DNA of 64,000 nucleotides from NCBI RefSeq assembly GCF_000971275.1, contig NZ_LAPV01000113.1:1-64000 (forward strand). The letters run 5' to 3'. Shown here in pieces: positions 1 to 64,000 of the stretch. The notes under the pieces are model-generated. The model searched no databases. It was not told the DNA's origin and worked only from the letters and a program-made list of their open reading frames with translations. The position numbers and the translations under genes were made by a program. The first letter of the stretch is position 1; each line of letters opens with the position of its first letter. This DNA comes from Devosia psychrophila (GTDB lineage Bacteria; Pseudomonadota; Alphaproteobacteria; Rhizobiales; Devosiaceae).

Positions 1-47
1 GCCCCGAAGGGGTCGGGTGGGGGTAAGTTTGCGCACCATGTAAATAC

Positions 48-81
48 TGCCCTCATCAGGGGGAGGCTGGGTGGGGTACCC
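48..81. repeat. Family A intergenic palindromic repeat, half copy
   Basis: A G-rich half element (CATCAGGGGGAGGCTGGGTG followed by a short GGGGTACCC end) just beyond the stop codon of the SDR gene. It matches the right-hand half of the two-armed elements found elsewhere in this window (for example 25797-25913 and 46825-46943). Only one arm lies here; bases 1-47 hold G-rich text but no recognisable gene. Confidence 0.6.
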
Positions 82-94
82 GCTTAGTTTAAGC

Positions 95-874
95 CTACCG
101 CAACAACGACTGCCCGCCATCCACATATACCGGCACGCCCGTTACATGCCGCGCCGCATCACTGGCCAAAAATGCGATCACATCCGCCACAGCCTCGCTG
201 CTGCCCGGCTCGCCACCAGTGATCGGAATATCCCCCTCCGGCCATTTCACCGGGATCTCCACATCCTTGGTATTCCGCTTGTCTGTGTTGTCGTCGATCT
301 CGGTGTCGATCGCCCCCGGACACACCGCATTGACCCGGATCTTGTGCTTGCCCAGTTCCAGCGCCAATTGTTGTGCCAGCGCCACCTGTGCCGCCTTGGT
401 GGCTGAATAGGCCGTGGCGCCTGCCGAGGTGAACGTCCGGTTGCCGTTGATCGAGCTGACGATGATCACCGAGCCACCCTGCTTCTTCAAATGCGGCACG
501 GCCAGGTGCAGCGTCATGTAGGTGCCACGCAGGTTGACTGTCATGGTCTGGTCCCACTCGTCCGGCGTCAGGTCGTCGATTGGCGCCCACATCCCGTTGA
601 TCCCGGCATTGGCCACCACGATATCGAGCCGCTTGTAGGCCTTGATGGTCGCCTCGATTACCTTGCGCATCTCCGCTTCGTCGGAGATATCGGCGTCCAC
701 CGCCAGCGCCTTGCCACCCGCCTTGATGATCTCGTCGCGGGTCTTTTCGACCTCTTCCAGCGTCCGGCTGATCACCACGACGCTCGCACCACCTGCCCCC
801 AGCCGCAGTGCCGCTGCCTTGCCGATCCCCGATCCGGCGCCGGTCACCAACGCTACCTTGCCATCAAATTCCAT
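95..874 (-). CDS. SDR family NAD(P)-dependent oxidoreductase
   Basis: Classical short-chain dehydrogenase of 259 aa, expected to oxidise or reduce a hydroxyl/keto substrate in the cytoplasm. The Rossmann glycine motif TGAGSGIG is at about residues 11-18, the NAG motif near 88, the catalytic serine in VSSINGN and the YSATK active-site Tyr/Lys pair follow, and the C-terminus ends in the usual VYVDGG segment. I chose the ATG at 872-874 because GGAGA lies just upstream and the protein then starts at the first beta strand; an upstream start would add 12 unlikely residues. It is the last gene of a probable MFS / M81 / SDR operon, 55 bp after the M81 gene. The substrate is not readable from the sequence. 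Confidence 0.9.
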   Translation of the reverse strand: MEFDGKVALVTGAGSGIGKAAALRLGAGGASVVVISRTLEEVEKTRDEIIKAGGKALAVDADISDEAEMRKVIEATIKAYKRLDIVVANAGINGMWAPIDDLTPDEWDQTMTVNLRGTYMTLHLAVPHLKKQGGSVIIVSSINGNRTFTSAGATAYSATKAAQVALAQQLALELGKHKIRVNAVCPGAIDTEIDDNTDKRNTKDVEIPVKWPEGDIPITGGEPGSSEAVADVIAFLASDAARHVTGVPVYVDGGQSLLR

Positions 875-929
875 GATCGTCTCCGATGCTTGCTTGAAGT
901 CGCAACGCATCGGAGAGCGATTTGGTTGG

Positions 930-2363
930 CTACCTAGTCCGGACCGACCACTTCACGTCTGGAGTGAACGTAAACTCCTTGTCGAACGGATATTGCGCCA
1001 CCGACTTGTGCTTGCGCTCTAGCCGCTCGACGAACTGATCCACCACGCCGGGTGACAACGCCATCAGGCTCGGATTGGCAATTGGCCCCAGATCCGGCGA
1101 CAAATAGCCCGATTTGACCACCACGATTTTCGCCGTCCGCGGATCGAGCCCCAGCTTGGTGAAATCCACGATATTGTGAAACGGCCGCCGCCGCGCCGTC
1201 AGCACCAGCTCGATCCCGCCGATCCGCACCACCGCCTCGCGCAGCCGTGCCTCGTCGGTTTCGAGCAAAAACACCACCTCGGCATTGGTCATCACCTTGG
1301 CGCTCGATGGATCAAGGTTCGCCCCGATGCTGAGCGGCAGCGTCGCGCCGACGCCGGCTGCATAGGCCGCGTCCGTGGCAACCGCGTCGGCGATGCCGGC
1401 AAGCACCACGCCCTTCGCATTCTGCGTTATCAGTTCCGCCAGCACTTCCGCCCGATCGCCGACGCCGCCGCCAGTTGGATTGTCCCCCGATTCCGCCAGC
1501 ACCACCGGTCCCGTGTCCGCCGTCACCGCCCACTCGACGCACTCCTCTATCGAACCGACCTTGGTGCCAAACACAAAGCCCTCGCGAATGTCCCAATAGT
1601 TCTGCGCCAGGTGCCGCGCCGCCTCGGCCATCGCCGCCTTGTCGGTGCCGGTCACCACGGCGCAGGCGGTAGAGCGTGGCTCGTCGGCCCAGACATAGCC
1701 AACCTGGAACGACGCATCCCAGATACCGCTCGGGTCCTCCACCGCCTGAAGCTGAGTATAGAAAGTGCGCGCCGGCTCATCCTGCGTCGAGGTCCGTTCG
1801 CCCGGCAGCAACACCGGCACCGGCGCCCAGGCCACCATCGGCCGCTCGCCAGTCGTCAGTGCCCGCACCAGCATCGTCACCGCCCGCCGCATGGTGTCCT
1901 GCACATCGATATGCGGCGCCGTCCGATAGGTTGAAAACATGTCCAGCGCATCGACGATCTTCTGGCTCACATTGCCATGCAGATCATAGCTGGCCGCGAT
2001 CAGCACCTCCGGCCCGGCCACCTCGCGCACAGCCGCAATGAAGTCGCCCTCGGCGTCGAACAGTCCCTCGACGAACATCGCGCCATGCATCGCCAGATAA
2101 ACGCCATCCAGCGGCAGTGCCGCCTTGATGCCATCGAGAATTTCAGCCTTCCAGCGCGCATAAATCCCTGCCTCGACCGGCCCGCCAGCAATGGCCCGGG
2201 CATGCAGCACGGTGATGAATTCCGCCGGGAAATGCGTCAAAAAATCGAAATACGCATCCTTCAGCATCGACGGCCCGCGCACCACCCGGAAATCCGCCTC
2301 GCGCGCCAGCACCGGATTATAAGTGCTGCATTCGGTATGCAGGCCCGCAACAGCAATACGCAT
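930..2363 (-). CDS. M81 family metallopeptidase (MlrC-like)
   Basis: A 477-aa protein of the M81/MlrC family, named for the Sphingomonas enzyme that acts on linearised microcystin. Visible family features are the N-terminal GLHTECSTYNP segment, the YDLHGN metal-site motif near residue 128, MHGAM near 97, and the glycine-rich ESGDNPTGGGVGD near 293. Family members are putative zinc hydrolases of small peptides or modified amino acids; the natural substrate here is unknown. Its ATG overlaps the stop of the upstream MFS gene by one base (TAATG), so the two are probably translationally coupled. The pairing suggests that the transporter imports the substrate. A paralogue lies at 13817-15274. Confidence 0.88.
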   Translation of the reverse strand: MRIAVAGLHTECSTYNPVLAREADFRVVRGPSMLKDAYFDFLTHFPAEFITVLHARAIAGGPVEAGIYARWKAEILDGIKAALPLDGVYLAMHGAMFVEGLFDAEGDFIAAVREVAGPEVLIAASYDLHGNVSQKIVDALDMFSTYRTAPHIDVQDTMRRAVTMLVRALTTGERPMVAWAPVPVLLPGERTSTQDEPARTFYTQLQAVEDPSGIWDASFQVGYVWADEPRSTACAVVTGTDKAAMAEAARHLAQNYWDIREGFVFGTKVGSIEECVEWAVTADTGPVVLAESGDNPTGGGVGDRAEVLAELITQNAKGVVLAGIADAVATDAAYAAGVGATLPLSIGANLDPSSAKVMTNAEVVFLLETDEARLREAVVRIGGIELVLTARRRPFHNIVDFTKLGLDPRTAKIVVVKSGYLSPDLGPIANPSLMALSPGVVDQFVERLERKHKSVAQYPFDKEFTFTPDVKWSVRTR

Positions 2364-3550
2364 TAAATAACTCCGGGAATGTCGGCTTCAGGACTATTGA
2401 GAGCAGGGGTCTTTTTCACGGCCAGTCGCCCGGCCAATAGCAGGCTCACCAGCAGCACCGGCACGAGGCACGCAATGCCCACCCGCATGTCGAAGTGTTC
2501 GGCCACAAAGCCAATCATCGGCGGCCCGACGAGGAAGCCAAGCAGGGCAACAAAGCTGAGAATAGCCACATTGGCCGAAGCCGCACGATCACCCAGGCTG
2601 GCCGCGGCGGTCACCGCCAGCGGAAACCCCACCGAAACGCCAAGGCCGATAATGCCGAAGCCTACCAGCGCCATGACTTCATTGGGCGACACATACAACA
2701 ATGCCGCGCCGACGAGCGCCAGCGTGCCGCAAATCCGCGCCGTGTTGACCGCCCCAAACCGCTTCTTCAGCGTGTCGCCACCAAACCGTCCAGCCGCCAC
2801 CATCGCGGCAAATACAGAATACCCCAGGCCCACCATGCCGCCCTCGGCCCCCAGCGCATCGCGCAGGAAAATCGCCGACCAATCGGCCATGGCGCCCTCG
2901 GTCATGGTGATGCCGAATACGAAAAAACAAATCCCCAGCAACGCCCAGCTCGGAAGCGCCCAAACGGAACGCTGACCCTCGGCCTTTGGTGCCTCCACCG
3001 CATAAACCGGCAATACATTGGCGACCACCAGCGCTAGCGGCAGCACCACCACCGCGACCAGCGGAATGGCCCAATGCGCGGCCAGCCCAAGCCCTGCCAG
3101 CGCCGAACCGATCAGGCTACCCACCATGATACCAACCGACCAGAAGCCATGCGACGTGGTCATGATCATCGACCCCGTGCCCTTCTCGACCGCATCCGCC
3201 TGCACGTTAAGGCCCAGCTCAACAAACGAAAGCGACGAGCCCACCAGCATCAGCGCCACAAACAGCATCATCGGGTCGGCAGCAAACGCCGGCAGGCTCA
3301 CCGCCAGTGAATACAGCACAAACCCCGACAGGATCGCCATCCGCGATCCAATTCGCCCCACCAACGGCCCGGCAAACGGCAGCGTCAGCAGCGTCCCGCA
3401 TGGCAGTCCAAGCAGTGCCACAGCCAAGCCCGCCGGCCCCAACCCCAGCGCCTGCTGCACCTCAGGAATACGCGGCAACCAAGCCCCAAACGCGATGGGC
3501 TGCAAAAAGAAGATCAACATTGTCAGGCGTTGGGGGGAGAGGAAGGACAC
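2363..3550 (-). CDS. MFS transporter
   Basis: Major facilitator superfamily permease of about 395 aa with 10-12 hydrophobic segments. The A-like loop region carries LPFAGPLVGRIGSR after the second helix, and PRIPEVQ lies in the first loop. An open frame runs upstream into repeat DNA, so the start needs choosing: the GTG at 3548-3550 puts a natural N-terminus (SFLSPQRLTMLIFFLQ) before helix 1 and has a weak GAG upstream, while the ATG at 3518-3520 has no purine-rich site. It is the first gene of a minus-strand operon with the M81 peptidase and the SDR. The substrate is unknown; a peptide, amino acid derivative or sugar are all possible. Confidence 0.82.
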   Translation of the reverse strand: MSFLSPQRLTMLIFFLQPIAFGAWLPRIPEVQQALGLGPAGLAVALLGLPCGTLLTLPFAGPLVGRIGSRMAILSGFVLYSLAVSLPAFAADPMMLFVALMLVGSSLSFVELGLNVQADAVEKGTGSMIMTTSHGFWSVGIMVGSLIGSALAGLGLAAHWAIPLVAVVVLPLALVVANVLPVYAVEAPKAEGQRSVWALPSWALLGICFFVFGITMTEGAMADWSAIFLRDALGAEGGMVGLGYSVFAAMVAAGRFGGDTLKKRFGAVNTARICGTLALVGAALLYVSPNEVMALVGFGIIGLGVSVGFPLAVTAAASLGDRAASANVAILSFVALLGFLVGPPMIGFVAEHFDMRVGIACLVPVLLVSLLLAGRLAVKKTPALNSPEADIPGVI

Positions 3551-3610
3551 AGTGTTCGATCTCAATGCTTTCAGTTGCCATCCATCTCCCTTTGCGGGCT
3601 GGATTATCCA

Positions 3611-3790
3611 GTCGACACCCTCCCCCCTGCGGGGAGGGTCAGGAAGGGGGAGGTTTGGCTCCAATATCGTGGCTCTCATCACCCCACCCTCAATCCCTCC
3701 TCATTCAGGGGAGGGAGGCGCTGGCTCTTCCGTCCGTGTTCATCGTCTCCCTCCCCATTCAGGGGAGGGATCAAGGGTGGGGGTGGTTTG
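3611..3790. repeat. Family A palindromic repeats, three arms
   Basis: The 394-bp stretch between the MFS and NTF2-like genes is non-coding and filled with repeats. One arm at 3611-3656 has CCCTCCCCCCTGCGGGGAGG. Two further arms at about 3681-3790 face each other: the left begins CACCC and contains CCCTCCTCATTCAGGGGAGG, the right contains CCCTCCCCATTCAGGGGAGG and ends in GGGTGGGGGTGG. Together the last two form a large imperfect inverted repeat with an internal hairpin in each arm. Confidence 0.7.
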
Positions 3791-3836
3791 GCCGCATTAT
3801 CGCTGCTTTCGCACCTGGCTCACCACCACGGTTTTT

Positions 3837-3908
3837 CCTCGGGCTTGACCCGAGGATCATTCGTCGTTTGTGCCGTGCCGAGAATGGCCCTCGGGTCAGG
3901 CCCGAGGG
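3837..3908. repeat. Family B inverted repeat doublet (CCTCGGG type)
   Basis: Two palindromes, CCTCGGGCTTGACCCGAGG at 3837-3855 and a CCCTCGGG...CCCGAGGG palindrome at 3888-3908, separated by about 32 bp. The same two-palindrome unit recurs at 13575-13649 and 17860-17933, always between genes. This is a dispersed REP-like element rather than a gene-specific terminator, since no T-tract follows. Confidence 0.7.
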
Positions 3909-3944
3909 AGAAGAGGTAAGTGGAAGCTATCCTACCGTTGTGCC

Positions 3945-4421
3945 TTACCCCATCACCCGCGGCAAATACCCAACGAACCCCGTCAGCTTCCACACCCCGT
4001 CCACCTTGCGGCAGAAGTATAACGTTTGCCAGTTCAGCACGTCCTTGCTGCCATCCTTCAGCGCGATCTCGCCGTCGAATTTCTTGCGCGCGATGGCGAT
4101 GTCGCCGGTGATCTCGATGTCGGTCAGCTTCGTCGCCCGGTGGATGCCTTCCAGCACGTCCTCGGCATATTCCAGTTTCTGGCTTTCCCGCGCCTGGCGG
4201 ATCCAGTCGTCGCGATAGGCTTCCAGTGTCGGAAAGCTGATGCGCCATTCATCGGGATTACCCGATTTTTTGCCGTTGATGCCGAGGAACCCCTCCTTGA
4301 CGAAGTCGCCATCCACTTGTGCCCAATCCGCCGCGACGAAGGCGGCGATGTCGCGCTTCACCAGCATGGTCCAGATGGCGCTGCGGTCAGGATCGTTGGG
4401 GAATGGATTGGTGCTGGTCAT
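3945..4421 (-). CDS. NTF2-like (SnoaL-type) protein
   Basis: A 158-aa protein that reads like an NTF2-like fold: an N-terminal helical part with repeated Trp and Asp (WTMLVKRDIAAFVAADW), a middle with alternating charged helices, and a C-terminal sheet ending VDGVWKLTGFVGYLP, typical of domains that house a ligand or a hydrolase/isomerase pocket. No signal peptide or membrane span is seen. The ATG at 4419-4421 is preceded by GAGAG; an upstream start would add 15 residues. It stands alone between repeats and the divergent sugar operon. I cannot assign a reaction. Confidence 0.65.
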   Translation of the reverse strand: MTSTNPFPNDPDRSAIWTMLVKRDIAAFVAADWAQVDGDFVKEGFLGINGKKSGNPDEWRISFPTLEAYRDDWIRQARESQKLEYAEDVLEGIHRATKLTDIEITGDIAIARKKFDGEIALKDGSKDVLNWQTLYFCRKVDGVWKLTGFVGYLPRVMG

Positions 4422-4526
4422 GAGGCTCTCGCAATCGTGCAGGGTCAGGCACTGCGCCTGCAGCATTCGTGTTTCAAATTTTCAGGGATGTCATCTCTAT
4501 GAAACATCCCGTGGGAGCCCAGATGA

Positions 4527-4714
4527 ATACCAATCTGAACATGCTGCCTGTTTTGCTGAAGGTTGTCCACATCCACGCTGCCTTGGAATGCAACAAAAAC
4601 GCCCAGAAATTCAGCAAAATGCTGCCTTGTTGAGCAAAGTCCCGGGGTGGCTTAAATTGGTATTGAATACGTGACGGATTCGTGTTGACATCAGTTTCGG
4701 AACGACCCTAGTCT
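4527..4714 (+). promoter_or_regulatory. Candidate operators and promoter for the sugar operon
   Basis: The gap 4422-4781 is the probable control region of the plus-strand operon. It contains ATACCAAT (4527-4534) opposed by ATTGGTAT (4656-4663), and inside that pair TTTTGCTGAA (4551-4560) opposed by TTCAGCAAAA (4610-4619). The inner arms are flanked by ATGCTGCCTG and ATGCTGCCTT. Downstream a TTGACA hexamer (4685-4690) and TAGTCT (4709-4714) with an 18-bp spacer resemble a housekeeping promoter. The RpiR regulator encoded at 10405-11271 is one possible ligand; this is inference. Confidence 0.45.
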
Positions 4715-4781
4715 TGAAAATAGTTTACAAAATACCTGACCAGTCCGAAGAGGTTGGCAGCCAGCACAGGTTAGGCAAAGC

Positions 4782-5936
4782 ATGCGAATAGGCATTATCG
4801 GCCTCGGCTATCGTCTCGGTTATCTGGCGCGGGTTTTCTCCGCCGCCCGTTCCGATTTTTCGATTGCCGGCTATGTCGATCCTGCTCCCGCCGGTCTGCC
4901 TTACGCCACCGAACATGGCGTCGACATGGGCAAGTCCTTCGATAGCCTCGAAGCCATGCTCGACAGCGAAAAGCTCGATCTGCTGATGATCGGCTCCCCC
5001 AATCACCTGCACCTCGGCCATATTCGCATTGGCCTCGAGCGCGGCATGAAGATATTTACCGAGAAGCCGGTGGTCACCACGGTCGAAGAGACCATGGAGT
5101 TAGCCGCGCTGATCGCTGAATACGGTTCGGACAACCTGATGGTCGGCCTCGTGCTGCGCTACGCACCGCTCTATGTCGATCTGCGCAAAGCCCAGGCCGA
5201 GGGCCTGCTCGGGGACGTCACCTCGATCGAGGCTTCCGAGCACATTCCGCCCTATCACGGCGCTTTCTTCATGCGCGACTGGCGCCGATACGAGCGCTAC
5301 TCGGGCAGCTTCATGCTCGAGAAATGCTGCCATGACCTTGATCTCTATAACGGCGTCATGGGCTGCCGGCCGCAATATGTCTCAAGCTTCGGCGGTCGCC
5401 GCACCTTCATTCCGGCCAATGCGCCCGCCACTGTCGGCATCAACGACATGGAAGTCTATCATCGCAAGCCCACCGGCTGGGAGGGCACCGACAAGGTGTT
5501 CGACAGCGATGGCGACATCATCGATTTCCAGACCGCCATGGTAAGTTATGAAAACGGCGCCGCGCTCAGCTTCCACACCAATCTTAACGTGCCCGACGAT
5601 TTCCGCCGCTTTGCGGTGATGGGTGCCAAGGGCATGGCCGAGGGCGACTTTATCCGCAATTTCCTGCGCGTCACCGATAGCCGCACGTCCGATCGCCTCA
5701 TCGATACCACCTATAAGAACAGCGAACTCAGCGCCCATTATGGTGCCGACGAGCAGATGGCCGAGGATATCCTCAAGCACATGGTCGAAGGCGTGCCGCT
5801 GCCGGTATCGGTTACCGATGCGCTCGAAGCCGGCTTGCTGGCACTCACCATGGATCAGGCGATGCGCACCCGCTCCGTCATCGACATGACCCCGATCTGG
5901 CAGCAATTCGACGCTGCCCTCGGCCGAGCGAACTGA
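4782..5936 (+). CDS. Gfo/Idh/MocA family oxidoreductase
   Basis: A 384-aa NAD(P)-dependent sugar or cyclitol dehydrogenase. The N-terminal Rossmann motif is GIIGLGYRLGYLA, the family EKPV motif is near residue 95 (KIFTEKPV), and the C-terminal alpha/beta domain carries EKCCHDLDLYNG, the usual acidic/His substrate-site segment. It is the first gene of the sugar operon and lies 10 bp before the first ABC permease, which points to oxidation or epimerisation of the imported sugar. The exact substrate is not visible. The candidate promoter and inverted repeats directly upstream suggest control at this gene. Confidence 0.88.
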   Translation: MRIGIIGLGYRLGYLARVFSAARSDFSIAGYVDPAPAGLPYATEHGVDMGKSFDSLEAMLDSEKLDLLMIGSPNHLHLGHIRIGLERGMKIFTEKPVVTTVEETMELAALIAEYGSDNLMVGLVLRYAPLYVDLRKAQAEGLLGDVTSIEASEHIPPYHGAFFMRDWRRYERYSGSFMLEKCCHDLDLYNGVMGCRPQYVSSFGGRRTFIPANAPATVGINDMEVYHRKPTGWEGTDKVFDSDGDIIDFQTAMVSYENGAALSFHTNLNVPDDFRRFAVMGAKGMAEGDFIRNFLRVTDSRTSDRLIDTTYKNSELSAHYGADEQMAEDILKHMVEGVPLPVSVTDALEAGLLALTMDQAMRTRSVIDMTPIWQQFDAALGRAN

Positions 5937-5946
5937 GGGATACGTC

Positions 5947-6834
5947 ATGACCAGCAGCCGTAGCGCCGTAATATTCGCCCTGGCCCTGCTGGCCCCGGCT
6001 TTGCTCTACATTCTCGCCATCGTCGCCTATCCGCTGGTCGACACCATCATTCTGTCCTTCACCAATGCGGCGCTGCGTCCGACCTATGATTTCGTTGGCT
6101 GGGCCAATTACCAGAAGATTTTCGGCGCTGGTAATTTCATCGATGTGATCATCCGCACCTTCGTATGGACCTTCTTCTCGGTGGCCGCCAAGATGGTCAT
6201 CGGGACGATGGGCGCGACGCTGCTCAATTCCGCAATTCCCGGCCAGACCGTGTTCCGCATTCTCACCATGCCGCCATGGATTGTTCCCATGGCCATCGGC
6301 ATCTTCATGTGGGGCTGGATGTATAACGGCCAGTTTGGCATGATTTCCGGCCTGCTGCAGAATTTCGGCCTGATCGACGGGCCATGGCCATTCCTCGCGC
6401 AGGGCAATTCAGCTTTCTGGGCCACCATCGTCACCGACGTGTGGATCGGCGTGCCGATGGTCACCATCTACCTGCTGGCCGCCATGCAATCCATTCCCAA
6501 GGATCTCTACGAGGCCGCTTGGACCGACGGGGCAGGGCGCCTGTACCGCTTCCGCCGCATCACCCTGCCGCTGATGGTCCCGGCAATGCTGACCATGAGC
6601 CTGCTGTCGCTCATCGCCACCTTCAATTCCTTCGATATCATCTGGATCCTGACCCAGGGCGGTCCGTCCAACCAGACCACCACGATGATTATCGATACCT
6701 ACAAGACCGCCATGGGCAGCCGCAAATATGGCGAGGGCGCCGCTCGCGCCGTGGTGATCTGCATCTTCGTGTCGTTGTTCTGCATCGTCTACTTCCGCGC
6801 CGTCCGCAAACTCTCGCAGGGAGAAATCAAATGA
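5947..6834 (+). CDS. Sugar ABC transporter permease (MalF/UgpA type)
   Basis: A 295-aa inner-membrane permease of the carbohydrate CUT1 group with about six transmembrane segments. The EAA loop that docks the ATPase is visible as EAAWTDGAGRLYRFRRI near residue 194. The C-terminal helix follows TYKTAMGSRKYGEGAA, typical of UgpA-like permeases. It overlaps the next permease by four bases (ATGA), showing tight coupling. It works with the second permease, the binding protein and the UgpC-type ATPase of this operon. Confidence 0.92.
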   Translation: MTSSRSAVIFALALLAPALLYILAIVAYPLVDTIILSFTNAALRPTYDFVGWANYQKIFGAGNFIDVIIRTFVWTFFSVAAKMVIGTMGATLLNSAIPGQTVFRILTMPPWIVPMAIGIFMWGWMYNGQFGMISGLLQNFGLIDGPWPFLAQGNSAFWATIVTDVWIGVPMVTIYLLAAMQSIPKDLYEAAWTDGAGRLYRFRRITLPLMVPAMLTMSLLSLIATFNSFDIIWILTQGGPSNQTTTMIIDTYKTAMGSRKYGEGAARAVVICIFVSLFCIVYFRAVRKLSQGEIK

Positions 6835-7763
6835 GCGATGTCGCCCGCACCACCGAAGTTGCTGCTGCCGATAGCCCAGCTATCGTCAAGCCACGCAAGC
6901 GAGCTCGTTCCACCAAGGCAATGATCGATCGCTACAGCTGGTATGAGCTGGTCGGCATCTATGCCGGCATGGCGCTGTTCCTGTTCTTCGTGCTGGCGCC
7001 CTTCATCGAAGGCTTTCTCGTTTCGCTGAAGCCGCTCGGCCTGCTGTTCTCGACGCCCTACAGCTTCCTGCCGGTGAATGGCTCGTTTGATGCCTATTTC
7101 ACCATGTGGCAATCGGTGCCGGCGCTGGGCATGCACATCTTCAATTCCTTCTTCATCTCCAGCGTCGTGACCCTGATTGTCGTCATCATCGTGGTGCCGG
7201 CGTCCTACGCCTTTGCCCGCTTTCAGTTCCCCGGCAATGGCCTGATGCTGGCCGGTTTCCTCGCCGTCAACATGTTCTCGGGCGCCGTGCTGCTGATTCC
7301 GCTGTTCCGCCTGATGCGCACGCTCGGCCTGCTCAACACCTATTGGGCCATGATCGTGCCCGGCGCCGCCTTCCTGATCCCGTCGTCGATCTTCCTGCTG
7401 CGCACCTACATGATGCGCATCCCCAAGGAGCTCGACGAGGCGGCCTGGGTCGATGGCGCCAGCCGGCTCTACACCCTGCGCCGGGTCATCCTGCCGCTGG
7501 CCATGCCGGGCATCGTCGTGGTCGCCATCATGACCTTCATCGGCGCCTATGCGCAGCAGTTCATCTTCGCGCTGACCTTCAATTCAAAGACCGAATTCAT
7601 GCCGCTGCCGGTTGGCCTGTTCGCCTTCTTCGGCAAGCAGGAAGTGGTGTGGAACGAGCTGATGGCCGCCAGCTTCGTTGGCATCCTGCCGGTGATGATC
7701 GTGATCATCTTCCTGCAGCGCTACCTGGTCGCGGGCCTCACGGCCGGCGCGGTGAAACAATAA
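6831..7763 (+). CDS. Sugar ABC transporter permease (MalG/UgpE type)
   Basis: The second CUT1 permease, 310 aa, with six hydrophobic segments and an EAA loop EAAWVDGASRLYTLRRV near residue 203. An N-terminal cytoplasmic extension of about 45 residues rich in Lys and Arg precedes helix 1. An open frame extends far upstream in the same phase inside the previous gene, but the ATG at 6831 overlaps that gene's stop as ATGA and starts a normal MalG-like N-terminus. A 91-bp gap with the small hairpin GCGCCTTCGGGCG at about 7824-7836 separates it from the binding-protein gene. Confidence 0.92.
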   Translation: MSDVARTTEVAAADSPAIVKPRKRARSTKAMIDRYSWYELVGIYAGMALFLFFVLAPFIEGFLVSLKPLGLLFSTPYSFLPVNGSFDAYFTMWQSVPALGMHIFNSFFISSVVTLIVVIIVVPASYAFARFQFPGNGLMLAGFLAVNMFSGAVLLIPLFRLMRTLGLLNTYWAMIVPGAAFLIPSSIFLLRTYMMRIPKELDEAAWVDGASRLYTLRRVILPLAMPGIVVVAIMTFIGAYAQQFIFALTFNSKTEFMPLPVGLFAFFGKQEVVWNELMAASFVGILPVMIVIIFLQRYLVAGLTAGAVKQ

Positions 7764-7854
7764 GGTTCTGCGGAGCCAACGAGTTCTAGTCCGGGGCCCT
7801 GGAGGGAACCTGACGAGGGAAAGCGCCTTCGGGCGTGCAACAAGGGAGACTACA

Positions 7855-9075
7855 ATGAACAAGACTATCGGACTCCTCGCGGTCTCGCTGGCGGCCTTGG
7901 CCGCTGCGACTCCCGCGACGTTCGCCCAGGACGTGAAGGAAATTTCCTTCATCAACTGCGGTGACGAGCTGACCGCCGGCTATGCCGGTTACTTCGCCGA
8001 GTGGGAAGCCGCCAATCCGGGCTACAAGATCGCTCCCGAGCTCGTCGGCTGGGGCCAGTGCCAGGACAAGGTGACGACGCTCGCCGCTGCCGGCACCCCG
8101 GTTGCCCTGGCTTACGTCGGTTCGCGCACCCTCAAGCAATTCGCCCTCAACGACCTCATCGTACCGATTCCGATGACCGACGAGGAGAAGGCCGGCTACT
8201 ACAACTACGTTCCAGAAACCGTCACCATCGACGGCACCCAGTGGGGCGTTCCGGTCGCATTCTCGACCAAGGCGCTGTACTGGAACAAGGACGTGTTCAC
8301 GGCTGCTGGCCTTGATCCCGAAGTTCCCCCGACCACCTGGGCCGAAGAAATCGCCTTCGCCAAGCAGATCGAAGACAACACCGATGTCGACGGCTTCGGC
8401 GTCGTCGCCAAGACCTTCGACAACACCGTGCACCAGTTCCTGCATTGGGTTTACACCAATGACGGCCTCGTCATCGATGCCGACAACAACATCGTTCTCG
8501 ATAGCCCCCAGAACCTGGCTGCTCTGACCGCGCTCAAGGACATCACGGCCTATGCCGAAGAAGGTCCGACCGCCTATGAGCAGAACGAAGTGCGCGCAAT
8601 CTTCCTCGATGGTGGCCTCGGCATGATCCAGGCAGCCGTCGGCGCCGTCAGCTTGCTCGACGAAGCCGGCATCAACTGGGGCGTTGCCCCGCTGCCGCTT
8701 GGTCCCGATGCAAAGGGTCCCGGCACGCTGCTGATCACCGACTCGCTGGCCGTGTTCAAGGGCTCGGGCGTCGAAGACAAGGCTGTCGAATTCGCCAAGT
8801 TCCTGACCGCTCCCGAGCGTCAGTTCGAAGCCGAAATGGCGCAGGGCCTGACCCCGCTCCGTCCTGTCGCACAGGTCGCCACGCTCGTCGCTGAAAAGCC
8901 CTACTGGGCGCCCTTCCTCGATGGCATCGAATACGGTGGTCCTGAGCCGCTGTTCACCGATTACATCGGCTTCCAGAATGTCATGATCGAAATGGTCCAG
9001 TCGGTCGTCACCGGCTCGGCTGAACCCGCCGCTGCCCTCACCAAGGCTGCTGGCGAACTCGAGCAGTACAAGTAA
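7855..9075 (+). CDS. Extracellular sugar-binding protein of ABC transporter
   Basis: A 406-aa periplasmic solute-binding protein of the carbohydrate family 1 type. Residues 1-24 form a signal peptide ending ATPATFAQ, with cleavage likely after FA or FAQ. The mature part contains GTPVALAYVGSRTLKQFALND and a Trp/Tyr-rich ligand face (TQWGVPVAFSTKALYWNKD), as in binding proteins for oligosaccharides. A strong AGGGAG site lies 7 bp before the ATG. A stable stem-loop follows the stop codon, as is common after binding-protein genes, whose mRNA is often kept more abundant than that of the permeases. Confidence 0.92.
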   Translation: MNKTIGLLAVSLAALAAATPATFAQDVKEISFINCGDELTAGYAGYFAEWEAANPGYKIAPELVGWGQCQDKVTTLAAAGTPVALAYVGSRTLKQFALNDLIVPIPMTDEEKAGYYNYVPETVTIDGTQWGVPVAFSTKALYWNKDVFTAAGLDPEVPPTTWAEEIAFAKQIEDNTDVDGFGVVAKTFDNTVHQFLHWVYTNDGLVIDADNNIVLDSPQNLAALTALKDITAYAEEGPTAYEQNEVRAIFLDGGLGMIQAAVGAVSLLDEAGINWGVAPLPLGPDAKGPGTLLITDSLAVFKGSGVEDKAVEFAKFLTAPERQFEAEMAQGLTPLRPVAQVATLVAEKPYWAPFLDGIEYGGPEPLFTDYIGFQNVMIEMVQSVVTGSAEPAAALTKAAGELEQYK

Positions 9076-9087
9076 GCCACCAAGCCC

Positions 9088-9111
9088 GCCGTCGCCCTTA
9101 GGGGCGGCGGC
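9088..9111 (+). terminator. Stable intercistronic stem-loop after binding protein
   Basis: GCCGTCGCCC (9088-9097), loop TTAG, GGGCGGCGGC (9102-9111): ten pairs including one T-G. There is no T-run after it, so it is more likely an mRNA-stabilising or attenuating hairpin than a full terminator; the ATPase gene starts 33 bp later. Confidence 0.65.
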
Positions 9112-9144
9112 ACCCTCTCCCCATTGCCGACCGGAACCGCGACC

Positions 9145-10221
<1,077 letters not shown>

Positions 10222-10243
10222 GCGCCGATACATAGGATGTTCC

Positions 10244-10355
10244 AGTCGACACCCTCCCCCTTGCGGGGAGGGCCAGGGAGGGGGACGTTTGGCCCAAACA
10301 CTCGGGTTAAACCACACCCCCACCCAGCCTCCCCCGTCAAAGGGGGAGGTGCCGC
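10244..10355. repeat. Family A palindromic repeat, two arms
   Basis: Left arm with ACCCTCCCCCTTGCGGGGAG and right arm with CCTCCCCCGTCAAAGGGGGA, between the ATPase and RpiR genes. The arms differ more than in the copies at 15846 or 46825, so this is a diverged member. Confidence 0.6.
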
Positions 10356-10404
10356 GCGGTGGATGGGGTTAGCTCAGATCCATCCAAACAACGAGGAGCG
10401 CGCC

Positions 10405-11271
10405 ATGCTGGACATCGTCGGCCTGTTGCAGACCGAAAAGAACGAGTTCACCCGCTCCGAGCGGGCGTTGACCGAAATCGTCCTCGCCGATGTCGATAGC
10501 GTGCTCAAGATGAGCATCGTCGATCTTGCCGCCCATGCCGAAGTCTCGCCCCCCACCGTCACCCGCTTCTGCCGTCGTCTCGGTTGCGACAGCTACGCCG
10601 ATTTCAAGGTCCGTCTGGCGCAGTCGCGCTTTGTCGGCCAGCGCTATTTCGCGCCGCAGGCCGGGCCGTCCAGCGTCCACGAAATCGCCCAGGGCGTCGT
10701 CAACGGCATCCAGTCGATCATCTACGACACCTTCGACCATCTCGATTTTGCAGCCGTCGAGCGCGCCGCCGAAAGCATCGTCAAATCCAGCTTTGTGCTG
10801 GCCTTCGGCTCGGGCGGCGCCTCCTCGATGATGGCCGGCGAGGTCGAGGCGCGCCTGTTCCGCCTTGGCCTCAAGGTCGCGTCCACCGATGATCACCAGC
10901 TCCAGATGATGCGCGCCGCTGCTGCCCCTGCCGGTACCGTCATCGTCGCCTTCTCCATGTCGGGCAACAATTCGCAACTGGCACGCACGCTGACCGTGGC
11001 TGGCGAATATGGCCACACCCGCATCGTCATCACCCGTTCTGCCTCGATGGTCTCAGCCCAGTCCGACATCCTGCTGCCGGTCAACTGGCACGAAAATACC
11101 GATATCCTGCGCCCGACGCCCGGCCGCTACGCCTTCCTCGCCACCGTCGACGTCCTGGCCCAAACCGTTGCCACCCGCCTCGGCCCCTCCGCCGTCGCCT
11201 CCATGCGCCGCATCAAACACCAACTCGTCGTCAACCGCGACGGCGACGACACCCAACCGCTGGGGGATTGA
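10405..11271 (+). CDS. RpiR/MurR family transcriptional regulator
   Basis: A 288-aa regulator with an N-terminal HTH of the RpiR type (MSIVDLAAHAEVSPPTVTRF near residues 33-52, then CRRLGCDSYADFKVRL) and a C-terminal SIS sugar-phosphate-binding domain, with FGSGGASS near 133 and FSMSGNNSQLART near 183. The ATG at 10405 follows GAGGAG by 7 bp; the open frame upstream runs through repeat DNA and is not protein. RpiR proteins usually sense phosphorylated sugars and control the adjacent catabolic genes. Its place between the ABC genes and GH20 makes it the likely regulator of this cluster. Confidence 0.9.
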   Translation: MLDIVGLLQTEKNEFTRSERALTEIVLADVDSVLKMSIVDLAAHAEVSPPTVTRFCRRLGCDSYADFKVRLAQSRFVGQRYFAPQAGPSSVHEIAQGVVNGIQSIIYDTFDHLDFAAVERAAESIVKSSFVLAFGSGGASSMMAGEVEARLFRLGLKVASTDDHQLQMMRAAAAPAGTVIVAFSMSGNNSQLARTLTVAGEYGHTRIVITRSASMVSAQSDILLPVNWHENTDILRPTPGRYAFLATVDVLAQTVATRLGPSAVASMRRIKHQLVVNRDGDDTQPLGD

Positions 11272-11303
11272 TGGTGCTCAAATCTCTCCCGATACACGGA
11301 ACA

Positions 11304-11456
11304 GCACCTCCCCCTGAAGGGCTCTGACCCGTCCCAAAGGGCAAATCGCTCCGGTGGAACGATTTGAGGCGAAGAGGCTGGGTGGGGGTGTGAGAGCCCC
11401 GATCTCACTGGCCAAACCGCCCCCTCCCCAACCCTCCCCGCAAGGGGGAGGTGCCG
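11304..11456. repeat. Family A palindromic repeat, interrupted copy
   Basis: Left arm ACCTCCCCCTGAAGGGCTCT, centre with AAATCGCTCCGGTGGAACGATTT (an inverted repeat) and GGCTGGGTGGGGGTG, and a right arm ACCCTCCCCGCAAGGGGGAG. It looks like one element disrupted or fused with another. It lies between the RpiR and GH20 genes. Confidence 0.55.
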
Positions 11457-11503
11457 CATCGATCTCGCGGCAATCTCCACTCTCTTTGCCCACAGGACTT
11501 GCC

Positions 11504-13516
11504 ATGACCATCGCCTTCTCCCTCGCTACCACCTGGACCCCCGCCGCCGACGGCGAACCGCTCGGCTACGGCATCGAACTGACCAATGACGGCGACCAAG
11601 CGGTCAGCAATTTCCAGCTCGGCTTTTCCGGCCCCGCCCGTATCGATCCCACCGCCACGCTCGAAAACGGGGTGCTCCTCAAACGCCTGTCCAATCACAC
11701 GCTGATCGCCCCGCCGGACGGTTTCGTGCTGCAGCCCGGCGAAACCTGGACCTCGATCGCCCGCGGCCTGTCCTACGGCCTGCGCCACTGGAGCGACGGC
11801 GCCAACACCGGCTATGTCGTGCTCAGCGACCAGACCATCGTGCCACTTGCCACCGCACCAACCAAAGGCAAGGGCCACAATTCCCCACTGCTCAAGGGCG
11901 CGGTGAAATTCCCCATCCCCGCCAAGGCACCAGTGCCGGTCTCAATCATTCCTTGGCCCAAGTCGGTCGCCACCACTGGCACCCGCACCGCACCTCCCGG
12001 CCTTGATCTGCAGCCCGAAGGCACCGATGCCAGCCGCGCTGCAGCAGCTTTCGCCGCTCTGGTGAACGACCTGTTTCCCGTCGAAGGTATGGTCCGCCCG
12101 GCGTCGGAAGCCGGCATGCCGGTCACCATCCGCTACAAGGATGGTCTGAGCGCAGAAGCCTACGAGCTCCATTTTGGCGAAAACCATGCGACCGTCGAAG
12201 CTACCACGCGCCAGGGCATGTTCTACGGCCTCGTCACCCTCGGCCACATCCTGCGCGGCTCAAAGCAATACCCCCAAACCTTCGTCTTTCCCACCGGTGG
12301 CAGCATCACCGATGAGCCGGGCCTCGTCTATCGCGGCTGTCACCTCGACGTAGCGCGCCAGTTCTATTCCGGCGCCGAAGTCTCCCGCCTGATCAAGCTG
12401 CTGGCCTGGAACAAGCTCAACAAGTTCCACTGGCACCTCAGCGAAGATGAGGCATGGCGCGTCGAAATCGACGCCTATCCGGCGCTCACCGAAATCGGTG
12501 CCTGGCGCGGTCACGGCAAGGCCTTGCCGCCACTGCTCGGCTCAGGCCCACAGCCGACAGGCGGCTATTATTCCAAAAACGTCATCCGCCAGATCGTGGC
12601 GCTGGCCGATAGCCTCGCCATCGCCGTGATTCCCGAAATCGACATGCCCGGTCATTTCTACGCCGCGCTGCAGGCCTTGCCCGAGCTGCGCGATCCCAAC
12701 GAAACTGGCGAATACCAGTCGGTGCAGGGCTTCCCCAATAACAGCCTCAACCCGGCCTATGAGCCGGTCTACAAATTCGTCGAAACCATCGTCGACGAAG
12801 TGCTCGAGTTGTTTCCGGCCGGAATTTTCCATCTGGGCGCCGACGAAGTGCCGCTGGCGGCCTGGTCAGGCTCGCCGCTGGCGCTCGACATGATCGAAAA
12901 GCTGAGCGGCCCCGAAATGCGCCGCAAGCAGGAAGCCCAGTACAACGTGCTCGGCAACCACCACGGCGCCGACGAAATCGAAGGCTCACCCACCGCGCTC
13001 ATCCAGGCCGCCTTCATCCGCCGCGTCCACGACTACATTTCGTCGAAGGGCGCCATCACCGGCGGCTGGGAAGAAGCGGCCCACGGTGACGCGGTCGACA
13101 AGGACAAAAGCTTCGTCATTGGCTGGCGCAATGTCGAGGTCAACGCGGCCCTCGCCGAACGTGGCTACGACATCGTCGTTTCGCCCGGCCAGCGCTACTA
13201 TCTCGACATGGCCAATGGCGTCGCCTGGGCCGAGCCCGGTGCCGGCTGGGCCGGCTGGTCAGGCCCGCAGGAAACCTACGAGTTCGAGAGCCGCGAAGGC
13301 ATGTCGGAAAATGGCCTGAAACACCTTCTCGGCATCCAGGCCTGCATCTGGAGCGAGTCCATGACCGACCGCGCCATCTTCGACCGCCTGGTATTCCCCC
13401 GCCTCTCCGCCATCGCCGAATCCGGCTGGACGCTCCCGGAACGCAAGAGCTACGACCGCTTCAAGGCGCTCGTGGGCACCATGCCCATCATGTACGGAAA
13501 TTGGTCTGACGAGTAA
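11504..13516 (+). CDS. Beta-N-acetylhexosaminidase, GH20
   Basis: A 670-aa glycoside hydrolase family 20 enzyme that removes terminal N-acetylglucosamine or N-acetylgalactosamine. The catalytic (beta/alpha)8 domain begins near residue 275 with VYRGCHLDVARQFYS, contains KFHWHLSEDEAWRVEID, and carries the catalytic Asp-Glu pair in FHLGADEVP near residue 443. A GH20b-like domain and an N-terminal beta domain precede it. The ATG at 11504 starts MTIAFSLATTW; upstream open codons are repeat DNA. I see no signal peptide, so a cytoplasmic enzyme acting on imported oligosaccharides is likely. With the ABC system and RpiR regulator this points to aminosugar oligosaccharide use. Confidence 0.92.
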   Translation: MTIAFSLATTWTPAADGEPLGYGIELTNDGDQAVSNFQLGFSGPARIDPTATLENGVLLKRLSNHTLIAPPDGFVLQPGETWTSIARGLSYGLRHWSDGANTGYVVLSDQTIVPLATAPTKGKGHNSPLLKGAVKFPIPAKAPVPVSIIPWPKSVATTGTRTAPPGLDLQPEGTDASRAAAAFAALVNDLFPVEGMVRPASEAGMPVTIRYKDGLSAEAYELHFGENHATVEATTRQGMFYGLVTLGHILRGSKQYPQTFVFPTGGSITDEPGLVYRGCHLDVARQFYSGAEVSRLIKLLAWNKLNKFHWHLSEDEAWRVEIDAYPALTEIGAWRGHGKALPPLLGSGPQPTGGYYSKNVIRQIVALADSLAIAVIPEIDMPGHFYAALQALPELRDPNETGEYQSVQGFPNNSLNPAYEPVYKFVETIVDEVLELFPAGIFHLGADEVPLAAWSGSPLALDMIEKLSGPEMRRKQEAQYNVLGNHHGADEIEGSPTALIQAAFIRRVHDYISSKGAITGGWEEAAHGDAVDKDKSFVIGWRNVEVNAALAERGYDIVVSPGQRYYLDMANGVAWAEPGAGWAGWSGPQETYEFESREGMSENGLKHLLGIQACIWSESMTDRAIFDRLVFPRLSAIAESGWTLPERKSYDRFKALVGTMPIMYGNWSDE

Positions 13517-13574
13517 GAGCAGGCGATGAGGGCTGTGCCCGCATCGCCCAAACGCCCAACGCACTCGATCGTCA

Positions 13575-13803
13575 CCCTCGGGCTTGACCCGAGGGCACTT
13601 CACTGCGATGGGCCTGAAAAGTATAGAGCCCCCGAGTCAGGCCCGAGGGTGACGTGCGGTGGTTGGACACGAATATCTCCGCAACTACCGCGCGGTACCT
13701 CCCCCTCGACGGGGGAGGCTAGGTGGGGGTGTCGTTTAGCCCGAATATTGGGGCCAACCGCCCCCCACCCTTGATCCCTCCCCGCAAGGGGAAGGGTGTC
13801 GAC
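13575..13803. repeat. Family B doublet followed by family A repeat
   Basis: The 300-bp gap between GH20 and the convergent M81 gene holds only repeats. A family B doublet (CCCTCGGGCTTGACCCGAGG and a second palindrome) spans 13575-13649; a family A element with CCTCCCCCTCGACGGGGGAG and CCCTCCCCGCAAGGGGAAGG spans about 13692-13803. Hairpins here may also end transcription of the two convergent genes. Confidence 0.65.
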
Positions 13804-13816
13804 TGTAGCGTCAACC

Positions 13817-15274
13817 TCACCCCCACGGATCCTCAACCATCGGCCAAATACCCTTTGGCGCCTTGCGGTAGTCCGTCTCGGCCGGCTTGTTCGGATACGG
13901 CTTCCCCGCCGCGCAATACACGATCTGCGACGCGATCTTGCTGAAGCTGTCGTAGAAATGGTTGGTCGACTTGATCAGCAGGATCTTCCGCGATGCCGGG
14001 TCGATCCCCAGCGCCGAAAACAGCGACGGATCAAAGCTCTGCGCCCGCGTCGAATTGAGGATCACGTCTATCCCGGCAAACGAAATCCACGCCGCATCGC
14101 CAAACGGCGCAAAACTCTCGCCAAACCGCATCTGCGCGTCCCGAACCAGCCCCCGCACCGTCACGGTCTGGTCGATCGGATTGCCGGTATGCGGCGCCGA
14201 CTTGGCCCCAAACCGCAGCGGTATGACCGCACCTTCACCCGCCGCCATGCAAATCTGCACCGCAATCGGATCCCAGATCGTCCCCACAGCCACGTCGGTC
14301 ACGCCGCGCGCGATCAGCTCGGCCAGCACCACCGTCGCATCGCCCGCCGTGCCGCCGCCCGGATTGTCCCACACATCGGCAATCACCACCGGACCACGCG
14401 GCGCTGCAATCGCGGCATCGACCGCAACCTTCTCATCCACCTGCGCCACCATGAACGTGCCGCGCATCGAAAACAGCTCGCGCCCCAGCGTCTCGGCCAA
14501 CGCCGCACCCATCGCCGCATCGCCATCGGTGACCGCAATCACCTTGGTCCCCATTTCCGGCACATCACCGGCCATGAAACCATGCACCACCGACAGTGAC
14601 AACAGGCCCGGCTCAGACCTCTCCAGCGCATACAGCCTGTCCACAAACCCGCGCATCGGCTGTTTGCTGGTTGGGAACACATCGATCATCCGGCAGTCGA
14701 ACACCGACATCACCGGCGTGATTTCGCCCTTCAGCGTCCGCACCGCTATGGCCCACATGTCGCGCGCCCGGTCGACGAAATCGGTGTGGGGAAATTCCTT
14801 GAAATAGACGAAGAAGTTCGCCGCCGCCGCCCGCTTGGCGGTGAGGTGACTATGCGGATCGAGCTCGGCGCAGATCAGCACATCCGGCCCGACGATTCCA
14901 CGCATCCGGCCTAACATATCCCCCTCAGGATCGTCATAACCCTGCGCCACCATCGCGCCATGCAGCCCGAGCACCACGCCATCGACCGGCAAGGCGGCGC
15001 GCAACTGTTCCAGAATCTCGTCGCGCAACTCTTCATAGGTCGCCCGCGCCACAAGCCCGGCAGGGTCGGCCCAACTGGCGCTACCCTCGATCAATTCCCA
15101 TCCCTCGCGGGCACACACCTCCCGGCCCACGGTGATTGGCGCGGTGCACAACGTCGGCGTCGCCGGGTGCTTGCCCGGCTTGGCATAAAGCGATGCCTCG
15201 AAGGCGCGCTTGTCGACCGCTATGGGCGAAAAGGTATTGGTTTCGGTCGCTAGGGCGGCTGTGAAAATGCGCAC
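13817..15274 (-). CDS. M81 family metallopeptidase (MlrC-like), second copy
   Basis: A 485-aa paralogue of the enzyme at 930-2363, with the same overall plan: N-terminal ALATETNTFSP, LHGAMVAQGYDDPEGDML near residue 105, the ELDPHSHLT metal-site segment near 135, and the glycine-rich VWDNPGGGTAGDATV near 300. Compared with the first copy, the N-terminal His-Thr-Glu is Ala-Thr-Glu and Asp-x-His-Gly-Asn is Asp-x-His-Ser-His, so the two have probably diverged in substrate. It is divergent from the RidA / SDR / aldolase cluster, across a shared 175-bp control region with a clean palindrome. Confidence 0.88.
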   Translation of the reverse strand: MRIFTAALATETNTFSPIAVDKRAFEASLYAKPGKHPATPTLCTAPITVGREVCAREGWELIEGSASWADPAGLVARATYEELRDEILEQLRAALPVDGVVLGLHGAMVAQGYDDPEGDMLGRMRGIVGPDVLICAELDPHSHLTAKRAAAANFFVYFKEFPHTDFVDRARDMWAIAVRTLKGEITPVMSVFDCRMIDVFPTSKQPMRGFVDRLYALERSEPGLLSLSVVHGFMAGDVPEMGTKVIAVTDGDAAMGAALAETLGRELFSMRGTFMVAQVDEKVAVDAAIAAPRGPVVIADVWDNPGGGTAGDATVVLAELIARGVTDVAVGTIWDPIAVQICMAAGEGAVIPLRFGAKSAPHTGNPIDQTVTVRGLVRDAQMRFGESFAPFGDAAWISFAGIDVILNSTRAQSFDPSLFSALGIDPASRKILLIKSTNHFYDSFSKIASQIVYCAAGKPYPNKPAETDYRKAPKGIWPMVEDPWG

Positions 15275-15352
15275 GGAATGCTCACGTAAAGGTAGCGTAA
15301 GGCGGTGAAAGCTATTGAAGCGCTAGCATAGTGTGAAACGCCAGATCGCGTA

Positions 15353-15368
15353 ACGAATTTACATTCGT
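15353..15368. promoter_or_regulatory. Candidate operator palindrome
   Basis: ACGAAT-TTAC-ATTCGT, a perfect 6-bp inverted repeat with a 4-bp centre, between the divergent M81 (start 15274) and RidA (start 15450) genes. Further on, TTTTGCAGGCG and TTTTCAGGCG form a near-direct repeat. Position and symmetry suit a dimeric repressor site; no regulator gene is adjacent. Confidence 0.4.
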
Positions 15369-15449
15369 GACCGCATTTTGCAGGCGAATTCCGTGTTTTC
15401 AGGCGCTAGAGTGCCGCATAACGAAACTGAATTTCAAAAAGGCGAGAAA

Positions 15450-15833
15450 ATGCCGATCAAGCGCTATGGAGCAGAGAACGCCGGGGCCGGCGGCCAGAAC
15501 CTTCCCTTCGCCCGCGCCGTCGAAGCCGGCGGCTTCCTGTTCGTCTCCGGCCAGGTCGCCATGAAAGATGGGGAAATTCAAGGGCTTGGCATCGTCGAGC
15601 AGACCCATCTTACCATCAAGAACGTCGTCGCCATCCTCGAAGAAGCCGGCTACGGCCTCGAACACGTCGTCCGCTGCGGCGTCTGGCTCGATGACCCTCG
15701 CGACTTCTGGAGCTTCAACGCTGTTTATAAAGAGTATTTTGGCGAAAACCCGCCCGCCCGCGCCGCCGTGCAGAGCCATATGATGGTCGACTGCAAGGTC
15801 GAAATTGAATGCGTCGCCTACAAGGGCCCGTGA
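15450..15833 (+). CDS. RidA family protein
   Basis: A 127-aa YjgF/YER057c/UK114 (RidA) protein, a trimeric family whose canonical members hydrolyse reactive enamine/imine intermediates made by PLP enzymes. Visible are PFARAVEAGGFLFVSGQVA, the NVVAILEEAGYGLEHVVR helix, and PARAAVQSHMM holding the conserved substrate-binding Arg, then the terminal acidic IECVAYKG. The ATG at 15450 is preceded by AAGGCGAG. It is grouped with an SDR and a PLP-dependent D-threonine-aldolase-like enzyme, which fits a detoxifying role beside PLP chemistry. Confidence 0.9.
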   Translation: MPIKRYGAENAGAGGQNLPFARAVEAGGFLFVSGQVAMKDGEIQGLGIVEQTHLTIKNVVAILEEAGYGLEHVVRCGVWLDDPRDFWSFNAVYKEYFGENPPARAAVQSHMMVDCKVEIECVAYKGP

Positions 15834-15845
15834 GAAACAGGACGA

Positions 15846-15965
15846 ACCCCCATCTAACCTCCCCCTGAAAAGGGGGAGGAATTTGGCTGGTGGTCATCGA
15901 AGATAGTGCCAAAAACTCGATCTGTTCCTCCCCCTGTCAGGGAGAGGCTAGGTGGGGGTATCCCC
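15846..15965. repeat. Family A repeat, full two-armed copy
   Basis: Left arm CCCCCATCTAACC with the hairpin CCTCCCCCTGAAAAGGGGGA, a centre with ATAGTGCCAAAAACTCGAT, and right arm CCTCCCCCTGTCAGGGAGAG leading to GCTAGGTGGGGGTA. The ends are complementary, so the whole 120 bp can fold as one long palindrome. The centre is shared with the copies at 46825 and 50702. Confidence 0.75.
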
Positions 15966-15980
15966 TTGAAGGAAAATAAG

Positions 15981-16760
15981 ATGACGACGCCATCCCCCTT
16001 CCGCCTCGATGGCAAGACGGTGCTGATCTCGGGCGCCGGTGGCGGTATTGGCCAGTCGCTGGTCAAGGCTTTCCGCGATGCAGGGGCGAGCGTGATCGGT
16101 GCCGACCGGGAAGCCCACATGCTGGACGGCCTTGATCTAACAGGCCAAGTGCTGTTCGATCAATCCGACCCCAAGGCGACCCGCGCGGCGATTGTCCGGT
16201 ATCTTCAACAGCATGGCGTTCCCGACGCGGTCGTCTCCAATGCCGGCTTTACCCGCGCCGAACATCTCGGCCAAGTCGATGACGATGTCTGGGCCTCCGA
16301 ACTCGCCATCAATCTCAATGGCGCCTATGCCATGACCGACCCGATCGTCACGGCCATGGCCAGGCGCGGAACGGGCAGCCTGGTCTTCATTTCCTCGGTC
16401 AATGCGCTGGCCCACTACGGCAATCCGGCCTATTCGGCGGCCAAGGCCGGGCTGATCGCCTATGCCAAGGCTATCGCGGTCGAGCGCGGCGGCGAAGGCG
16501 TGCGGGCCAATGTGATCTGCCCGGGCTCGGTGCGCACCCCCGCCTGGGATCATCGCCTCGCCGCCGATCCGACCCTGCTAGACACTGTGCTGCCGCATTA
16601 CCCGCTGGGCCGCATGGTGCTGCCAGTTGAGGTGGCCAATGCGGCGGTGTTTTATAGCTCCAACGCCGCCTCGGGGATTACTGGTACCGCGCTGCCGGTC
16701 GATGCCGGGCTGACCGCCGGCAACCTGCGTTTCGTCGATGAAGTCCTGAGGGGCAAATGA
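15981..16760 (+). CDS. SDR family oxidoreductase
   Basis: A 259-aa short-chain dehydrogenase: SGAGGGIG cofactor motif near residue 15, SNAG near 83, catalytic serine in FISSVNA, YSAAK near 152, and PVDAGL at the C-terminus. The ATG at 15981 follows GAAGGA. It overlaps the following PLP-enzyme gene by four bases (ATGA), and shares with it and RidA a cluster that may process a hydroxy-amino acid or its keto acid. Cofactor preference cannot be settled; no clear basic residue is seen after the glycine motif. Confidence 0.9.
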   Translation: MTTPSPFRLDGKTVLISGAGGGIGQSLVKAFRDAGASVIGADREAHMLDGLDLTGQVLFDQSDPKATRAAIVRYLQQHGVPDAVVSNAGFTRAEHLGQVDDDVWASELAINLNGAYAMTDPIVTAMARRGTGSLVFISSVNALAHYGNPAYSAAKAGLIAYAKAIAVERGGEGVRANVICPGSVRTPAWDHRLAADPTLLDTVLPHYPLGRMVLPVEVANAAVFYSSNAASGITGTALPVDAGLTAGNLRFVDEVLRGK

Positions 16761-17818
16761 CCGATATTTTCGACCTCGATACCCCGGCCGTGCTGATCGA
16801 TCTCGACCGCGTCGAGGCAAACCTCAAGCGCGTGCAGGACTACGCCGACAGACATGGGCTTAAGCTCCGCCCCCATATCAAGACCCACAAGCTGCCACGC
16901 TTTGCCAGGCGCGCCATGGAACTGGGCGCAGTCGGCATTACCGTGCAGAAGCTTGGCGAGGCCGAAGTCTTCGCCGACGCCGGAATCAGCGAAATCTTCC
17001 TGCCCTACAATATCGTCGGTGCAGCCAAGCTGGCCCGCCTTCTGGCGCTGCATGGCCGGGTCCACATCACCGTCACTGCCGATAGCCCCGAGACGGTCGA
17101 GGGACTGTCACGCACCTTCGCCGAGAGTGCCACTTCACTGACGGTGCTGGTCGAATGCGATACCGGCATGGGCCGCTGCGGCGTGCAGACATCAGCCGCT
17201 GCCGTCGCGCTGGCCGAAAAGATCGTCAATTCGCCGGGCCTGCGCTTTGGCGGCTTGATGACCTATCCGGCCGCCGGGCAGGTCGAAGCCAATGCCGCCT
17301 GGCTGACTGCCGCCAAGCTCGCACTGAGCGACGCAGGCTTGCAGGCTGACGTCGTGTCCAATGGCGGCACGCCCGACCTGTGGCGCGCCCACGAGGTGAC
17401 CGCTGCCACCGAGCACCGCCCCGGCACCTATGTTTATATGGACCGTTTCCAGGTCGCCAAGGGCGTCGGCAGCTTCGACGATTGCGCGCTGACCGTATTG
17501 GCCACCGTGGTCAGCCGCCCCACCGAAGACCGCGCCATCATCGACGCCGGCTCCAAGGCGCTGACCAGCGATACGCTGGGCATGACCGGGTTCGGGTTGA
17601 TCGAGGCCTATCCGGACGCAGTGATCGTCGGGCTGAGCGAGGAGCACGGCACCATCGATCTCTCCGCCTGCGCCGCCAAGCCCAGCATCGGCGACAAGCT
17701 CCGCATCATCCCCAACCATGCCTGCGTTGTCAGCAACCTGTTTGACCGGGTGAACCTGATTTCAGGTGACAGGCTGGTCGAGACGGTCAACGTCGATGCG
17801 CGGGGCAGGGTGGACTGA
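16757..17818 (+). CDS. D-threonine aldolase / D-hydroxyaspartate-type PLP enzyme
   Basis: A 353-aa fold-type III PLP enzyme (alanine racemase N-terminal domain plus a D-serine dehydratase-like C-terminal domain). The PLP lysine is in RPHIKTHK near residue 38, ECDTGMGRCGV is near 144, and the C-terminal metal site His-x-Cys is in IPNHACVVSN near 317. Relatives cleave D-threonine or D-3-hydroxyaspartate, or dehydrate D-serine, with a divalent metal. Its ATG overlaps the SDR stop. Which D-hydroxyamino acid is used is not decidable here. Confidence 0.88.
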   Translation: MTDIFDLDTPAVLIDLDRVEANLKRVQDYADRHGLKLRPHIKTHKLPRFARRAMELGAVGITVQKLGEAEVFADAGISEIFLPYNIVGAAKLARLLALHGRVHITVTADSPETVEGLSRTFAESATSLTVLVECDTGMGRCGVQTSAAAVALAEKIVNSPGLRFGGLMTYPAAGQVEANAAWLTAAKLALSDAGLQADVVSNGGTPDLWRAHEVTAATEHRPGTYVYMDRFQVAKGVGSFDDCALTVLATVVSRPTEDRAIIDAGSKALTSDTLGMTGFGLIEAYPDAVIVGLSEEHGTIDLSACAAKPSIGDKLRIIPNHACVVSNLFDRVNLISGDRLVETVNVDARGRVD

Positions 17819-17859
17819 TGATCCGGGGCACCCAAACCACGCCCACCCTCTCGCTTTCT

Positions 17860-18060
17860 CCCTCGGGCTCGACCCGAGAGCCGCCCGCCGCTCGTACCGT
17901 ATGAAGAGTGACCCTCGGGTCAAGCCCGAGGGGAAAGACGGTGGGTGTGGAGCGCCAGTGCATCTCCCAGCAAACCTCATCCTGAGCTTGTCGAAGGACG
18001 AGGTTGTGGCACAATCCAGTCGCGCCCCCCTTGGTTCGACATCTTGAGCCTGTCGAAGGA
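17860..18060. repeat. Family B doublet plus two family C repeats
   Basis: The 247-bp gap before the DNA glycosylase gene is made of repeats. A family B doublet lies at 17860-17933. Two copies of a third type follow: TCCTGAGCTTGTCGAAGGA (to 17999) and ATCTTGAGCCTGTCGAAGGA (18041-18060), in direct orientation about 42 bp apart. The second copy ends 5 bp before the next start codon and supplies its GAAGGA ribosome binding site. Confidence 0.7.
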
Positions 18061-18065
18061 TCACC

Positions 18066-18632
18066 ATGAGGTCTGCTGTGAATTCTTTGCCATCCACCTT
18101 CTTCGATCGTCCCGCCGCCGATGTCGCCCGTGAACTCATCGGCATCACCCTGCTGGTCGACGGCGTCGGTGGTCCCTTGGTCGAACTCGAAGCCTATGAT
18201 CGGGCCGATCCCGCCTCGCACAGCTTCAACGGCCCCACACCACGCAACAGCGCCATGTTCGGGCCGGCCGGCCATGCCTATGTCTATCGCATCTATGGCA
18301 TTCACTGGTGCCTCAACGTCGTCTGCCAGCCCGGCAGCGCAGTGCTGGTCCGCGCGTTGGAGCCACTGCATGGCCTCGACAAAATGCACGAGCGGCGCGG
18401 TGCCATGGTGGAACGGCAACTCTGCTCCGGGCCCGGCAAGCTCTGCCAGGCCCTGAACGTCACCATTGCCCATAACGGGTTGCCACTCGATGCCCTTCCT
18501 TTTGCGCTACTTGCAACCAGTGAAACCCACGCCATCGCCTCTGGCCCGCGTATCGGCATCACCAAGGGTGTCGAGACGCCATGGCGCTTCGTCCGGCGCG
18601 GCTCGCCGTTTCTGAGCAAGCCAATGCGGTAA
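18066..18632 (+). CDS. DNA-3-methyladenine glycosylase (AAG/MPG family)
   Basis: A 188-aa monofunctional glycosylase that excises alkylated purines from DNA as the first step of base excision repair. The N-terminal STFFDRPAADVARELIG, the catalytic-glutamate segment LVELEAYDRADPASHSF near residue 40, the intercalating-loop region GHAYVYRIYGIHWCLNVV near 70, and PGKLCQALNVT near 120 match the AAG family. Length is normal for bacterial members (about 185-205 aa). The ATG at 18066 uses the Shine-Dalgarno GAAGGA at 18055-18060, which is part of a dispersed repeat. It stands alone. Confidence 0.93.
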   Translation: MRSAVNSLPSTFFDRPAADVARELIGITLLVDGVGGPLVELEAYDRADPASHSFNGPTPRNSAMFGPAGHAYVYRIYGIHWCLNVVCQPGSAVLVRALEPLHGLDKMHERRGAMVERQLCSGPGKLCQALNVTIAHNGLPLDALPFALLATSETHAIASGPRIGITKGVETPWRFVRRGSPFLSKPMR

Positions 18633-19011
18633 CGGGCTCTCAAGCGAGAAGTCTGCGCCTGCCTTCCTTGAGCGGAGAAATTGAGAGACGGGTTCGCTAA
18701 CTCCACCGGTGGACCCCACCCATCGAGTGAGGCGCTCGACCTTCGTGATCGGCAAGTCCGGAACCATCCTCCCTGCCAAGGATTGGCTGGCAGAGACCTG
18801 CGCGCGTCAACCGGACATGGCGGCAGAGGGAACGGGGATGGTTTTTCCGGTATCCCGCCCCGGCCAACGAAATGGCAGCCGAGCCCTTATCCCGCCCGCG
18901 CCGGTCTCACCCTAATCTTGCAAGCGTGATTCACCCGATCGCCGGTGGATAGCCTCGCCCTGTGATCGAGCTTGCCTTGCGGCTGCCCCCGCCCTGTGAT
19001 TCAAGGACTGC
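18633..19011. other. Intergenic region without a recognisable gene
   Basis: About 380 bp between the glycosylase and recQ. Short frames are open on both strands but none has a ribosome site, a natural N-terminus or a recognisable domain. No clear terminator or family A/B repeat is seen. An AAGGA near 19001-19005 serves recQ. Confidence 0.5.
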
Positions 19012-20861
<1,850 letters not shown>

Positions 20862-20865
<4 letters not shown>

Positions 20866-21842
20866 CCGAAACAACCGCACCGCGCCAGCGGTTCGCTATC
20901 GTCGACATTGCCCGCGGCGTCGCCATCATCGCCATGATGGCTTACCACCTGTGTTGGGATCTCAGCTATTTCCGCTTCATCGCGGCCGACGTTGGCTATG
21001 ACCCGCAATGGGTGATGATCGCCCGCACGATCCTCGCCGTCTTCATGTTCCTGGTCGGCATTGGCCTCGTGCTGGGCCATGGCAATGGCATCCGCTGGCG
21101 CAGCTTCTGGCGTCGCTGGGTTTTCGTCGTTCTCGGCGCGCTGGCCATCACTGTCGCCACCTACATCGCCTTCCCGCAAACCTTCGTCTATTTTGGCGTG
21201 CTGCATGCCATCGCGCTGTTCAGCCTGCTCGGCCTCGCCTTTGTGCGCACACCGCTCTGGCTCCCTATCGTGGTGGCCGTCGCCGTCATCGCGCTGCCGT
21301 TCTTCTACTCCGACCCGCTATTCAACGAAAAAGCCCTGTCCTGGATTGGTCTTTGGCAAGAGCCGCCGCCGACCAATGACCTGGTCATGGTGTTCCCATG
21401 GTTCGGCGTCGTGCTGCTCGGCATCATCGCGACGCGGCGGGTACGGGCCTCCGGGTGGTCGGCGCGTCTGGCAACAATCGCGCCGAAAGGCCGGCTGCCG
21501 CGCCTCTTGGCCTTTCTCGGCCGCTGGAGCCTGCTGATCTATTTGGTTCATCAGCCGCTGCTTCTCGGCCTGATTTATCCCGCCGCATCGGTCATGCAAC
21601 CGCAGGTCGCCCTGCGTGATAATGATTTCCTCCGCACCTGCCAAAGTACCTGCGAGGCAGGCGGCACCTCGCCCGCCATGTGCGTAACCTATTGCCAGTG
21701 CGGTCTTCAGGGCGTCGATACCAACAATCTCTGGAATGCCATAACCACCGGCATGGTGACGGCGGAGGAACAGGCCCTGCTCGATGCGCAAAACCGGCAA
21801 TGCTCGGCCGTGATTTATCCCGAACTGAACGCGCCGCAATAA
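20862..21842 (+). CDS. DUF1624 (HGSNAT-like) integral membrane protein
   Basis: A 326-aa polytopic membrane protein with about seven hydrophobic segments and the N-terminal signature [20 protein letters not shown], in which the His is the residue conserved in heparan-alpha-glucosaminide N-acetyltransferase relatives (DUF1624). Family members are thought to move acyl groups across membranes. The TTG start lies in a four-base overlap with the recQ stop. After the last span ([16 protein letters not shown]) there is an unusual tail of about 65 residues with six cysteines ([19 protein letters not shown]), which could form disulfides or bind metal. Its role next to recQ is unknown. Confidence 0.82.
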
Positions 21843-22017
21843 GACCAAAGCACGACGTTGGGCCCTCGTTGTTTGCGATTTTTGCGCAGATTTCGTCTTG
21901 AATGGAAGACCAAACGGGCGTTGATTAGTCACGCGAGTTCGATCTTCCGAGTCACGGCGACCATCGGCGTTTTGCCGGCTCGGGCCCACACATTTGTATT
22001 GAAGTCTGGATACTTCC

Positions 22018-23874
22018 TTGACCACCGACAAGGCTGGCCGCGTCCATTCACGCGGCGATGCGCAGGCCCATGTTGCCGCCGCCCATGCGGGCAAAACCCA
22101 TAGCCCGCTAAAGCGCATCACCCTCTATTCCCTGCGTCATCCCTGGCAGGCGGGCCTCGCCATCGGCGCCACCGTGGTGGCCTCGGTGCTGCAACTGCTG
22201 ATCCCGCGGCTGCTCGGCCACGCTGTCGATCAGGCGCAGGGCATCTTGTCGACAGGTTCGGAGGGGGCGCAGCAAGCGCTGTTCTGGAGCGCCATGACAC
22301 TGCTCGGCGTTTCCGTGGCGCGCGGGTTTTTCACGCTGGTGCAGAACTATTACTCCGAATCGGTCGGCCACCACGTCGGCTACGAACTGCGCCTGGCCTT
22401 CTATGACAAGGTGCAGCGCCTCTCCTATTCCTATCACGACAAGGTCCACACCGGCGACCTGATCACCATCGGCCTGCTCGACCTCGATGGCTTGCGCATG
22501 TTCTTTTCGACCGGCTTCGTGCGCACCATCCTGCTGTCCGTGCTGATCGGCGTCGGCGCCTTCATGCTGCTGACGACCGATGTGCTGCTGGGCTGCCTGG
22601 CGCTGAGCTTTGTGCCTTTCGTCGCCTGGCGCTCCTCGGTCGCTCAACTCAAGTTGCGCGGTACCTGGCTGGTGCTGCAGAAAAAGCTCTCGGCGCTGAC
22701 CCGGGTGATGGAAGAAAACCTCGGCGGCATCCGCGTGGTGCGCGCCTTCTCGGGTCAGGATTTCGAACTCGCCAAGTTCGATGCAGCTTCGAAGGAAGCG
22801 CTCGATCTGTCGCATGACCGGGTGCATATCCGCGTCCGCAACACCTCCATGATGACATTCTCTTTCTTTACCGCCATGGGGCTCGTGCTGTGGTTCGGCG
22901 GCAATAAGGTAATTGCCGGCGAGATGAGCGTCGGCACGTTGGCGAGCTTCCTCACCTTCATGACCATCCTGCAGATGCCGGTGCGCCAGCTTGGCCTGAT
23001 GGTCAATTCCTTTGCCCGCGCCGCCACCTGCGGCGAGCGCTTCTATGCGTTCCTCGATCAGCCGCTCGCCATCGCTGACGCTCCCGGCGTAGCCGAGCTC
23101 AAGGTCACCGACGGGACGTTGCGTTTGGAGGATGTGCATTTCACCTATCCCGGCGCCAATCATCCAACGCTCGACGGCGTCACCTTCGAGGCCCGCGCCG
23201 GCCAGACCATCGGCATCGTCGGCGCGCCCGGCAGCGGCAAGTCGACCCTCGCCCACCTCATCCCGCGTTTCTACGATGTCAGCTCCGGCCGCATTACCAT
23301 CGATGGACAAGACGTCAGCGCCGTCTCGCTGCAATCGCTGCGCCGCTCGGTCGCCGTGGTGCAGCAGGACAGCTTCCTGTTCACCACCACCATCGAGAAC
23401 AACATCGCCTATGGCGATCCTTGGTCCAAGGAGACCAAGATCGAAAAGGCCGCCGAAAGTGCGCAATTGCACAATTACATCATGGGCCTGCCCGCCGGCT
23501 ACGACACCGTGGTGGGCGAGCGCGGAGTGTCTCTGTCAGGGGGCCAGCGCCAGCGCCTGTCGATCGCGCGCAGCCTGGTGCTCAAGCCCGCCGTCATGGT
23601 GTTCGATGATTCCACTGCGGCCATCGATGCCGGCACCGAGCACCGCATCCGCAGCGCCATGCGCCGTTATGCCAGCGATCGGGTAACGCTGATCATCTCG
23701 CATCGTCTCAGCTCGCTCATGCATGCCGACGTCATCCTGTTTCTCGATGGCGGCAAAATCGTCGAGCGCGGCACCCATGAACAACTGCTGGCCAACGGCG
23801 GCCGCTACCGGGCGTTGTACGACCTGCAGACCCGCCCCAGTGACGACATCGAAATCGGGAGCGCCGCCCAATGA
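22018..23874 (+). CDS. ABC exporter half-transporter, degenerate-site subunit
   Basis: A 618-aa fusion of a six-helix exporter membrane domain (about residues 40-335) and an ATPase domain. Walker A GAPGSGKST is near 401, signature LSGGQRQRLSIARS near 507, Walker B VMVFDDSTAAID near 528, and the switch His in LIISHRLSS. The catalytic glutamate after Walker B is replaced by Asp (FDDS), while the signature is canonical. Together with the partner encoded immediately downstream (ATGA overlap) this is the pattern of a heterodimeric exporter with one inactive ATP site. Start is TTG at 22018 without a strong ribosome site; the cargo is unknown. Confidence 0.9.
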   Translation: MTTDKAGRVHSRGDAQAHVAAAHAGKTHSPLKRITLYSLRHPWQAGLAIGATVVASVLQLLIPRLLGHAVDQAQGILSTGSEGAQQALFWSAMTLLGVSVARGFFTLVQNYYSESVGHHVGYELRLAFYDKVQRLSYSYHDKVHTGDLITIGLLDLDGLRMFFSTGFVRTILLSVLIGVGAFMLLTTDVLLGCLALSFVPFVAWRSSVAQLKLRGTWLVLQKKLSALTRVMEENLGGIRVVRAFSGQDFELAKFDAASKEALDLSHDRVHIRVRNTSMMTFSFFTAMGLVLWFGGNKVIAGEMSVGTLASFLTFMTILQMPVRQLGLMVNSFARAATCGERFYAFLDQPLAIADAPGVAELKVTDGTLRLEDVHFTYPGANHPTLDGVTFEARAGQTIGIVGAPGSGKSTLAHLIPRFYDVSSGRITIDGQDVSAVSLQSLRRSVAVVQQDSFLFTTTIENNIAYGDPWSKETKIEKAAESAQLHNYIMGLPAGYDTVVGERGVSLSGGQRQRLSIARSLVLKPAVMVFDDSTAAIDAGTEHRIRSAMRRYASDRVTLIISHRLSSLMHADVILFLDGGKIVERGTHEQLLANGGRYRALYDLQTRPSDDIEIGSAAQ

Positions 23875-25769
23875 GCGCCGTCGAAGAAGAAGACCGCGAG
23901 ACTGCCAGCTTTCCGGGCCAGCGCCCGCCGCGTGCCAGCGTTGGTTCGCACCGCATCGAAGAGGAGATTTTCGGCAAGGCCTACGACCCGCGCACCGTGC
24001 GTCGCATCTGGGCTTTCGTGCAGCCGTACCGACTCAAGATTTATCTGTCGGTCGCGGCGGTGCTGGTCTTTACCATAACGCAGCTTGCCATTCCGCTGAT
24101 CATTGGCCGTGCCATCGATATCGGCATGACGGAGGGCGGCACTGCCACCAACCTGCTCTGGGCCGTCGTCAGCTTTGCGGTCGTGGTGGTGGTCAACTTC
24201 GCCGCGTCCTGGGTGCAGGAAAGCGAAGTGGGTCAGGTGGCCGAAAATGTGCTGTTCGACATGCGCCGCGCCATGTTCGCGCAACTGCAGCGCGTCTCGC
24301 TCAGCTTCATGGACAAGACCGAAGTCGGCCGCCTGATGAGCCGCCTGCAGGGCGACGTCAATTCCATGCAGGAGTTTCTCGAAACCTCGGTGATTTCGGT
24401 CGGCGACATGGTGCTGCTGTTCGGCATCGTCGTCGTGCTGCTGACGCTCGATTTCCGACTCGGCCTGTTGACCCTCAGCACCATGCCGATCCTCTTTATC
24501 GTCCGCATCTTCTGGCTGCCCCCGGCCAAGCGCGCCTTTTGGGCGGCGCATGAGACCAATTCGATCACCGCCGGCGCCATGGCCGAGGGCATCAATGGCG
24601 TCCGCACGGTACAAAATCTTGACCGCCAGAAGGTCAATTTCGAGCTCTACGACGACAAGGCCTTCAACAACCTGCAGACCCAGCTGACCGGCTCGCGCTT
24701 TGCCCAGGTCATGGTCCCCATCGTCGACAGCCTCACCGGCATCGCCATGGCCATCGTGGTCGTGGTCGGCGGCTCGCTGGTGCTCAATGGCAGCCTTGAG
24801 ATCGGCGTCATCGTTGCCTTCATCTTCTATATCCAGCGCTTCTTTGACCCGATCCGCTCCCTGACCATGCAATATTCGATTATGCAGCGCGCCATGACCT
24901 CGGGCCGCCGCATCACCGAAGTGCTCGACGTGCCATCCTCGATCAACGACAAGCCGGACGCCGTCACGCTCACCCGCGACATGGATGGTTCAGTCGAATT
25001 CCGCGACGTGGTGTTCGGCTATAGCCCCGGCCGCCCGGTGCTGAAAAACGTCAGCTTCACCGTCAAGCCCGGCGAAACCGTCGCGCTGGTCGGCCCCACG
25101 GGCTCAGGCAAAACCTCGGCCATGTCGCTGGTGCATCGCTTCTACGAAGTGGACTCCGGCGCCGTACTGGTCGGCGGCCACGATGTGCGCGACGTCACGC
25201 AGCAATCGCTTGGCGAACAGGTCGCCATGGTGCTGCAAGAACCCTTCCTGTTCACCGGCAGCATCTTCGACAACATTCGGTACAACAAGGCCTCCGCCAC
25301 CCGCGAGCAGGTCATTAACGCCGCCGTAGCGGTGGGCGCACACGACTTCATCATGCGCATTCCCGGCGGCTATGACAGCATTCTCGAACAGCGCGGCTCC
25401 AACCTGTCGCTGGGCCAGCGCCAATTACTGAGCTTCGCCCGCGCGCTGGTCGCCGATGCCAAGATCCTCGTGCTCGACGAAGCCACCGCCAATATCGACA
25501 GCTACACCGAACGCCAGATCCAGAAGGCTTTGCTGACCCTTTTGGAAGGCCGCACAGGCATGGTGATCGCCCATCGCCTCGCCACCATCCGCGGCGCCGA
25601 CCGCATCATCGTGCTGCAGAACGGCGAGATGATCGAGACTGGCAACCACGACGAGCTCATGGAAAAAAACGGCCTCTACGCCAAACTCTACAACATGAAC
25701 TACTCCAGCTTCGACGACATCCCTGATGACCTGGTCGCCCAAGCCAATCCGCGGACCGCGAGCACTTGA
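23871..25769 (+). CDS. ABC exporter half-transporter, catalytic-site subunit
   Basis: A 632-aa membrane-ATPase fusion, partner of the preceding gene. Walker A GPTGSGKTS is near residue 406, the signature is altered to LSLGQRQLLSFARA near 513, Walker B ILVLDEATANID near 533 keeps the catalytic Glu, and the switch His is in MVIAHRLAT. Because each ATP site pairs the Walker motifs of one subunit with the signature of the other, the altered signature falls in the same site as the Asp substitution of the first subunit. A 50-residue acidic N-terminal extension precedes helix 1. Likely substrates are lipids or drugs, not decidable here. Confidence 0.92.
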   Translation: MSAVEEEDRETASFPGQRPPRASVGSHRIEEEIFGKAYDPRTVRRIWAFVQPYRLKIYLSVAAVLVFTITQLAIPLIIGRAIDIGMTEGGTATNLLWAVVSFAVVVVVNFAASWVQESEVGQVAENVLFDMRRAMFAQLQRVSLSFMDKTEVGRLMSRLQGDVNSMQEFLETSVISVGDMVLLFGIVVVLLTLDFRLGLLTLSTMPILFIVRIFWLPPAKRAFWAAHETNSITAGAMAEGINGVRTVQNLDRQKVNFELYDDKAFNNLQTQLTGSRFAQVMVPIVDSLTGIAMAIVVVVGGSLVLNGSLEIGVIVAFIFYIQRFFDPIRSLTMQYSIMQRAMTSGRRITEVLDVPSSINDKPDAVTLTRDMDGSVEFRDVVFGYSPGRPVLKNVSFTVKPGETVALVGPTGSGKTSAMSLVHRFYEVDSGAVLVGGHDVRDVTQQSLGEQVAMVLQEPFLFTGSIFDNIRYNKASATREQVINAAVAVGAHDFIMRIPGGYDSILEQRGSNLSLGQRQLLSFARALVADAKILVLDEATANIDSYTERQIQKALLTLLEGRTGMVIAHRLATIRGADRIIVLQNGEMIETGNHDELMEKNGLYAKLYNMNYSSFDDIPDDLVAQANPRTAST

Positions 25770-25796
25770 ACTGCCAAGAAGAGTTCTTGTTTGGGT

Positions 25797-25913
25797 ACCC
25801 CCACCTAACCTCCCCCTGATGAGGGGGAGGAACTTCATCGAGCTTGGGGCACCATGTCATCCAACACACCGGCAGTATTCCTCCCCCTTTTCAGGGGGAG
25901 GCTAGGTGGGGGC
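25797..25913. repeat. Family A repeat, full two-armed copy
   Basis: Left arm CCCCCACCTAACCTCCCCCT continuing into GATGAGGGGGAGGAA, right arm TTCCTCCCCCTTTTCAGGGG continuing into GGAGGCTAGGTGGGGG. The outer ends CCCCCACCTA and TAGGTGGGGG are exact complements, and each arm has its own hairpin. The centre differs from the copies at 15846 and 46825. Confidence 0.75.
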
Positions 25914-26004
25914 ATTCTTCTTATGAAAGGCCAGCACGCCACTCTTGGCACTTGCCAAACATGCTCTTCCTTGCTGGTCTACCGAAACGCCCCGGAGTCC
26001 CCTC

Positions 26005-27303
26005 ATGCGCCTCATCGCCATAGCCGCCGTTCTGCTCGCCACCACGCCAGCCTTCGCCGATGACGCCGTCACCTATCGCGGCACCCTTGGCACCCATGAC
26101 ATCGTCGTCGAACTGACCGACCCAGACGTCGGCACCATGGTCGGGCGCTACAGCTACATGGCCAAGGGCGGCGACATTCCCCTCGACACACTGGAAGACG
26201 CCGATGGCACCATCCGCCTTTCCGAGGAAGCGCCCTGCACCGAAACCACCTGTGTCAGCGACGACAGTGGCAATATATCCGACAAGCCGGCCGGCGCGCT
26301 GTGGACGCTGTCGCCGCCGGTCGATGGCAAGCTGACCGGCACCTGGAAAGCCAAAGGCAAAGCCGGCAAGGCACTTGATATCACGCTCACCGAAATCGGC
26401 CGCCGCGTGCTCCCCGAGGGCACCGAGGTCTCGCCTTATGGCCTCTATACCAGCGCCGCCGAGCTAGTGTTTGCCACCCCCGATGGCTTTACCAGCGGCA
26501 CCGCCCCCTACGAAATCGCCAAGATGGACGCGGCGATGGATGAAGGCCCGGTCGAGACGATCGACGGGTCCGAATACCGCTACGTCACCGACCCGCGCAG
26601 CAAGTTTGCCTTCCCGCGCGTGGTTTCGCTGGTCGATGGCAGCAGCCCCGACGCAGCCAATGCCGCGCTCGCCGCCCGCCATGCCGCAATCAACTACGCG
26701 GCATTCGATTGTTTGGCGCAGGTCTATGGCGGCTTTGGCGGTCGTGGCGACATGCTCGGCATGGGCGCCGGCACGCTGGCCGATTTCGATAGCGAAAGCA
26801 TCATGCTGACCTACCTGTCGCCCGCCGTGACCGGCTGGACCGAGGGTGGCAGCACCTTCTGCCAGGGCGCCTATCCCAACAATCATTTCGATAGCTACAC
26901 GCTCGACACCCAGACCGGCTCGCCGCTGCCGCTAGGCAAAGTGTTCAAGGACTGGATCGCCACTGCCAACTATGTCGATGACGCACCGATCGACCAGGAC
27001 GTGGCGCTGCAATCGCCGGACGACTATGGCTGGCAGGCCGGGCAGCCGTTGATCGACTACGTCATCGCCAATCGCATCGTCAGCGACGATGTCAGCTACG
27101 AGAGCGAATGCGGCATCAATGATCTTATCGCCAGCTATCTGGGCGTGCGCTTCGTCGAAGGCGACAAGGCGATCTTTTCGCTGGTTGGCCTGCCGCATGT
27201 GAGCTTCGCCTGCGGCGATGACCTCGTCACAGTCGACCTCGCCGACATCCCAGAACTGCTGGCCCCAACCGCCAAGGACTATTTCCCCAGCCTGGCGCAG
27301 TGA
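26005..27303 (+). CDS. Secreted protein of unknown function
   Basis: A 432-aa exported protein. Residues 1-18 form a signal peptide ending TTPAFADD. The first part (YRGTLGTHDIVVELT, then GRYSYMAKGGDIPLD) resembles beta-rich domains seen in periplasmic proteins that bind cell-wall material, and KLTGTWKAKGK suggests a lipocalin- or META-like strand pattern; this is only an impression. Paired cysteines (CTETTC, and later single Cys) may form disulfides in the periplasm. The ATG at 26005 opens directly into the signal peptide; an upstream start would place 20 non-signal residues first. It stands alone between repeats. Confidence 0.75.
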   Translation: MRLIAIAAVLLATTPAFADDAVTYRGTLGTHDIVVELTDPDVGTMVGRYSYMAKGGDIPLDTLEDADGTIRLSEEAPCTETTCVSDDSGNISDKPAGALWTLSPPVDGKLTGTWKAKGKAGKALDITLTEIGRRVLPEGTEVSPYGLYTSAAELVFATPDGFTSGTAPYEIAKMDAAMDEGPVETIDGSEYRYVTDPRSKFAFPRVVSLVDGSSPDAANAALAARHAAINYAAFDCLAQVYGGFGGRGDMLGMGAGTLADFDSESIMLTYLSPAVTGWTEGGSTFCQGAYPNNHFDSYTLDTQTGSPLPLGKVFKDWIATANYVDDAPIDQDVALQSPDDYGWQAGQPLIDYVIANRIVSDDVSYESECGINDLIASYLGVRFVEGDKAIFSLVGLPHVSFACGDDLVTVDLADIPELLAPTAKDYFPSLAQ

Positions 27304-27350
27304 GCGCCTCGCGGTTTTAGTAGGGGCCCATCCACATCGGGACCAAACCA

Positions 27351-27455
27351 CTCCCACCCTTAATCCCTCCCCACAAGGGGGAGGGAGACGATGAACACTG
27401 ACCTCAGAGCTTGCGCCTCCCTCCCCTGAATGGGGAGGGAATGAGGGTGGGGTGA
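27351..27455. repeat. Family A repeat, two arms
   Basis: Left arm CTCCCACCCTTAATCCCTCC then CCACAAGGGGGAGGGAG, right arm CTCCCTCCCCTGAATGGGGA ending GAGGGTGGGGTG. The outer CACCCT and AGGGTG ends are complementary, closest to the copy at 3681-3790. The 264-bp gap to the TauE gene holds nothing else recognisable. Confidence 0.65.
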
Positions 27456-27567
27456 TGGCAGCCACCGAACTCGCGTATGGGCGGTTCGGCACCCCCTCTT
27501 GCCGCATCCGTCATGGCGCCCGTTTCACTGCGGGCGCATGAAACCCCAGTGATTTGGGGACTGTCCT

Positions 27568-28305
27568 ATGAGCCTGCCGGTTATCATCGCTTTGCTGTTG
27601 TCCGTATTCCTGACCTCGACCCTGTCGGGCGTCTTCGGCATGGCGGGCGGTCTGGTGCTGCTCGGCATCCTGCTGATGATCCTGCCGGTGGGCACGGCTA
27701 TTGCCGTGCAGGGCGCCATCCAGATCATCGCCAATGGCTCACGCGCCTTCCTGTCGCGCGCCTTCATCGACTGGAAAATCCTCGGCTTCATCTGCCTCGG
27801 CCTCATCGCAGCCGGCATAATCCTCTATATCATCCGCTACACGCCCGATCTGGCCACGGTGTGCATCACTATCGGCCTGATGCCGATCCTGGTGTGGATT
27901 CCAAAGGACTGGCTGGCGCTCGATGCCAGCAAGCCGCATCACGCTTTTCTCTGTGGCCTGCTGGGCGGTGGGCTGAACCTGGCGGTGGGCGTATCCGGCC
28001 CGACGGTCGATATTTTCTTTATCCGTACCATGATGGACCGCCGCGCCATCGTCGCCACAAAGGCGGCAACGCAGGTCGTCTCCCACGCCTCCAAGGTTAT
28101 CTTCTACTGGAATGCCGCGGCCATATTGACGCCCTTTGAATGGGGCGCCATCGCCTTCGCCGCGCCCTTTGCCATCGCAGGCACCAGCGCCGGTCACTGG
28201 ATTCTGCAGCGGCTGACCGACGCCAATTTCCGCAAATGGACCCGTTGGGTGGTGACGGTGATCGGGATTTTCTACCTCGCCCGCGGCATTTCCTTGCTGA
28301 TCTGA
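27568..28305 (+). CDS. TauE/SafE family membrane permease
   Basis: A 245-aa polytopic membrane protein of the TauE/SafE (sulfite exporter-like) family with about eight hydrophobic segments. The N-terminal repeat FLTSTLSGVFGMAGGLVLLG and the second-half counterpart GLLGGGLNLAVGVSGPTVDI are the two glycine-rich family motifs. Members move sulfite, sulfonates or related organic anions. Its stop overlaps possible starts of the adjacent LysR-type gene, so the two are likely one transcript. The anion is unknown. Confidence 0.85.
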   Translation: MSLPVIIALLLSVFLTSTLSGVFGMAGGLVLLGILLMILPVGTAIAVQGAIQIIANGSRAFLSRAFIDWKILGFICLGLIAAGIILYIIRYTPDLATVCITIGLMPILVWIPKDWLALDASKPHHAFLCGLLGGGLNLAVGVSGPTVDIFFIRTMMDRRAIVATKAATQVVSHASKVIFYWNAAAILTPFEWGAIAFAAPFAIAGTSAGHWILQRLTDANFRKWTRWVVTVIGIFYLARGISLLI

Positions 28306-28337
28306 TGCCGATGGGTATGGTGCCGGTTGGAGACCAC

Positions 28338-29249
28338 ATGGCACCTTTCGACAGCGTCACGGCGCGCCTCATACTGCTATTGGCCGAGACCGGCTCCATT
28401 GGCCGCGCCGCCGAGCGCGAGGGCATCGCCTCGTCCGCCGTCAGCCGCCGCGTCTCCGATCTTGAAAGCCGGCTCGGCGTCGTGCTGTTTGATCGCTCGG
28501 CCCATGGCGTCAAATTGACCAGTGCCGGCGAGGCCTATGCGCAAGGCTGCCGGCTGGTGCTCCGGGCCATCGCCGATCTCGATGTGGTGATGGCCGATTT
28601 CGGTGACGGGTTGCGCGGCAGCCTGCGGCTGGCCTGCACCGGCTCGGCGCTCACCGGCCGCCTGCCCGAACTGCTGGCGCTCTATGCCGCCAAGCATGTC
28701 GGCATCGCGCTCAATATCCAGGAAATGATGGCGGCCAAGGCGCTGCTGGCACTGGACGAGGGCAGGGCGGATGTCGCCATCGTCTCGGACAATTACGATT
28801 TCACCCGCTTCGAGATCAAACCCTTCGAGGATGACCGCGTCTGGGTGTTGGCGCCGCCCGACCATCCGCTCGCCGCCAGCATCCAGCCGCGCAAGGACAT
28901 CGCCTTTGCCCAGGTTATCGACCACCCTATCGTCGGCATCCACCAGGTCGGCTCGCTGAACCGCCTGTTGGGCGAGGCCGCCGAGAAAGCCGGCAAGCCG
29001 CTCGTCGAAAGCGTACGCGTCGAGAGTTTTCCGGCGCTGGTACGCATGGTCGAAGCCGGCTTCGGCATCGGCTTCCTGCGCTCGACAAGCCTGCACCTGC
29101 TGGCCGGCACCGACCTGGTCTGCGCCCCGCTGGCCGAGCCGTGGGCCCTCCGCCAATTGCTGGTCGCCCGCCGCAAGACCTCGCCTTTGTCCTCCGCCAT
29201 GAAGAGCTTCATTGCCCTCTGCAGCGAAACCTACGTCCCAAGCGTCTAG
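28338..29249 (+). CDS. LysR family transcriptional regulator
   Basis: A 303-aa LysR-type regulator: N-terminal winged HTH (GSIGRAAEREGIASSAVSRR, then VSDLESRLGVVLFDRS) and a C-terminal ligand-binding domain with the usual LRLACTGSALTGRLPELLA opening. Several ATGs lie between 28305 and 28338; I chose 28338 because TTGGAGACC precedes it at good spacing and the protein then starts MAPFDSVTARL, as usual for the family. It follows the TauE/SafE permease in the same direction, unlike the divergent layout common for LysR genes. Confidence 0.9.
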   Translation: MAPFDSVTARLILLLAETGSIGRAAEREGIASSAVSRRVSDLESRLGVVLFDRSAHGVKLTSAGEAYAQGCRLVLRAIADLDVVMADFGDGLRGSLRLACTGSALTGRLPELLALYAAKHVGIALNIQEMMAAKALLALDEGRADVAIVSDNYDFTRFEIKPFEDDRVWVLAPPDHPLAASIQPRKDIAFAQVIDHPIVGIHQVGSLNRLLGEAAEKAGKPLVESVRVESFPALVRMVEAGFGIGFLRSTSLHLLAGTDLVCAPLAEPWALRQLLVARRKTSPLSSAMKSFIALCSETYVPSV

Positions 29250-29290
29250 GCGCGACACTTCGGCTCTTCCACCTGTCGAGCCAACCTCCT

Positions 29291-29686
29291 ATGACTGTTC
29301 CCATGCACACCAAGCGCACCATCGGCAGGGAGATAGGAACGGCACTCGCCGTGCTGGCCATCTATCTGCTGACGCTGCTGGCGCCGATGCATCAGGCTCG
29401 CGCCAGCCAGTTGGTGTTCGAGGAGCTTGGCTACACCACGATCACCACCGGCTGGGTTCTGTGTACGCCTGATGGCGCCACCGGCCAGGATCGCGACATA
29501 TCCGTCACCAAATGTCCCGCGGCGGGTATCGGCAAGTATGAGCTCGTACTGCCCAGTCTCAACGTGCTCCCGGCCGGCCTCGACGTGGTGGCCTTTGCCA
29601 ACGCCTTGCCGGCGGTCGTCTCAGCCTTTTTGCCGACTCCAACGGCCCCGCCCAGCGGCCCACGCGCCCCTCCGGCCTTGGTCTGA
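29291..29686 (+). CDS. Small membrane-anchored protein, DUF2946-like
   Basis: A 131-aa protein with a basic N-terminus and one hydrophobic segment (ALAVLAIYLLTLLAP) followed by MHQARAS, then a periplasmic part containing two cysteines (VLCTPDG and TKCPAAG) and a Pro-rich C-terminus. Short proteins of this plan (DUF2946) often sit beside copper-handling genes, and here PCuAC and Sco genes follow directly. The ATG at 29291 is used; 29303 is an alternative. I would not assign a function beyond probable association with copper homeostasis. Confidence 0.6.
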   Translation: MTVPMHTKRTIGREIGTALAVLAIYLLTLLAPMHQARASQLVFEELGYTTITTGWVLCTPDGATGQDRDISVTKCPAAGIGKYELVLPSLNVLPAGLDVVAFANALPAVVSAFLPTPTAPPSGPRAPPALV

Positions 29687-29736
29687 TCTACCTGCGCTCG
29701 CGCCATCCAGACCCATTCAAAACCGGAACTACCATC

Positions 29737-30222
29737 ATGAATCGCGTCCTTCGCACCGCTCTCGCGGCCGCTATCCTTATCGTCACACCTGCCTTCGCCC
29801 ATAACGGCGTCGTCCACCTCGGCCCGCTCAACATTTCGGTGCCGTTCACTCGCGCCACGCTGCCCAACGCGCCGGTCGGCGGCGGCTTCTTCACCGTTGA
29901 AAACACCGGCACAGAGGCTGATCGCCTGGTTTCGGCGAGTTCCAGCGTTGCCAAGGACATCCAGATTCACTCCATGGCCATGGAAGGCGATGTGATGAAG
30001 ATGCGCGAACTCCCCGATGGCCTCGAAATCCCGGCCGGCGAGACTGTAGTGCTGTCGCCCGGCGGTTTCCACCTGATGTTCATGGGTCTCAACCAGGCCT
30101 TCGTCGAAGGCGAAACCGTCACCGTGACGCTGACCTTTGAAAAGGCGGGCACCGTGGATGTGGTCCTGCCCGTCATGACGTCGGCTGCCGATGCCCCTGC
30201 CGCCTCGGAACATGCCCACTGA
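29737..30222 (+). CDS. PCu(A)C family copper chaperone
   Basis: A 161-aa periplasmic copper(I) chaperone for CuA-site assembly in cytochrome oxidase. Residues 1-21 form a signal peptide ending TPAFA; the mature protein has APVGGGFFTVENTG and the Cu(I) ligand motif IHSMAMEGDVMKMREL followed, at about the expected distance, by GGFHLMFMGL (His-x-Met and Met-rich ligands). The C-terminus ends SEHAH, a possible extra metal tail. Its stop overlaps the Sco gene start (TGATG). Confidence 0.92.
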   Translation: MNRVLRTALAAAILIVTPAFAHNGVVHLGPLNISVPFTRATLPNAPVGGGFFTVENTGTEADRLVSASSSVAKDIQIHSMAMEGDVMKMRELPDGLEIPAGETVVLSPGGFHLMFMGLNQAFVEGETVTVTLTFEKAGTVDVVLPVMTSAADAPAASEHAH

Positions 30223-30818
30223 TGGCCGCCCTTGCACGCATACGGACTGGTCTGTGGGCATTGGTGGCTGTCGTGGCCGTGGCTGCAGCCGGCTTTTACG
30301 CCTATACGTCCATGACAAGCTCCGCCGAGGCGGCGGGGCTGGGCCATGGCGATTACCAGTTGCATACTGTCGGGGGCGAAGCCTTCACCCGTGACAGCTT
30401 CAATGGCCATCCGTCGGTCCTGTTCTTCGGCTTCACCCATTGCCCCGAAGTCTGCCCGACCTCGCTGGCTGAAATCGCCTCATGGTACGAGACGCTGGGC
30501 GATGAGGCGAAGAACCTCAACGCCTATTTCGTCACCGTCGACCCGGAACGCGATACGGCGGCGGTACTCAGCGACTATGTCGCCTGGACCGGCAAGGTGA
30601 CCGGCGTCACTGGCGACCCAGCCGAGATCGAAAAGGCCACCAAGGCTTGGGCGGTCTATGCGGCCAAAGTCCCGCTCGATGGCGGCGACTACACCATGGA
30701 CCACACCGCCTCGGTTTTCCTGCTCGACAACAAGGGCGAGTTCTCGGGCACCATCGCCTATCGCGAAGACAATGCCACCGCTCTCGGCAAGCTGCGCAAT
30801 CTCTTGGCAAAGTCCTGA
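30222..30818 (+). CDS. Sco family thiol/copper protein
   Basis: A 198-aa membrane-anchored SCO1/SenC/PrrC-like protein. One N-terminal hydrophobic segment (LWALVAVVAVAAAGFYAY) anchors a periplasmic thioredoxin-like domain with the copper-binding CPEVCP motif near residue 71 and the conserved His in MDHTASVFLLD near 161. It matures the CuA centre with the PCuAC chaperone encoded immediately upstream. Confidence 0.92.
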   Translation: MAALARIRTGLWALVAVVAVAAAGFYAYTSMTSSAEAAGLGHGDYQLHTVGGEAFTRDSFNGHPSVLFFGFTHCPEVCPTSLAEIASWYETLGDEAKNLNAYFVTVDPERDTAAVLSDYVAWTGKVTGVTGDPAEIEKATKAWAVYAAKVPLDGGDYTMDHTASVFLLDNKGEFSGTIAYREDNATALGKLRNLLAKS

Positions 30819-30932
30819 CCAAAGCCCGATCCGATTAAGTTCGGATCGGGCATTTCAACGAAGACCCCGATCTACCCCGTGACCAAGCCCAACGCGATTG
30901 CTAAGGTGCGCCGACCATCAGGAACCTCCGCC

Positions 30933-31331
30933 ATGAAGCCATCGATTTCCATCATCACCATCGGCGTCGATGATCTCGAGCGGGCTTTTGCCTTTTATCG
31001 CGCGCTGTTCGAGATCGAGGATGACAAGATCGGGGCAGGGGAGGACCATGTGGCCTTCTTTTTCCCCAATGACTTTTCCTTCGTGCTGTTTCCCCGCGAA
31101 CAGATCGCCCAGACCGCCGGCAAGGACGTCGCCATCGCCGGCACGCCCGGCTTCGTCTTGAGCCATCAAGCCGGCAGCCCCGCCGAAGTCGACGAAATCC
31201 TGCGCAAAGTGCTGATCGCCGGCGGCGCCATCGTCACCAATGGCACCCAGTCAGAATGGGGCTACTCCGCCTATTTCGAAGACAGCGAAGGCAATGTCTG
31301 GGAACTGATGGCCCAGCCTGCCGCCAACTAG
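30933..31331 (+). CDS. VOC family protein
   Basis: A 132-aa vicinal-oxygen-chelate protein of the glyoxalase/bleomycin-resistance group: SISIITIGVDDLERAFAFYR at the N-terminus, a second half with AEVDEILRKVLIAGG and YFEDSEGNVWELM, where the Glu is the usual metal ligand. The first metal ligand position is Thr (IITIGVDD) rather than His, so catalysis by the glyoxalase mechanism is doubtful. The ATG at 30933 has AGGA upstream. It meets the HxlR gene tail to tail. Confidence 0.82.
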   Translation: MKPSISIITIGVDDLERAFAFYRALFEIEDDKIGAGEDHVAFFFPNDFSFVLFPREQIAQTAGKDVAIAGTPGFVLSHQAGSPAEVDEILRKVLIAGGAIVTNGTQSEWGYSAYFEDSEGNVWELMAQPAAN

Positions 31332-31756
31332 ATGTCGCCATTCCGCTCGGCAAACGCTTTCCGGCTTGCCTCGATGCTGGCATGATGCGCCTCGGCCCAC
31401 AGCCAGACGCCGCAGAACGCGGCGCCGAGGCTCCCGCCCATTTCTGTCAGGCTATAGTCGACGCGCGGCGGTATCACCGGATGCACCACGCGTTGCACCA
31501 GCCCATCCTCCTCCATCTGGCGCAACGTCTTGGTCAGCATCTTCTGGCTGATATTGCCGACCTTGCGGCCAACCTCGCTGAAGCGCAGCGTGCCATGATC
31601 GTTCAGCGCTTCGAGGATCAGCATGGTCCACTTGTCGGCCACCTTTCCGATAATGTCCCTAACCAAGCCATCCAGCGCCGGATCGATCGGCTGTGCGCCC
31701 TTCCGGTCATCCCAGTCATAAATTCTTGGTGCCGAATCGCCTTGTTTCACTGACAC
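31328..31756 (-). CDS. HxlR family transcriptional regulator
   Basis: A 142-aa winged-helix regulator: VADKWTMLILEALNDHGTLR opens the HxlR domain, with RFSEVGRKVGNISQKMLTKT as recognition region and a wing around YSLTEMG. GTG start at 31756 (a second GTG lies two codons on). It is divergent from the SDR at 31852; HxlR proteins typically repress such a neighbour and respond to reactive electrophiles. Unlike some redox-sensing members it has a single cysteine (AAFCGVW). Confidence 0.88.
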   Translation of the reverse strand: MSVKQGDSAPRIYDWDDRKGAQPIDPALDGLVRDIIGKVADKWTMLILEALNDHGTLRFSEVGRKVGNISQKMLTKTLRQMEEDGLVQRVVHPVIPPRVDYSLTEMGGSLGAAFCGVWLWAEAHHASIEASRKAFAERNGDI

Positions 31757-31808
31757 TCTCCGGTAGGTGTGTATCGCTCTTTCGGGAGCCTACTTTCCGT
31801 TGGAGAGT
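31755..31808. promoter_or_regulatory. Candidate HxlR operator region
   Basis: The divergent spacer holds nested inverted repeats: ACTCTCC (31755-31761) with GGAGAGT (31802-31808), and inside them GTAGG (31763-31767) with CCTAC (31789-31793). The outer left arm reaches the GTG of hxlR. A clear TAAGGAG ribosome site for the SDR lies at 31838-31844. Confidence 0.5.
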
Positions 31809-31851
31809 ATGAGGTCTATGTCTCCCTCACGCAAGAGTAAGGAGACTTTCG

Positions 31852-32601
31852 ATGCACACCACGGGCAATACCATTCTCATTACCGGCGGCGGATCGGGCA
31901 TTGGCCGCGGCTTGGCCGAGGCATTCCACGCCCAGGGCAATCAGGTCATCATTGCCGGCCGGCGCCAGTCGGCGCTGGATGAAGTCGTCGCTGCGTATCC
32001 GGGCATGGCCGCCTTCACCGTCGACATGGCGGACGCAGACTCCATCATCGCCTTCGCCCATCAGGTGATCGAGGCCCATCCAGCGCTCAACGCCGTCATC
32101 AACAATGCCGGTATCATGGTCAATGAAGACCTCGTCGGCGGGAACTATCTCTCGATTGCCGAAGCCACCACTGCCACCAACCTGCTCGGTCCGATCCGCC
32201 TGACCGCAGCCCTGCTGCCGCATCTGCTGGCACAGCCGAAAGCGTCCATCCTGACCGTTTCGTCCGGCCTCGCCTTCGTGCCGATGGCCGCCACGCCGAC
32301 CTACAGCGCCACCAAGGCCGCGATCCATTCCTACTCGCAGGCGCTCCGCCATCAACTGCGCGACACGTCGGTCGAAGTCATCGAAATCGCGCCGCCCTAT
32401 GTGCAGACCTACCTCCAGGGCGAGCATCAGGCCAACGACCCCCACGCCATGTCGCTCTCTGACTTCATCACCGAAACCATGAGCCTTCTGGCCGGCACCC
32501 CGGAAAATGGCGAAGTCCTCGTCCAGCGCGTCCACCCCCTGCGCTTCGCCGAGCAGACCGGCAGAGCCGCAACGATGTTCGGCTTCATTAACCCAGCATA
32601 G
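31852..32601 (+). CDS. SDR family oxidoreductase (DltE-like)
   Basis: A 249-aa short-chain dehydrogenase with TGGGSGIG near residue 11, INNAGIM near 83, the serine in VSSGLA and YSATK near 152. The C-terminal third (IEIAPPYVQTYL) resembles the DltE-like subgroup often found under HxlR control. A strong ribosome site TAAGGAG precedes the ATG. The substrate, perhaps a carbonyl compound, is not readable. Confidence 0.9.
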   Translation: MHTTGNTILITGGGSGIGRGLAEAFHAQGNQVIIAGRRQSALDEVVAAYPGMAAFTVDMADADSIIAFAHQVIEAHPALNAVINNAGIMVNEDLVGGNYLSIAEATTATNLLGPIRLTAALLPHLLAQPKASILTVSSGLAFVPMAATPTYSATKAAIHSYSQALRHQLRDTSVEVIEIAPPYVQTYLQGEHQANDPHAMSLSDFITETMSLLAGTPENGEVLVQRVHPLRFAEQTGRAATMFGFINPA

Positions 32602-32619
32602 CCCAAAAATGGCCGGCGG

Positions 32620-34173
32620 CTAAAACCCGCCGCCGGTCTTGAAGCCACCGCTCTTGCGCGTGCCGGTCGAGCCGGTGCGTGGGCGGGAAAAGCCACCGCC
32701 GCTGCCGGAGCCACCGGTCCAGCCGCCACCAAAGCCACCGGAACTGCCGCGCGGCCTCGACTTATTGCCCGAGCCGCCAAAACTGGAATCGGGCCAGTTC
32801 ATGGTGCTGCCGCCACCCTCGGGCCAAGGTGAATTCGTCCGGCGTCCGTTATTGGGCAAGCCGACGCCGCCTCCCCAGTCGGAGGTGCCCGCACTCCAGT
32901 TCTGGCTGCCCCGCCACTTCTCCCAATAGCTGGCCGCTGAAATTCCACCGCGCAGGAAGTCGTTGAGCACGTCGCCCACCAGCTTGTCATCGCGGAAGGT
33001 CGAGCGCGGATCGTCGAAGCGCTGCTTCTTGAATTCCCACTGGATGTCTTCCAGTTCCCGCCGCCGCGCCGCCAGCGTCTTGAGCCGCTCGTTGAGTTCG
33101 CGCGTCTCGCCCTCTTCTTCCTTGGCGCGGACGCGGGTCTCGTCGATCTGCGCAACGATGGTGTCGTCCTGCCCGGTCCGCGTCAGCCGGGCCTCGGCCA
33201 ACAGGGTCTGGATATCCTCACGGCCCAGTGCCGCCGCCAATTCGCCCAAGGCGCCTTCAAAAGCCGGATTACCGCCCTGCGATAGCTGTCCCACCAGCTT
33301 TGCTGCCTCGTCGCGCCGGTCTTCGGCGGTGACGATCTGGGCATCCACCGCGTCGATACGCGCCTGCGTTTCGGCCATGGCGTCGCGCATTGGCTTGCCC
33401 CCGGCATTGTCGATTGCCGCGGTTTCCAGCGCATCGACTTCCTGTTCGGCGAGGGCGGCATTTTCTATCCCCCGCTCGGCATGCTCACGCAACCGCAGCG
33501 GAATTTCGTTCAGCATGGCAAAGTTCGGCCGCGCCTTGGCGAAACCAACCAGATCCGCGACTTTGCTGTCGAAAAAGCGGATCAGGTTGTTGGCGCGATA
33601 GCTGGCCGTGCCATAGCCAGCTTCCCACAAATACATGAACAGCGCATCGTCGCGATACGGCTTGCCCTTCTGCTCCCGATCGGCCTCGGCCTGCTCGGTT
33701 TTGCGCATCGACTGTCCGGCGATATCGGCCATTTCCGTCGCGGCCTGGCGCCTGCCGGCAAATGCAGGGTCGCGTGCAATAGTCGGGCCAAGCTTTGTGG
33801 CCAGCGCCTTGAGTTCGCCCTGATGGGTCTCGAAGATCTTGAGCGCATCATTGCGTTCGGCTGTCAGCCGGGCCAGCGTTGCGTCCTCGTCGGCGACTGC
33901 CTTCTCGGCCGTGCTCAGGTCCTTGGCATGGGCCTTGAGCATGTCGCGGGCCTTGCCCTCGGCGCTCGAAATACGACCGTCGAGTTCGGCCTGTACCGCC
34001 GGATCGATCCGCAACCGCGCCAGTTGGCGGAACATTTCGGCCTCGTTTTCACGGATTTTGCCCAGCTTTTCGGCCGAGCGCGCGAGCCGCTTGGAAATGT
34101 CTTCTTCCTCGCGGCGGATGTCGCGCATTGCCTCATCAAGGCTGGCCAGGGCTTCGGGTCCGCGGATGCTCAT
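32620..34173 (-). CDS. Coiled-coil protein with Gly-rich C-terminal tail, unknown
   Basis: A 517-aa protein I do not recognise. Residues 1-170 and 235-400 are strongly charged helical coiled coil (for example DEAMRDIRREEEDISKRLAR and RELNERLKTLAARRRELED). Between them is a more globular part with Trp/Tyr/Phe (DDALFMYLWEAGYGTASYR near 180). From about 425 the chain becomes low-complexity: Trp-Gly, Ser and Gly repeats (FGGGWTGGSGSGGGFSRP) ending KTGGGF. No signal peptide or membrane span is seen. It is last in a three-gene minus-strand cassette, 4 bp after the DUF6384 gene, so it probably works with that membrane protein. The tail could be flexible, prion-like or sheet-forming. Confidence 0.75.
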   Translation of the reverse strand: MSIRGPEALASLDEAMRDIRREEEDISKRLARSAEKLGKIRENEAEMFRQLARLRIDPAVQAELDGRISSAEGKARDMLKAHAKDLSTAEKAVADEDATLARLTAERNDALKIFETHQGELKALATKLGPTIARDPAFAGRRQAATEMADIAGQSMRKTEQAEADREQKGKPYRDDALFMYLWEAGYGTASYRANNLIRFFDSKVADLVGFAKARPNFAMLNEIPLRLREHAERGIENAALAEQEVDALETAAIDNAGGKPMRDAMAETQARIDAVDAQIVTAEDRRDEAAKLVGQLSQGGNPAFEGALGELAAALGREDIQTLLAEARLTRTGQDDTIVAQIDETRVRAKEEEGETRELNERLKTLAARRRELEDIQWEFKKQRFDDPRSTFRDDKLVGDVLNDFLRGGISAASYWEKWRGSQNWSAGTSDWGGGVGLPNNGRRTNSPWPEGGGSTMNWPDSSFGGSGNKSRPRGSSGGFGGGWTGGSGSGGGFSRPRTGSTGTRKSGGFKTGGGF

Positions 34174-34177
34174 CGCC

Positions 34178-35116
34178 CTACCACTGCGTTACCGCGCCAC
34201 CGAGAACCGGCACGCTATATTCGACGTCCAGGAAGCCATTCGATTTGCGACCGATTTCATTGTTCTGGATAATGCCATCGTCACGCCTGTCGGCGGCGAC
34301 GCTGTCATAGACGCTTTCCGGCACGCGTACGCCCCAAGTCGCGACCACTTCGGTCTGCCCGTTTTCCTCGTTCAAAATAGGCAGCTCAAGCTCGTTGCCA
34401 TCGACGTCCAGCGCCTCGACGACGATATAGTAGTTGGTGGCAGCCGTATTGACCTCGGGAATGGTCCAGAAGCCAGACCGCACATCGGCGCGGTTGATTA
34501 CGCGCAACGTATACTCCTGGCGCAACTGGTCGCGCAGCGCGATCAAGTCAGCCATTGCCCTTTCGGCAGCGACCGAATTGCCCTCGGCTGCAAAGGTCTT
34601 GCCGCGCGTGCGCAAGGCTTCGGCTTGCAGCACGGCCTTCTGCACCTTGGTTTCGTCGAACACCGTCCCGTACAGCGCATCGAGCCGCGCCGGCACGCCT
34701 TCGCTGAGTTCGATCCGTGCATTCTCGGCCTGGCCGCGCTGATAAGGCTGCCACAGACCGAGATAGCCCACCGACAGCACCAGCACAGCTACAAGTGCCG
34801 CGCCCACGGGCTTTCCCCAGCGCTCGCGGCCGACATAGAGCCGCGCCATGCTGGTGCCAAATCCGGGCTTGGGCGGATCATAAACGAAGCGGCTTTCATG
34901 TAGGGCCGCAACGCCTTCCTTGAGGATATGGTCGGGAACCTCGATGCCCTGCTGGTGATAGATGTCGCGCAGCTTGTCGATCAACTGCTGCTCCCGGCTC
35001 ACCCCGGCGAGTTCACGCGTAGCCAAATCCTGCCGATGACGGAGCGTGTCGACCACGTCCATCGCCAGCATGACTTCATCGAGGGGCGCAGCGGGCTTCG
35101 CTGTTACGTCACTCAT
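34178..35116 (-). CDS. DUF6384 family single-span membrane protein
   Basis: A 312-aa protein with a cytoplasmic helical N-terminus (LDEVMLAMDVVDTLRHRQDL, near residues 12-31), one transmembrane helix near 105-125 (VGAALVAVLVLSVGYLGLW), a coiled-coil stretch (AENARIELSEGVPARLDALY) and a C-terminal beta-rich domain with NYYIVVEALDVDGNELELP. This plan matches DUF6384. It lies between the two coiled-coil genes with short gaps (4 and 30 bp). It may anchor the assembly at the inner membrane; the function of the family is not established to my knowledge. Confidence 0.75.
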   Translation of the reverse strand: MSDVTAKPAAPLDEVMLAMDVVDTLRHRQDLATRELAGVSREQQLIDKLRDIYHQQGIEVPDHILKEGVAALHESRFVYDPPKPGFGTSMARLYVGRERWGKPVGAALVAVLVLSVGYLGLWQPYQRGQAENARIELSEGVPARLDALYGTVFDETKVQKAVLQAEALRTRGKTFAAEGNSVAAERAMADLIALRDQLRQEYTLRVINRADVRSGFWTIPEVNTAATNYYIVVEALDVDGNELELPILNEENGQTEVVATWGVRVPESVYDSVAADRRDDGIIQNNEIGRKSNGFLDVEYSVPVLGGAVTQW

Positions 35117-35146
35117 AGTTGGCGTTCACCCGTTCTACCGACTCTC

Positions 35147-36370
35147 TCAGTTTTTCGTTTCAAGCAGCAGCGCATTGCCATCTGCTGCCAGCGTGGCGAG
35201 ACGACGCTTGCCGTCTTCCACGGCGTCGCGGATTTCAGCCGAATTCTTGGTCGAGGCGATCCGCATCTCGTTGATGATGGTGCGGCTCTTCTCCTGGAAG
35301 TTGACCACGGAGTCGACCAGCTTCTTGACCGCATCGGCGCGCACCGTCGGGCCATAGCCGGCACGCACGGCTTCTTCCTGCACCTTGTCGCCGATTTCGG
35401 AGAGGGTCTCGAGGCTCTTGCTCATCCCCTCCTTCATCGCATTCAGCGTCGCCGTGGACTCATGCAGCCCGAACATGCCGGTGAACGAAGCGGAAAGCGC
35501 TGTGAGAACCGTCTCGTTGGTCGAAAAGAACGAAATCGACTGCTGATAGACGCGCTCTTTGGCGTTGGTCGTCTGCATCAGCCGCGCCATTACCACTTCG
35601 GAGGTATTGTAGGAAATCGTCAGGTTATCCGAGAGGTCCTTGGCGATCTGGTAGCGCTTTTCCTCGTTCTGCATGTCGCGCAGCTTTTCGTCGCGATCCA
35701 TTTCGAGCCGCGCACGATCGGCCGGCACGGTGCCGGCATAACCCGACACGGCGGTCGATGAGGCGTTCAGGATGTTCTTCTTGTCTTCGAGGCGACCTTC
35801 GGCGGTCTGCAGCACTTCGAGCGCCATCACTTCGGCCTGCTTCAGCGCGCCGCGGAAATCGCGATAGGCTTCGAGGATGATCTGCTCGCGATCGATCTGG
35901 TCCTTGGTGTCCTTGGTGACGTCGAGATAGACGTCGCGAATCTTGTTGAAACGCGTCGCGATATCGCCGCGGCTTACCTTCATCCAAACATTGGACGTAC
36001 GCTCCAACAGGTCCAGCTTGTTGTCGGAAAGCTGGTCGACCATGCCCTTGGCGTCGTCGCGGATGGAATCAAAACCCTTGGTGATTTCTTCGTAGCGCTC
36101 GCCGATCTTCATGGCTGCGATCTGGTCGCGCACTACTTCGTTGAACGAGCTGGCCTGGCTCAACGTGCGGCCGATCAGGATGACGCGAGTTTCGTCCAGT
36201 TCGGTAATCTGGCTCAACAGACCGGTAATCGGCTGTTCGCCCTGCTGCTCCGGCCATACGCCGAGGTTGCGGATGGCGTTGACGGCCTTGTCCAGATACT
36301 GCAGCGGCTTCTCCGTCATCGCGACGGGCGCCAGCGTGGTCTCCGGTGCAGTGGTCACTTCATTGGCCAT
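35147..36370 (-). CDS. Coiled-coil protein, unknown; first gene of cassette
   Basis: A 407-aa almost wholly helical protein with long heptad-like stretches (EQQGEQPITGLLSQITELDE, ADRARLEMDRDEKLRDMQNE). A short less polar part (FFSTNETVLTALSASFTGMF near residue 295) is followed by HESTATLNAMKEGMSKSLET. No signal or clear membrane span. The plan recalls TelA-type tellurite/toxic-anion proteins, but I do not find the TelA hallmark near the middle (a Pro-Leu-Trp-Lys segment), so I leave it unassigned. The ATG at 36368-36370 has GGGAG 7 bp upstream; a start 10 codons earlier lacks one. It leads a probable operon with DUF6384 and the Gly-tail protein. Confidence 0.75.
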   Translation of the reverse strand: MANEVTTAPETTLAPVAMTEKPLQYLDKAVNAIRNLGVWPEQQGEQPITGLLSQITELDETRVILIGRTLSQASSFNEVVRDQIAAMKIGERYEEITKGFDSIRDDAKGMVDQLSDNKLDLLERTSNVWMKVSRGDIATRFNKIRDVYLDVTKDTKDQIDREQIILEAYRDFRGALKQAEVMALEVLQTAEGRLEDKKNILNASSTAVSGYAGTVPADRARLEMDRDEKLRDMQNEEKRYQIAKDLSDNLTISYNTSEVVMARLMQTTNAKERVYQQSISFFSTNETVLTALSASFTGMFGLHESTATLNAMKEGMSKSLETLSEIGDKVQEEAVRAGYGPTVRADAVKKLVDSVVNFQEKSRTIINEMRIASTKNSAEIRDAVEDGKRRLATLAADGNALLLETKN

Positions 36371-36582
36371 TTTTCGCTCCCGTAAATCTGACGCCGACAT
36401 GGCGGATTGCGCGACTTGCGCTATAGATCGCTGCTCGCGCCAGCGCTTACAATTGCAACCCGGCGCCAGGGCAACTATTTAGACCATATTGGTGCGAAAA
36501 AGCCGCACGTAAAGAGCGGAAGGCACGACATGGCTGCGCATTCTTTCAAGATGCAACAAGGCCTTATTGGGGCGATCCACTA

Positions 36583-37056
36583 ATGGACTTCGGTGGCCGC
36601 TATATCGTCGCCGCGCCACGGGAAACCGTCTGGGCCGCGCTCAATGACACCGCCATGCTGAAGGCGGCGATTCCCGGCTGCCACACGATTGAATGGGCCA
36701 GCGAAACTGCGCTCGACCTCGAGATCAAGGTCAACCTCGGTATTGTCCACCCAACCTTCCGCGGCGAGCTGTCGCTGTCCAACATCGTGCCCGCCGAGCG
36801 TTATACGCTGTCCGGTCGCGGCAAGGGCGGGCTGCTTGGCATGGCTGAAGGATCGGCCAATATCGTGCTGGGCGATTCCGGCAAGGACACAATGCTGGTG
36901 TTTGCCGCCAACGGTGGCGCATCCGGCCAGGTGATGAAGCTGGGCAAGGCGGTGATCGGCAATTCGGCACAAAAGATCATTGACGGATTCTTCGAGCGCT
37001 TCGGCGCGGCCATGGGCGCCGGAGTGACTCCACTACCGCCGGAACGAGCGCCTTAA
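36583..37056 (+). CDS. CoxG / SRPBCC family protein
   Basis: A 157-aa protein of the CoxG (carbon monoxide dehydrogenase subunit G-like) branch of the START/Bet v1 fold: RYIVAAPRETVWAALND near the N-terminus, LKAAIPGCHTIEW, VNLGIVHPTFRGELSLS, and the glycine-rich GRGKGGLLGMAEGSA. In CO dehydrogenase operons CoxG helps recruit or insert the enzyme at the membrane, but no cox genes are near, so here it is a stand-alone member of uncertain role. It is divergent from the coiled-coil cassette. Confidence 0.85.
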   Translation: MDFGGRYIVAAPRETVWAALNDTAMLKAAIPGCHTIEWASETALDLEIKVNLGIVHPTFRGELSLSNIVPAERYTLSGRGKGGLLGMAEGSANIVLGDSGKDTMLVFAANGGASGQVMKLGKAVIGNSAQKIIDGFFERFGAAMGAGVTPLPPERAP

Positions 37057-37163
37057 CCCTTCGCTAACCACGCCCCGATCTGCCCTCAAAGCATCACAAT
37101 CGGGACGCCCGTCATGGGCTATTGAACTGTCAACGCCACTCGCTCAATTTGAAACAAATCCCA

Positions 37164-37286
37164 ATGACCACCAAGACCCGCGACACCATTGCCCTCTTCG
37201 CCATCGCCTCGCTGGCGATTCTTGCGGTGCTCTATGCCGACGCCGATCTGGGTCAGTTATTCGCCTTCATTCTCGCCCGCTCGTAG
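37164..37286 (+). CDS. Predicted small single-span membrane protein
   Basis: A 40-residue frame starting MTTKTRDTIALFAIASLAIL and ending FAFILARS. A basic/polar head, one hydrophobic helix and a short second hydrophobic stretch make it a plausible small membrane protein. The ribosome site is weak (no clear GGAG), so this could be chance. It lies between coxG-like and the nucleoside operon; the rest of the 424-bp gap shows no other gene. Confidence 0.4.
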   Translation: MTTKTRDTIALFAIASLAILAVLYADADLGQLFAFILARS

Positions 37287-37480
37287 GCATCCGCCCAAGC
37301 TCCGGGTAATCCTTAGTGCGGCGCGCAAGCAGCCTGTCTAAATTTTGACCAACCGGGCAAATTTGCTCGATTTCCTCTTGCAGGCGTCCCGTTTGCACGA
37401 TTGTATCCCCAGCTAGCGCACAGGGATTGTCCGTTGGCAGCACACGCCATCGCTCATGTGCGAGACAGGGAGACTACACA

Positions 37481-38482
37481 ATGAAACTCACGACCCTTAC
37501 CAAGGCCATTGCTGGCGGCGTCGCGCTCTCCGCGGTCCTCACCGGTACTGCCCTTGCTGATCCCGCGATCATTTATGATGGCGGCGGCAAGTTCGATGCG
37601 TCGTTCAACGAAGCTGCCTACAACGGCGCTGAAAAGTACAAGGCCGAAACCGGCGGCGCTTATGGCGAACTCGAAATTTCGAGCGACGCACAGCGCGAAC
37701 AGTTCCTGCGCCAGTTCGCAGAGCGCGGCTATTCGCCGATCGTTACCCCGGGCTTCAATTTCGTGACTGCGCTGCAGACTGTTGCTCCCGAATTCCCCGA
37801 CACCCACTTCGTCATCCTCGACGCCGTCGTCGACCTGCCGAACGTGCGCTCGGTGACGTTCAAGGAACAGGAAGGCTCCTACCTCGTCGGCATTCTCGCT
37901 GCGATGAAGTCCGAGAGCGGCACCATCGGCGTTATTCCTGCCTTTAATCTCGACCTTCTCGAAGCCTTCGCTTGCGGCTTCAAGCAGGGCGCTGTGTCCG
38001 TGAACCCCGACATCAAGGTTCTCGAGACCTATATCGGCGCCGGCTTTGAAGCCTTCAACGACAAGCCCAAGGCTGTCGAAGTCGCCAAGAGCCAGCTCGA
38101 TCAGGGTGCCGACGTGGTGTACCAGGTTGCCGGCGGCGCCGGTGCTGGCGTGCTGCAGGCCGCTGCCGATGCGGGCAAGTTCTCCATCGGCGTCGATAGC
38201 AACCAGAACCACCTCTATCCCGGTTCGGTCCTGACCTCGATGGTCAAGCGCGTCGACGTTGCCACCTACAATGCCTTCATGGATGAAAAGAACGGTACTT
38301 TCACTCCGGGCCTGATCACTCTCGGCCTTGCCGAAGATGGCGTTGCCGCTGCCTTCGACGACAACAATGCTTCGCTGATCACCCCGGAAATGACAGCTGC
38401 CGTCGACAAGGCTTCGGCTGACATCAAGTCGGGCGCGCTCGTCGTGCACGATTTCCGCACCGACAAGGCCTGCCCGGTCTAA
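37481..38482 (+). CDS. BMP family nucleoside-binding lipoprotein-type protein
   Basis: A 333-aa periplasmic binding protein of the BMP/PnrA/Med family, which binds purine or other nucleosides. Residues 1-25 are a signal peptide ending TGTALAD (no lipobox cysteine, unlike many Gram-positive members). Family motifs are DGGGKFDASFNEAAYNG near 32, VTPGFNFVTAL, GSYLVGILAAMKSESG, and GVDSNQNHLYPGSVLTSMVK. The ATG at 37481 follows AGGGAGA. It starts the nucleoside import operon with an ATPase and two permeases, followed by salvage enzymes, which supports a nucleoside ligand. Confidence 0.92.
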   Translation: MKLTTLTKAIAGGVALSAVLTGTALADPAIIYDGGGKFDASFNEAAYNGAEKYKAETGGAYGELEISSDAQREQFLRQFAERGYSPIVTPGFNFVTALQTVAPEFPDTHFVILDAVVDLPNVRSVTFKEQEGSYLVGILAAMKSESGTIGVIPAFNLDLLEAFACGFKQGAVSVNPDIKVLETYIGAGFEAFNDKPKAVEVAKSQLDQGADVVYQVAGGAGAGVLQAAADAGKFSIGVDSNQNHLYPGSVLTSMVKRVDVATYNAFMDEKNGTFTPGLITLGLAEDGVAAAFDDNNASLITPEMTAAVDKASADIKSGALVVHDFRTDKACPV

Positions 38483-38501
38483 TGTCGGGAAGCTTTGCTT
38501 G

Positions 38502-40169
38502 ATGACGACCGTCAACACACCTTCGCAGGGGCTGGAAACAGCCTCTGCGTCTACGCCCGCAATCGAGTTGCGCGGCATCAACAAGCATTTCGGTCCCGTC
38601 CACGCCAACCGCGACATTGACCTGGTCATTCGGCGCGGCACCGTCCACGGCATCGTGGGCGAAAATGGCGCTGGCAAATCGACCCTGATGTCGATTCTCT
38701 ACGGCTTCTACACCGCCGACAGCGGCGACATCTTCGTCAACGGCACCAAGCAGAACATCACCGATAGCCGCCATGCCCTGGCGCTCGGTATCGGCATGGT
38801 GCACCAGCATTTCATGCTGGTCGAAAATTTCACCGTGCTGGAAAACATCGTGCTCGGCGCCGAGGATAGCGCTTTCCTGCGCCCGACGCTGGCCAAGGCT
38901 CGCGCCCAGCTCAAGCAGCTCGCCACCGATTATGGCCTCGAAGTCAGTCCCGATGCGATCATCGAGGATCTTTCGGTCGGCCAGCAGCAGCGCGTTGAAA
39001 TTTTGAAAGCGCTGTATCGCGGCGCCGATATCCTCATTCTCGACGAGCCGACCGGCGTTCTGACGCCTGCTGAAGCCGATCACCTGTTCCGCATCCTTCG
39101 CACCCTGCGTGACGAGGGCAAGACTGTCATCCTGATCACCCACAAGCTGCGCGAGATCATGGCCATCACCGATGAAGTTTCGGTCATGCGCCAGGGCGCC
39201 ATGGTCAAGACACTCGAAACGTCGAAAACCTCGCCGACCGAACTGGCCGAAGCCATGGTCGGACGCCGCGTGCTGCTGCGCGTCGAAAAAGGCCCCGCCA
39301 GTCCGGGCAAGGTTATGCTTGAGGTCAAGAACCTCGTCGTCGCCGATGATTTCGGCATTCCGCGCGTCAAGGATGTGAGCTTCTCGGTTCGCGCCGGCGA
39401 AATCGTCGGCATTGCCGGCGTCTCTGGCAACGGCCAGTCGGAACTGCTCGAGTCCATCACCGGCATGCGCGACCAGACCGCCGGCACCGTCTTCCTCAAT
39501 GGTCAGCCGCTGTCGCTCGATGGCGACGATGGCGCAGCGCGTGCTCGTGCCGCCGGCCTCGCCCACGTCCCCGAAGACCGTATCCGCATGGGCCTGATCA
39601 CCGCCTTCGAAGAATGGGAAAATACCATTCTCGGCTATCAGGACAGCTACGGCTCCGGCCCCGGCCTTTCCATCGCCAAAGCCAAGGCCACGGCCAAGGA
39701 ATACATCGCCAAATTCGACATCCGCCCGTCCAATCCCGAACTCAAGACCGCCAATTTTTCCGGCGGTAACCAGCAAAAGATCGTGCTGGCGCGCGAGATG
39801 GAACGCGACCCCGACGTGCTGGTCATCGGCCAGCCCACCCGCGGCGTCGATATCGGCGCTATCGAATTCATCCACAACGAAATCATCAAGATGCGCGACG
39901 AGGGCAAGGCAATTCTCTTGGTCTCAGTCGAGCTCGACGAAATTCGTTCGCTCTCGGATCGCATCATCGTCATCTTCGATGGCCAGATCGTCGGTGAAGC
40001 CGATCCTGCCACGGCTGACGAAGGCGCTCTGGGCCTGCTGATGGCAGGCGTCACCGAGCAGGGGCACAGCCCCGGTCCGGGAACTCTGCCCGATCATGTG
40101 ACCCCCATCGAGCGCAATCTCACCGAGATGAGCCCCAAGGATAATTCAGCCAGGGACGTTTCGCCATGA
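38502..40169 (+). CDS. Nucleoside ABC transporter ATPase (two domains)
   Basis: A 555-aa tandem ATPase of the simple sugar/nucleoside type. Domain 1: Walker A GENGAGKST near 49, signature LSVGQQQRVEIL, Walker B LILDEPTGVL. Domain 2: GVSGNGQSELLES, lacking the Walker A lysine, signature FSGGNQQKIVLARE, and VLVIGQPTRGVD, in which Gln replaces the catalytic Glu. That asymmetry is usual for the family. It overlaps the next permease by four bases. Confidence 0.93.
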   Translation: MTTVNTPSQGLETASASTPAIELRGINKHFGPVHANRDIDLVIRRGTVHGIVGENGAGKSTLMSILYGFYTADSGDIFVNGTKQNITDSRHALALGIGMVHQHFMLVENFTVLENIVLGAEDSAFLRPTLAKARAQLKQLATDYGLEVSPDAIIEDLSVGQQQRVEILKALYRGADILILDEPTGVLTPAEADHLFRILRTLRDEGKTVILITHKLREIMAITDEVSVMRQGAMVKTLETSKTSPTELAEAMVGRRVLLRVEKGPASPGKVMLEVKNLVVADDFGIPRVKDVSFSVRAGEIVGIAGVSGNGQSELLESITGMRDQTAGTVFLNGQPLSLDGDDGAARARAAGLAHVPEDRIRMGLITAFEEWENTILGYQDSYGSGPGLSIAKAKATAKEYIAKFDIRPSNPELKTANFSGGNQQKIVLAREMERDPDVLVIGQPTRGVDIGAIEFIHNEIIKMRDEGKAILLVSVELDEIRSLSDRIIVIFDGQIVGEADPATADEGALGLLMAGVTEQGHSPGPGTLPDHVTPIERNLTEMSPKDNSARDVSP

Positions 40170-41260
40170 GCGTGCGCACTCCGTTGCCCCGCTGGGTCGA
40201 TGTCGCCCTGTTGCCGGCGCTAAACGTCATCCTGGCTTTCCTGATCGGCGGGCTGATCGTGCTCGCGGTCGGCCAGAACCCGCTCCAGGCGGTCGGTATC
40301 ATGATCGGCGGCGCCTTCGGCTACGGCCTGGGCTTCGGCTATACCCTCTATTACACCACCGATTTCATCTTTGCCGGTCTGGCCGTTTCGCTGGCCTATC
40401 ATGCCGGCATGTTCAACATCGGGCCCGAGGGCCAAGCCTATGTCGGCGGCCTAGGCGTCATTCTTGTGGCTCTGGCGCTCAATGGCCTCCATTGGAGCCT
40501 GATGTTCCCGCTGATGATCGTCGCCGGTGCGCTGTTCGGGGCCTTCTGGGCCTTCATTCCCGGCGTGCTGCAGGCCAAGCGCGGCAGCCATATCGTCATC
40601 ACCACCATCCTGTTCAACTTCATCGCCGTGTCGCTGATGAGCTACATCATCACGCGCATTCTCAAGCCCGAAGGCGTGCAGTCCGACGAAAGCGCGCCCA
40701 TCGACGCCATCTCACGCATTCCGCGCCTCGGCGAATTCATCGGCCTGTTCGGTCGCTCACCCGTCAATCTGACGTTCATCCTCGCCATTCTGGCGCTCGG
40801 TTTCGTCTACTGGCTGGTCTGGCATTCCAAGTTTGGCTACGCCATGCGCGCCCTTGGCCACAACCCCACGGCGACCCGCTATGCCGGTATTTCCAGCTCG
40901 CGCATGATCATGATCACCATGGCGCTGGCCGGCGCATTGGCCGCCATGGTCGCCGTCAACAATGTCGGCAGCGTCCAGGGCCGCCTGATCCTCAATTTCG
41001 TCAATGGCGCGGGCTTTGTCGGCGTCGCCGTCGCCTTCATGGGCAAGGCCCATCCCATTGGGGTCGCGCTTTCGGCGCTGCTGTTCGGCGCGCTCTATCA
41101 GGGCGGGCAGGAACTGGCGTTTTCCATGCCCGGCATCACCAAGGAAATGATCGTGACCATCCAGGCTTTGGTGATCCTGTTCACCGGCGCCATGGGCGAC
41201 ATGCTGCGCATTCCTCTTGAACGGCTGTTTGCCCGCGGTGCGACGGAGAGCGGCACGTGA
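40166..41260 (+). CDS. Nucleoside ABC transporter permease 1
   Basis: A 364-aa branched-chain/ribose-type permease with 8-10 hydrophobic segments, including YHAGMFNIGPEGQAYVGG, the segment conserved in NupP/BmpC-like subunits, and AMRALGHNPTATRYAGISSS near 230, the usual cytoplasmic coupling loop. It is co-translated with the ATPase and the second permease (ATGA and GTGA overlaps). Confidence 0.92.
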   Translation: MSVRTPLPRWVDVALLPALNVILAFLIGGLIVLAVGQNPLQAVGIMIGGAFGYGLGFGYTLYYTTDFIFAGLAVSLAYHAGMFNIGPEGQAYVGGLGVILVALALNGLHWSLMFPLMIVAGALFGAFWAFIPGVLQAKRGSHIVITTILFNFIAVSLMSYIITRILKPEGVQSDESAPIDAISRIPRLGEFIGLFGRSPVNLTFILAILALGFVYWLVWHSKFGYAMRALGHNPTATRYAGISSSRMIMITMALAGALAAMVAVNNVGSVQGRLILNFVNGAGFVGVAVAFMGKAHPIGVALSALLFGALYQGGQELAFSMPGITKEMIVTIQALVILFTGAMGDMLRIPLERLFARGATESGT

Positions 41261-42228
41261 ACTATTTCAACGACCTTATCCTCATCCTCGATTCCACCGT
41301 CCGGCTCGCTGTTCCATTGATCCTGGCCTGCCTTGCAGGCCTCTATTCGGAACGTGCCGGCATCGTCGATATCGGTCTTGAAGGCAAGCTGCTGGGTTCC
41401 GCCTTTGGCGCTGCCGCGGTCGCCGCGGTCACCGGCTCGCCCTGGCTCGGCCTGTTCGCTGGCATCGGCGTGGCGCTGGCCATGTCGGGCATTCATGGCC
41501 TCGCCTCGATCAATCTCAAGGGCAACCAGACCATTTCCGGCGTAGCGCTGAATTTCCTCGCCGCCGGCCTCACCACCTTCCTCGGCCAGAGCTGGTTTCA
41601 TCGCGGCGGCATGACCCCGCAGTTGAACAACGATCAGCGTTTCAATCCAATAGTCCTGCCATTCGCCCCCGAACTGGCCGGTGTGCCAATCCTCGGGCCG
41701 ATCTATTCCGAGCTGATCTCGGGCCACAATATTTTGGCCTACGCGGCCTTCGTCGCCGTGCCGATCACGGCCTTCGTGCTGTTCCAGACCCGCTTCGGCC
41801 TGCGCCTGCGCGCTGTGGGCGAAAATCCGAAGGCGCTCGATACGGCAGGCATTTCGGTAACGCTGCTGCGTTATCAGGCGCTCATCATCACCGCTGTTCT
41901 CGTTGGTATAGGCGGCACCTATCTTTCGATCGCCCAGTCTGCAGGCTTCAACAACAACATGTCTGCCGGCCGCGGCTATATCGCGCTCGCTGCGTTGATC
42001 TTTGCCAAGTGGAAGCCATGGCCGGCCTTGCTGGTCTGCCTGCTGTTCGGCTTCCTCGATGCGCTCCAGTTCCGCCTGCAGGGGATCCGCTTCCCCGTCA
42101 TTGGCGAAGTGCCCGTGCAGGCCATCCAGGTTCTGCCCTACGTGCTGACCATCATCCTGCTCGCCGGCTTCATCGGACGCGCCGTTGCGCCCAAGGCGTC
42201 CGGGATTCCCTACACCAAGGAGCGGTAG
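41257..42228 (+). CDS. Nucleoside ABC transporter permease 2
   Basis: A 323-aa permease, partner of the preceding one: GLYSERAGIVDIGLEGKLLG near residue 28, the coupling loop RLRAVGENPKALDTAGISV near 188, and SAGFNNNMSAGRGYIALAAL near 228. The GTG start overlaps the upstream stop. A cytidine deaminase gene follows after 30 bp. Confidence 0.92.
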   Translation: MNYFNDLILILDSTVRLAVPLILACLAGLYSERAGIVDIGLEGKLLGSAFGAAAVAAVTGSPWLGLFAGIGVALAMSGIHGLASINLKGNQTISGVALNFLAAGLTTFLGQSWFHRGGMTPQLNNDQRFNPIVLPFAPELAGVPILGPIYSELISGHNILAYAAFVAVPITAFVLFQTRFGLRLRAVGENPKALDTAGISVTLLRYQALIITAVLVGIGGTYLSIAQSAGFNNNMSAGRGYIALAALIFAKWKPWPALLVCLLFGFLDALQFRLQGIRFPVIGEVPVQAIQVLPYVLTIILLAGFIGRAVAPKASGIPYTKER

Positions 42229-42258
42229 CCCCGGTTCGGCCGCCGCAGAGGACCTGAC

Positions 42259-42669
42259 ATGTCGAATACCCCGATCGACGAGGCCTTGTTCAAGGCCGCC
42301 GAAGCCATTCGGGCCAAGGCATACGCACCCTATTCGCGGTTCCACGTCGGCGCCGCCATCCTCGCCGATGACGGCAAGATTTACTCGGGCTGCAATATCG
42401 AAAACGCCGCCTATCCGGTCGGCAATTGCGCCGAAGCCTCGGCCATCGCCGCCATGATCGCCGGTGGCGGCAAGCGCATCACCCGCATCTATGTCACCGG
42501 CCCCGGCTCTGCCCCGGTTACCCCCTGCGGTGGCTGCCGCCAGCGTATCCGCGAATTCGCCGATCTCGACGTAGTCGTAATTTCGCACGGCGTCGAAGGC
42601 ACACCGCTGGTCATGACGCTTGATCAACTGCTGCCGCACAGCTTCGGCCCGGAGTATCTGCCCAAATGA
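42259..42669 (+). CDS. cdd: Cytidine deaminase
   Basis: A 136-aa tetramer-type cytidine deaminase that converts cytidine and deoxycytidine to uridine and deoxyuridine. RFHVGAAI near 24, the substrate Asn/Glu in GCNIENAAYP, the zinc ligand and proton-shuttle pair NCAEASAI, and the second zinc site PCGGCRQR are all visible. It is translationally coupled to the purine nucleoside phosphorylase gene (ATGA). Confidence 0.95.
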   Translation: MSNTPIDEALFKAAEAIRAKAYAPYSRFHVGAAILADDGKIYSGCNIENAAYPVGNCAEASAIAAMIAGGGKRITRIYVTGPGSAPVTPCGGCRQRIREFADLDVVVISHGVEGTPLVMTLDQLLPHSFGPEYLPK

Positions 42670-43460
42670 CCAAGGCCTCAAAAACCATCATCAAGATCGC
42701 CGGCAAGGAACCCATCACAGCCGCCATCGTGCTCGGCTCGGGCCTCTCGGCCGTGGGTGACCTGCTCTCCGACAAGGTCACCATTCCCTATTCCGAGCTT
42801 AAGGGCTTTCCCGGCGGCGGCGTCTCCGGCCATGGCCGCGACCTGCTGATCGGCACCATGGGCGGCAAGCGCGTCGCCGTGCTGACCGGCCGCCAGCACT
42901 ATTACGAACACGGCAATGCTGCCGCCATGCGCCCGGCACTCGAAGCCATGTCCGAGATCGGCGCCGAGACGCTGCTGCTGACCAATTCCGCCGGTTCGGT
43001 CGACGAGCGTTTCCACCCCGGCGACCTGGTGATGCTGGCTGACCACATCAACTACGCTGGCATGAACCCCTTGATCGGCGAACCCACCGACCGCCGCTTT
43101 GTGAACATGGTCAACTGCTATGCCCCCGACCTGCGTGCCAAGGCGCAGGGCCTGGCCGAGCGCATGGACATCCGCCTCGGTGAAGGCATCTACCTGTGGT
43201 ATTCCGGCCCGAGCTTTGAAACGGTCGCCGAAATCCAGATGGCCATTCGCCTCGGCGCCAATGCCGTCGGCATGTCGACGGCACCAGAAGTCATTCTCGG
43301 GCGTTTCCTCGGGATGAAAATCTGGGCCTGCTCGTCCATCACCAATATGGGCGCGGGCCTGTCGAGTGAAAACATCAGCCATGAGCACACCAAGATCATG
43401 GCCGTGCAAGGCGCGGAAAAGCTTAAAAAGCTGGTACCTGCGCTAGTGGAGGAACTATGA
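42666..43460 (+). CDS. punA: Purine-nucleoside phosphorylase (trimeric type)
   Basis: A 264-aa trimeric-class PNP releasing purine bases from (deoxy)nucleosides with phosphate. VLGSGLSAVGDL binds phosphate, TGRQHYYE carries the conserved His, TNSAGSVD follows, GPSFETVAEI is the ribose/base segment, MSTAPEVI and SSITNMGAG (base-contact Asn) complete the site. Overlaps both neighbours by four bases. Confidence 0.93.
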   Translation: MTKASKTIIKIAGKEPITAAIVLGSGLSAVGDLLSDKVTIPYSELKGFPGGGVSGHGRDLLIGTMGGKRVAVLTGRQHYYEHGNAAAMRPALEAMSEIGAETLLLTNSAGSVDERFHPGDLVMLADHINYAGMNPLIGEPTDRRFVNMVNCYAPDLRAKAQGLAERMDIRLGEGIYLWYSGPSFETVAEIQMAIRLGANAVGMSTAPEVILGRFLGMKIWACSSITNMGAGLSSENISHEHTKIMAVQGAEKLKKLVPALVEEL

Positions 43461-44446
43461 GCCTACGCGTTGTAGATAACTCGCACACAGAAACACCCCA
43501 TAAGCGCAATCCCGGCTTTCCGCTCGACCTCGATTGGGTCGAACGCGTTCGCATGAACCGCTCGGCGCTGGAGCGCCGCGCCGGCAGCATCGGCGCGCGC
43601 CGCACGGTTAAGAAGGAATATCAGCTCGCTTGGCTGCTCAAGGCCATCACGCTGATCGACCTGACCACGCTCAATGCCGACGACACCGATGGCCGCGTCG
43701 AGCGCCTCTGTGCCAAGGCCCGTCACCCGCTGCGCAGCGACATCCTCGAAAAGCTCGACATCGGCGATCTTTCTATCCTCCCCGGCGCGGTCTGCGTTTA
43801 TCATCGCTTCGTCAAGACGGCAGTGAACGCCCTCGAAGGCACCGGCATTCCCGTTGCAGCCGTGTCGACCGCCTTCCCGCATGGCCTCGCCCCACTCGAG
43901 ACCAAGCTCAAGGAAATCGAAATGTCCGTGGCCGACGGGGCCAGGGAAATCGACATCGTCATCGAACGCGGCATGGTTTTGCGCGGTGACTGGCAGGCGC
44001 TTTACGATCAGGTGCGCGCCTTCCGCAAGGCTTGCGGCGACGCCCACATGAAGACCATCCTGGGCACCGGCGAACTCGCCACCCAGACCAATATTGCCAA
44101 GGCCAGCCTCGTTTGCATGATGGCCGGCGCCGATTTCATCAAGACCTCGACCGGCAAGGAAAAGGTCAACGCCGACCTCGTCACCTCGCTGACCATGATC
44201 CGCATGATCCGCTGGTTCCACGAGGAAACCGCGATACAAATAGGTTACAAACCTGCTGGCGGCATTGCTACTGCGGGCGACGCCCTCAAGTACATGGCAT
44301 TGCTCAAGGAAGAGCTCGGAACGCACTGGCTTCAACCGCACTTGTTCCGCTTCGGTGCTAGCAGTCTGCTAACAGATATCGAGCGTCAGCTAGAGCACGG
44401 CCTCACCGGCCACTACGCCGCCGATTACCGCCAGCCAATGGTTTGA
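43457..44446 (+). CDS. deoC: Deoxyribose-phosphate aldolase
   Basis: A 329-aa class I aldolase splitting 2-deoxyribose 5-phosphate to glyceraldehyde 3-phosphate and acetaldehyde. The Schiff-base Lys is in DFIKTSTGK near 228, the second Lys in YKPAGGI near 262, and the acidic residue in REIDIVIERG near 155. It is longer than the about 260-aa E. coli enzyme because of a roughly 65-residue N-terminal extension. One base separates its stop from the ALDH16 gene. Confidence 0.94.
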   Translation: MSLRVVDNSHTETPHKRNPGFPLDLDWVERVRMNRSALERRAGSIGARRTVKKEYQLAWLLKAITLIDLTTLNADDTDGRVERLCAKARHPLRSDILEKLDIGDLSILPGAVCVYHRFVKTAVNALEGTGIPVAAVSTAFPHGLAPLETKLKEIEMSVADGAREIDIVIERGMVLRGDWQALYDQVRAFRKACGDAHMKTILGTGELATQTNIAKASLVCMMAGADFIKTSTGKEKVNADLVTSLTMIRMIRWFHEETAIQIGYKPAGGIATAGDALKYMALLKEELGTHWLQPHLFRFGASSLLTDIERQLEHGLTGHYAADYRQPMV

Positions 44447-44447
44447 C

Positions 44448-46817
44448 ATGAACAAGATCGCACAAATCTTCCAGACCCTCGACTATGGCCCGGCCCCCGA
44501 AGGCCCCGAACAGGCCATTGCCTGGCTCGATAGCCACGACCGAAAATTCGGCCATTTCATCCATGGCGAATGGACCAAACCGGGCAAAACGTTCTCGTCC
44601 GACAACCCCGCCAATGGCCAAAGCCTGGCACAAATCAGCGACGGCACACCCTCCGATGTCGACGCCGCAGTCAAAGCTGCCCGCGCTGCGTTCCCGCTGT
44701 GGAGCGCGCTAAGTGGTTACGAGCGCGGCAAATATCTCTACGCCATCGCCCGCGCCGTGCAGAAACACGCCCGCCTGTTCGCCGTGCTCGAAACCCTCGA
44801 CAACGGCAAGCCGATCCGCGAAAGCCGCGACATCGACATCCCCTTGGTCGCCCGCCACTTCTACCACCACGCCGGCTGGGCCCAGCACCTCAGCCGCGAA
44901 TTTCCCGACGCCGTGCCCTATGGCGTCTGCGGCCAGATCATCCCGTGGAATTTCCCGCTGCTGATGCTGGCCTGGAAGATCGCCCCAGCCCTCGCCGCCG
45001 GCAACACCGTGGTCCTCAAGCCCGCCGAATTCACCTCGCTCACCGCGCTGTTGTTCGCCGAAATCTGCGACCGCATCGGCCTGCCTAAGGGTGTGGTCAA
45101 TATCGTCACCGGCGAAGGCGACACCGGCCAAGCCATTGTCAATCATCAAGATATCGACAAAATCGCCTTTACCGGCAGCACCGAAGTCGGCAAGCTCATC
45201 CGCGCCGCCACCGCCGGAACCGGCAAGGGCCTCAGCCTCGAACTTGGCGGCAAATCCCCCTACATCGTATTCGAAGACGCCGATATCGACAGCGCCATCG
45301 AGGGTCTCGTCGATGCCATCTGGTTCAACCAGGGCCAGGTCTGCTGCGCCGGTTCGCGCCTCCTCGTGCAGGAGAGCATCGAAGAGCGCTTCATCAAAAA
45401 GCTCAAGCTGCGCATGAACACGCTGCGCCTCGGCGACCCGATGGACAAGAGCATCGACATCGGCGCCATGGTCGCGCCGGTCCAGGTGGCGCGGATCAAC
45501 GACCTGATGCAGCGCGGCGTCGCCGAAGGCGCCTTGATCTATGAGCCCGACGGCATGGCCTTGCCCGGTACGGGTTGCTTTCTTAGGCCCGCGCTGGTCA
45601 CTAATGTCTCGCCCGCCAATACGCTGGTGGCCGAGGAAATCTTCGGGCCCGTGTTGGTCGCCATGAGCTTCCGCACCCCGGAGGAAGCCGTCGCGCTGGC
45701 CAACAACACCAAATACGGCCTCGCCGCGACGATCTGGAGCGAGAACATCAATCTCGCGCTCGATATCGCCCCCAAGATCAAGGCCGGCGTGGTCTGGATC
45801 AACGGCACCAATAATTTCGACGCAGCCGTCGGCTTCGGTGGCTACAAGGAATCCGGTTTCGGCCGCGAAGGTGGCCGCGAAGGCATGGGCGCCTACCTTA
45901 AGCCTGCCTGGGAAAAGGCACTGAAAGCGGCGCCGGTTGGCAAACCTGTTCCGGCCAGGGCAGCGAATCCCCTCGACGCCAGCCATGTCGACCAGACCGC
46001 CAAGATGTATATTGGCGGCAAGCAGACCCGCCCCGACAGCGCCTACACCCGTCCGGTGCTGGACCCATCCGGCAAACTGATCGGCGAAGTCGGCGAAGGA
46101 AACCGCAAGGACATCCGCAACGCCGTCGAAGCCGCCCGCGCTTCCTTGGGCTGGTCCACGACTGCCGCCCACACCCGCGCTCAAATCCTCTATTTCCTCG
46201 CCGAAAATCTTGATTACCGCCGCGATGAGTTCGCCGCCCGCATCAAGGCGCAGACCGGCGAGGATGGCGCCGAGGAAGTCGCACTCTCGGTCGAACGCCT
46301 GTTCGCCTTCGCCGGCTGGGCCGACAAATACGACGGCGCCGTCCACAATCCGCCTTTGCGCGCTGTGGCCGCAGCCATGATCGAGCCGCTTGGCGTCATG
46401 GGTATCGTCGCCCCCACCAGCCTGCCGTTGCTCGGCTCCATCGCATTGATCGCTCCAGCGCTGGCGATGGGCAATACGGTGGTGCTGGTGCCTTCTAGCC
46501 AGTCGCCACTATCGCTCACCGACCTCTACCAGGTCATCGAGACCTCGGACGTTCCCTCGGGCGTCATCAACATCGTCACCGGCGACAGCGTCACCCTGGC
46601 CAAGACCCTGACTGAACACGACGGCGTCGATGGCCTGTGGTTTGCAGGGAGTGCCGAAGCCTCGACCATGGTCGAAAAAGCGTCGATCTCCAACCTCAAG
46701 CAAACCTGGACCACCCGCGGCCTTTCATACGATCTCACCGACCGCCGCTTCGAAGGGGACTACTTCCTCGGCAAGTCGACGCAAGTGAAAAACGTCTGGA
46801 TCCCATACGGGGCGTAG
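44448..46817 (+). CDS. Aldehyde dehydrogenase, ALDH16-type tandem protein
   Basis: A 789-aa protein with two aldehyde-dehydrogenase-like domains. The first (about 1-480) is complete: [20 protein letters not shown], the general base Glu in SLELGGKSP and the catalytic Cys in [12 protein letters not shown] near 300, then the EEIFGPVL motif. The second (about 515-789) keeps the cofactor-domain half ([29 protein letters not shown]) but has no catalytic Cys region. This is the architecture of the ALDH16 family, known in bacteria with an intact catalytic site. After deoC it may oxidise the acetaldehyde released; this is inference. Confidence 0.88.
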
Positions 46818-46824
46818 CAACCAT

Positions 46825-46943
46825 TCCCCACCTGACCTCCCCCAAAAAGGGGGAGGAATCTGGCCGGTGGGTAAGCCGCGAGAGTGCCAAAAACGCGATG
46901 AAGTCCCTCCCCCTGTCAGGGGGAGGCCAGGTGGGGTACCCCC
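46825..46943. repeat. Family A repeat, full two-armed copy
   Basis: Left arm CCCCACCTGACCTCCCCCAA into AAAGGGGGAGGAATC, centre with AGAGTGCCAAAAACGCGAT, right arm CCTCCCCCTGTCAGGGGGAG into GCCAGGTGGGGTACC. It splits the ALDH16 and deoA genes of the nucleoside region. Confidence 0.75.
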
Positions 46944-46962
46944 TAACAAAAGAGCCAGTCCC

Positions 46963-48285
46963 ATGGTCTTCCTCCCCCAAGAAGTCATCATAGCCAAGCG
47001 CAATGGCGACGCTCTCCCTCCCGAGGATATCGCGGCTTTCGTCGCCGGCTTCGCGGGCGGCACCGTCTCCCATGCCCAGGCCGCAGCCTTCGCCATGGCG
47101 GTCTATTTCCAGGACATGACCATGCCCGAGCGCGTGGCGTTGACCCTTGCCATGCGCGACAGCGGCACGGTGCTCGATTGGTCCGATCTCGATGGCCCGG
47201 TGGCCGACAAGCATTCCACCGGCGGCGTCGGCGACAATGTCAGTCTGATGCTGGCGCCGATCCTCGCCGCCATCGGCATCTATGTGCCGATGATTTCGGG
47301 CCGCGGCCTCGGCCATACCGGCGGCACGCTCGACAAGTTCGATGCCATTCCCGGCTATACCACCAGCCCCGGCAATGCTCTGTTCCGCAAGGTCGTGCGC
47401 GAAGCCGGCTGCGCCATCATCGGCCAGACCGCCGATCTCGCCCCCGCCGACAAGACGCTTTACGCCATCCGCGACGTCACCGGCACCGTTGAATCCATCT
47501 CCCTGATAACAGCCTCGATCCTGAGCAAGAAACTCGCCGCAGGGCTCGGCGCGCTGATCCTCGACGTCAAGACCGGATCGGGCGCCTTCATGCCGACGCT
47601 GGAAAAGTCGCGCGCTCTGGCGCAAAGCCTCGTCGAAGTCGCCAATGGCGCCGGCCTCAAGACCGCGGCGTTGATCACCGATATGAACGAGCCACTGGCC
47701 TCTGCCGCCGGCAATGGGCTCGAAGTCCGCAACGCCGTCGATTTCCTCACCGGCAAGCACCAGGATGCCCGCCTTAAGGAAGTCACCCTGTCGCTTTGTG
47801 CCGAAGTCGTCGCCATGACCGGCATTGCAGCCAGCGTCGCCGAAGCCCGGAGGTTGGTCGAGAATGCGCTCGACAGCGGCCGCGCCACCGAACGCTTTGC
47901 CATCATGGTCACCGCCCTCGGTGGCCCATCTGACTTCGTCGAGGCATTGGACACCCACCTGACGCCCGCACCGATCATTCGCGATGTCTTTGCCACGGGG
48001 CAGGGCACCATCAGCGAGATCGACACCCGCGGCGTCGGCATGGCGGTTGTGGCGCTTGGCGGTGGCCGCACCATGCCCAACGACAGCATCGATCACACCG
48101 TCGGCTTTGACCGCCTGCTTGGCCTGGGCGCCAGCGTGGACACCAGGACCCCCATCGCCCGCATCCACGCCCGCGATCTCGCATCTGCCGCCGATGCAGA
48201 AGCCCGCCTCAAATTTGCCTATCGGCTGGGCGACAGCGCACCGTCATTCCCGTTGATAGCCGACCACGTCGCCCCCACAACCTGA
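46963..48285 (+). CDS. deoA: Thymidine phosphorylase
   Basis: A 440-aa pyrimidine nucleoside phosphorylase, reversibly splitting thymidine into thymine and 2-deoxyribose 1-phosphate. [20 protein letters not shown] at the N-terminus, [14 protein letters not shown] (phosphate site) near 83, [20 protein letters not shown] near 112 and [10 protein letters not shown] near 202 are family signatures. The ATG at 46963 was chosen over the upstream open frame, which is repeat DNA. Length and the C-terminal domain fit the DeoA group. Confidence 0.95.
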
Positions 48286-48295
48286 GGATCACAGC

Positions 48296-49513
48296 ATGCC
48301 CCGCGCCATTCTCTGCATTCTCGACAGCGTCGGCATTGGTGGCGCCCCCGATGCCAATCTCTATGGCGATGTTGGCTCCAACACTTTCGGCCACATCGCC
48401 GAATGGGCGGCAGCTGGCAAGGCGGACCGCGCTGGCCTGCGCGCTGGCCCGCTCGACGTGCCCAACCTCGACGCCCTCGGCATCGGCGCCGCCATCCAGC
48501 TCTCGACCGGCACGCTGCCTCCCGGCCTTTCGGCAACAGCAAAAGGGGGTCGCTTCGGCGTCGGCCGCGAAGTCTCGCGGGGCAAGGACACGCCTTCCGG
48601 TCATTGGGAAATCGCCGGGGTGCCGGTGCCGTTCGACTGGGGCTATTTTCCCCAGACCGAGCCGACCTTTCCGGCGGACCTGATCGCCGAATTCGTCAAA
48701 CGCGCCAAGCTACCCGGCATTCTCGGCGACAAGCACGCCTCGGGTACCGATATCATCGCCGCGCTCGGCGAGGAGTCGGTCCGCACCGGCAAGCCGATTT
48801 GCTACACCTCCATCGACAGCGTGTTCCAGATCGCCGCGCATGAGAGCCATTTCGGCCTCGAACGCCTCTACGAGATTTGCGAGATCGCCTTCGAGCTCAC
48901 CGCGCCACGGATGATCGGCCGCGTCATCGCCCGGCCCTTCATCGGCGACGATGCCACCAGCTTCAAGCGCACCGGCAACCGCCGCGATTTCGCGATCTCT
49001 CCGCCAGAACCCACGCTGCTTGATCGTAACCAAGCAGCCGGCAACCAAGTCTATGCCATCGGCAAGATTTCCGACATTTACGCCGGCCACGGCGTGACCC
49101 ACAAACTCAAGGGCACCGGCCTGCCGCAACTGATGGACAACACGCTCGACGCCATGGAAATGGCGGCCGACGCTGCTTTCATCATGACCAATTTTGTAGA
49201 CTTCGACAGCGAATACGGCCATCGCCGCGATGTGCCGGGTTACGCGGCGGCGCTGGAATATTTCGATTCCCGCCTGCCCGAACTGATCTCAAAGCTGCGC
49301 CACGATGACCTGCTGGTCCTCACTGCCGATCATGGCAATGATCCGACCTGGCCCGGCACCGATCACACGCGCGAGCAGGTGCCGATCCTGATCTTTTCCC
49401 CAAGCCTCGGCGCGGGAGAGATTGGCATTCGCCCCACCTTGGCTGATATAGGTGAAAGCATAGCCTACTGGCTCGGCCTTGCGCCCGGTCGCCACGGCAA
49501 GAGCTTCCTTTGA
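48296..49513 (+). CDS. deoB: Phosphopentomutase
   Basis: A 405-aa metal-dependent mutase of the alkaline-phosphatase superfamily converting (deoxy)ribose 1-phosphate to 5-phosphate. ILDSVGIGGAPDA carries the first metal Asp, GKDTPSGHWEIAG holds the phosphorylated Thr, VDFDSEYGHRRDV and LTADHGNDPTWPGTDHTREQ hold the remaining Asp/His ligands. It connects DeoA and PNP products to DeoC. It lies 10 bp after deoA. Confidence 0.95.
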   Translation: MPRAILCILDSVGIGGAPDANLYGDVGSNTFGHIAEWAAAGKADRAGLRAGPLDVPNLDALGIGAAIQLSTGTLPPGLSATAKGGRFGVGREVSRGKDTPSGHWEIAGVPVPFDWGYFPQTEPTFPADLIAEFVKRAKLPGILGDKHASGTDIIAALGEESVRTGKPICYTSIDSVFQIAAHESHFGLERLYEICEIAFELTAPRMIGRVIARPFIGDDATSFKRTGNRRDFAISPPEPTLLDRNQAAGNQVYAIGKISDIYAGHGVTHKLKGTGLPQLMDNTLDAMEMAADAAFIMTNFVDFDSEYGHRRDVPGYAAALEYFDSRLPELISKLRHDDLLVLTADHGNDPTWPGTDHTREQVPILIFSPSLGAGEIGIRPTLADIGESIAYWLGLAPGRHGKSFL

Positions 49514-49587
49514 CCCAGAGCGTTTTCAGCAAAAGTGGCCGCCGGTTTTGCGGTTCGGAAACGCGACAAAATTGAACAGGTGATCTC

Positions 49588-50217
49588 ATGAGCAACGTTA
49601 CCGTCATCGATCACCCGCTGATCCAGCATAAGCTCACCATCATGCGCAACAAGGAGACCTCCATTGCGGGGTTCCGCCGCCTGCTGCGTGAGATCGCGCA
49701 TCTGATGTGCTATGAAGTAACGCGCGATCTCGAGCTGGAGATGATCCCCATCGAGACCCCGATGGCGCTGATGGATAGTCCCTCGATCAAGGGCAAGAAG
49801 CTGGTGTTCGCCTCGATCCTGCGCGCCGGTAACGGCCTGCTCGATGGTATGCTTGACCTGGTGCCGGCAGCCCGTGTCGCCCATATCGGCATCTACCGCG
49901 ACCACGAGACGCTGGAGCCAGTTGAATATTACTTCAAGGCGCCGTCCAATCTCGAAGACCGCCTGATTATCGTCGTCGATCCCATGCTGGCCACCGGCAA
50001 TTCGGCGACTGCGGCGATTGAAAAGCTCAAGGAGCGCGGCGCCAACAACATCCGTTTCCTGTGCCTGCTGGCAGCGCCCGAAGGCATCAAGAACTTCACC
50101 GCCGCCCACCCCGACGTGCCGGTGTTTACGGCCTCGATCGACAGCCATCTCAACGAGAAGGGCTATATTATCCCCGGTCTCGGCGACGCCGGCGACCGCA
50201 TGTACGGGACTAAATAA
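49588..50217 (+). CDS. upp: Uracil phosphoribosyltransferase
   Basis: A 209-aa salvage enzyme making UMP from uracil and PRPP. It has the family pattern [16 protein letters not shown] at the start, [13 protein letters not shown] near 74, the PRPP loop [15 protein letters not shown] near 130, and the uracil-binding C-terminus with [16 protein letters not shown]. It ends the nucleoside salvage cluster and uses the base released by pyrimidine phosphorolysis. Confidence 0.95.
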
Positions 50218-50266
50218 ACCTCACGCGCTGGTCGCGCTCCGGCGGGGCGCGCCACGCGCGAGGTTC
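50218..50266 (+). terminator. Large GC-rich hairpin after upp
   Basis: AACCTCACGCGCTGG and, about 18 bp on, CCACGCGCGAGGTT form a 13-14 bp stem with small mismatches starting next to the upp stop. No T-run follows, so it may be a termination/stability hairpin rather than a strong intrinsic terminator. Confidence 0.5.
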
Positions 50267-50304
50267 TCGCTGCGCTCGTTCTTCCCAGACTGTGAGATTG
50301 CAAG

Positions 50305-50697
50305 ATGGCTAAACTCGTTCATTCGATGATCCGCGTGACTGACGAAGCCCGTTCGGTGGATTTCTACCGCCGCGCCTTTGCGCTCGAGGTCATTGATCGA
50401 CTGCCGTTTGAAAGCTTCACGCTGGTCTATTTGGCGAATGATGAAAGCAGCTTCGAGCTCGAGTTGACCGTCAATCACGGCACGGAAGGCTATGATCTCG
50501 GTAATGGCTACGGCCATCTCGCCGTGGTGGTCGATGATGTAGATGCCGAACACGCCCGCTTAACCGCCGAAGGCCTGACGGTTGGCAAGCTGGTGGATTT
50601 CAAGAATGACGGCGTGCCGGTTGCGCGCTTCTTTTTCGCCACCGACCCCGACGGCTACAAGATCGAAGTCATCCAGAAGGGTGGCCGGTTCAAGTAA
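50305..50697 (+). CDS. gloA: Lactoylglutathione lyase (glyoxalase I)
   Basis: A 130-aa glyoxalase I that isomerises the hemithioacetal of methylglyoxal and glutathione. The four metal ligands are visible: His in LVHSMIRV, Glu in SSFELELTVN, His in GYGHLAVVVDD and Glu in GYKIEVIQKG. RSVDFYRRAF is the usual first helix. The gene follows a hairpin and stands as its own unit. Confidence 0.93.
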   Translation: MAKLVHSMIRVTDEARSVDFYRRAFALEVIDRLPFESFTLVYLANDESSFELELTVNHGTEGYDLGNGYGHLAVVVDDVDAEHARLTAEGLTVGKLVDFKNDGVPVARFFFATDPDGYKIEVIQKGGRFK

Positions 50698-50701
50698 GGA
50701 T

Positions 50702-50818
50702 ACCGCCACCTAACCTCGCCCTGAAAAGGGGGAATCTGGCAGGGGTATTTGACACCATGGTTCCGAAAACTCGATCCGTCCCTCCCCCTATCAGGGGGAG
50801 GCCAGTTTGGGGTAGCCG
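50702..50818. repeat. Family A repeat, diverged two-armed copy
   Basis: Left arm CCGCCACCTAACCTCGCCCT into GAAAAGGGGGAATC (hairpin eroded), centre CCGAAAACTCGATCCGTC, right arm CCTCCCCCTATCAGGGGGAG into GCCAGTTTGGGGTA. It lies between gloA and the convergent HAD gene. Confidence 0.7.
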
Positions 50819-50843
50819 CTAAACTACAGAGCCTTCAGCTAAG

Positions 50844-51467
50844 CTAAAGCGCCTTCAGCGGCAGGCCCAGCTCGATCAGTTCCTTGCGCAGCGAAGCTGG
50901 GTCCTTGAAGTGGATACCCTTCATGCCAAACTTGCGGGCCGAGGCGATATTGGGCTCGCTGTCGTCGATGAAAACGCAGTTCTCCGCCGCAATGCCGTAA
51001 CGTTCGCAGAACACGCGATACAGCCGCGGGTCGGGCTTCACCAGGCCTTCGAGGCCCGAGACGATGACGCCGTCGAACTTCTCGAGGAATGGCCATTCAC
51101 CGAGGCAACTGACCCACTTCTCCCAAGAGAAGTTCGTGATCGCAAAGGTCGGGATTTCCTGCTCGATCAGCTCGTTATGGATGTCGATAGTGCCCTGGAT
51201 GAAGCCGCCGAACGTTTCCTTCCAGCGCAGGTCGAACGCCTGGATTTCGCGCCAGTATTTCGGAAAGCGTGTGATGAGCCTGGCGACGCCTTCCGAATAG
51301 ATCTCGCCTGCATCGAATTCGAGATTCCAGTCCAGCGTGCAGATATTCTGGTGAAACCACAGCGCATCATCTTCGCTCTCGAACAGCTTGCGAAACAGAT
51401 ACATCGGGTTCCAGTCGACGAACACGCCGCCAAGGTCGAACACGGGGACAAGCGTATCGTCGTTCAT
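50844..51467 (-). CDS. HAD family hydrolase
   Basis: A 207-aa haloacid-dehalogenase-like hydrolase of the subfamily IA type with a helical cap. Motif I is VFDLGGVFVDWNP (nucleophile Asp; the second Asp of the usual D-x-D is Gly, as in the FDLGGV subgroup), motif II ITNFSWE, motif III Lys in GLVKPDPRLY and motif IV FIDDSEPNI. Relatives include YihX-type sugar phosphatases and haloacid dehalogenases. A specific substrate cannot be given. Confidence 0.87.
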   Translation of the reverse strand: MNDDTLVPVFDLGGVFVDWNPMYLFRKLFESEDDALWFHQNICTLDWNLEFDAGEIYSEGVARLITRFPKYWREIQAFDLRWKETFGGFIQGTIDIHNELIEQEIPTFAITNFSWEKWVSCLGEWPFLEKFDGVIVSGLEGLVKPDPRLYRVFCERYGIAAENCVFIDDSEPNIASARKFGMKGIHFKDPASLRKELIELGLPLKAL

Positions 51468-51539
51468 GGTTCTGCCGCCAGATAATCAAGGGATGCCGGC
51501 TTGTGCCATGCGCCCGTGACCCGCGCAAGACAGCTGGCG

Positions 51540-52115
51540 CTAGTTGACGGTGATGGTACCACCGAAGCGCGGTATGAAGAAATTCTCGCGAGCCAGTTGC
51601 AGCGGCTTGTCGATGACAATCCCGTACAGCGGCAGGTAGGAATAGGTTGCCTTGGCCACGATGACGCTCTGGCCTTTGGAGATGTTGACCATTGCGTCTG
51701 GCAGCTTGTAGCTGCTGTTCGGGAGATAATCAGTCCCGTTGGCATACACGCCGTTGACGTATTGCTTGGACCAAGCAACCGTACCTGTGCCGTCTGCTTT
51801 GACATCCACCTGCGTCACTATCTGGCGAATATCGCCGGCCGGAAAAGGGGTCATGATACCGCTGGCCGCCCGGAAATAATCGGTTAGTAGTGTCGCTGTA
51901 ATCGTTTCATTGGATTGGGCAACCAAGTCACCCACGGTGCCAGCGACCGATTGCAAGCGGCGATCCATCGAAATCAGCGTGCTGGCTTCCATCGTGCCGA
52001 CATACAGCAACAGCATGGGTGTAAGGATGAGGGCGAACTCGACTGCGGCCACGCCGTCGTCGACGCGAAGGAACTGCCGAAGCCGTACAATCAGTTTGCG
52101 CCATACATTAATCAT
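51540..52115 (-). CDS. TadE-like pilus pseudopilin
   Basis: A 191-aa TadE/TadG-like protein. After a basic head, DDGVAAVEFALILTPMLLLY at about 19-38 is the pseudopilin hydrophobic segment with the conserved Glu; processing by the CpaA peptidase would occur just before it. The rest is periplasmic. It follows the other TadE gene with a one-base TGATG overlap. Confidence 0.88.
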   Translation of the reverse strand: MINVWRKLIVRLRQFLRVDDGVAAVEFALILTPMLLLYVGTMEASTLISMDRRLQSVAGTVGDLVAQSNETITATLLTDYFRAASGIMTPFPAGDIRQIVTQVDVKADGTGTVAWSKQYVNGVYANGTDYLPNSSYKLPDAMVNISKGQSVIVAKATYSYLPLYGIVIDKPLQLARENFFIPRFGGTITVN

Positions 52116-52678
52116 CAGAAGGGCTCATTCTTGAAGACGCTTGCCGCGCCGAGCACGCGCTCACCGGTGGCCAAATTGGCCAGCGATAAGCCGCCAAAAT
52201 TGAGAACGACCGGCCAGCGATAATAGACCTGTGCTACCATGATGTTAGATGTCTTGCCGGGGGTTACGATCTCGTTCCGGTTCCACTCGCATTCGGTCTG
52301 GGTTTTGCAGTTGAAATCTACTGGCGGCTTGATGGTGGCGGCATTGAAGGTGGTCAGAACCTGCACATCGACAAACAGTTTGGTGCAATCAAACAGACCA
52401 TAAAGCCTGTCGCAAACATTGGCCCTAAAGGTCTGGATCGTGGCCGACTGCATTTGGCCGGTACGGACCAGCCTGCCGGTGTCCTGTACGGCGCTGTCGA
52501 GTATCTGCCCCGAGAGAAACACCAGCGAGGTCTCTAGGATGGCGCCGATGATCGAGAAAAACGGGAGGGCCAGGAGACCGAATTCGATGGCCGTTACGCC
52601 ACTTTCGTCGCGTGCAAAGGCCCGCCACCTTTTAGGCAGCAAGGCTCTTTTGAATAGTGAGGCGAGATTGGTCGCCAT
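52115..52678 (-). CDS. TadE-like pilus pseudopilin
   Basis: A 187-aa TadE-family protein: DESGVTAIEFGLLALPFFSI at about 23-42 is the prepilin-like segment, with Gly before the cut site and Glu near position 5 of the mature helix. The periplasmic part carries four cysteines (NVCDRLYGLFDC and FNCKTQTEC), probably two disulfides. It pairs with the adjacent TadE as the minor components of the Tad pilus. Confidence 0.88.
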   Translation of the reverse strand: MATNLASLFKRALLPKRWRAFARDESGVTAIEFGLLALPFFSIIGAILETSLVFLSGQILDSAVQDTGRLVRTGQMQSATIQTFRANVCDRLYGLFDCTKLFVDVQVLTTFNAATIKPPVDFNCKTQTECEWNRNEIVTPGKTSNIMVAQVYYRWPVVLNFGGLSLANLATGERVLGAASVFKNEPF

Positions 52679-52720
52679 GCGTCCACCCGGTTGTAATAGG
52701 GTGAAACTAGGCGCGCGTAG

Positions 52721-52735
52721 CTAACCAATGGTTAG
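52721..52735. promoter_or_regulatory. Palindrome CTAACC-AAT-GGTTAG upstream of tadE genes
   Basis: A perfect 6-bp inverted repeat with 3-bp centre, 43 bp upstream of the first TadE gene. Its TAACCA core resembles half of the CtrA box (TTAA-N7-TTAA / TTAACCAT). No other element is seen in this 110-bp gap. Confidence 0.4.
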
Positions 52736-52788
52736 GAAATTCTGGCTCAGGCGTCTTGCCTGCAACCAGGGTTAAGCAAATATGAACG

Positions 52789-53244
52789 TCAGTCCGCCAT
52801 CTGCTTGACCAACTGCGACGAGGCAAGCACTTCGGCGGAAAATTTGCTGTCGTCGCCCATCATCAGGACCGACTGGCAGGTTGGCGCACAGGCCATGCTG
52901 GTGCGCGACTGTCCCTGGTAGACAGTGACCACCCCGGCCTGCATCTGAACCACTTCTACCATCGTATCAGCGATCGGATTGCCGGCACTATCCAGCACGA
53001 TCAGGTTGGTCTGGCCAAAGCTCTTGCCCGTCAGGATCAGCGTTTGCGGATCCTGGATGGTGACATCGGCAATACCGGGGTTGCCGACGATGACCGTAGC
53101 GGCGGCCGCATTGATGCGCAGGATGCGCGCCATGTTAACGTTGACGTTGATCGGCGCGCCATCAGCCGCGATCGAAAGCGTTCCGGTAAGGCCGGATGCC
53201 AGCGACAGACTGATTGCGAAGGCGGCGGCGAGAATGGGACGCAT
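52789..53244 (-). CDS. Secretin N-domain-like pilus assembly protein
   Basis: A 151-aa exported protein (signal peptide ending SGLTGTLSIAA) whose core VNVNMARILRINAAAATVIV ... IADVTIQDPQTLILTGKSFG is the N-terminal pilus/flagella assembly domain also present at the start of the CpaC secretin. It has no secretin channel domain. Two cysteines near the end (MACAPTCQSV) may pair. It is divergent from flp and may assist or substitute for part of the outer-membrane complex. Confidence 0.85.
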   Translation of the reverse strand: MRPILAAAFAISLSLASGLTGTLSIAADGAPINVNVNMARILRINAAAATVIVGNPGIADVTIQDPQTLILTGKSFGQTNLIVLDSAGNPIADTMVEVVQMQAGVVTVYQGQSRTSMACAPTCQSVLMMGDDSKFSAEVLASSQLVKQMAD

Positions 53245-53437
53245 GGCGGTTCCGGCGGTACTATACGCGATAAGGCATTTTCAGCTGGAATGGTTTATAA
53301 TTGGCAAACGAGTTTGCGCCAAATTTTCCAGTTACCGAAGTTATGATCTAGGACTTGTTGAGGGTTTTTGACACGACAATTGTCTAGAGAAGTATTGATT
53401 GGCGTATGACACGGTAATTAGTTCGAATTTCAGCAAG

Positions 53438-53483
53438 TTAAACATTGAATAAAACCCGTAATATCGTGTTAACCAATTGATTA
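53438..53483. promoter_or_regulatory. CtrA-like boxes between pilus genes
   Basis: The 386-bp AT-rich spacer between the divergent 151-aa protein and flp contains TTAA-N7-ATAA (53438-53452) and TTAA-N7-ATTA (53469-53483), each close to the alphaproteobacterial CtrA site TTAA-N7-TTAA. In Caulobacter CtrA activates the pilin gene. The match is imperfect, so this is a candidate only. Confidence 0.4.
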
Positions 53484-53630
53484 TGATGGGAAATTAGCGC
53501 GCGATACTTGCAGTTTTGCTGCTTCCGATTAACGCAATATCAAGAGGTCATCGCTAGGTTCCACAGCTGTCCGATGTATTACGTGTCGGGCGATGAACGC
53601 CACTAGATGGCGTAATTATGGAGCCTGATA

Positions 53631-53810
53631 ATGAACACTTTCGCACGTTTTGCGCAGGACGAGTCTGGCGCAACTGCAATTGAATACGGCCTGATCGCCG
53701 CTCTAATCTCTGTCGGTATCATCCTTGCCGCTACCGCTCTCGGTGGCAGCCTGGGTAACCTCTTCAACGGCATCTCGACCAAGCTGAGCGGCATTACCGT
53801 TCCCAAATAA
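53631..53810 (+). CDS. flp: Flp family type IVb pilin
   Basis: A 59-aa major pilin subunit. FAQDESGATAIEYGLIAALI shows the cleavage Gly followed by the mature helix with the conserved Glu-Tyr pair at positions 5-6. The CpaA peptidase two genes downstream would cut after DESG. A TTCG-loop terminator follows, so flp can be made in excess over the assembly genes. ATG at 53631 has GGAG upstream (TATGGAGCCTGATA). Confidence 0.95.
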   Translation: MNTFARFAQDESGATAIEYGLIAALISVGIILAATALGGSLGNLFNGISTKLSGITVPK

Positions 53811-53837
53811 GTCGCAGCGAACTGCGCGAATATATAT

Positions 53838-53870
53838 GAGGGGGCGTTCGCGCCCCCTTTGCTTTTTTTT
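53838..53870 (+). terminator. Intrinsic terminator after flp
   Basis: Stem GGGGGCG, loop TTCG, CGCCCCC (53840-53857) followed by TTTGCTTTTTTTT. A textbook rho-independent terminator between flp and cpaA. Confidence 0.92.
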
Positions 53871-53939
53871 GCCGATTGTTAATCGTGTCTGAGCGATGCT
53901 GATGTGGCTCCGGTCCCTGGAGCCTTAGCGAGAGCCAGA

Positions 53940-54440
53940 ATGTCCACCTTCGCAATGCTGCTGTTTCCCATCGCCATGGCATTGGCCGCCTCGTCGGATT
54001 TGCTGACCATGCGCATTTCCAACAAGCTGGTGCTCTTCCTCGTAGCCAGCTTCTTCGCGGTGGCCCTGGCGATCAATCTGCCGCTGCAGCAGTTCGGCAT
54101 GCACATCGCCGCCGCGCTGGTCGTGCTGGCTGTCGGGTTCACGTGTTTTGCCCTGCGCTGGATCGGCGGCGGCGACGCCAAGCTGGCCGCTGCAACGACG
54201 CTTTGGCTGGGTTTTGGGCTGACACTTCCGTATCTGGTTTATGCTGCCCTGTTGGGTGGCGTGCTCACGCTGACCATTCTCACCCTGCGCCACATGCCAT
54301 TGACCCCGTTCCTGGCGCGCTATCGCTGGCTCGAGCGCTTGCATGATCGCAAGCAGGGGGTGCCGTACGGCATCGCTTTGGCCATCGCCGGAATGCTCGT
54401 CTATACGAACTCGACCATTTTTGAGCGCTTGATTGCTTGA
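53940..54440 (+). CDS. cpaA: Prepilin peptidase CpaA
   Basis: A 166-aa A24-type aspartic prepilin peptidase in the inner membrane. The two catalytic Asp are in AASSDLLTMRISN near 17 and in the GxGD motif IGGGDAKLAAAT near 77. It is short, lacking the methylation domain, as usual for Tad systems, and has about 5-6 membrane segments. The ATG at 53940 follows GCGAGAG; a longer frame from 53904 is unlikely. Confidence 0.92.
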   Translation: MSTFAMLLFPIAMALAASSDLLTMRISNKLVLFLVASFFAVALAINLPLQQFGMHIAAALVVLAVGFTCFALRWIGGGDAKLAAATTLWLGFGLTLPYLVYAALLGGVLTLTILTLRHMPLTPFLARYRWLERLHDRKQGVPYGIALAIAGMLVYTNSTIFERLIA

Positions 54441-54539
54441 ACTGCCAATCTGGAAATACAAATTTTGTTCTGTCCAATAATGACAGCGGACAGCGGCGGT
54501 TCTGTTGCTTTGATCCAAAAATCGTAAAATTTACATATT

Positions 54540-54569
54540 GTTAACTGCGTGGGCAAAGCTCCAGTTAAC
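54540..54569. promoter_or_regulatory. Inverted repeat upstream of cpaB
   Basis: GTTAACTG (54540-54547) and CAGTTAAC (54562-54569), a perfect 8-bp inverted repeat with 14-bp spacing. The right arm runs into TTAACCAAAC, similar to half CtrA boxes. A TTGACC hexamer follows at 54576-54581. It lies within the 208-bp cpaA-cpaB gap, which holds no gene. Confidence 0.45.
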
Positions 54570-54648
54570 CAAACTTTGACCCTTTGCCGTCACAGTTCAA
54601 CTCGGTGGAATTGGGCGCCTCGTGCCCGCGTACAACCGGGAGTGAGTC

Positions 54649-55554
54649 ATGAAGCCGGCGCGTATCATGTTGCTGATTGTGGCGCTCGTCGCTGGGGGCC
54701 TTGCGGCCTTCTTGGTGACGCGTGGCGGCTCTGCGCCTGAACAGGTTGCCTCGACCGAAGTGGTCGAGCAAGCCAAGGCCCAGATTCTGGTGGCCCGAAA
54801 CCCGATTGGCGTCGGAGAGCGCTTGAGCCCCGAGTCCGTGCAATGGCAGGATTGGCCCGAGGGCGCCTTGCGTCCTGAATACGTTACCATTTCGGCCATG
54901 CCCGATGCGCCGGTTAGCCTCACGGGGGCCGTCGTCCGCTTCGAATTCTTCCCCGGTGAACCCATTCGCGAGGCCAAGCTGGTCCGCGCCGACCAGGGCT
55001 ATCTCTCTGCTGTGCTTGCCGAAGGAATGCGCGGCGTCTCCGTCGGGGTCACCGCTGTGTCCAGCGCTGGCGGTTTCGTCGTTCCCAACGACCATGTCGA
55101 CGTGCTGCTTACACCCGAGGGTCAGCCTTCGAAAGTTATCTTGTCCAATGTGCGCGTGCTGGCCATAGGACAGCGCCTGGGCGAGCTGGGCACCACCGGC
55201 GGCCAGGAAGATCCCAATACGCCGGCAACCACACCAGTGACTTTTACCGATGCGACCATCGCCACACTGGAACTGACCCCTGCCCAGGCCGAAACCCTGG
55301 TCAATGCGTCTACCGTGGGCGATTTGAGCCTGACACTTCGCTCAGTTGTCGACTTCAAAAAATCCACCGCTGACGCCCTATCGTCGAACCAGACCGTCCG
55401 CTTGATCCGCTTCGGCAAGGAACAGTCGATCCAGTCCGGAAACGCCGCCACCGTTGCCGACCAGCAGGTTCCCGCCGCCACTACCCCCACCTATTCCGCG
55501 CCCGTCATGCCGTCGGTGGCTCCGCCGATCGACCCTGCCTCGGTGCCCTTGTAA
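54649..55554 (+). CDS. cpaB: Flp pilus assembly protein CpaB
   Basis: A 301-aa Tad pilus protein of the periplasm. One N-terminal hydrophobic segment (IMLLIVALVAGGLAAFLV), then the SAF/CpaB domain: ILVARNPIGVGERLSPESVQ, FFPGEPIREAKLV, GMRGVSVGVTAVSSAGGFV and VPNDHVDVLLTPEG. The C-terminus is Pro/Ala-rich. The ATG has GGGAGTGAG upstream. It precedes the secretin gene by 13 bp. Confidence 0.93.
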   Translation: MKPARIMLLIVALVAGGLAAFLVTRGGSAPEQVASTEVVEQAKAQILVARNPIGVGERLSPESVQWQDWPEGALRPEYVTISAMPDAPVSLTGAVVRFEFFPGEPIREAKLVRADQGYLSAVLAEGMRGVSVGVTAVSSAGGFVVPNDHVDVLLTPEGQPSKVILSNVRVLAIGQRLGELGTTGGQEDPNTPATTPVTFTDATIATLELTPAQAETLVNASTVGDLSLTLRSVVDFKKSTADALSSNQTVRLIRFGKEQSIQSGNAATVADQQVPAATTPTYSAPVMPSVAPPIDPASVPL

Positions 55555-55567
55555 GGCGGAGATGATC

Positions 55568-56986
55568 ATGACCCTCTCGTCCAAATTGCTTCGCCGCCAC
55601 GCCGCGCATATCCTTGCCACCCCAATTCTCGTCGCGGGCCTTTTGTCCGGCACAGGCCTTTCTGTTGCCGTTGCGCAGGAGACGCACGTTTCCATCACCG
55701 CCGCAGCCTATGGCGCCACGCGGCAGCTTCAGGTCGAACTCAACAAGACGGTGCTGATTGACCTGCCGGCAGGCGCCGCCGAGGTGATAGTTTCTCAGCC
55801 GTCTGTCGCTGCGGCAATCATGCGTTCCCGTACCCGGGCATTGGTTCAAGGCGTTACCGGTGGCGACACCAATATTTTCTTCATTGATGACAATGGCCAG
55901 ACCATTCAGGTGCTCGATGTCAAGGTTACGGAACAGCCGTCTCAGGTTGGTAATGCCCTGCAACTGGCGCTCGCACGCATCATTCCCGGCTCCAATATCC
56001 GCGTTGAATCGGTAACCCTGGGCGGTGATACCAATCGCGTCGTGTTGACCGGCAATGTGTTGTCAGCTGAAGACCGAGATCGGGCGGGCGAGGTCGCTAC
56101 GCAGTTCGCAGGATCTGTGACAAATGTCGCCAACATTCTCGACATTTCCGGCTCCCAGCAAGTCATGCTCCAGGTCACCGTGTCCGAGGTCAAACGCTCT
56201 ATTGCCAAGCAGTTTGGCATCAACCTGGCTGCGGCGTTCAATGTCGGCACCACCAACCTGCTAAGCTTGGTCAACCTGATGAAGGATGGCGAGATCCCGC
56301 ATGGCGCCAATTTCAGCTCGACGTCGAATGGTACATCGGTCTCCGCCGCAATCCGCGCGCTTGAGGCGAATGGTGCATTGCGCGTTCTGGCGCAGCCAAC
56401 GCTGACGGCCATTTCCGGCCAGGAGGCGACTTTCCTGGCAGGTGGCGAACTGCCCTATTCCACCTTCGATGAGGATGACGCCGGTAAGCTGGTCAGGAAA
56501 ATCGAGTTCAAGCCTTACGGTGTGGAGCTGGCCTTTACCCCGGTAGTCAAGTCCAACGGCAGCATCGGCCTGACCGTCAAGACCTCGGTCTCCGAACCGC
56601 AGGCCGACATGTCGATCACCAAGCGCGAGGCCGGCACTTCGGTCGAATTGCCGAGCGGCACCACGCTGTCGATTGGCGGCCTGCTCGAAGAGCGCACCAG
56701 CACCCAGATCGAACAGTTCCCATGGCTGGGTGATATCCCTATCCTGGGCGCCCTGTTCCGCTCCCGCGATTTCCGGACCGATCAAACCGAACTGGTCATC
56801 TTGGTCACGCCCTATCTGGTCGCACCGAGCCCCGCCAACACCATACCCGTACCAACGGACACCTCCACCGCTGCCACCGATGCCGAAGGTATTTTCCTGG
56901 GTCGCCTGGAAAATATGTACGGCGTCGGCCAGACCGGCGAAATGCGTGGCAGCTTCAGTGGTTCTGTCGGCTTCGTCCTCGACTGA
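55568..56986 (+). CDS. cpaC: Tad secretin CpaC
   Basis: A 472-aa outer-membrane secretin. Signal peptide ending SVAVAQ, N-terminal pilus domain (LNKTVLIDLPAGAAEVIVSQ), a BON-like segment, and the secretin core (VMLQVTVSEVKRSIAKQFGI, ALEANGALRVLAQPTLTAIS, SGTTLSIGGLLEERTSTQ, LVILVTPYLVAP). Two ATGs lie 6 bp apart; GGAG is directly against the first (55562), so the second, at 55568, has better spacing. The next gene is cpaE: no cpaD lies between them. Confidence 0.93.
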   Translation: MTLSSKLLRRHAAHILATPILVAGLLSGTGLSVAVAQETHVSITAAAYGATRQLQVELNKTVLIDLPAGAAEVIVSQPSVAAAIMRSRTRALVQGVTGGDTNIFFIDDNGQTIQVLDVKVTEQPSQVGNALQLALARIIPGSNIRVESVTLGGDTNRVVLTGNVLSAEDRDRAGEVATQFAGSVTNVANILDISGSQQVMLQVTVSEVKRSIAKQFGINLAAAFNVGTTNLLSLVNLMKDGEIPHGANFSSTSNGTSVSAAIRALEANGALRVLAQPTLTAISGQEATFLAGGELPYSTFDEDDAGKLVRKIEFKPYGVELAFTPVVKSNGSIGLTVKTSVSEPQADMSITKREAGTSVELPSGTTLSIGGLLEERTSTQIEQFPWLGDIPILGALFRSRDFRTDQTELVILVTPYLVAPSPANTIPVPTDTSTAATDAEGIFLGRLENMYGVGQTGEMRGSFSGSVGFVLD

Positions 56987-57013
56987 GGTCAGGCGTCAAG
57001 GAGAGTTCGTCTA

Positions 57014-58285
57014 ATGAGTTTCCTGTCTTCAGACCCCCGGAAGGCCGAAGAGCCCGCAGCCGACATCGCCTCGGGTGCGCGCCTCATTCCGCGCATTACC
57101 ATTCAGGCTTTCTGCGAGCATTCCCAGACTGCCCAGCTGGTCGAAAGCGCCATCCATGATCGGCGCATGTCCAAGGTTGCCCTGACCACCCACAATGGTG
57201 GCATCGACGGCGCCGTCGAGACCTACAAGTCCAACCCGACGCCGAACCTCATTATCGTCGAGACCAACCTGACCCCGGAAGAAATTCCGGGCGCACTCGT
57301 GCGCCTCGCCGAAGTTTGCGATGCCTCGACGCGGGTTGTCGTGCTGGGCCATGTCAACGATGTGCTGCTCTATCGCGAGCTCATCCGCTCGGGCATTTCC
57401 GAATACATCGTTCTGCCGGCGACGGCCCAGCAGATTGTCGGCGCCATCACCGACCTTTTCGCTTCCGAGAATTCTGCCCCGATCGGGCGCACTGTGGGCT
57501 TCGTCTCCGCCAAGGGTGGCGCCGGTGGCTCGACCGTTTCGCACAACGTCGCCTGGGCCATCGCGACTGCGCTCCGCCAGGACAGCCTGATCGTCGATAT
57601 GGACCTGGCCTTTGGCACTGCCGGCCTCAACTTTAACCAAGATCCTCCGCACGGCCTGGCCGATGCGCTGCAGGCCAGCCAGAAGGTCGATCAGACCATG
57701 CTGGATCGCCTGATGAGCAAGGCGGCCAACCATATCAACCTGCTGACCGCGCCGGTGACGCTCGACCGTACCTATGATTTCGAGGAGCGCGAGTTCGAGC
57801 AGATCCTCGAATTGTGCCAAAACACCATGCCCATCGTGGTGCTCGACATTCCCCATGCCTGGAATGCCTGGGTGCGCCAGACGCTGGCCACGGTCGATGA
57901 AGTGGTGATCGTCGCCGAGCCCGACCTGGCCAATCTGCGCAATGCCAAGAACCTCGCCGACACCATCCGTGCGCTGCGCCCCGCCGAAAGCGCACCGTGC
58001 CTCGTCCTCAACAAGGTAGCGATGCCGCGCCGCCCCGAAATCAACCCTGCGGAATTCGCCAGCTCCGTCGAGTGCCTGCTGCTCGGGCAGGTGCCGTTCG
58101 ACGCTGCTCTCTTTGGTACCGCAGCCAATAACGGCCAGATGATCGCCGAGGTCGCGGCCAACAACAAGATCAACGATGTCTATCGCGCCATCAGCATGCA
58201 TGTAACGGGGCGGCAGGTATCCCATTCGAGCGGCAAATCATCAAGCTTGATGAAGCTGCCTTCATTCCTCAAAAAACGAGCCTGA
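57014..58285 (+). CDS. cpaE: CpaE/TadZ pilus localisation ATPase
   Basis: A 423-aa ParA/MinD-like protein that places the Tad machine at the pole. An N-terminal receiver-like domain (about 25-150) lacks obvious phosphorylation residues. The ATPase domain opens with SAKGGAGGSTVSHNVAW near 163: the deviant Walker A keeps the first Lys of KGG but has Gly for the second, so nucleotide hydrolysis is likely weak or absent, as reported for other TadZ/CpaE proteins. DMDLAFGTAGLNF and VVLDIPHAWNAW follow. Confidence 0.92.
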   Translation: MSFLSSDPRKAEEPAADIASGARLIPRITIQAFCEHSQTAQLVESAIHDRRMSKVALTTHNGGIDGAVETYKSNPTPNLIIVETNLTPEEIPGALVRLAEVCDASTRVVVLGHVNDVLLYRELIRSGISEYIVLPATAQQIVGAITDLFASENSAPIGRTVGFVSAKGGAGGSTVSHNVAWAIATALRQDSLIVDMDLAFGTAGLNFNQDPPHGLADALQASQKVDQTMLDRLMSKAANHINLLTAPVTLDRTYDFEEREFEQILELCQNTMPIVVLDIPHAWNAWVRQTLATVDEVVIVAEPDLANLRNAKNLADTIRALRPAESAPCLVLNKVAMPRRPEINPAEFASSVECLLLGQVPFDAALFGTAANNGQMIAEVAANNKINDVYRAISMHVTGRQVSHSSGKSSSLMKLPSFLKKRA

Positions 58286-58373
58286 TAGCGCTCGCGACCT
58301 CGCGACAACAAGCAGATGGAGCCGGTGATTTGATCGCGTCAAATCGTATCCGGCTCTAGAACGGTAGGATAAA

Positions 58374-59864
58374 ATGTTCGGCAAGCGCACAACTTTTGGC
58401 GGCAATACCCCGGGCGTCGGCGAAATTGCGCGCCCGATTGCCAGCCCCGCCCGTGCCGAACCAGCCGCTGCGTCCCGCCGCACCAGCGATAATGACGGCA
58501 TGGCCAGCCGCATTCGCAGCAATGAAGATGTGGTCGATGTCCGCGCCCCAGCCGATTCCGCGCGCGACAAGGAATACTTCCAGACCAAATCGGCGATCTT
58601 CAACGCGCTGATCGACTCTATCGACCTCAGCCAGCTTGCGACCATGGACCAGGACGCGGCGCGCGAGGAAATTCGCGATATCGTCGCCGAAATCATCGCG
58701 CTTAAATCCATCATCATGTCGATTTCCGAGCAGGAAGACCTGCTCGAGGATATCTGCAACGACGTGCTGGGTTATGGCCCGCTCGAACCCCTGCTGGCGC
58801 GTGACGACATCTCGGACATCATGGTGAACGGCAGCCAGAAATGCTACATTGAGGTCGCCGGCAAGGTGCGCCTTACCAATGTGCGCTTCCGCGACGACGC
58901 CCACCTGATGAACGTCTGCCAGCGCATCGTCAGCCAGGTCGGCCGCCGCGTCGATGAAAGCTCCCCGATCTGCGACGCCCGCCTTCCCGATGGTTCGCGC
59001 GTCAACGTCATCGCGCCACCCCTCGCCATCGACGGTGCCGCGCTCACCATTCGTAAGTTCAAGAAGGACAAGCTGACCCTGCAGCAGCTCGTCAAGTACA
59101 ATTCCATTTCGCCCGAAGGCGCCGAAGTGCTGCGCATCCTTGGTCGCGTCCGCGCCAATGTGCTGATTTCAGGTGGTACCGGCTCGGGCAAGACCACGCT
59201 GCTCAATTGTCTCACCGCCTTCATCGAGAAGGACGAACGCGTCATCACCTGCGAAGACTCGGCCGAATTGCAGCTCCAGCAGCCACATGTGGTGCGTCTC
59301 GAAACCCGTCCGCCCAATCTGGAGGGGGAAGGCGAGATCACCATGCGCGATCTCATCAAGAACTGCCTGCGCATGCGTCCCGAACGGATTATCGTCGGCG
59401 AAGTCCGTGGCCCCGAAAGCTTCGATCTGCTCCAGGCAATGAATACCGGCCATGACGGCTCGATGGGCACGCTGCACGCCAACAGCCCGCGCGAAGCTCT
59501 GTCGCGTCTTGAATCCATGATCACCATGGGCGGCTACAGCCTGCCCAGCCGCACCATTCGCGAGATGATCACCTCGTCGATCGACGTCGTGGTGCAGGCC
59601 GCGCGCCTGCGTGACGGTTCGCGCCGCATCACCCACATCACCGAAATCCTGGGCATGGAAGGCGATGTCATCGTGACCCAGGATATCTTTGTCTATGACA
59701 TCATGGGCGAAGACAGCAACGGCATGCTGATGGGCAAGCACCGCTCCACCGGCATCACCAAGCCGCAGTTCGCCGAGCGTGCCCGCTACTTCAACGAAGA
59801 AGCCAACCTGATCGAGGCACTCGAAAAGTCCAACACCGAGCATCACCAGTTGCTGGATTCGTAG
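58374..59864 (+). CDS. cpaF: CpaF/TadA pilus assembly ATPase
   Basis: A 496-aa hexameric secretion ATPase driving Flp pilus extension (and possibly retraction). Walker A SGGTGSGKTTLLN near 263, Asp box ITCEDSAELQL, Walker B MRPERIIVGEVRGPE near 337 and the His box GHDGSMGTLHANSPRE are intact. A 90-residue variable N-terminus precedes the all-helical N-domain. TAGGAT precedes the ATG. Confidence 0.95.
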   Translation: MFGKRTTFGGNTPGVGEIARPIASPARAEPAAASRRTSDNDGMASRIRSNEDVVDVRAPADSARDKEYFQTKSAIFNALIDSIDLSQLATMDQDAAREEIRDIVAEIIALKSIIMSISEQEDLLEDICNDVLGYGPLEPLLARDDISDIMVNGSQKCYIEVAGKVRLTNVRFRDDAHLMNVCQRIVSQVGRRVDESSPICDARLPDGSRVNVIAPPLAIDGAALTIRKFKKDKLTLQQLVKYNSISPEGAEVLRILGRVRANVLISGGTGSGKTTLLNCLTAFIEKDERVITCEDSAELQLQQPHVVRLETRPPNLEGEGEITMRDLIKNCLRMRPERIIVGEVRGPESFDLLQAMNTGHDGSMGTLHANSPREALSRLESMITMGGYSLPSRTIREMITSSIDVVVQAARLRDGSRRITHITEILGMEGDVIVTQDIFVYDIMGEDSNGMLMGKHRSTGITKPQFAERARYFNEEANLIEALEKSNTEHHQLLDS

Positions 59865-60839
59865 ATGACCACCATCTTCCTCATCGTCCTTGCCATGGTC
59901 GCAGTCGGTGCTGCCGGCTTTGCGCTGGTTCCCTCAGCTCTAGGCAGCGGCCGCGCCCAAAAGCGCCGCAAGGCTTTGCAGGGCGATATCCGGGTCAACC
60001 GGCTGGAAGTCGACGCGGCGCGCAATCGTGACGAGCGTCGCAAGAGCGTCACGCTGGCGCTCAAGTCGCAGACCGCTTCGCTCAACGCCAAGAAGCGCCT
60101 GACCCTGCCGCAGATGCTGTTTCAGGCCGGCATGACCATCAAGCCAGGCGTCTTCATCCGCAACAGCATCATTTTCGGCGTCGTGGTGCTGGTCATTCTT
60201 GTGCTGCTGCAGGTGCCGATCTATCTCGCACCGGTGTTCGCCCTGGCCGCGGCCTATTTGCTGCCGCGCATGTGGGTCAAGCGCAAGCGCAAGAAATACC
60301 AGAGCCTGTTCCTCGACGAATTGCCCAACGCGGTTGAAGCCATCGTGCGTGGCGTCAAGACAGGCCTTCCCCTCAACGATTCCATCCGCGTCGTGGCCAA
60401 GGATGCCAAGGAACCGGTGCGTTCCGAATTTGCCCGTGTGCTCGATCAACAGGCTTTCGGCATGTCGATGAGCGAGGCGGTCGGCGTGTTGCTGGATCGC
60501 GTGCCGGTCTCCGAGGTCAACTTCTTTGTCGTGGTTATCACCGTACAGCAGCAGTCGGGCGGCAATCTCAGCGAAGCGCTGGGCAACCTCGCCAAAGTCC
60601 TGCGCAACCGCAAGAAGATGAAGCAGAAGATCAAGGCCATGTCCTCCGAGGCCAAGGCGTCGGCAAGCATTATCGGCTCACTGCCTTTCGTTGTCGGCAC
60701 ACTGGTCAGCGTCGTATCCCCCGCCTATCTGGGACCACTGTTTTTCACCCCGCTCGGTCAGGTGTGGCTCGGCGTCGGCGTGTTCATGCTGGCATTCGGC
60801 ATCTTCGTCATGAACCGCATGGTTCAGTTCGAATACTGA
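59865..60839 (+). CDS. tadB: TadB pilus inner-membrane platform protein
   Basis: A 324-aa type II secretion F-domain membrane protein. N-terminal span, two further spans near 105-140 (IFGVVVLVILVLLQVPI), the F domain FLDELPNAVEAIVRGVKTGL near 150, and two C-terminal spans. The start directly abuts the cpaF stop, and tadC follows after 12 bp. Confidence 0.93.
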   Translation: MTTIFLIVLAMVAVGAAGFALVPSALGSGRAQKRRKALQGDIRVNRLEVDAARNRDERRKSVTLALKSQTASLNAKKRLTLPQMLFQAGMTIKPGVFIRNSIIFGVVVLVILVLLQVPIYLAPVFALAAAYLLPRMWVKRKRKKYQSLFLDELPNAVEAIVRGVKTGLPLNDSIRVVAKDAKEPVRSEFARVLDQQAFGMSMSEAVGVLLDRVPVSEVNFFVVVITVQQQSGGNLSEALGNLAKVLRNRKKMKQKIKAMSSEAKASASIIGSLPFVVGTLVSVVSPAYLGPLFFTPLGQVWLGVGVFMLAFGIFVMNRMVQFEY

Positions 60840-60851
60840 TCGGAGATCGCA

Positions 60852-61859
60852 ATGAACATCTTCGCGCTTCTGACCCAGCGGGAATTCCTGATCTCCGTGC
60901 TTGCCGCAGTTTCGGCGGCTGCTGTGGTTTTCACCTTCGGCACCAGCTTCATCGTCAAGTCGCAGTTGAAGGACCGCATCAAGCGCGTTGCGCTGGAGCG
61001 TGAGAAAATGCGCGCCGAGGAAATGGCCCGCCTTCGCGGTGCGGTCGTCACCGATAGCCGTGGTATCCGGCGCAGCGGCGAAACCAAGACCTATATGAAG
61101 AATGTCGTCGAACGCTTCGATCTCAAGAAGGCGTTCCAGGACGATGCGACTGTCGACAAGCTGGCCATGGCTGGCTACCGCGGGCAGGGCCACCTGACCA
61201 CGTTTCTGTTCGCGCGCCTCGCAACGCCGATCACCATCTTCCTTGTTGCAGCATTCTACCTGCTGGTGCTGGCGCCCGGTGGCCGGCCGCTATACCTCAA
61301 CCTCACTTATGCCATCGGCGGGGCGCTGGTTGGCGCCTACCTTCCCACGGTGATGCTCAAGAACACCACCAGCAAGCGCCAGTTCTCGATCAAGCGTGCC
61401 TGGCCAGATTGCCTCGATTTGATGCTTCTCTGCGTCGAGTCCGGCATGTCGGTCGAACACGCGTTCAAACGCGTCGCCAATGAAATCGGCACGCAGAGCA
61501 TCGAGCTTGCCGAAGAGCTGACCCTGACCACGGCGGAACTGTCGTTCCTCGAAGACCGCGGCCGAGCCTATAATAATCTGGGGCGCCGCACCGGTCTCGA
61601 TGGCGTGAAATCGGTGATGACCGCCCTCATCCAGGCAGATCGTTACGGTACCTCCGTCGGCCAGGCCCTGCGCGTCATGGCCGAAGAAGGCCGCGAAATG
61701 CGCATGATGGATGCGGAGAAAAAGGCCGCGTCGCTGCCACCCAAGATGACAGTGCCGCTGATCCTGTTCTTCCTGCCGGTGCTGTTCATCGTCATCATCG
61801 CACCCGCAATGATCAAGGTCTTCGGCGGCCCCGTCGCCAGCACCGTCGGCGGCGGTTGA
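60852..61859 (+). CDS. tadC: TadC pilus inner-membrane platform protein
   Basis: A 335-aa F-domain platform partner of TadB: span near 14-36 (ISVLAAVSAAAVVFTFG), two spans near 120-165, F domain with LDLMLLCVESGMSVEHAFKR near 190 and a C-terminal span VPLILFFLPVLFIVIIAP. GGAGATCGC precedes the ATG. It is the last gene of the plus-strand pilus operon. Confidence 0.93.
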   Translation: MNIFALLTQREFLISVLAAVSAAAVVFTFGTSFIVKSQLKDRIKRVALEREKMRAEEMARLRGAVVTDSRGIRRSGETKTYMKNVVERFDLKKAFQDDATVDKLAMAGYRGQGHLTTFLFARLATPITIFLVAAFYLLVLAPGGRPLYLNLTYAIGGALVGAYLPTVMLKNTTSKRQFSIKRAWPDCLDLMLLCVESGMSVEHAFKRVANEIGTQSIELAEELTLTTAELSFLEDRGRAYNNLGRRTGLDGVKSVMTALIQADRYGTSVGQALRVMAEEGREMRMMDAEKKAASLPPKMTVPLILFFLPVLFIVIIAPAMIKVFGGPVASTVGGG

Positions 61860-61885
61860 TACTCCCCTGCAATTACAACAAGATC

Positions 61886-61915
61886 GCCGCGCAAAACGGA
61901 TTTCCGTTGCGCGGC
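61886..61915. terminator. Hairpin between convergent tadC and tadD
   Basis: GCCGCGCA and TGCGCGGC form an 8-bp GC stem extended by ACGG/CCGT around a small loop. It has no T-run but lies 26 bp after the tadC stop and 36 bp beyond the tadD stop, where a two-way terminator is expected. Confidence 0.5.
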
Positions 61916-61950
61916 AATGATAACGCGATGCTTGGAAGTCGGAGGACAGC

Positions 61951-62715
61951 CTAGCTCTTGGCGATCATGTCCCAGCGGTTCTGCTGTGTCAGCAGCGACC
62001 GGACATAGGCCATGTTGCTGTCGACCTGCTCGGGCGGTAGTTCCGCCGCATAGAGCGCGCGGCATTCATCAAAGCGCCCCTGCAGCCCGACGACCAGCGC
62101 CAGGTTCTGCCGGATCCGGCTGGTGGCGCCCTGCATCTGGACTGCCCGACGCAGATGCTGCTCGGCAGCCGGCAATTCACTGGTCATAGCGTAGGAGAGG
62201 CCCATATTGGCCTCGATCGAGGCCTCGCCGGGTGCAAACACCAATGCCTGCGTATAAAGCACGCGCGCCTCGGCATTGCGCCCCAATTGGTCGAGCGTTG
62301 CGCCCTTGACCAGCAACGCATTCCAGTCCGGCGCCTCAGGGCGGATCACATTGTCCAGTACCTGCAGCGATTGCTCGAACCGGCCTTCGGCAGTCAGGGC
62401 CTTGGCGTAGGCGACATTGACGTCAGCGTCCCGCGGATATTGGCTCATGCTGATTTCCAGCACGGCAACTGCCTGTTGGCTCTGCCCCACGGCCCGCAGC
62501 GCCGCCGCGTATTGAATGGCGACGCCCTTGTCCTTCGGGTTGTTCTTGTAGCGCGCTGTGAGTTCTCCCAGCGTCTGCTGGCTTTGGCCCGCCGCCATGC
62601 CCGAATAATCCGGCGATGGCATGCGATTGCTGGCACAGGCACTGATCGCCACTACAGCCACACCGGCAAGCAACAGACTGCGCAAGGGCTTGATAAAGTG
62701 GGTCAGCGTTGTCAC
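61951..62715 (-). CDS. tadD: TadD tetratricopeptide lipoprotein
   Basis: A 254-aa TPR lipoprotein of the Tad system. The signal peptide ends in the lipobox ISAC (near residue 27), followed by SNRMPSPDY. TPR-like repeats follow (for example VNVAYAKALTAEGRFEQSLQ and AEARVLYTQALVFAPGEASI). The start is GTG at 62713-62715, with GAGGAG 6 bp upstream; an earlier ATG would bury the signal peptide. It faces the rest of the operon on the opposite strand. Confidence 0.9.
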   Translation of the reverse strand: MTTLTHFIKPLRSLLLAGVAVVAISACASNRMPSPDYSGMAAGQSQQTLGELTARYKNNPKDKGVAIQYAAALRAVGQSQQAVAVLEISMSQYPRDADVNVAYAKALTAEGRFEQSLQVLDNVIRPEAPDWNALLVKGATLDQLGRNAEARVLYTQALVFAPGEASIEANMGLSYAMTSELPAAEQHLRRAVQMQGATSRIRQNLALVVGLQGRFDECRALYAAELPPEQVDSNMAYVRSLLTQQNRWDMIAKS

Positions 62716-63001
62716 GGGCAACTCCTCGGGCCAGTCGGCACCGTCACCGATGAAATAAATCATTAACCCTAACACCCAGTTAAAGTAGGGTTTGAGGAGC
62801 GTTGCCGCCACTCTGCCGGGTCGCTTGTCGGGGTCTTTTGAGACCAACCGGATTGTCAATTCAGTCAGGCAGAGCTGGAATTTGGAAATTCCTCAAGGCC
62901 ATATCCAGTAACGGAGCGCCTGCCGAAAGGGACCTCGCTTAGCCGCCTCCTCTGACAACCATCAACATGATGACCAGCTGTAGCCGGTGCCCGAGGATAA
63001 T

Positions 63002-63327
63002 ATGGCTAACCCAAACAAGACTTCATCACCTCGTTGATCGCTGCTGGCGCCAGGGAGTTTGCACTGCAACGGGTCGGAGGCCTTAGTCGCCGAGCGGCAG
63101 CAGAACTCGCAAGGGAGTGTGCCACCAAGAAAGAAACGGCCGCAGTCACCGAGAAGCTCCAGACCAGTATTCGCTTGCCGACCGACAAAGCGGCATATGC
63201 GATTGCACTGGCGCAGTGCCTCGCTCCTTACTACCCCACCATTGAGGACCTAACGTCCTCAATGGCTTTCTTGCTGATGGGGCCAGACCGCTTTTTCGAC
63301 GGCTACTCTTTGATCCCAAAGCCCTAG
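63002..63327 (+). pseudogene. Possible frameshifted small gene, unknown product
   Basis: An ATG at 63002 with a good GAGG site 5 bp upstream opens MANPNK but stops within 12 codons. One base out of phase, a frame reads on as QDFITSLIAAGAREFALQ through about 100 codons to KP at 63327, without its own ATG or ribosome site. Inserting one A near 63012-63016 would join them into a roughly 107-aa protein. This may be a decayed gene, an assembly error, or coincidence. No family is recognised. Confidence 0.4.
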
Positions 63328-63510
63328 ACGCCTATATCGCCGGGCAGCGCTTGATCGCCTGAGCCAAACTTGTGCATATTCTGTGTATGATCACGAAGTG
63401 GGCAACTTGGCGCAGTTTTGAGCCATTCTGATCTGCGCCGCTTCAGCGGGCCGCGGCCGAGCCCTCACGTAAATCTTTGATACTTCAACCGAAACTGCAA
63501 CGCGTCGCAG

Positions 63511-63527
63511 TTGGCACGCTTCGTGCA
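63511..63527 (+). promoter_or_regulatory. Sigma-54-like promoter
   Basis: TTGGCACGCTTCGTGCA matches the -24/-12 consensus (YTGGCACGrNNNTTGCW) with only two deviations, with GG and GC at the required spacing. About 150 bp of leader separates it from the nitrate-type binding protein. Such genes are often under NtrC and RpoN. Confidence 0.75.
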
Positions 63528-63571
63528 ATGTCCGGTAGCGAAGGCGCTGCTCCCAAGACGGCCCTTTAATC

Positions 63572-63660
63572 GACGTCCAATGATGGGCGTCCCCAGGCAA
63601 AGCTGCCAACAGGTGCCGCATGGAGTCGCCAGACCATGCTGACCAGTTGGCGGCTTTTTT
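63572..63660 (+). promoter_or_regulatory. ANTAR-type two-hairpin leader with terminator
   Basis: Hairpin P1: GACGTCC, hexaloop AATGAT, GGGCGTC (63572-63591). Hairpin P2: GGC, hexaloop AAAGCT, GCC (63596-63607). Both loops have A at position 1 and G at 4, as in ANTAR targets. An intrinsic terminator pairs AGCTGCCAAC (63601-63610) with GTTGGCGGCT (63646-63655) and ends in a T-run to about 63666. P2 and the terminator share bases 63601-63607 and so exclude each other, the arrangement used by NasT/NasR antiterminators. P2 has only three clean pairs. Confidence 0.7.
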
Positions 63661-63690
63661 GTTTTTCCAATCGGTGCAGTGGAGAACTTG

Positions 63691-64000
63691 ATGATGCAGA
63701 CCACGACGACCCGCCGCAGCTTTCTAAAGGGCGCTACGGCCACCGCCGCAACGCTGATAGCGGCACGGACACTCTTCCCGTCCGGAGCCTTTGCCCAGGG
63801 AGCAGGTCCGGAAGTGACGGGCGCGAAGCTGGGCTTTATCGCCCTGACCGATTCCTCGCCTCTGATCATTGCCCTCGAAAAGGGCTTTTACGCCAAACAT
63901 GGCGTGCCCGATGTCGAAGTGATGAAGCAGGCCTCCTGGGGCGCCACGCGCGACAATCTGGTGCTTGGCGGCGCCGCCAATGGCATCGATGGCGCCCATA
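63691..64000 (+). CDS. Nitrate/bicarbonate-type ABC binding protein, partial (NrtA/CmpA-like)
   Basis: The first about 103 residues of a longer gene cut by the window end. A twin-arginine signal (TTTRRSFLKGATATAATLIA) ends SGAFAQ, so the protein is exported folded. The mature start KLGFIALTDSSPLIIALEKG followed by FYAKHG is typical of the NrtA/CmpA/SsuA group and the closest match is to nitrate-binding NrtA-like proteins. The ATG at 63691 has GGAG 6 bp upstream (63694 also possible). The sigma-54 promoter and ANTAR-type leader in front support a role in nitrate assimilation. Confidence 0.85.
   Translation, partial: MMQTTTTRRSFLKGATATAATLIAARTLFPSGAFAQGAGPEVTGAKLGFIALTDSSPLIIALEKGFYAKHGVPDVEVMKQASWGATRDNLVLGGAANGIDGAH

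Follow-up and report, generated by a model that had tools for sequence, protein, structure and literature searches.

In Devosia psychrophila, the nitrate assimilation operon nrtABC-nirBD-nasA is very probably controlled in two steps, a start of transcription by NtrC and sigma-54 being followed by nitrate-dependent antitermination by NasT in the leader before nrtA. The leader was studied in a window of 64,000 nucleotides, with which contig C17 of a 4.5-Mb draft genome begins (window and contig numbering are the same); the contig extends 9 kb further. The leader elements are real and lie where a preliminary description of this DNA had placed them, with small corrections, and its reading of a dual nitrogen/nitrate switch is supported by the present analysis. 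The features are as follows.

63512..63527, plus strand: sigma-54 (-24/-12) element, TGGCACGCTTCGTGCA, with 11 of 12 scored consensus letters
63540..63567, plus strand: P0 hairpin, from fold and conservation, where the transcript is predicted to begin, with loop motif CTGCTCCCAAGACG at 63547-63560
63572..63591, plus strand: P1 hexaloop hairpin GACGTCC-AATGAT-GGGCGTC (A1, G4)
63596..63607, plus strand: P2 hexaloop hairpin GGC-AAAGCT-GCC (A1, G4), the predicted antiterminator
63602..63660, plus strand: intrinsic terminator, GCTGCCAAC (63602-63610) and GTTGGCGGC (63646-63654) followed by T6 (63655-63660)
63691 through the window end at 64000 to contig position 64980, plus strand: nrtA, encoding an NMT1_2 substrate-binding protein (PF13379)

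Under nitrogen limitation, NtrC would activate sigma-54 RNA polymerase at 63512-63527, with a start near 63538-63540; this step is suggested by the promoter element and by the presence of rpoN and ntrC. Without nitrate, NasS would hold NasT, P2 would not persist, and the terminator at 63602-63660 would form. With nitrate, NasS would release NasT, the ANTAR domain of which would bind the A1/G4 loops of P1 and P2; bound NasT would stabilise P2, which would take part of the terminator rising arm and allow readthrough into nrtA. The RNA elements for this second step are present in the leader, and the use ascribed to them follows that in studied ANTAR systems.

The leader belongs to the nitrate assimilation operon. 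The gene after it, described earlier as a nitrate-type ABC gene, is nrtA; its product carries a twin-arginine signal as judged by eye and is 89–90% identical in named records including Devosia submarina and Devosia naphthalenivorans. Past the window end, where nirB and nasA had been suggested as genes to look for, nrtA is followed by nrtB (TIGR01183), nrtC (TIGR01184), nirB (TIGR02374), nirD (TIGR02378), and a nasA-like gene, up to contig position 72286, with the first four all above curated cut-offs. The nasA-like product is a molybdopterin oxidoreductase of 879 residues, for which all profile matches were below cut-offs and the best was to a formate dehydrogenase model; we call it nasA, a putative name based on where the gene lies and on its matches with models of nitrate reductase.

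The regulatory genes of the genome were also identified. Contig C233 carries nasT (225051-225641), encoding receiver and ANTAR domains (PF00072 and PF03861), and directly after it nasS (225650-226876), encoding an NMT1_2 protein (PF13379) without an export signal peptide as judged by eye. Both sensor genes anticipated in the preliminary description are hence present, but on C233 and not beside the leader. A receiver-ANTAR protein with an adjacent NMT1_2 relative points to a nitrate sensor of the NasS-NasT type. Upstream of nasT, a fragment (L004 8360-8980) resembling the middle of nirB by eye was seen, apparently a decayed copy. There is a single rpoN match and a single ntrC, the latter scoring above its cut-off, in agreement with the regulators invoked earlier. 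The genome has two genes for ANTAR proteins, at least one of which the proposed switch needs: that of the NasT type and that of AmiR (AmiR_N plus ANTAR). The latter lies on contig C34 of this genome (L005 2924-9135), where an AmiC-like protein is also encoded and transporter genes and one formamidase-like gene lie alongside; the AmiC-like, transporter, and formamidase-like genes were named by eye, and no leader RNA was identified for the genes of this locus.

A second leader was found at C233:227002-227042, between nasS and cysG (NF007922, above cut-off), and was not used in building the model. It has a sigma-54-like element (TGGCACGAGTTATGCA), a P1 loop AGTGAC, a P2 loop AAAGCC, and a terminator. 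CysG is siroheme synthase, and NirB uses siroheme as its cofactor; this leader is most likely under the control of the same NasT. The preliminary description had included neither the cysG leader nor P0, nor had it shown how broad the regulon is.

The sigma-54 element was scored over 12 consensus letters, the consensus being taken from general knowledge; -24 GG and -12 GC stand at consensus spacing, and the near-consensus character reported before was confirmed. In 200 dinucleotide shuffles with both strands scanned, sigma-54 matches of equal quality numbered 0.42 per shuffled window and two nearby hexaloops 0.94, and in the real window a second sigma-54 match of equal quality was present on the minus strand. 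Because both are common in shuffled windows, neither a sigma-54 match alone nor two hexaloops alone carries much weight. The combination of two loops with an overlapping terminator was found in 0 of the 200 shuffles versus 1 in the real window. The strand 63540-63665 folds with -57.6 kcal/mol (z = -4.39), the terminator being the strongest part of the leader fold. The hexaloops AATGAT and AAAGCT, with A1 and G4 in both, were found as described before. The terminator rising arm contains the P2 3′ strand, so the reported overlap stands, with limits slightly different from the 63601-63607 given earlier: 63602-63607, or 63599-63607 with an A-U extension.

P1 and P2 are separated by a linker of 4 nt (CCCA), compared with 3–8 nt in 13 nrtA leaders of the genus (with L015, in which P2 has 2 pairs, counted as 3). 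It is slightly below the range of 5–12 nt given for eut leaders in part of PMC3369931, where a linker of 3 nt is described as having impaired EutV function. A P1-P2 test model was built from ten relatives, leaving out the window sequence, its closest relative L007, and L015; it found the window element with 69.4 bits (E 7.4e-15), the next match in the window having 15.9 bits (E 0.039). An Rfam search of the leader gave no family at gathering score, a negative whose weight depends on whether Rfam includes an ANTAR model. Elsewhere in the window, 18795-18902 matched the Rhizobiales small RNA Atu_At1 (RF02496) with 90 bits, and upstream of the leader a terminator-like hairpin of 11 pairs with a T-rich tail was noted at 63239-63265, with 0.9 expected in shuffles of the region.

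NrtA was searched for in 101 genomes (the window genome and 100 relatives), 18 of which had a match, 14 of these in the genus. The sigma-54 element, P1, P2, and terminator were all present in 13 of the 14 genus genomes with NrtA, the window genome included. A genus P1-P2 model made from those 13 leaders was used to search 75 genus genomes with stricter filters, by which weak matches are lost, and 83 strong elements (E up to 4.6e-5) were obtained in 53 genomes. ANTAR genes were detected in 52 of the 75. Gene and element were both present in 52 genomes and both absent in 22, with the element only in 1 (G053) and the ANTAR gene only in 0; the next best match in a genome lacking ANTAR (E 0.0017, G110) looked false on inspection. 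Since genomes share ancestry, a Fisher value for this co-occurrence overstates independence. The comparison argues strongly for a link of the leader element to ANTAR proteins and extends the nitrate switch to the Devosia family with unusually clean support: in 74 of 75 genomes, element and ANTAR gene are either both present or both absent.

Detailed inspection covered 52 of the 83 strong elements, and the weak match L106 was dropped as false. The persistence of A1/G4 loops and of the P2-terminator overlap in related leaders, named earlier as a check, was observed: G4 was kept in both loops in 52/52 elements, A1 of P2 in 52/52, and A1 of P1 in 48/52, with G in the other 4, while the terminator pairing was 9/9 in 51 elements and 8/9 in one. 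With G4 fixed, the P1 loops had 26 different versions. The G1 P1 loops (L097 2448, L098 14292, L099 2359, and L129 8053) all stand before NrtA-like genes. Covariation in P1 amounted to 27 cells changed on both sides among 51 distinct rows (the false match L106 among them), a score reached by 0 of 500 shuffles, and slid versions of the test gave 0 to 2 cells; on the 13 nrtA leaders alone, covariation was indistinct from shuffles (68 of 500 reached the score). The first downstream frames, 53 with L106 and grouped in clusters named by eye from sequences, were NirB-like (22), NrtA-like (14), transporters of the major facilitator type (5), CysG (2), NasA-like (2), and unassigned or in the wrong frame (8, including the window's own, the true gene of which is nrtA). 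ANTAR elements without a sigma-54 element were seen at L097 13278, L100 3394, and L098 3370. Two of these precede a large NasA-like reductase and the frame after the third (G025) resembles the same gene misread; all three are apparently attenuators inside an operon.

Outside the genus, the P1-P2 model gave nothing better than E 0.49 at the five loci (L020-L024) of the four genomes from other families that have NrtA. Named nrtA loci, a few of them from Devosia, were also compared (best 80 of at least 555). The model matched 10 of these best 80 at E ≤0.0002 and one further locus position at E 0.0016; with so few matches, leaders of the Rhizobium type were identified by motif and not by model. 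A strict automatic scan found the full element set in 30 of the 80, and a looser two-loop motif was found in 75, comprising 9 Devosia-type and 66 Rhizobium-type leaders. Among the 5 loci failing it, a leader is visible by eye in L161 and L190 and not in L134, and L178 and L181 look ambiguous. In the Rhizobium type (including loci among L140-L211), P1 is GTC-A..G..-GAY and P2 is GAY-A..G..-GTC, with a P1-P2 spacing of 33–42 nt (median 35) in these 66 of the best 80 loci. In 22 leaders displayed, of which 20 are of this type, another hairpin usually forms within the gap. Such a gap is longer than EutV tolerates, unlike the short linkers of the ANTAR RNAs studied, 20 extra nt between the loops having abolished EutV antitermination according to part of PMC8934654; the inserted hairpin may therefore bring the P1 and P2 loops together.

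The locus lacking a leader is that of Devosia naphthalenivorans CM5-1 (NZ_PYVW01000004.1, contig C34 of genome G045; loci L134 and L102). It has a sigma-54 element (TGGCACGGTTCGTGCA) 44 bp before nrtA. The frames assigned to nrtA, nrtB, nrtC, and nasA from their initial residues are open, as is a long frame in the position of nirB. No hexaloop pair or terminator was found between the sigma-54 element and nrtA, and no ANTAR match was found in the genome, estimated as 99% complete with 4% contamination. Weak local matches to the P1-P2 model (E 0.41 to 2.3; best in the genome, 0.086) were taken as chance. Nine letters, GCTGCCAAC, like the terminator rising arm, lie between promoter and gene. The simplest reading would be a joint loss of leader and ANTAR gene, and CM5-1 with its relatives offers a natural comparison for what the leader contributes beyond nitrogen control alone.

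Several other explanations were weighed against two-step control. The promoter might not be under NtrC/sigma-54 control, transcription coming from another promoter or from upstream. Its start site is a predicted one, and the chance frequency of equal-quality matches and the second one on the minus strand speak for this explanation; it is nonetheless improbable, since a sigma-54 element (≥9/12 letters) starts 27–60 nt 5′ of the P1-P2 match in 49 of the 52 related elements, 78 of the 80 named loci (best 80 of at least 555) have one with ≥10/12 letters no more than about 350 bp before nrtA, and a sigma-70 scan of 63000-64000 gave zero sites on the plus strand. It is highly improbable that the leader answers to AmiR (with AmiC), or to both proteins, rather than to NasT alone: the genome does encode AmiR beside an AmiC-like protein and the A1/G4 loop code is common to ANTAR proteins, but among the 52 ANTAR-positive genomes of the genus, 45 have just one ANTAR match, in every case of the high-scoring kind of NasT (E ≤1e-19), and in 10 of the 14 that contain the operon a gene of this kind is found upstream of nrtA at a distance of ≤2 kb.

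Equally little probability was given to a constitutive terminator, or a structure of the mRNA 5′ end, working without protein-dependent antitermination. That the terminator dominates the fold and that two nearby hexaloops arise about once per shuffled window by chance would fit such a structure; against it, the loops are conserved at positions 1 and 4 and variable elsewhere, P1 covaries, element and ANTAR gene are present or absent together in all genomes but one, and a terminator that is always on would presumably not be kept in front of such an operon. Points counted against the ANTAR-switch reading itself included the P2 stem of only 3 bp, the linkers of 4 nt here and 3 nt in some relatives, the indistinct covariation on the 13 nrtA leaders, the negative Rfam search, and the element without an ANTAR match in G053, a genome of 2.0 Mb in 140 contigs.

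Many leaders of the family carry a further hairpin, P0, between promoter and P1, with a near-invariant UCCUCCCAAGAC loop; the window loop, CTGCTCCCAAGACG, has one base changed compared with the form common in relatives. The exact loop motif GCTCCTCCCAAGAC was found 35 times in 26 of the 75 genus genomes (reversed control, 0), and 33 of these lie 8–13 nt before a P1-P2 element on the same strand. Searching 136 family genomes gave 41 exact matches (reversed control, 1), 38 of them in leaders just upstream of P1-P2; this includes 5 further matches in leaders of two other genera, and 3 matches were elsewhere (L253, L254, and L255). A search of 397 genomes across the order for the sigma-54 element with P0, made with exact letters that miss the window genome's own variant, was positive in 9, all in the family (9 of the 21 genomes drawn from the family versus 0 of the other 376). 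P0 is not universal: it is carried by 19 of the 52 inspected elements (slightly looser pattern), and in the 13 nrtA leaders three have a different hairpin at its position and one has none. The stems differ from copy to copy, with arms that for the most part fit each other, the 35 distinct arm pairs having a mean of -7.55 kcal/mol versus -6.61 when re-dealt (sd 0.27; best of 100 rounds, -7.35), a difference that shared ancestry may inflate. An alternative P0-P1 pairing, considered by eye, is not favoured because the P0 arms match their own partners.

The P0 loop is similar to the anti-Shine-Dalgarno loops found in small RNAs of alphaproteobacteria, for example NfeR1, an RNA active in nitrogen control, as described in part of PMC10746234. 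The α-r14/NfeR1-like sRNAs have three hairpins, each with CCUCCUCCC unpaired, according to the same part of that paper; P0 was rejected as one of them, being one hairpin with CUCCUCCC, and the nine-letter form is absent from the leaders displayed for this comparison. Action of P0 in trans, as an anti-Shine-Dalgarno RNA on one conserved target, was also considered, and no conserved exact target was supported, leaving room for imperfect pairing: CTTGGGAGGAG followed by ATG within 2–9 nt gave 21 matches, spread over 16 of the 75 genomes (reversed control, 1 match), identical spacers were found in only one pair (G009 and G011), and the pattern, which leaves out the complement of the window's variant loop, had no match in the window genome. 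With ≤2 mismatches, the P0 motif occurred 17 times in the window genome versus 17 in the reversed control. Among the titles listed from the open-access literature, none was on Devosia NasT leaders or a P0-like hairpin. Tentatively, and with appreciable doubt, P0 might serve the NasT leaders of the family as a third, specific recognition element, acting via an unnamed protein or base pairing. If so, the terminated leader, formed in nitrogen-starved, nitrate-free cells, could act as a small RNA linking the switch to other genes; P0 is a concrete, testable point in these leaders.

Ntr control combined with ANTAR antitermination is a textbook combination. The earlier term "compact dual switch" is apt, but the arrangement is not new, with precedents in Klebsiella nasF and Paracoccus; what is added here is comparative support, a natural loss, and the P0 hairpin. 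The likenesses and differences given below refer to parts of the cited papers. In Klebsiella, the nas genes are under Ntr control and NasR antitermination (PMC5424462, PMC3369936), and the Devosia leader, as read here, resembles the K. oxytoca nasF leader in low-nitrogen Ntr activation with nitrate-responsive ANTAR antitermination, in A1/G4 in the P1 and P2 loops, and in the overlap of P2 with the terminator. It differs in that the sensor is NasS with a receiver-ANTAR NasT instead of the one-component NIT-ANTAR NasR, the operon begins with nrtABC, and the leader has the extra P0 hairpin. The two-hexaloop antiterminator code and terminator overlap are also those of the Enterococcus faecalis eut leaders, where EutV studies define the loop code (PMC3369931, PMC8934654); there, unlike here, the signal is ethanolamine through a kinase, and the linkers are longer than the 4 nt found in Devosia (PMC3369931). 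The proposed action of NasT is like that at nosR of Bradyrhizobium diazoefficiens, where NasT, once freed from NasS, engages the leader and impedes the terminator, the target there being a denitrification gene (PMC6759348). Paracoccus denitrificans, likewise an alphaproteobacterium, controls its nas genes by NtrBC and NasT-NasS, and its nasA leader shares leader hairpins, and the NasS-NasT nitrate sensing and NtrBC control proposed here, with that of Devosia (PMC5424462). In P. denitrificans, the sensor genes adjoin the leader and a tested NtrC site lies before nasT (PMC5424462), whereas in D. psychrophila nasT-nasS are on another contig and the sigma-54 element stands directly before the leader.
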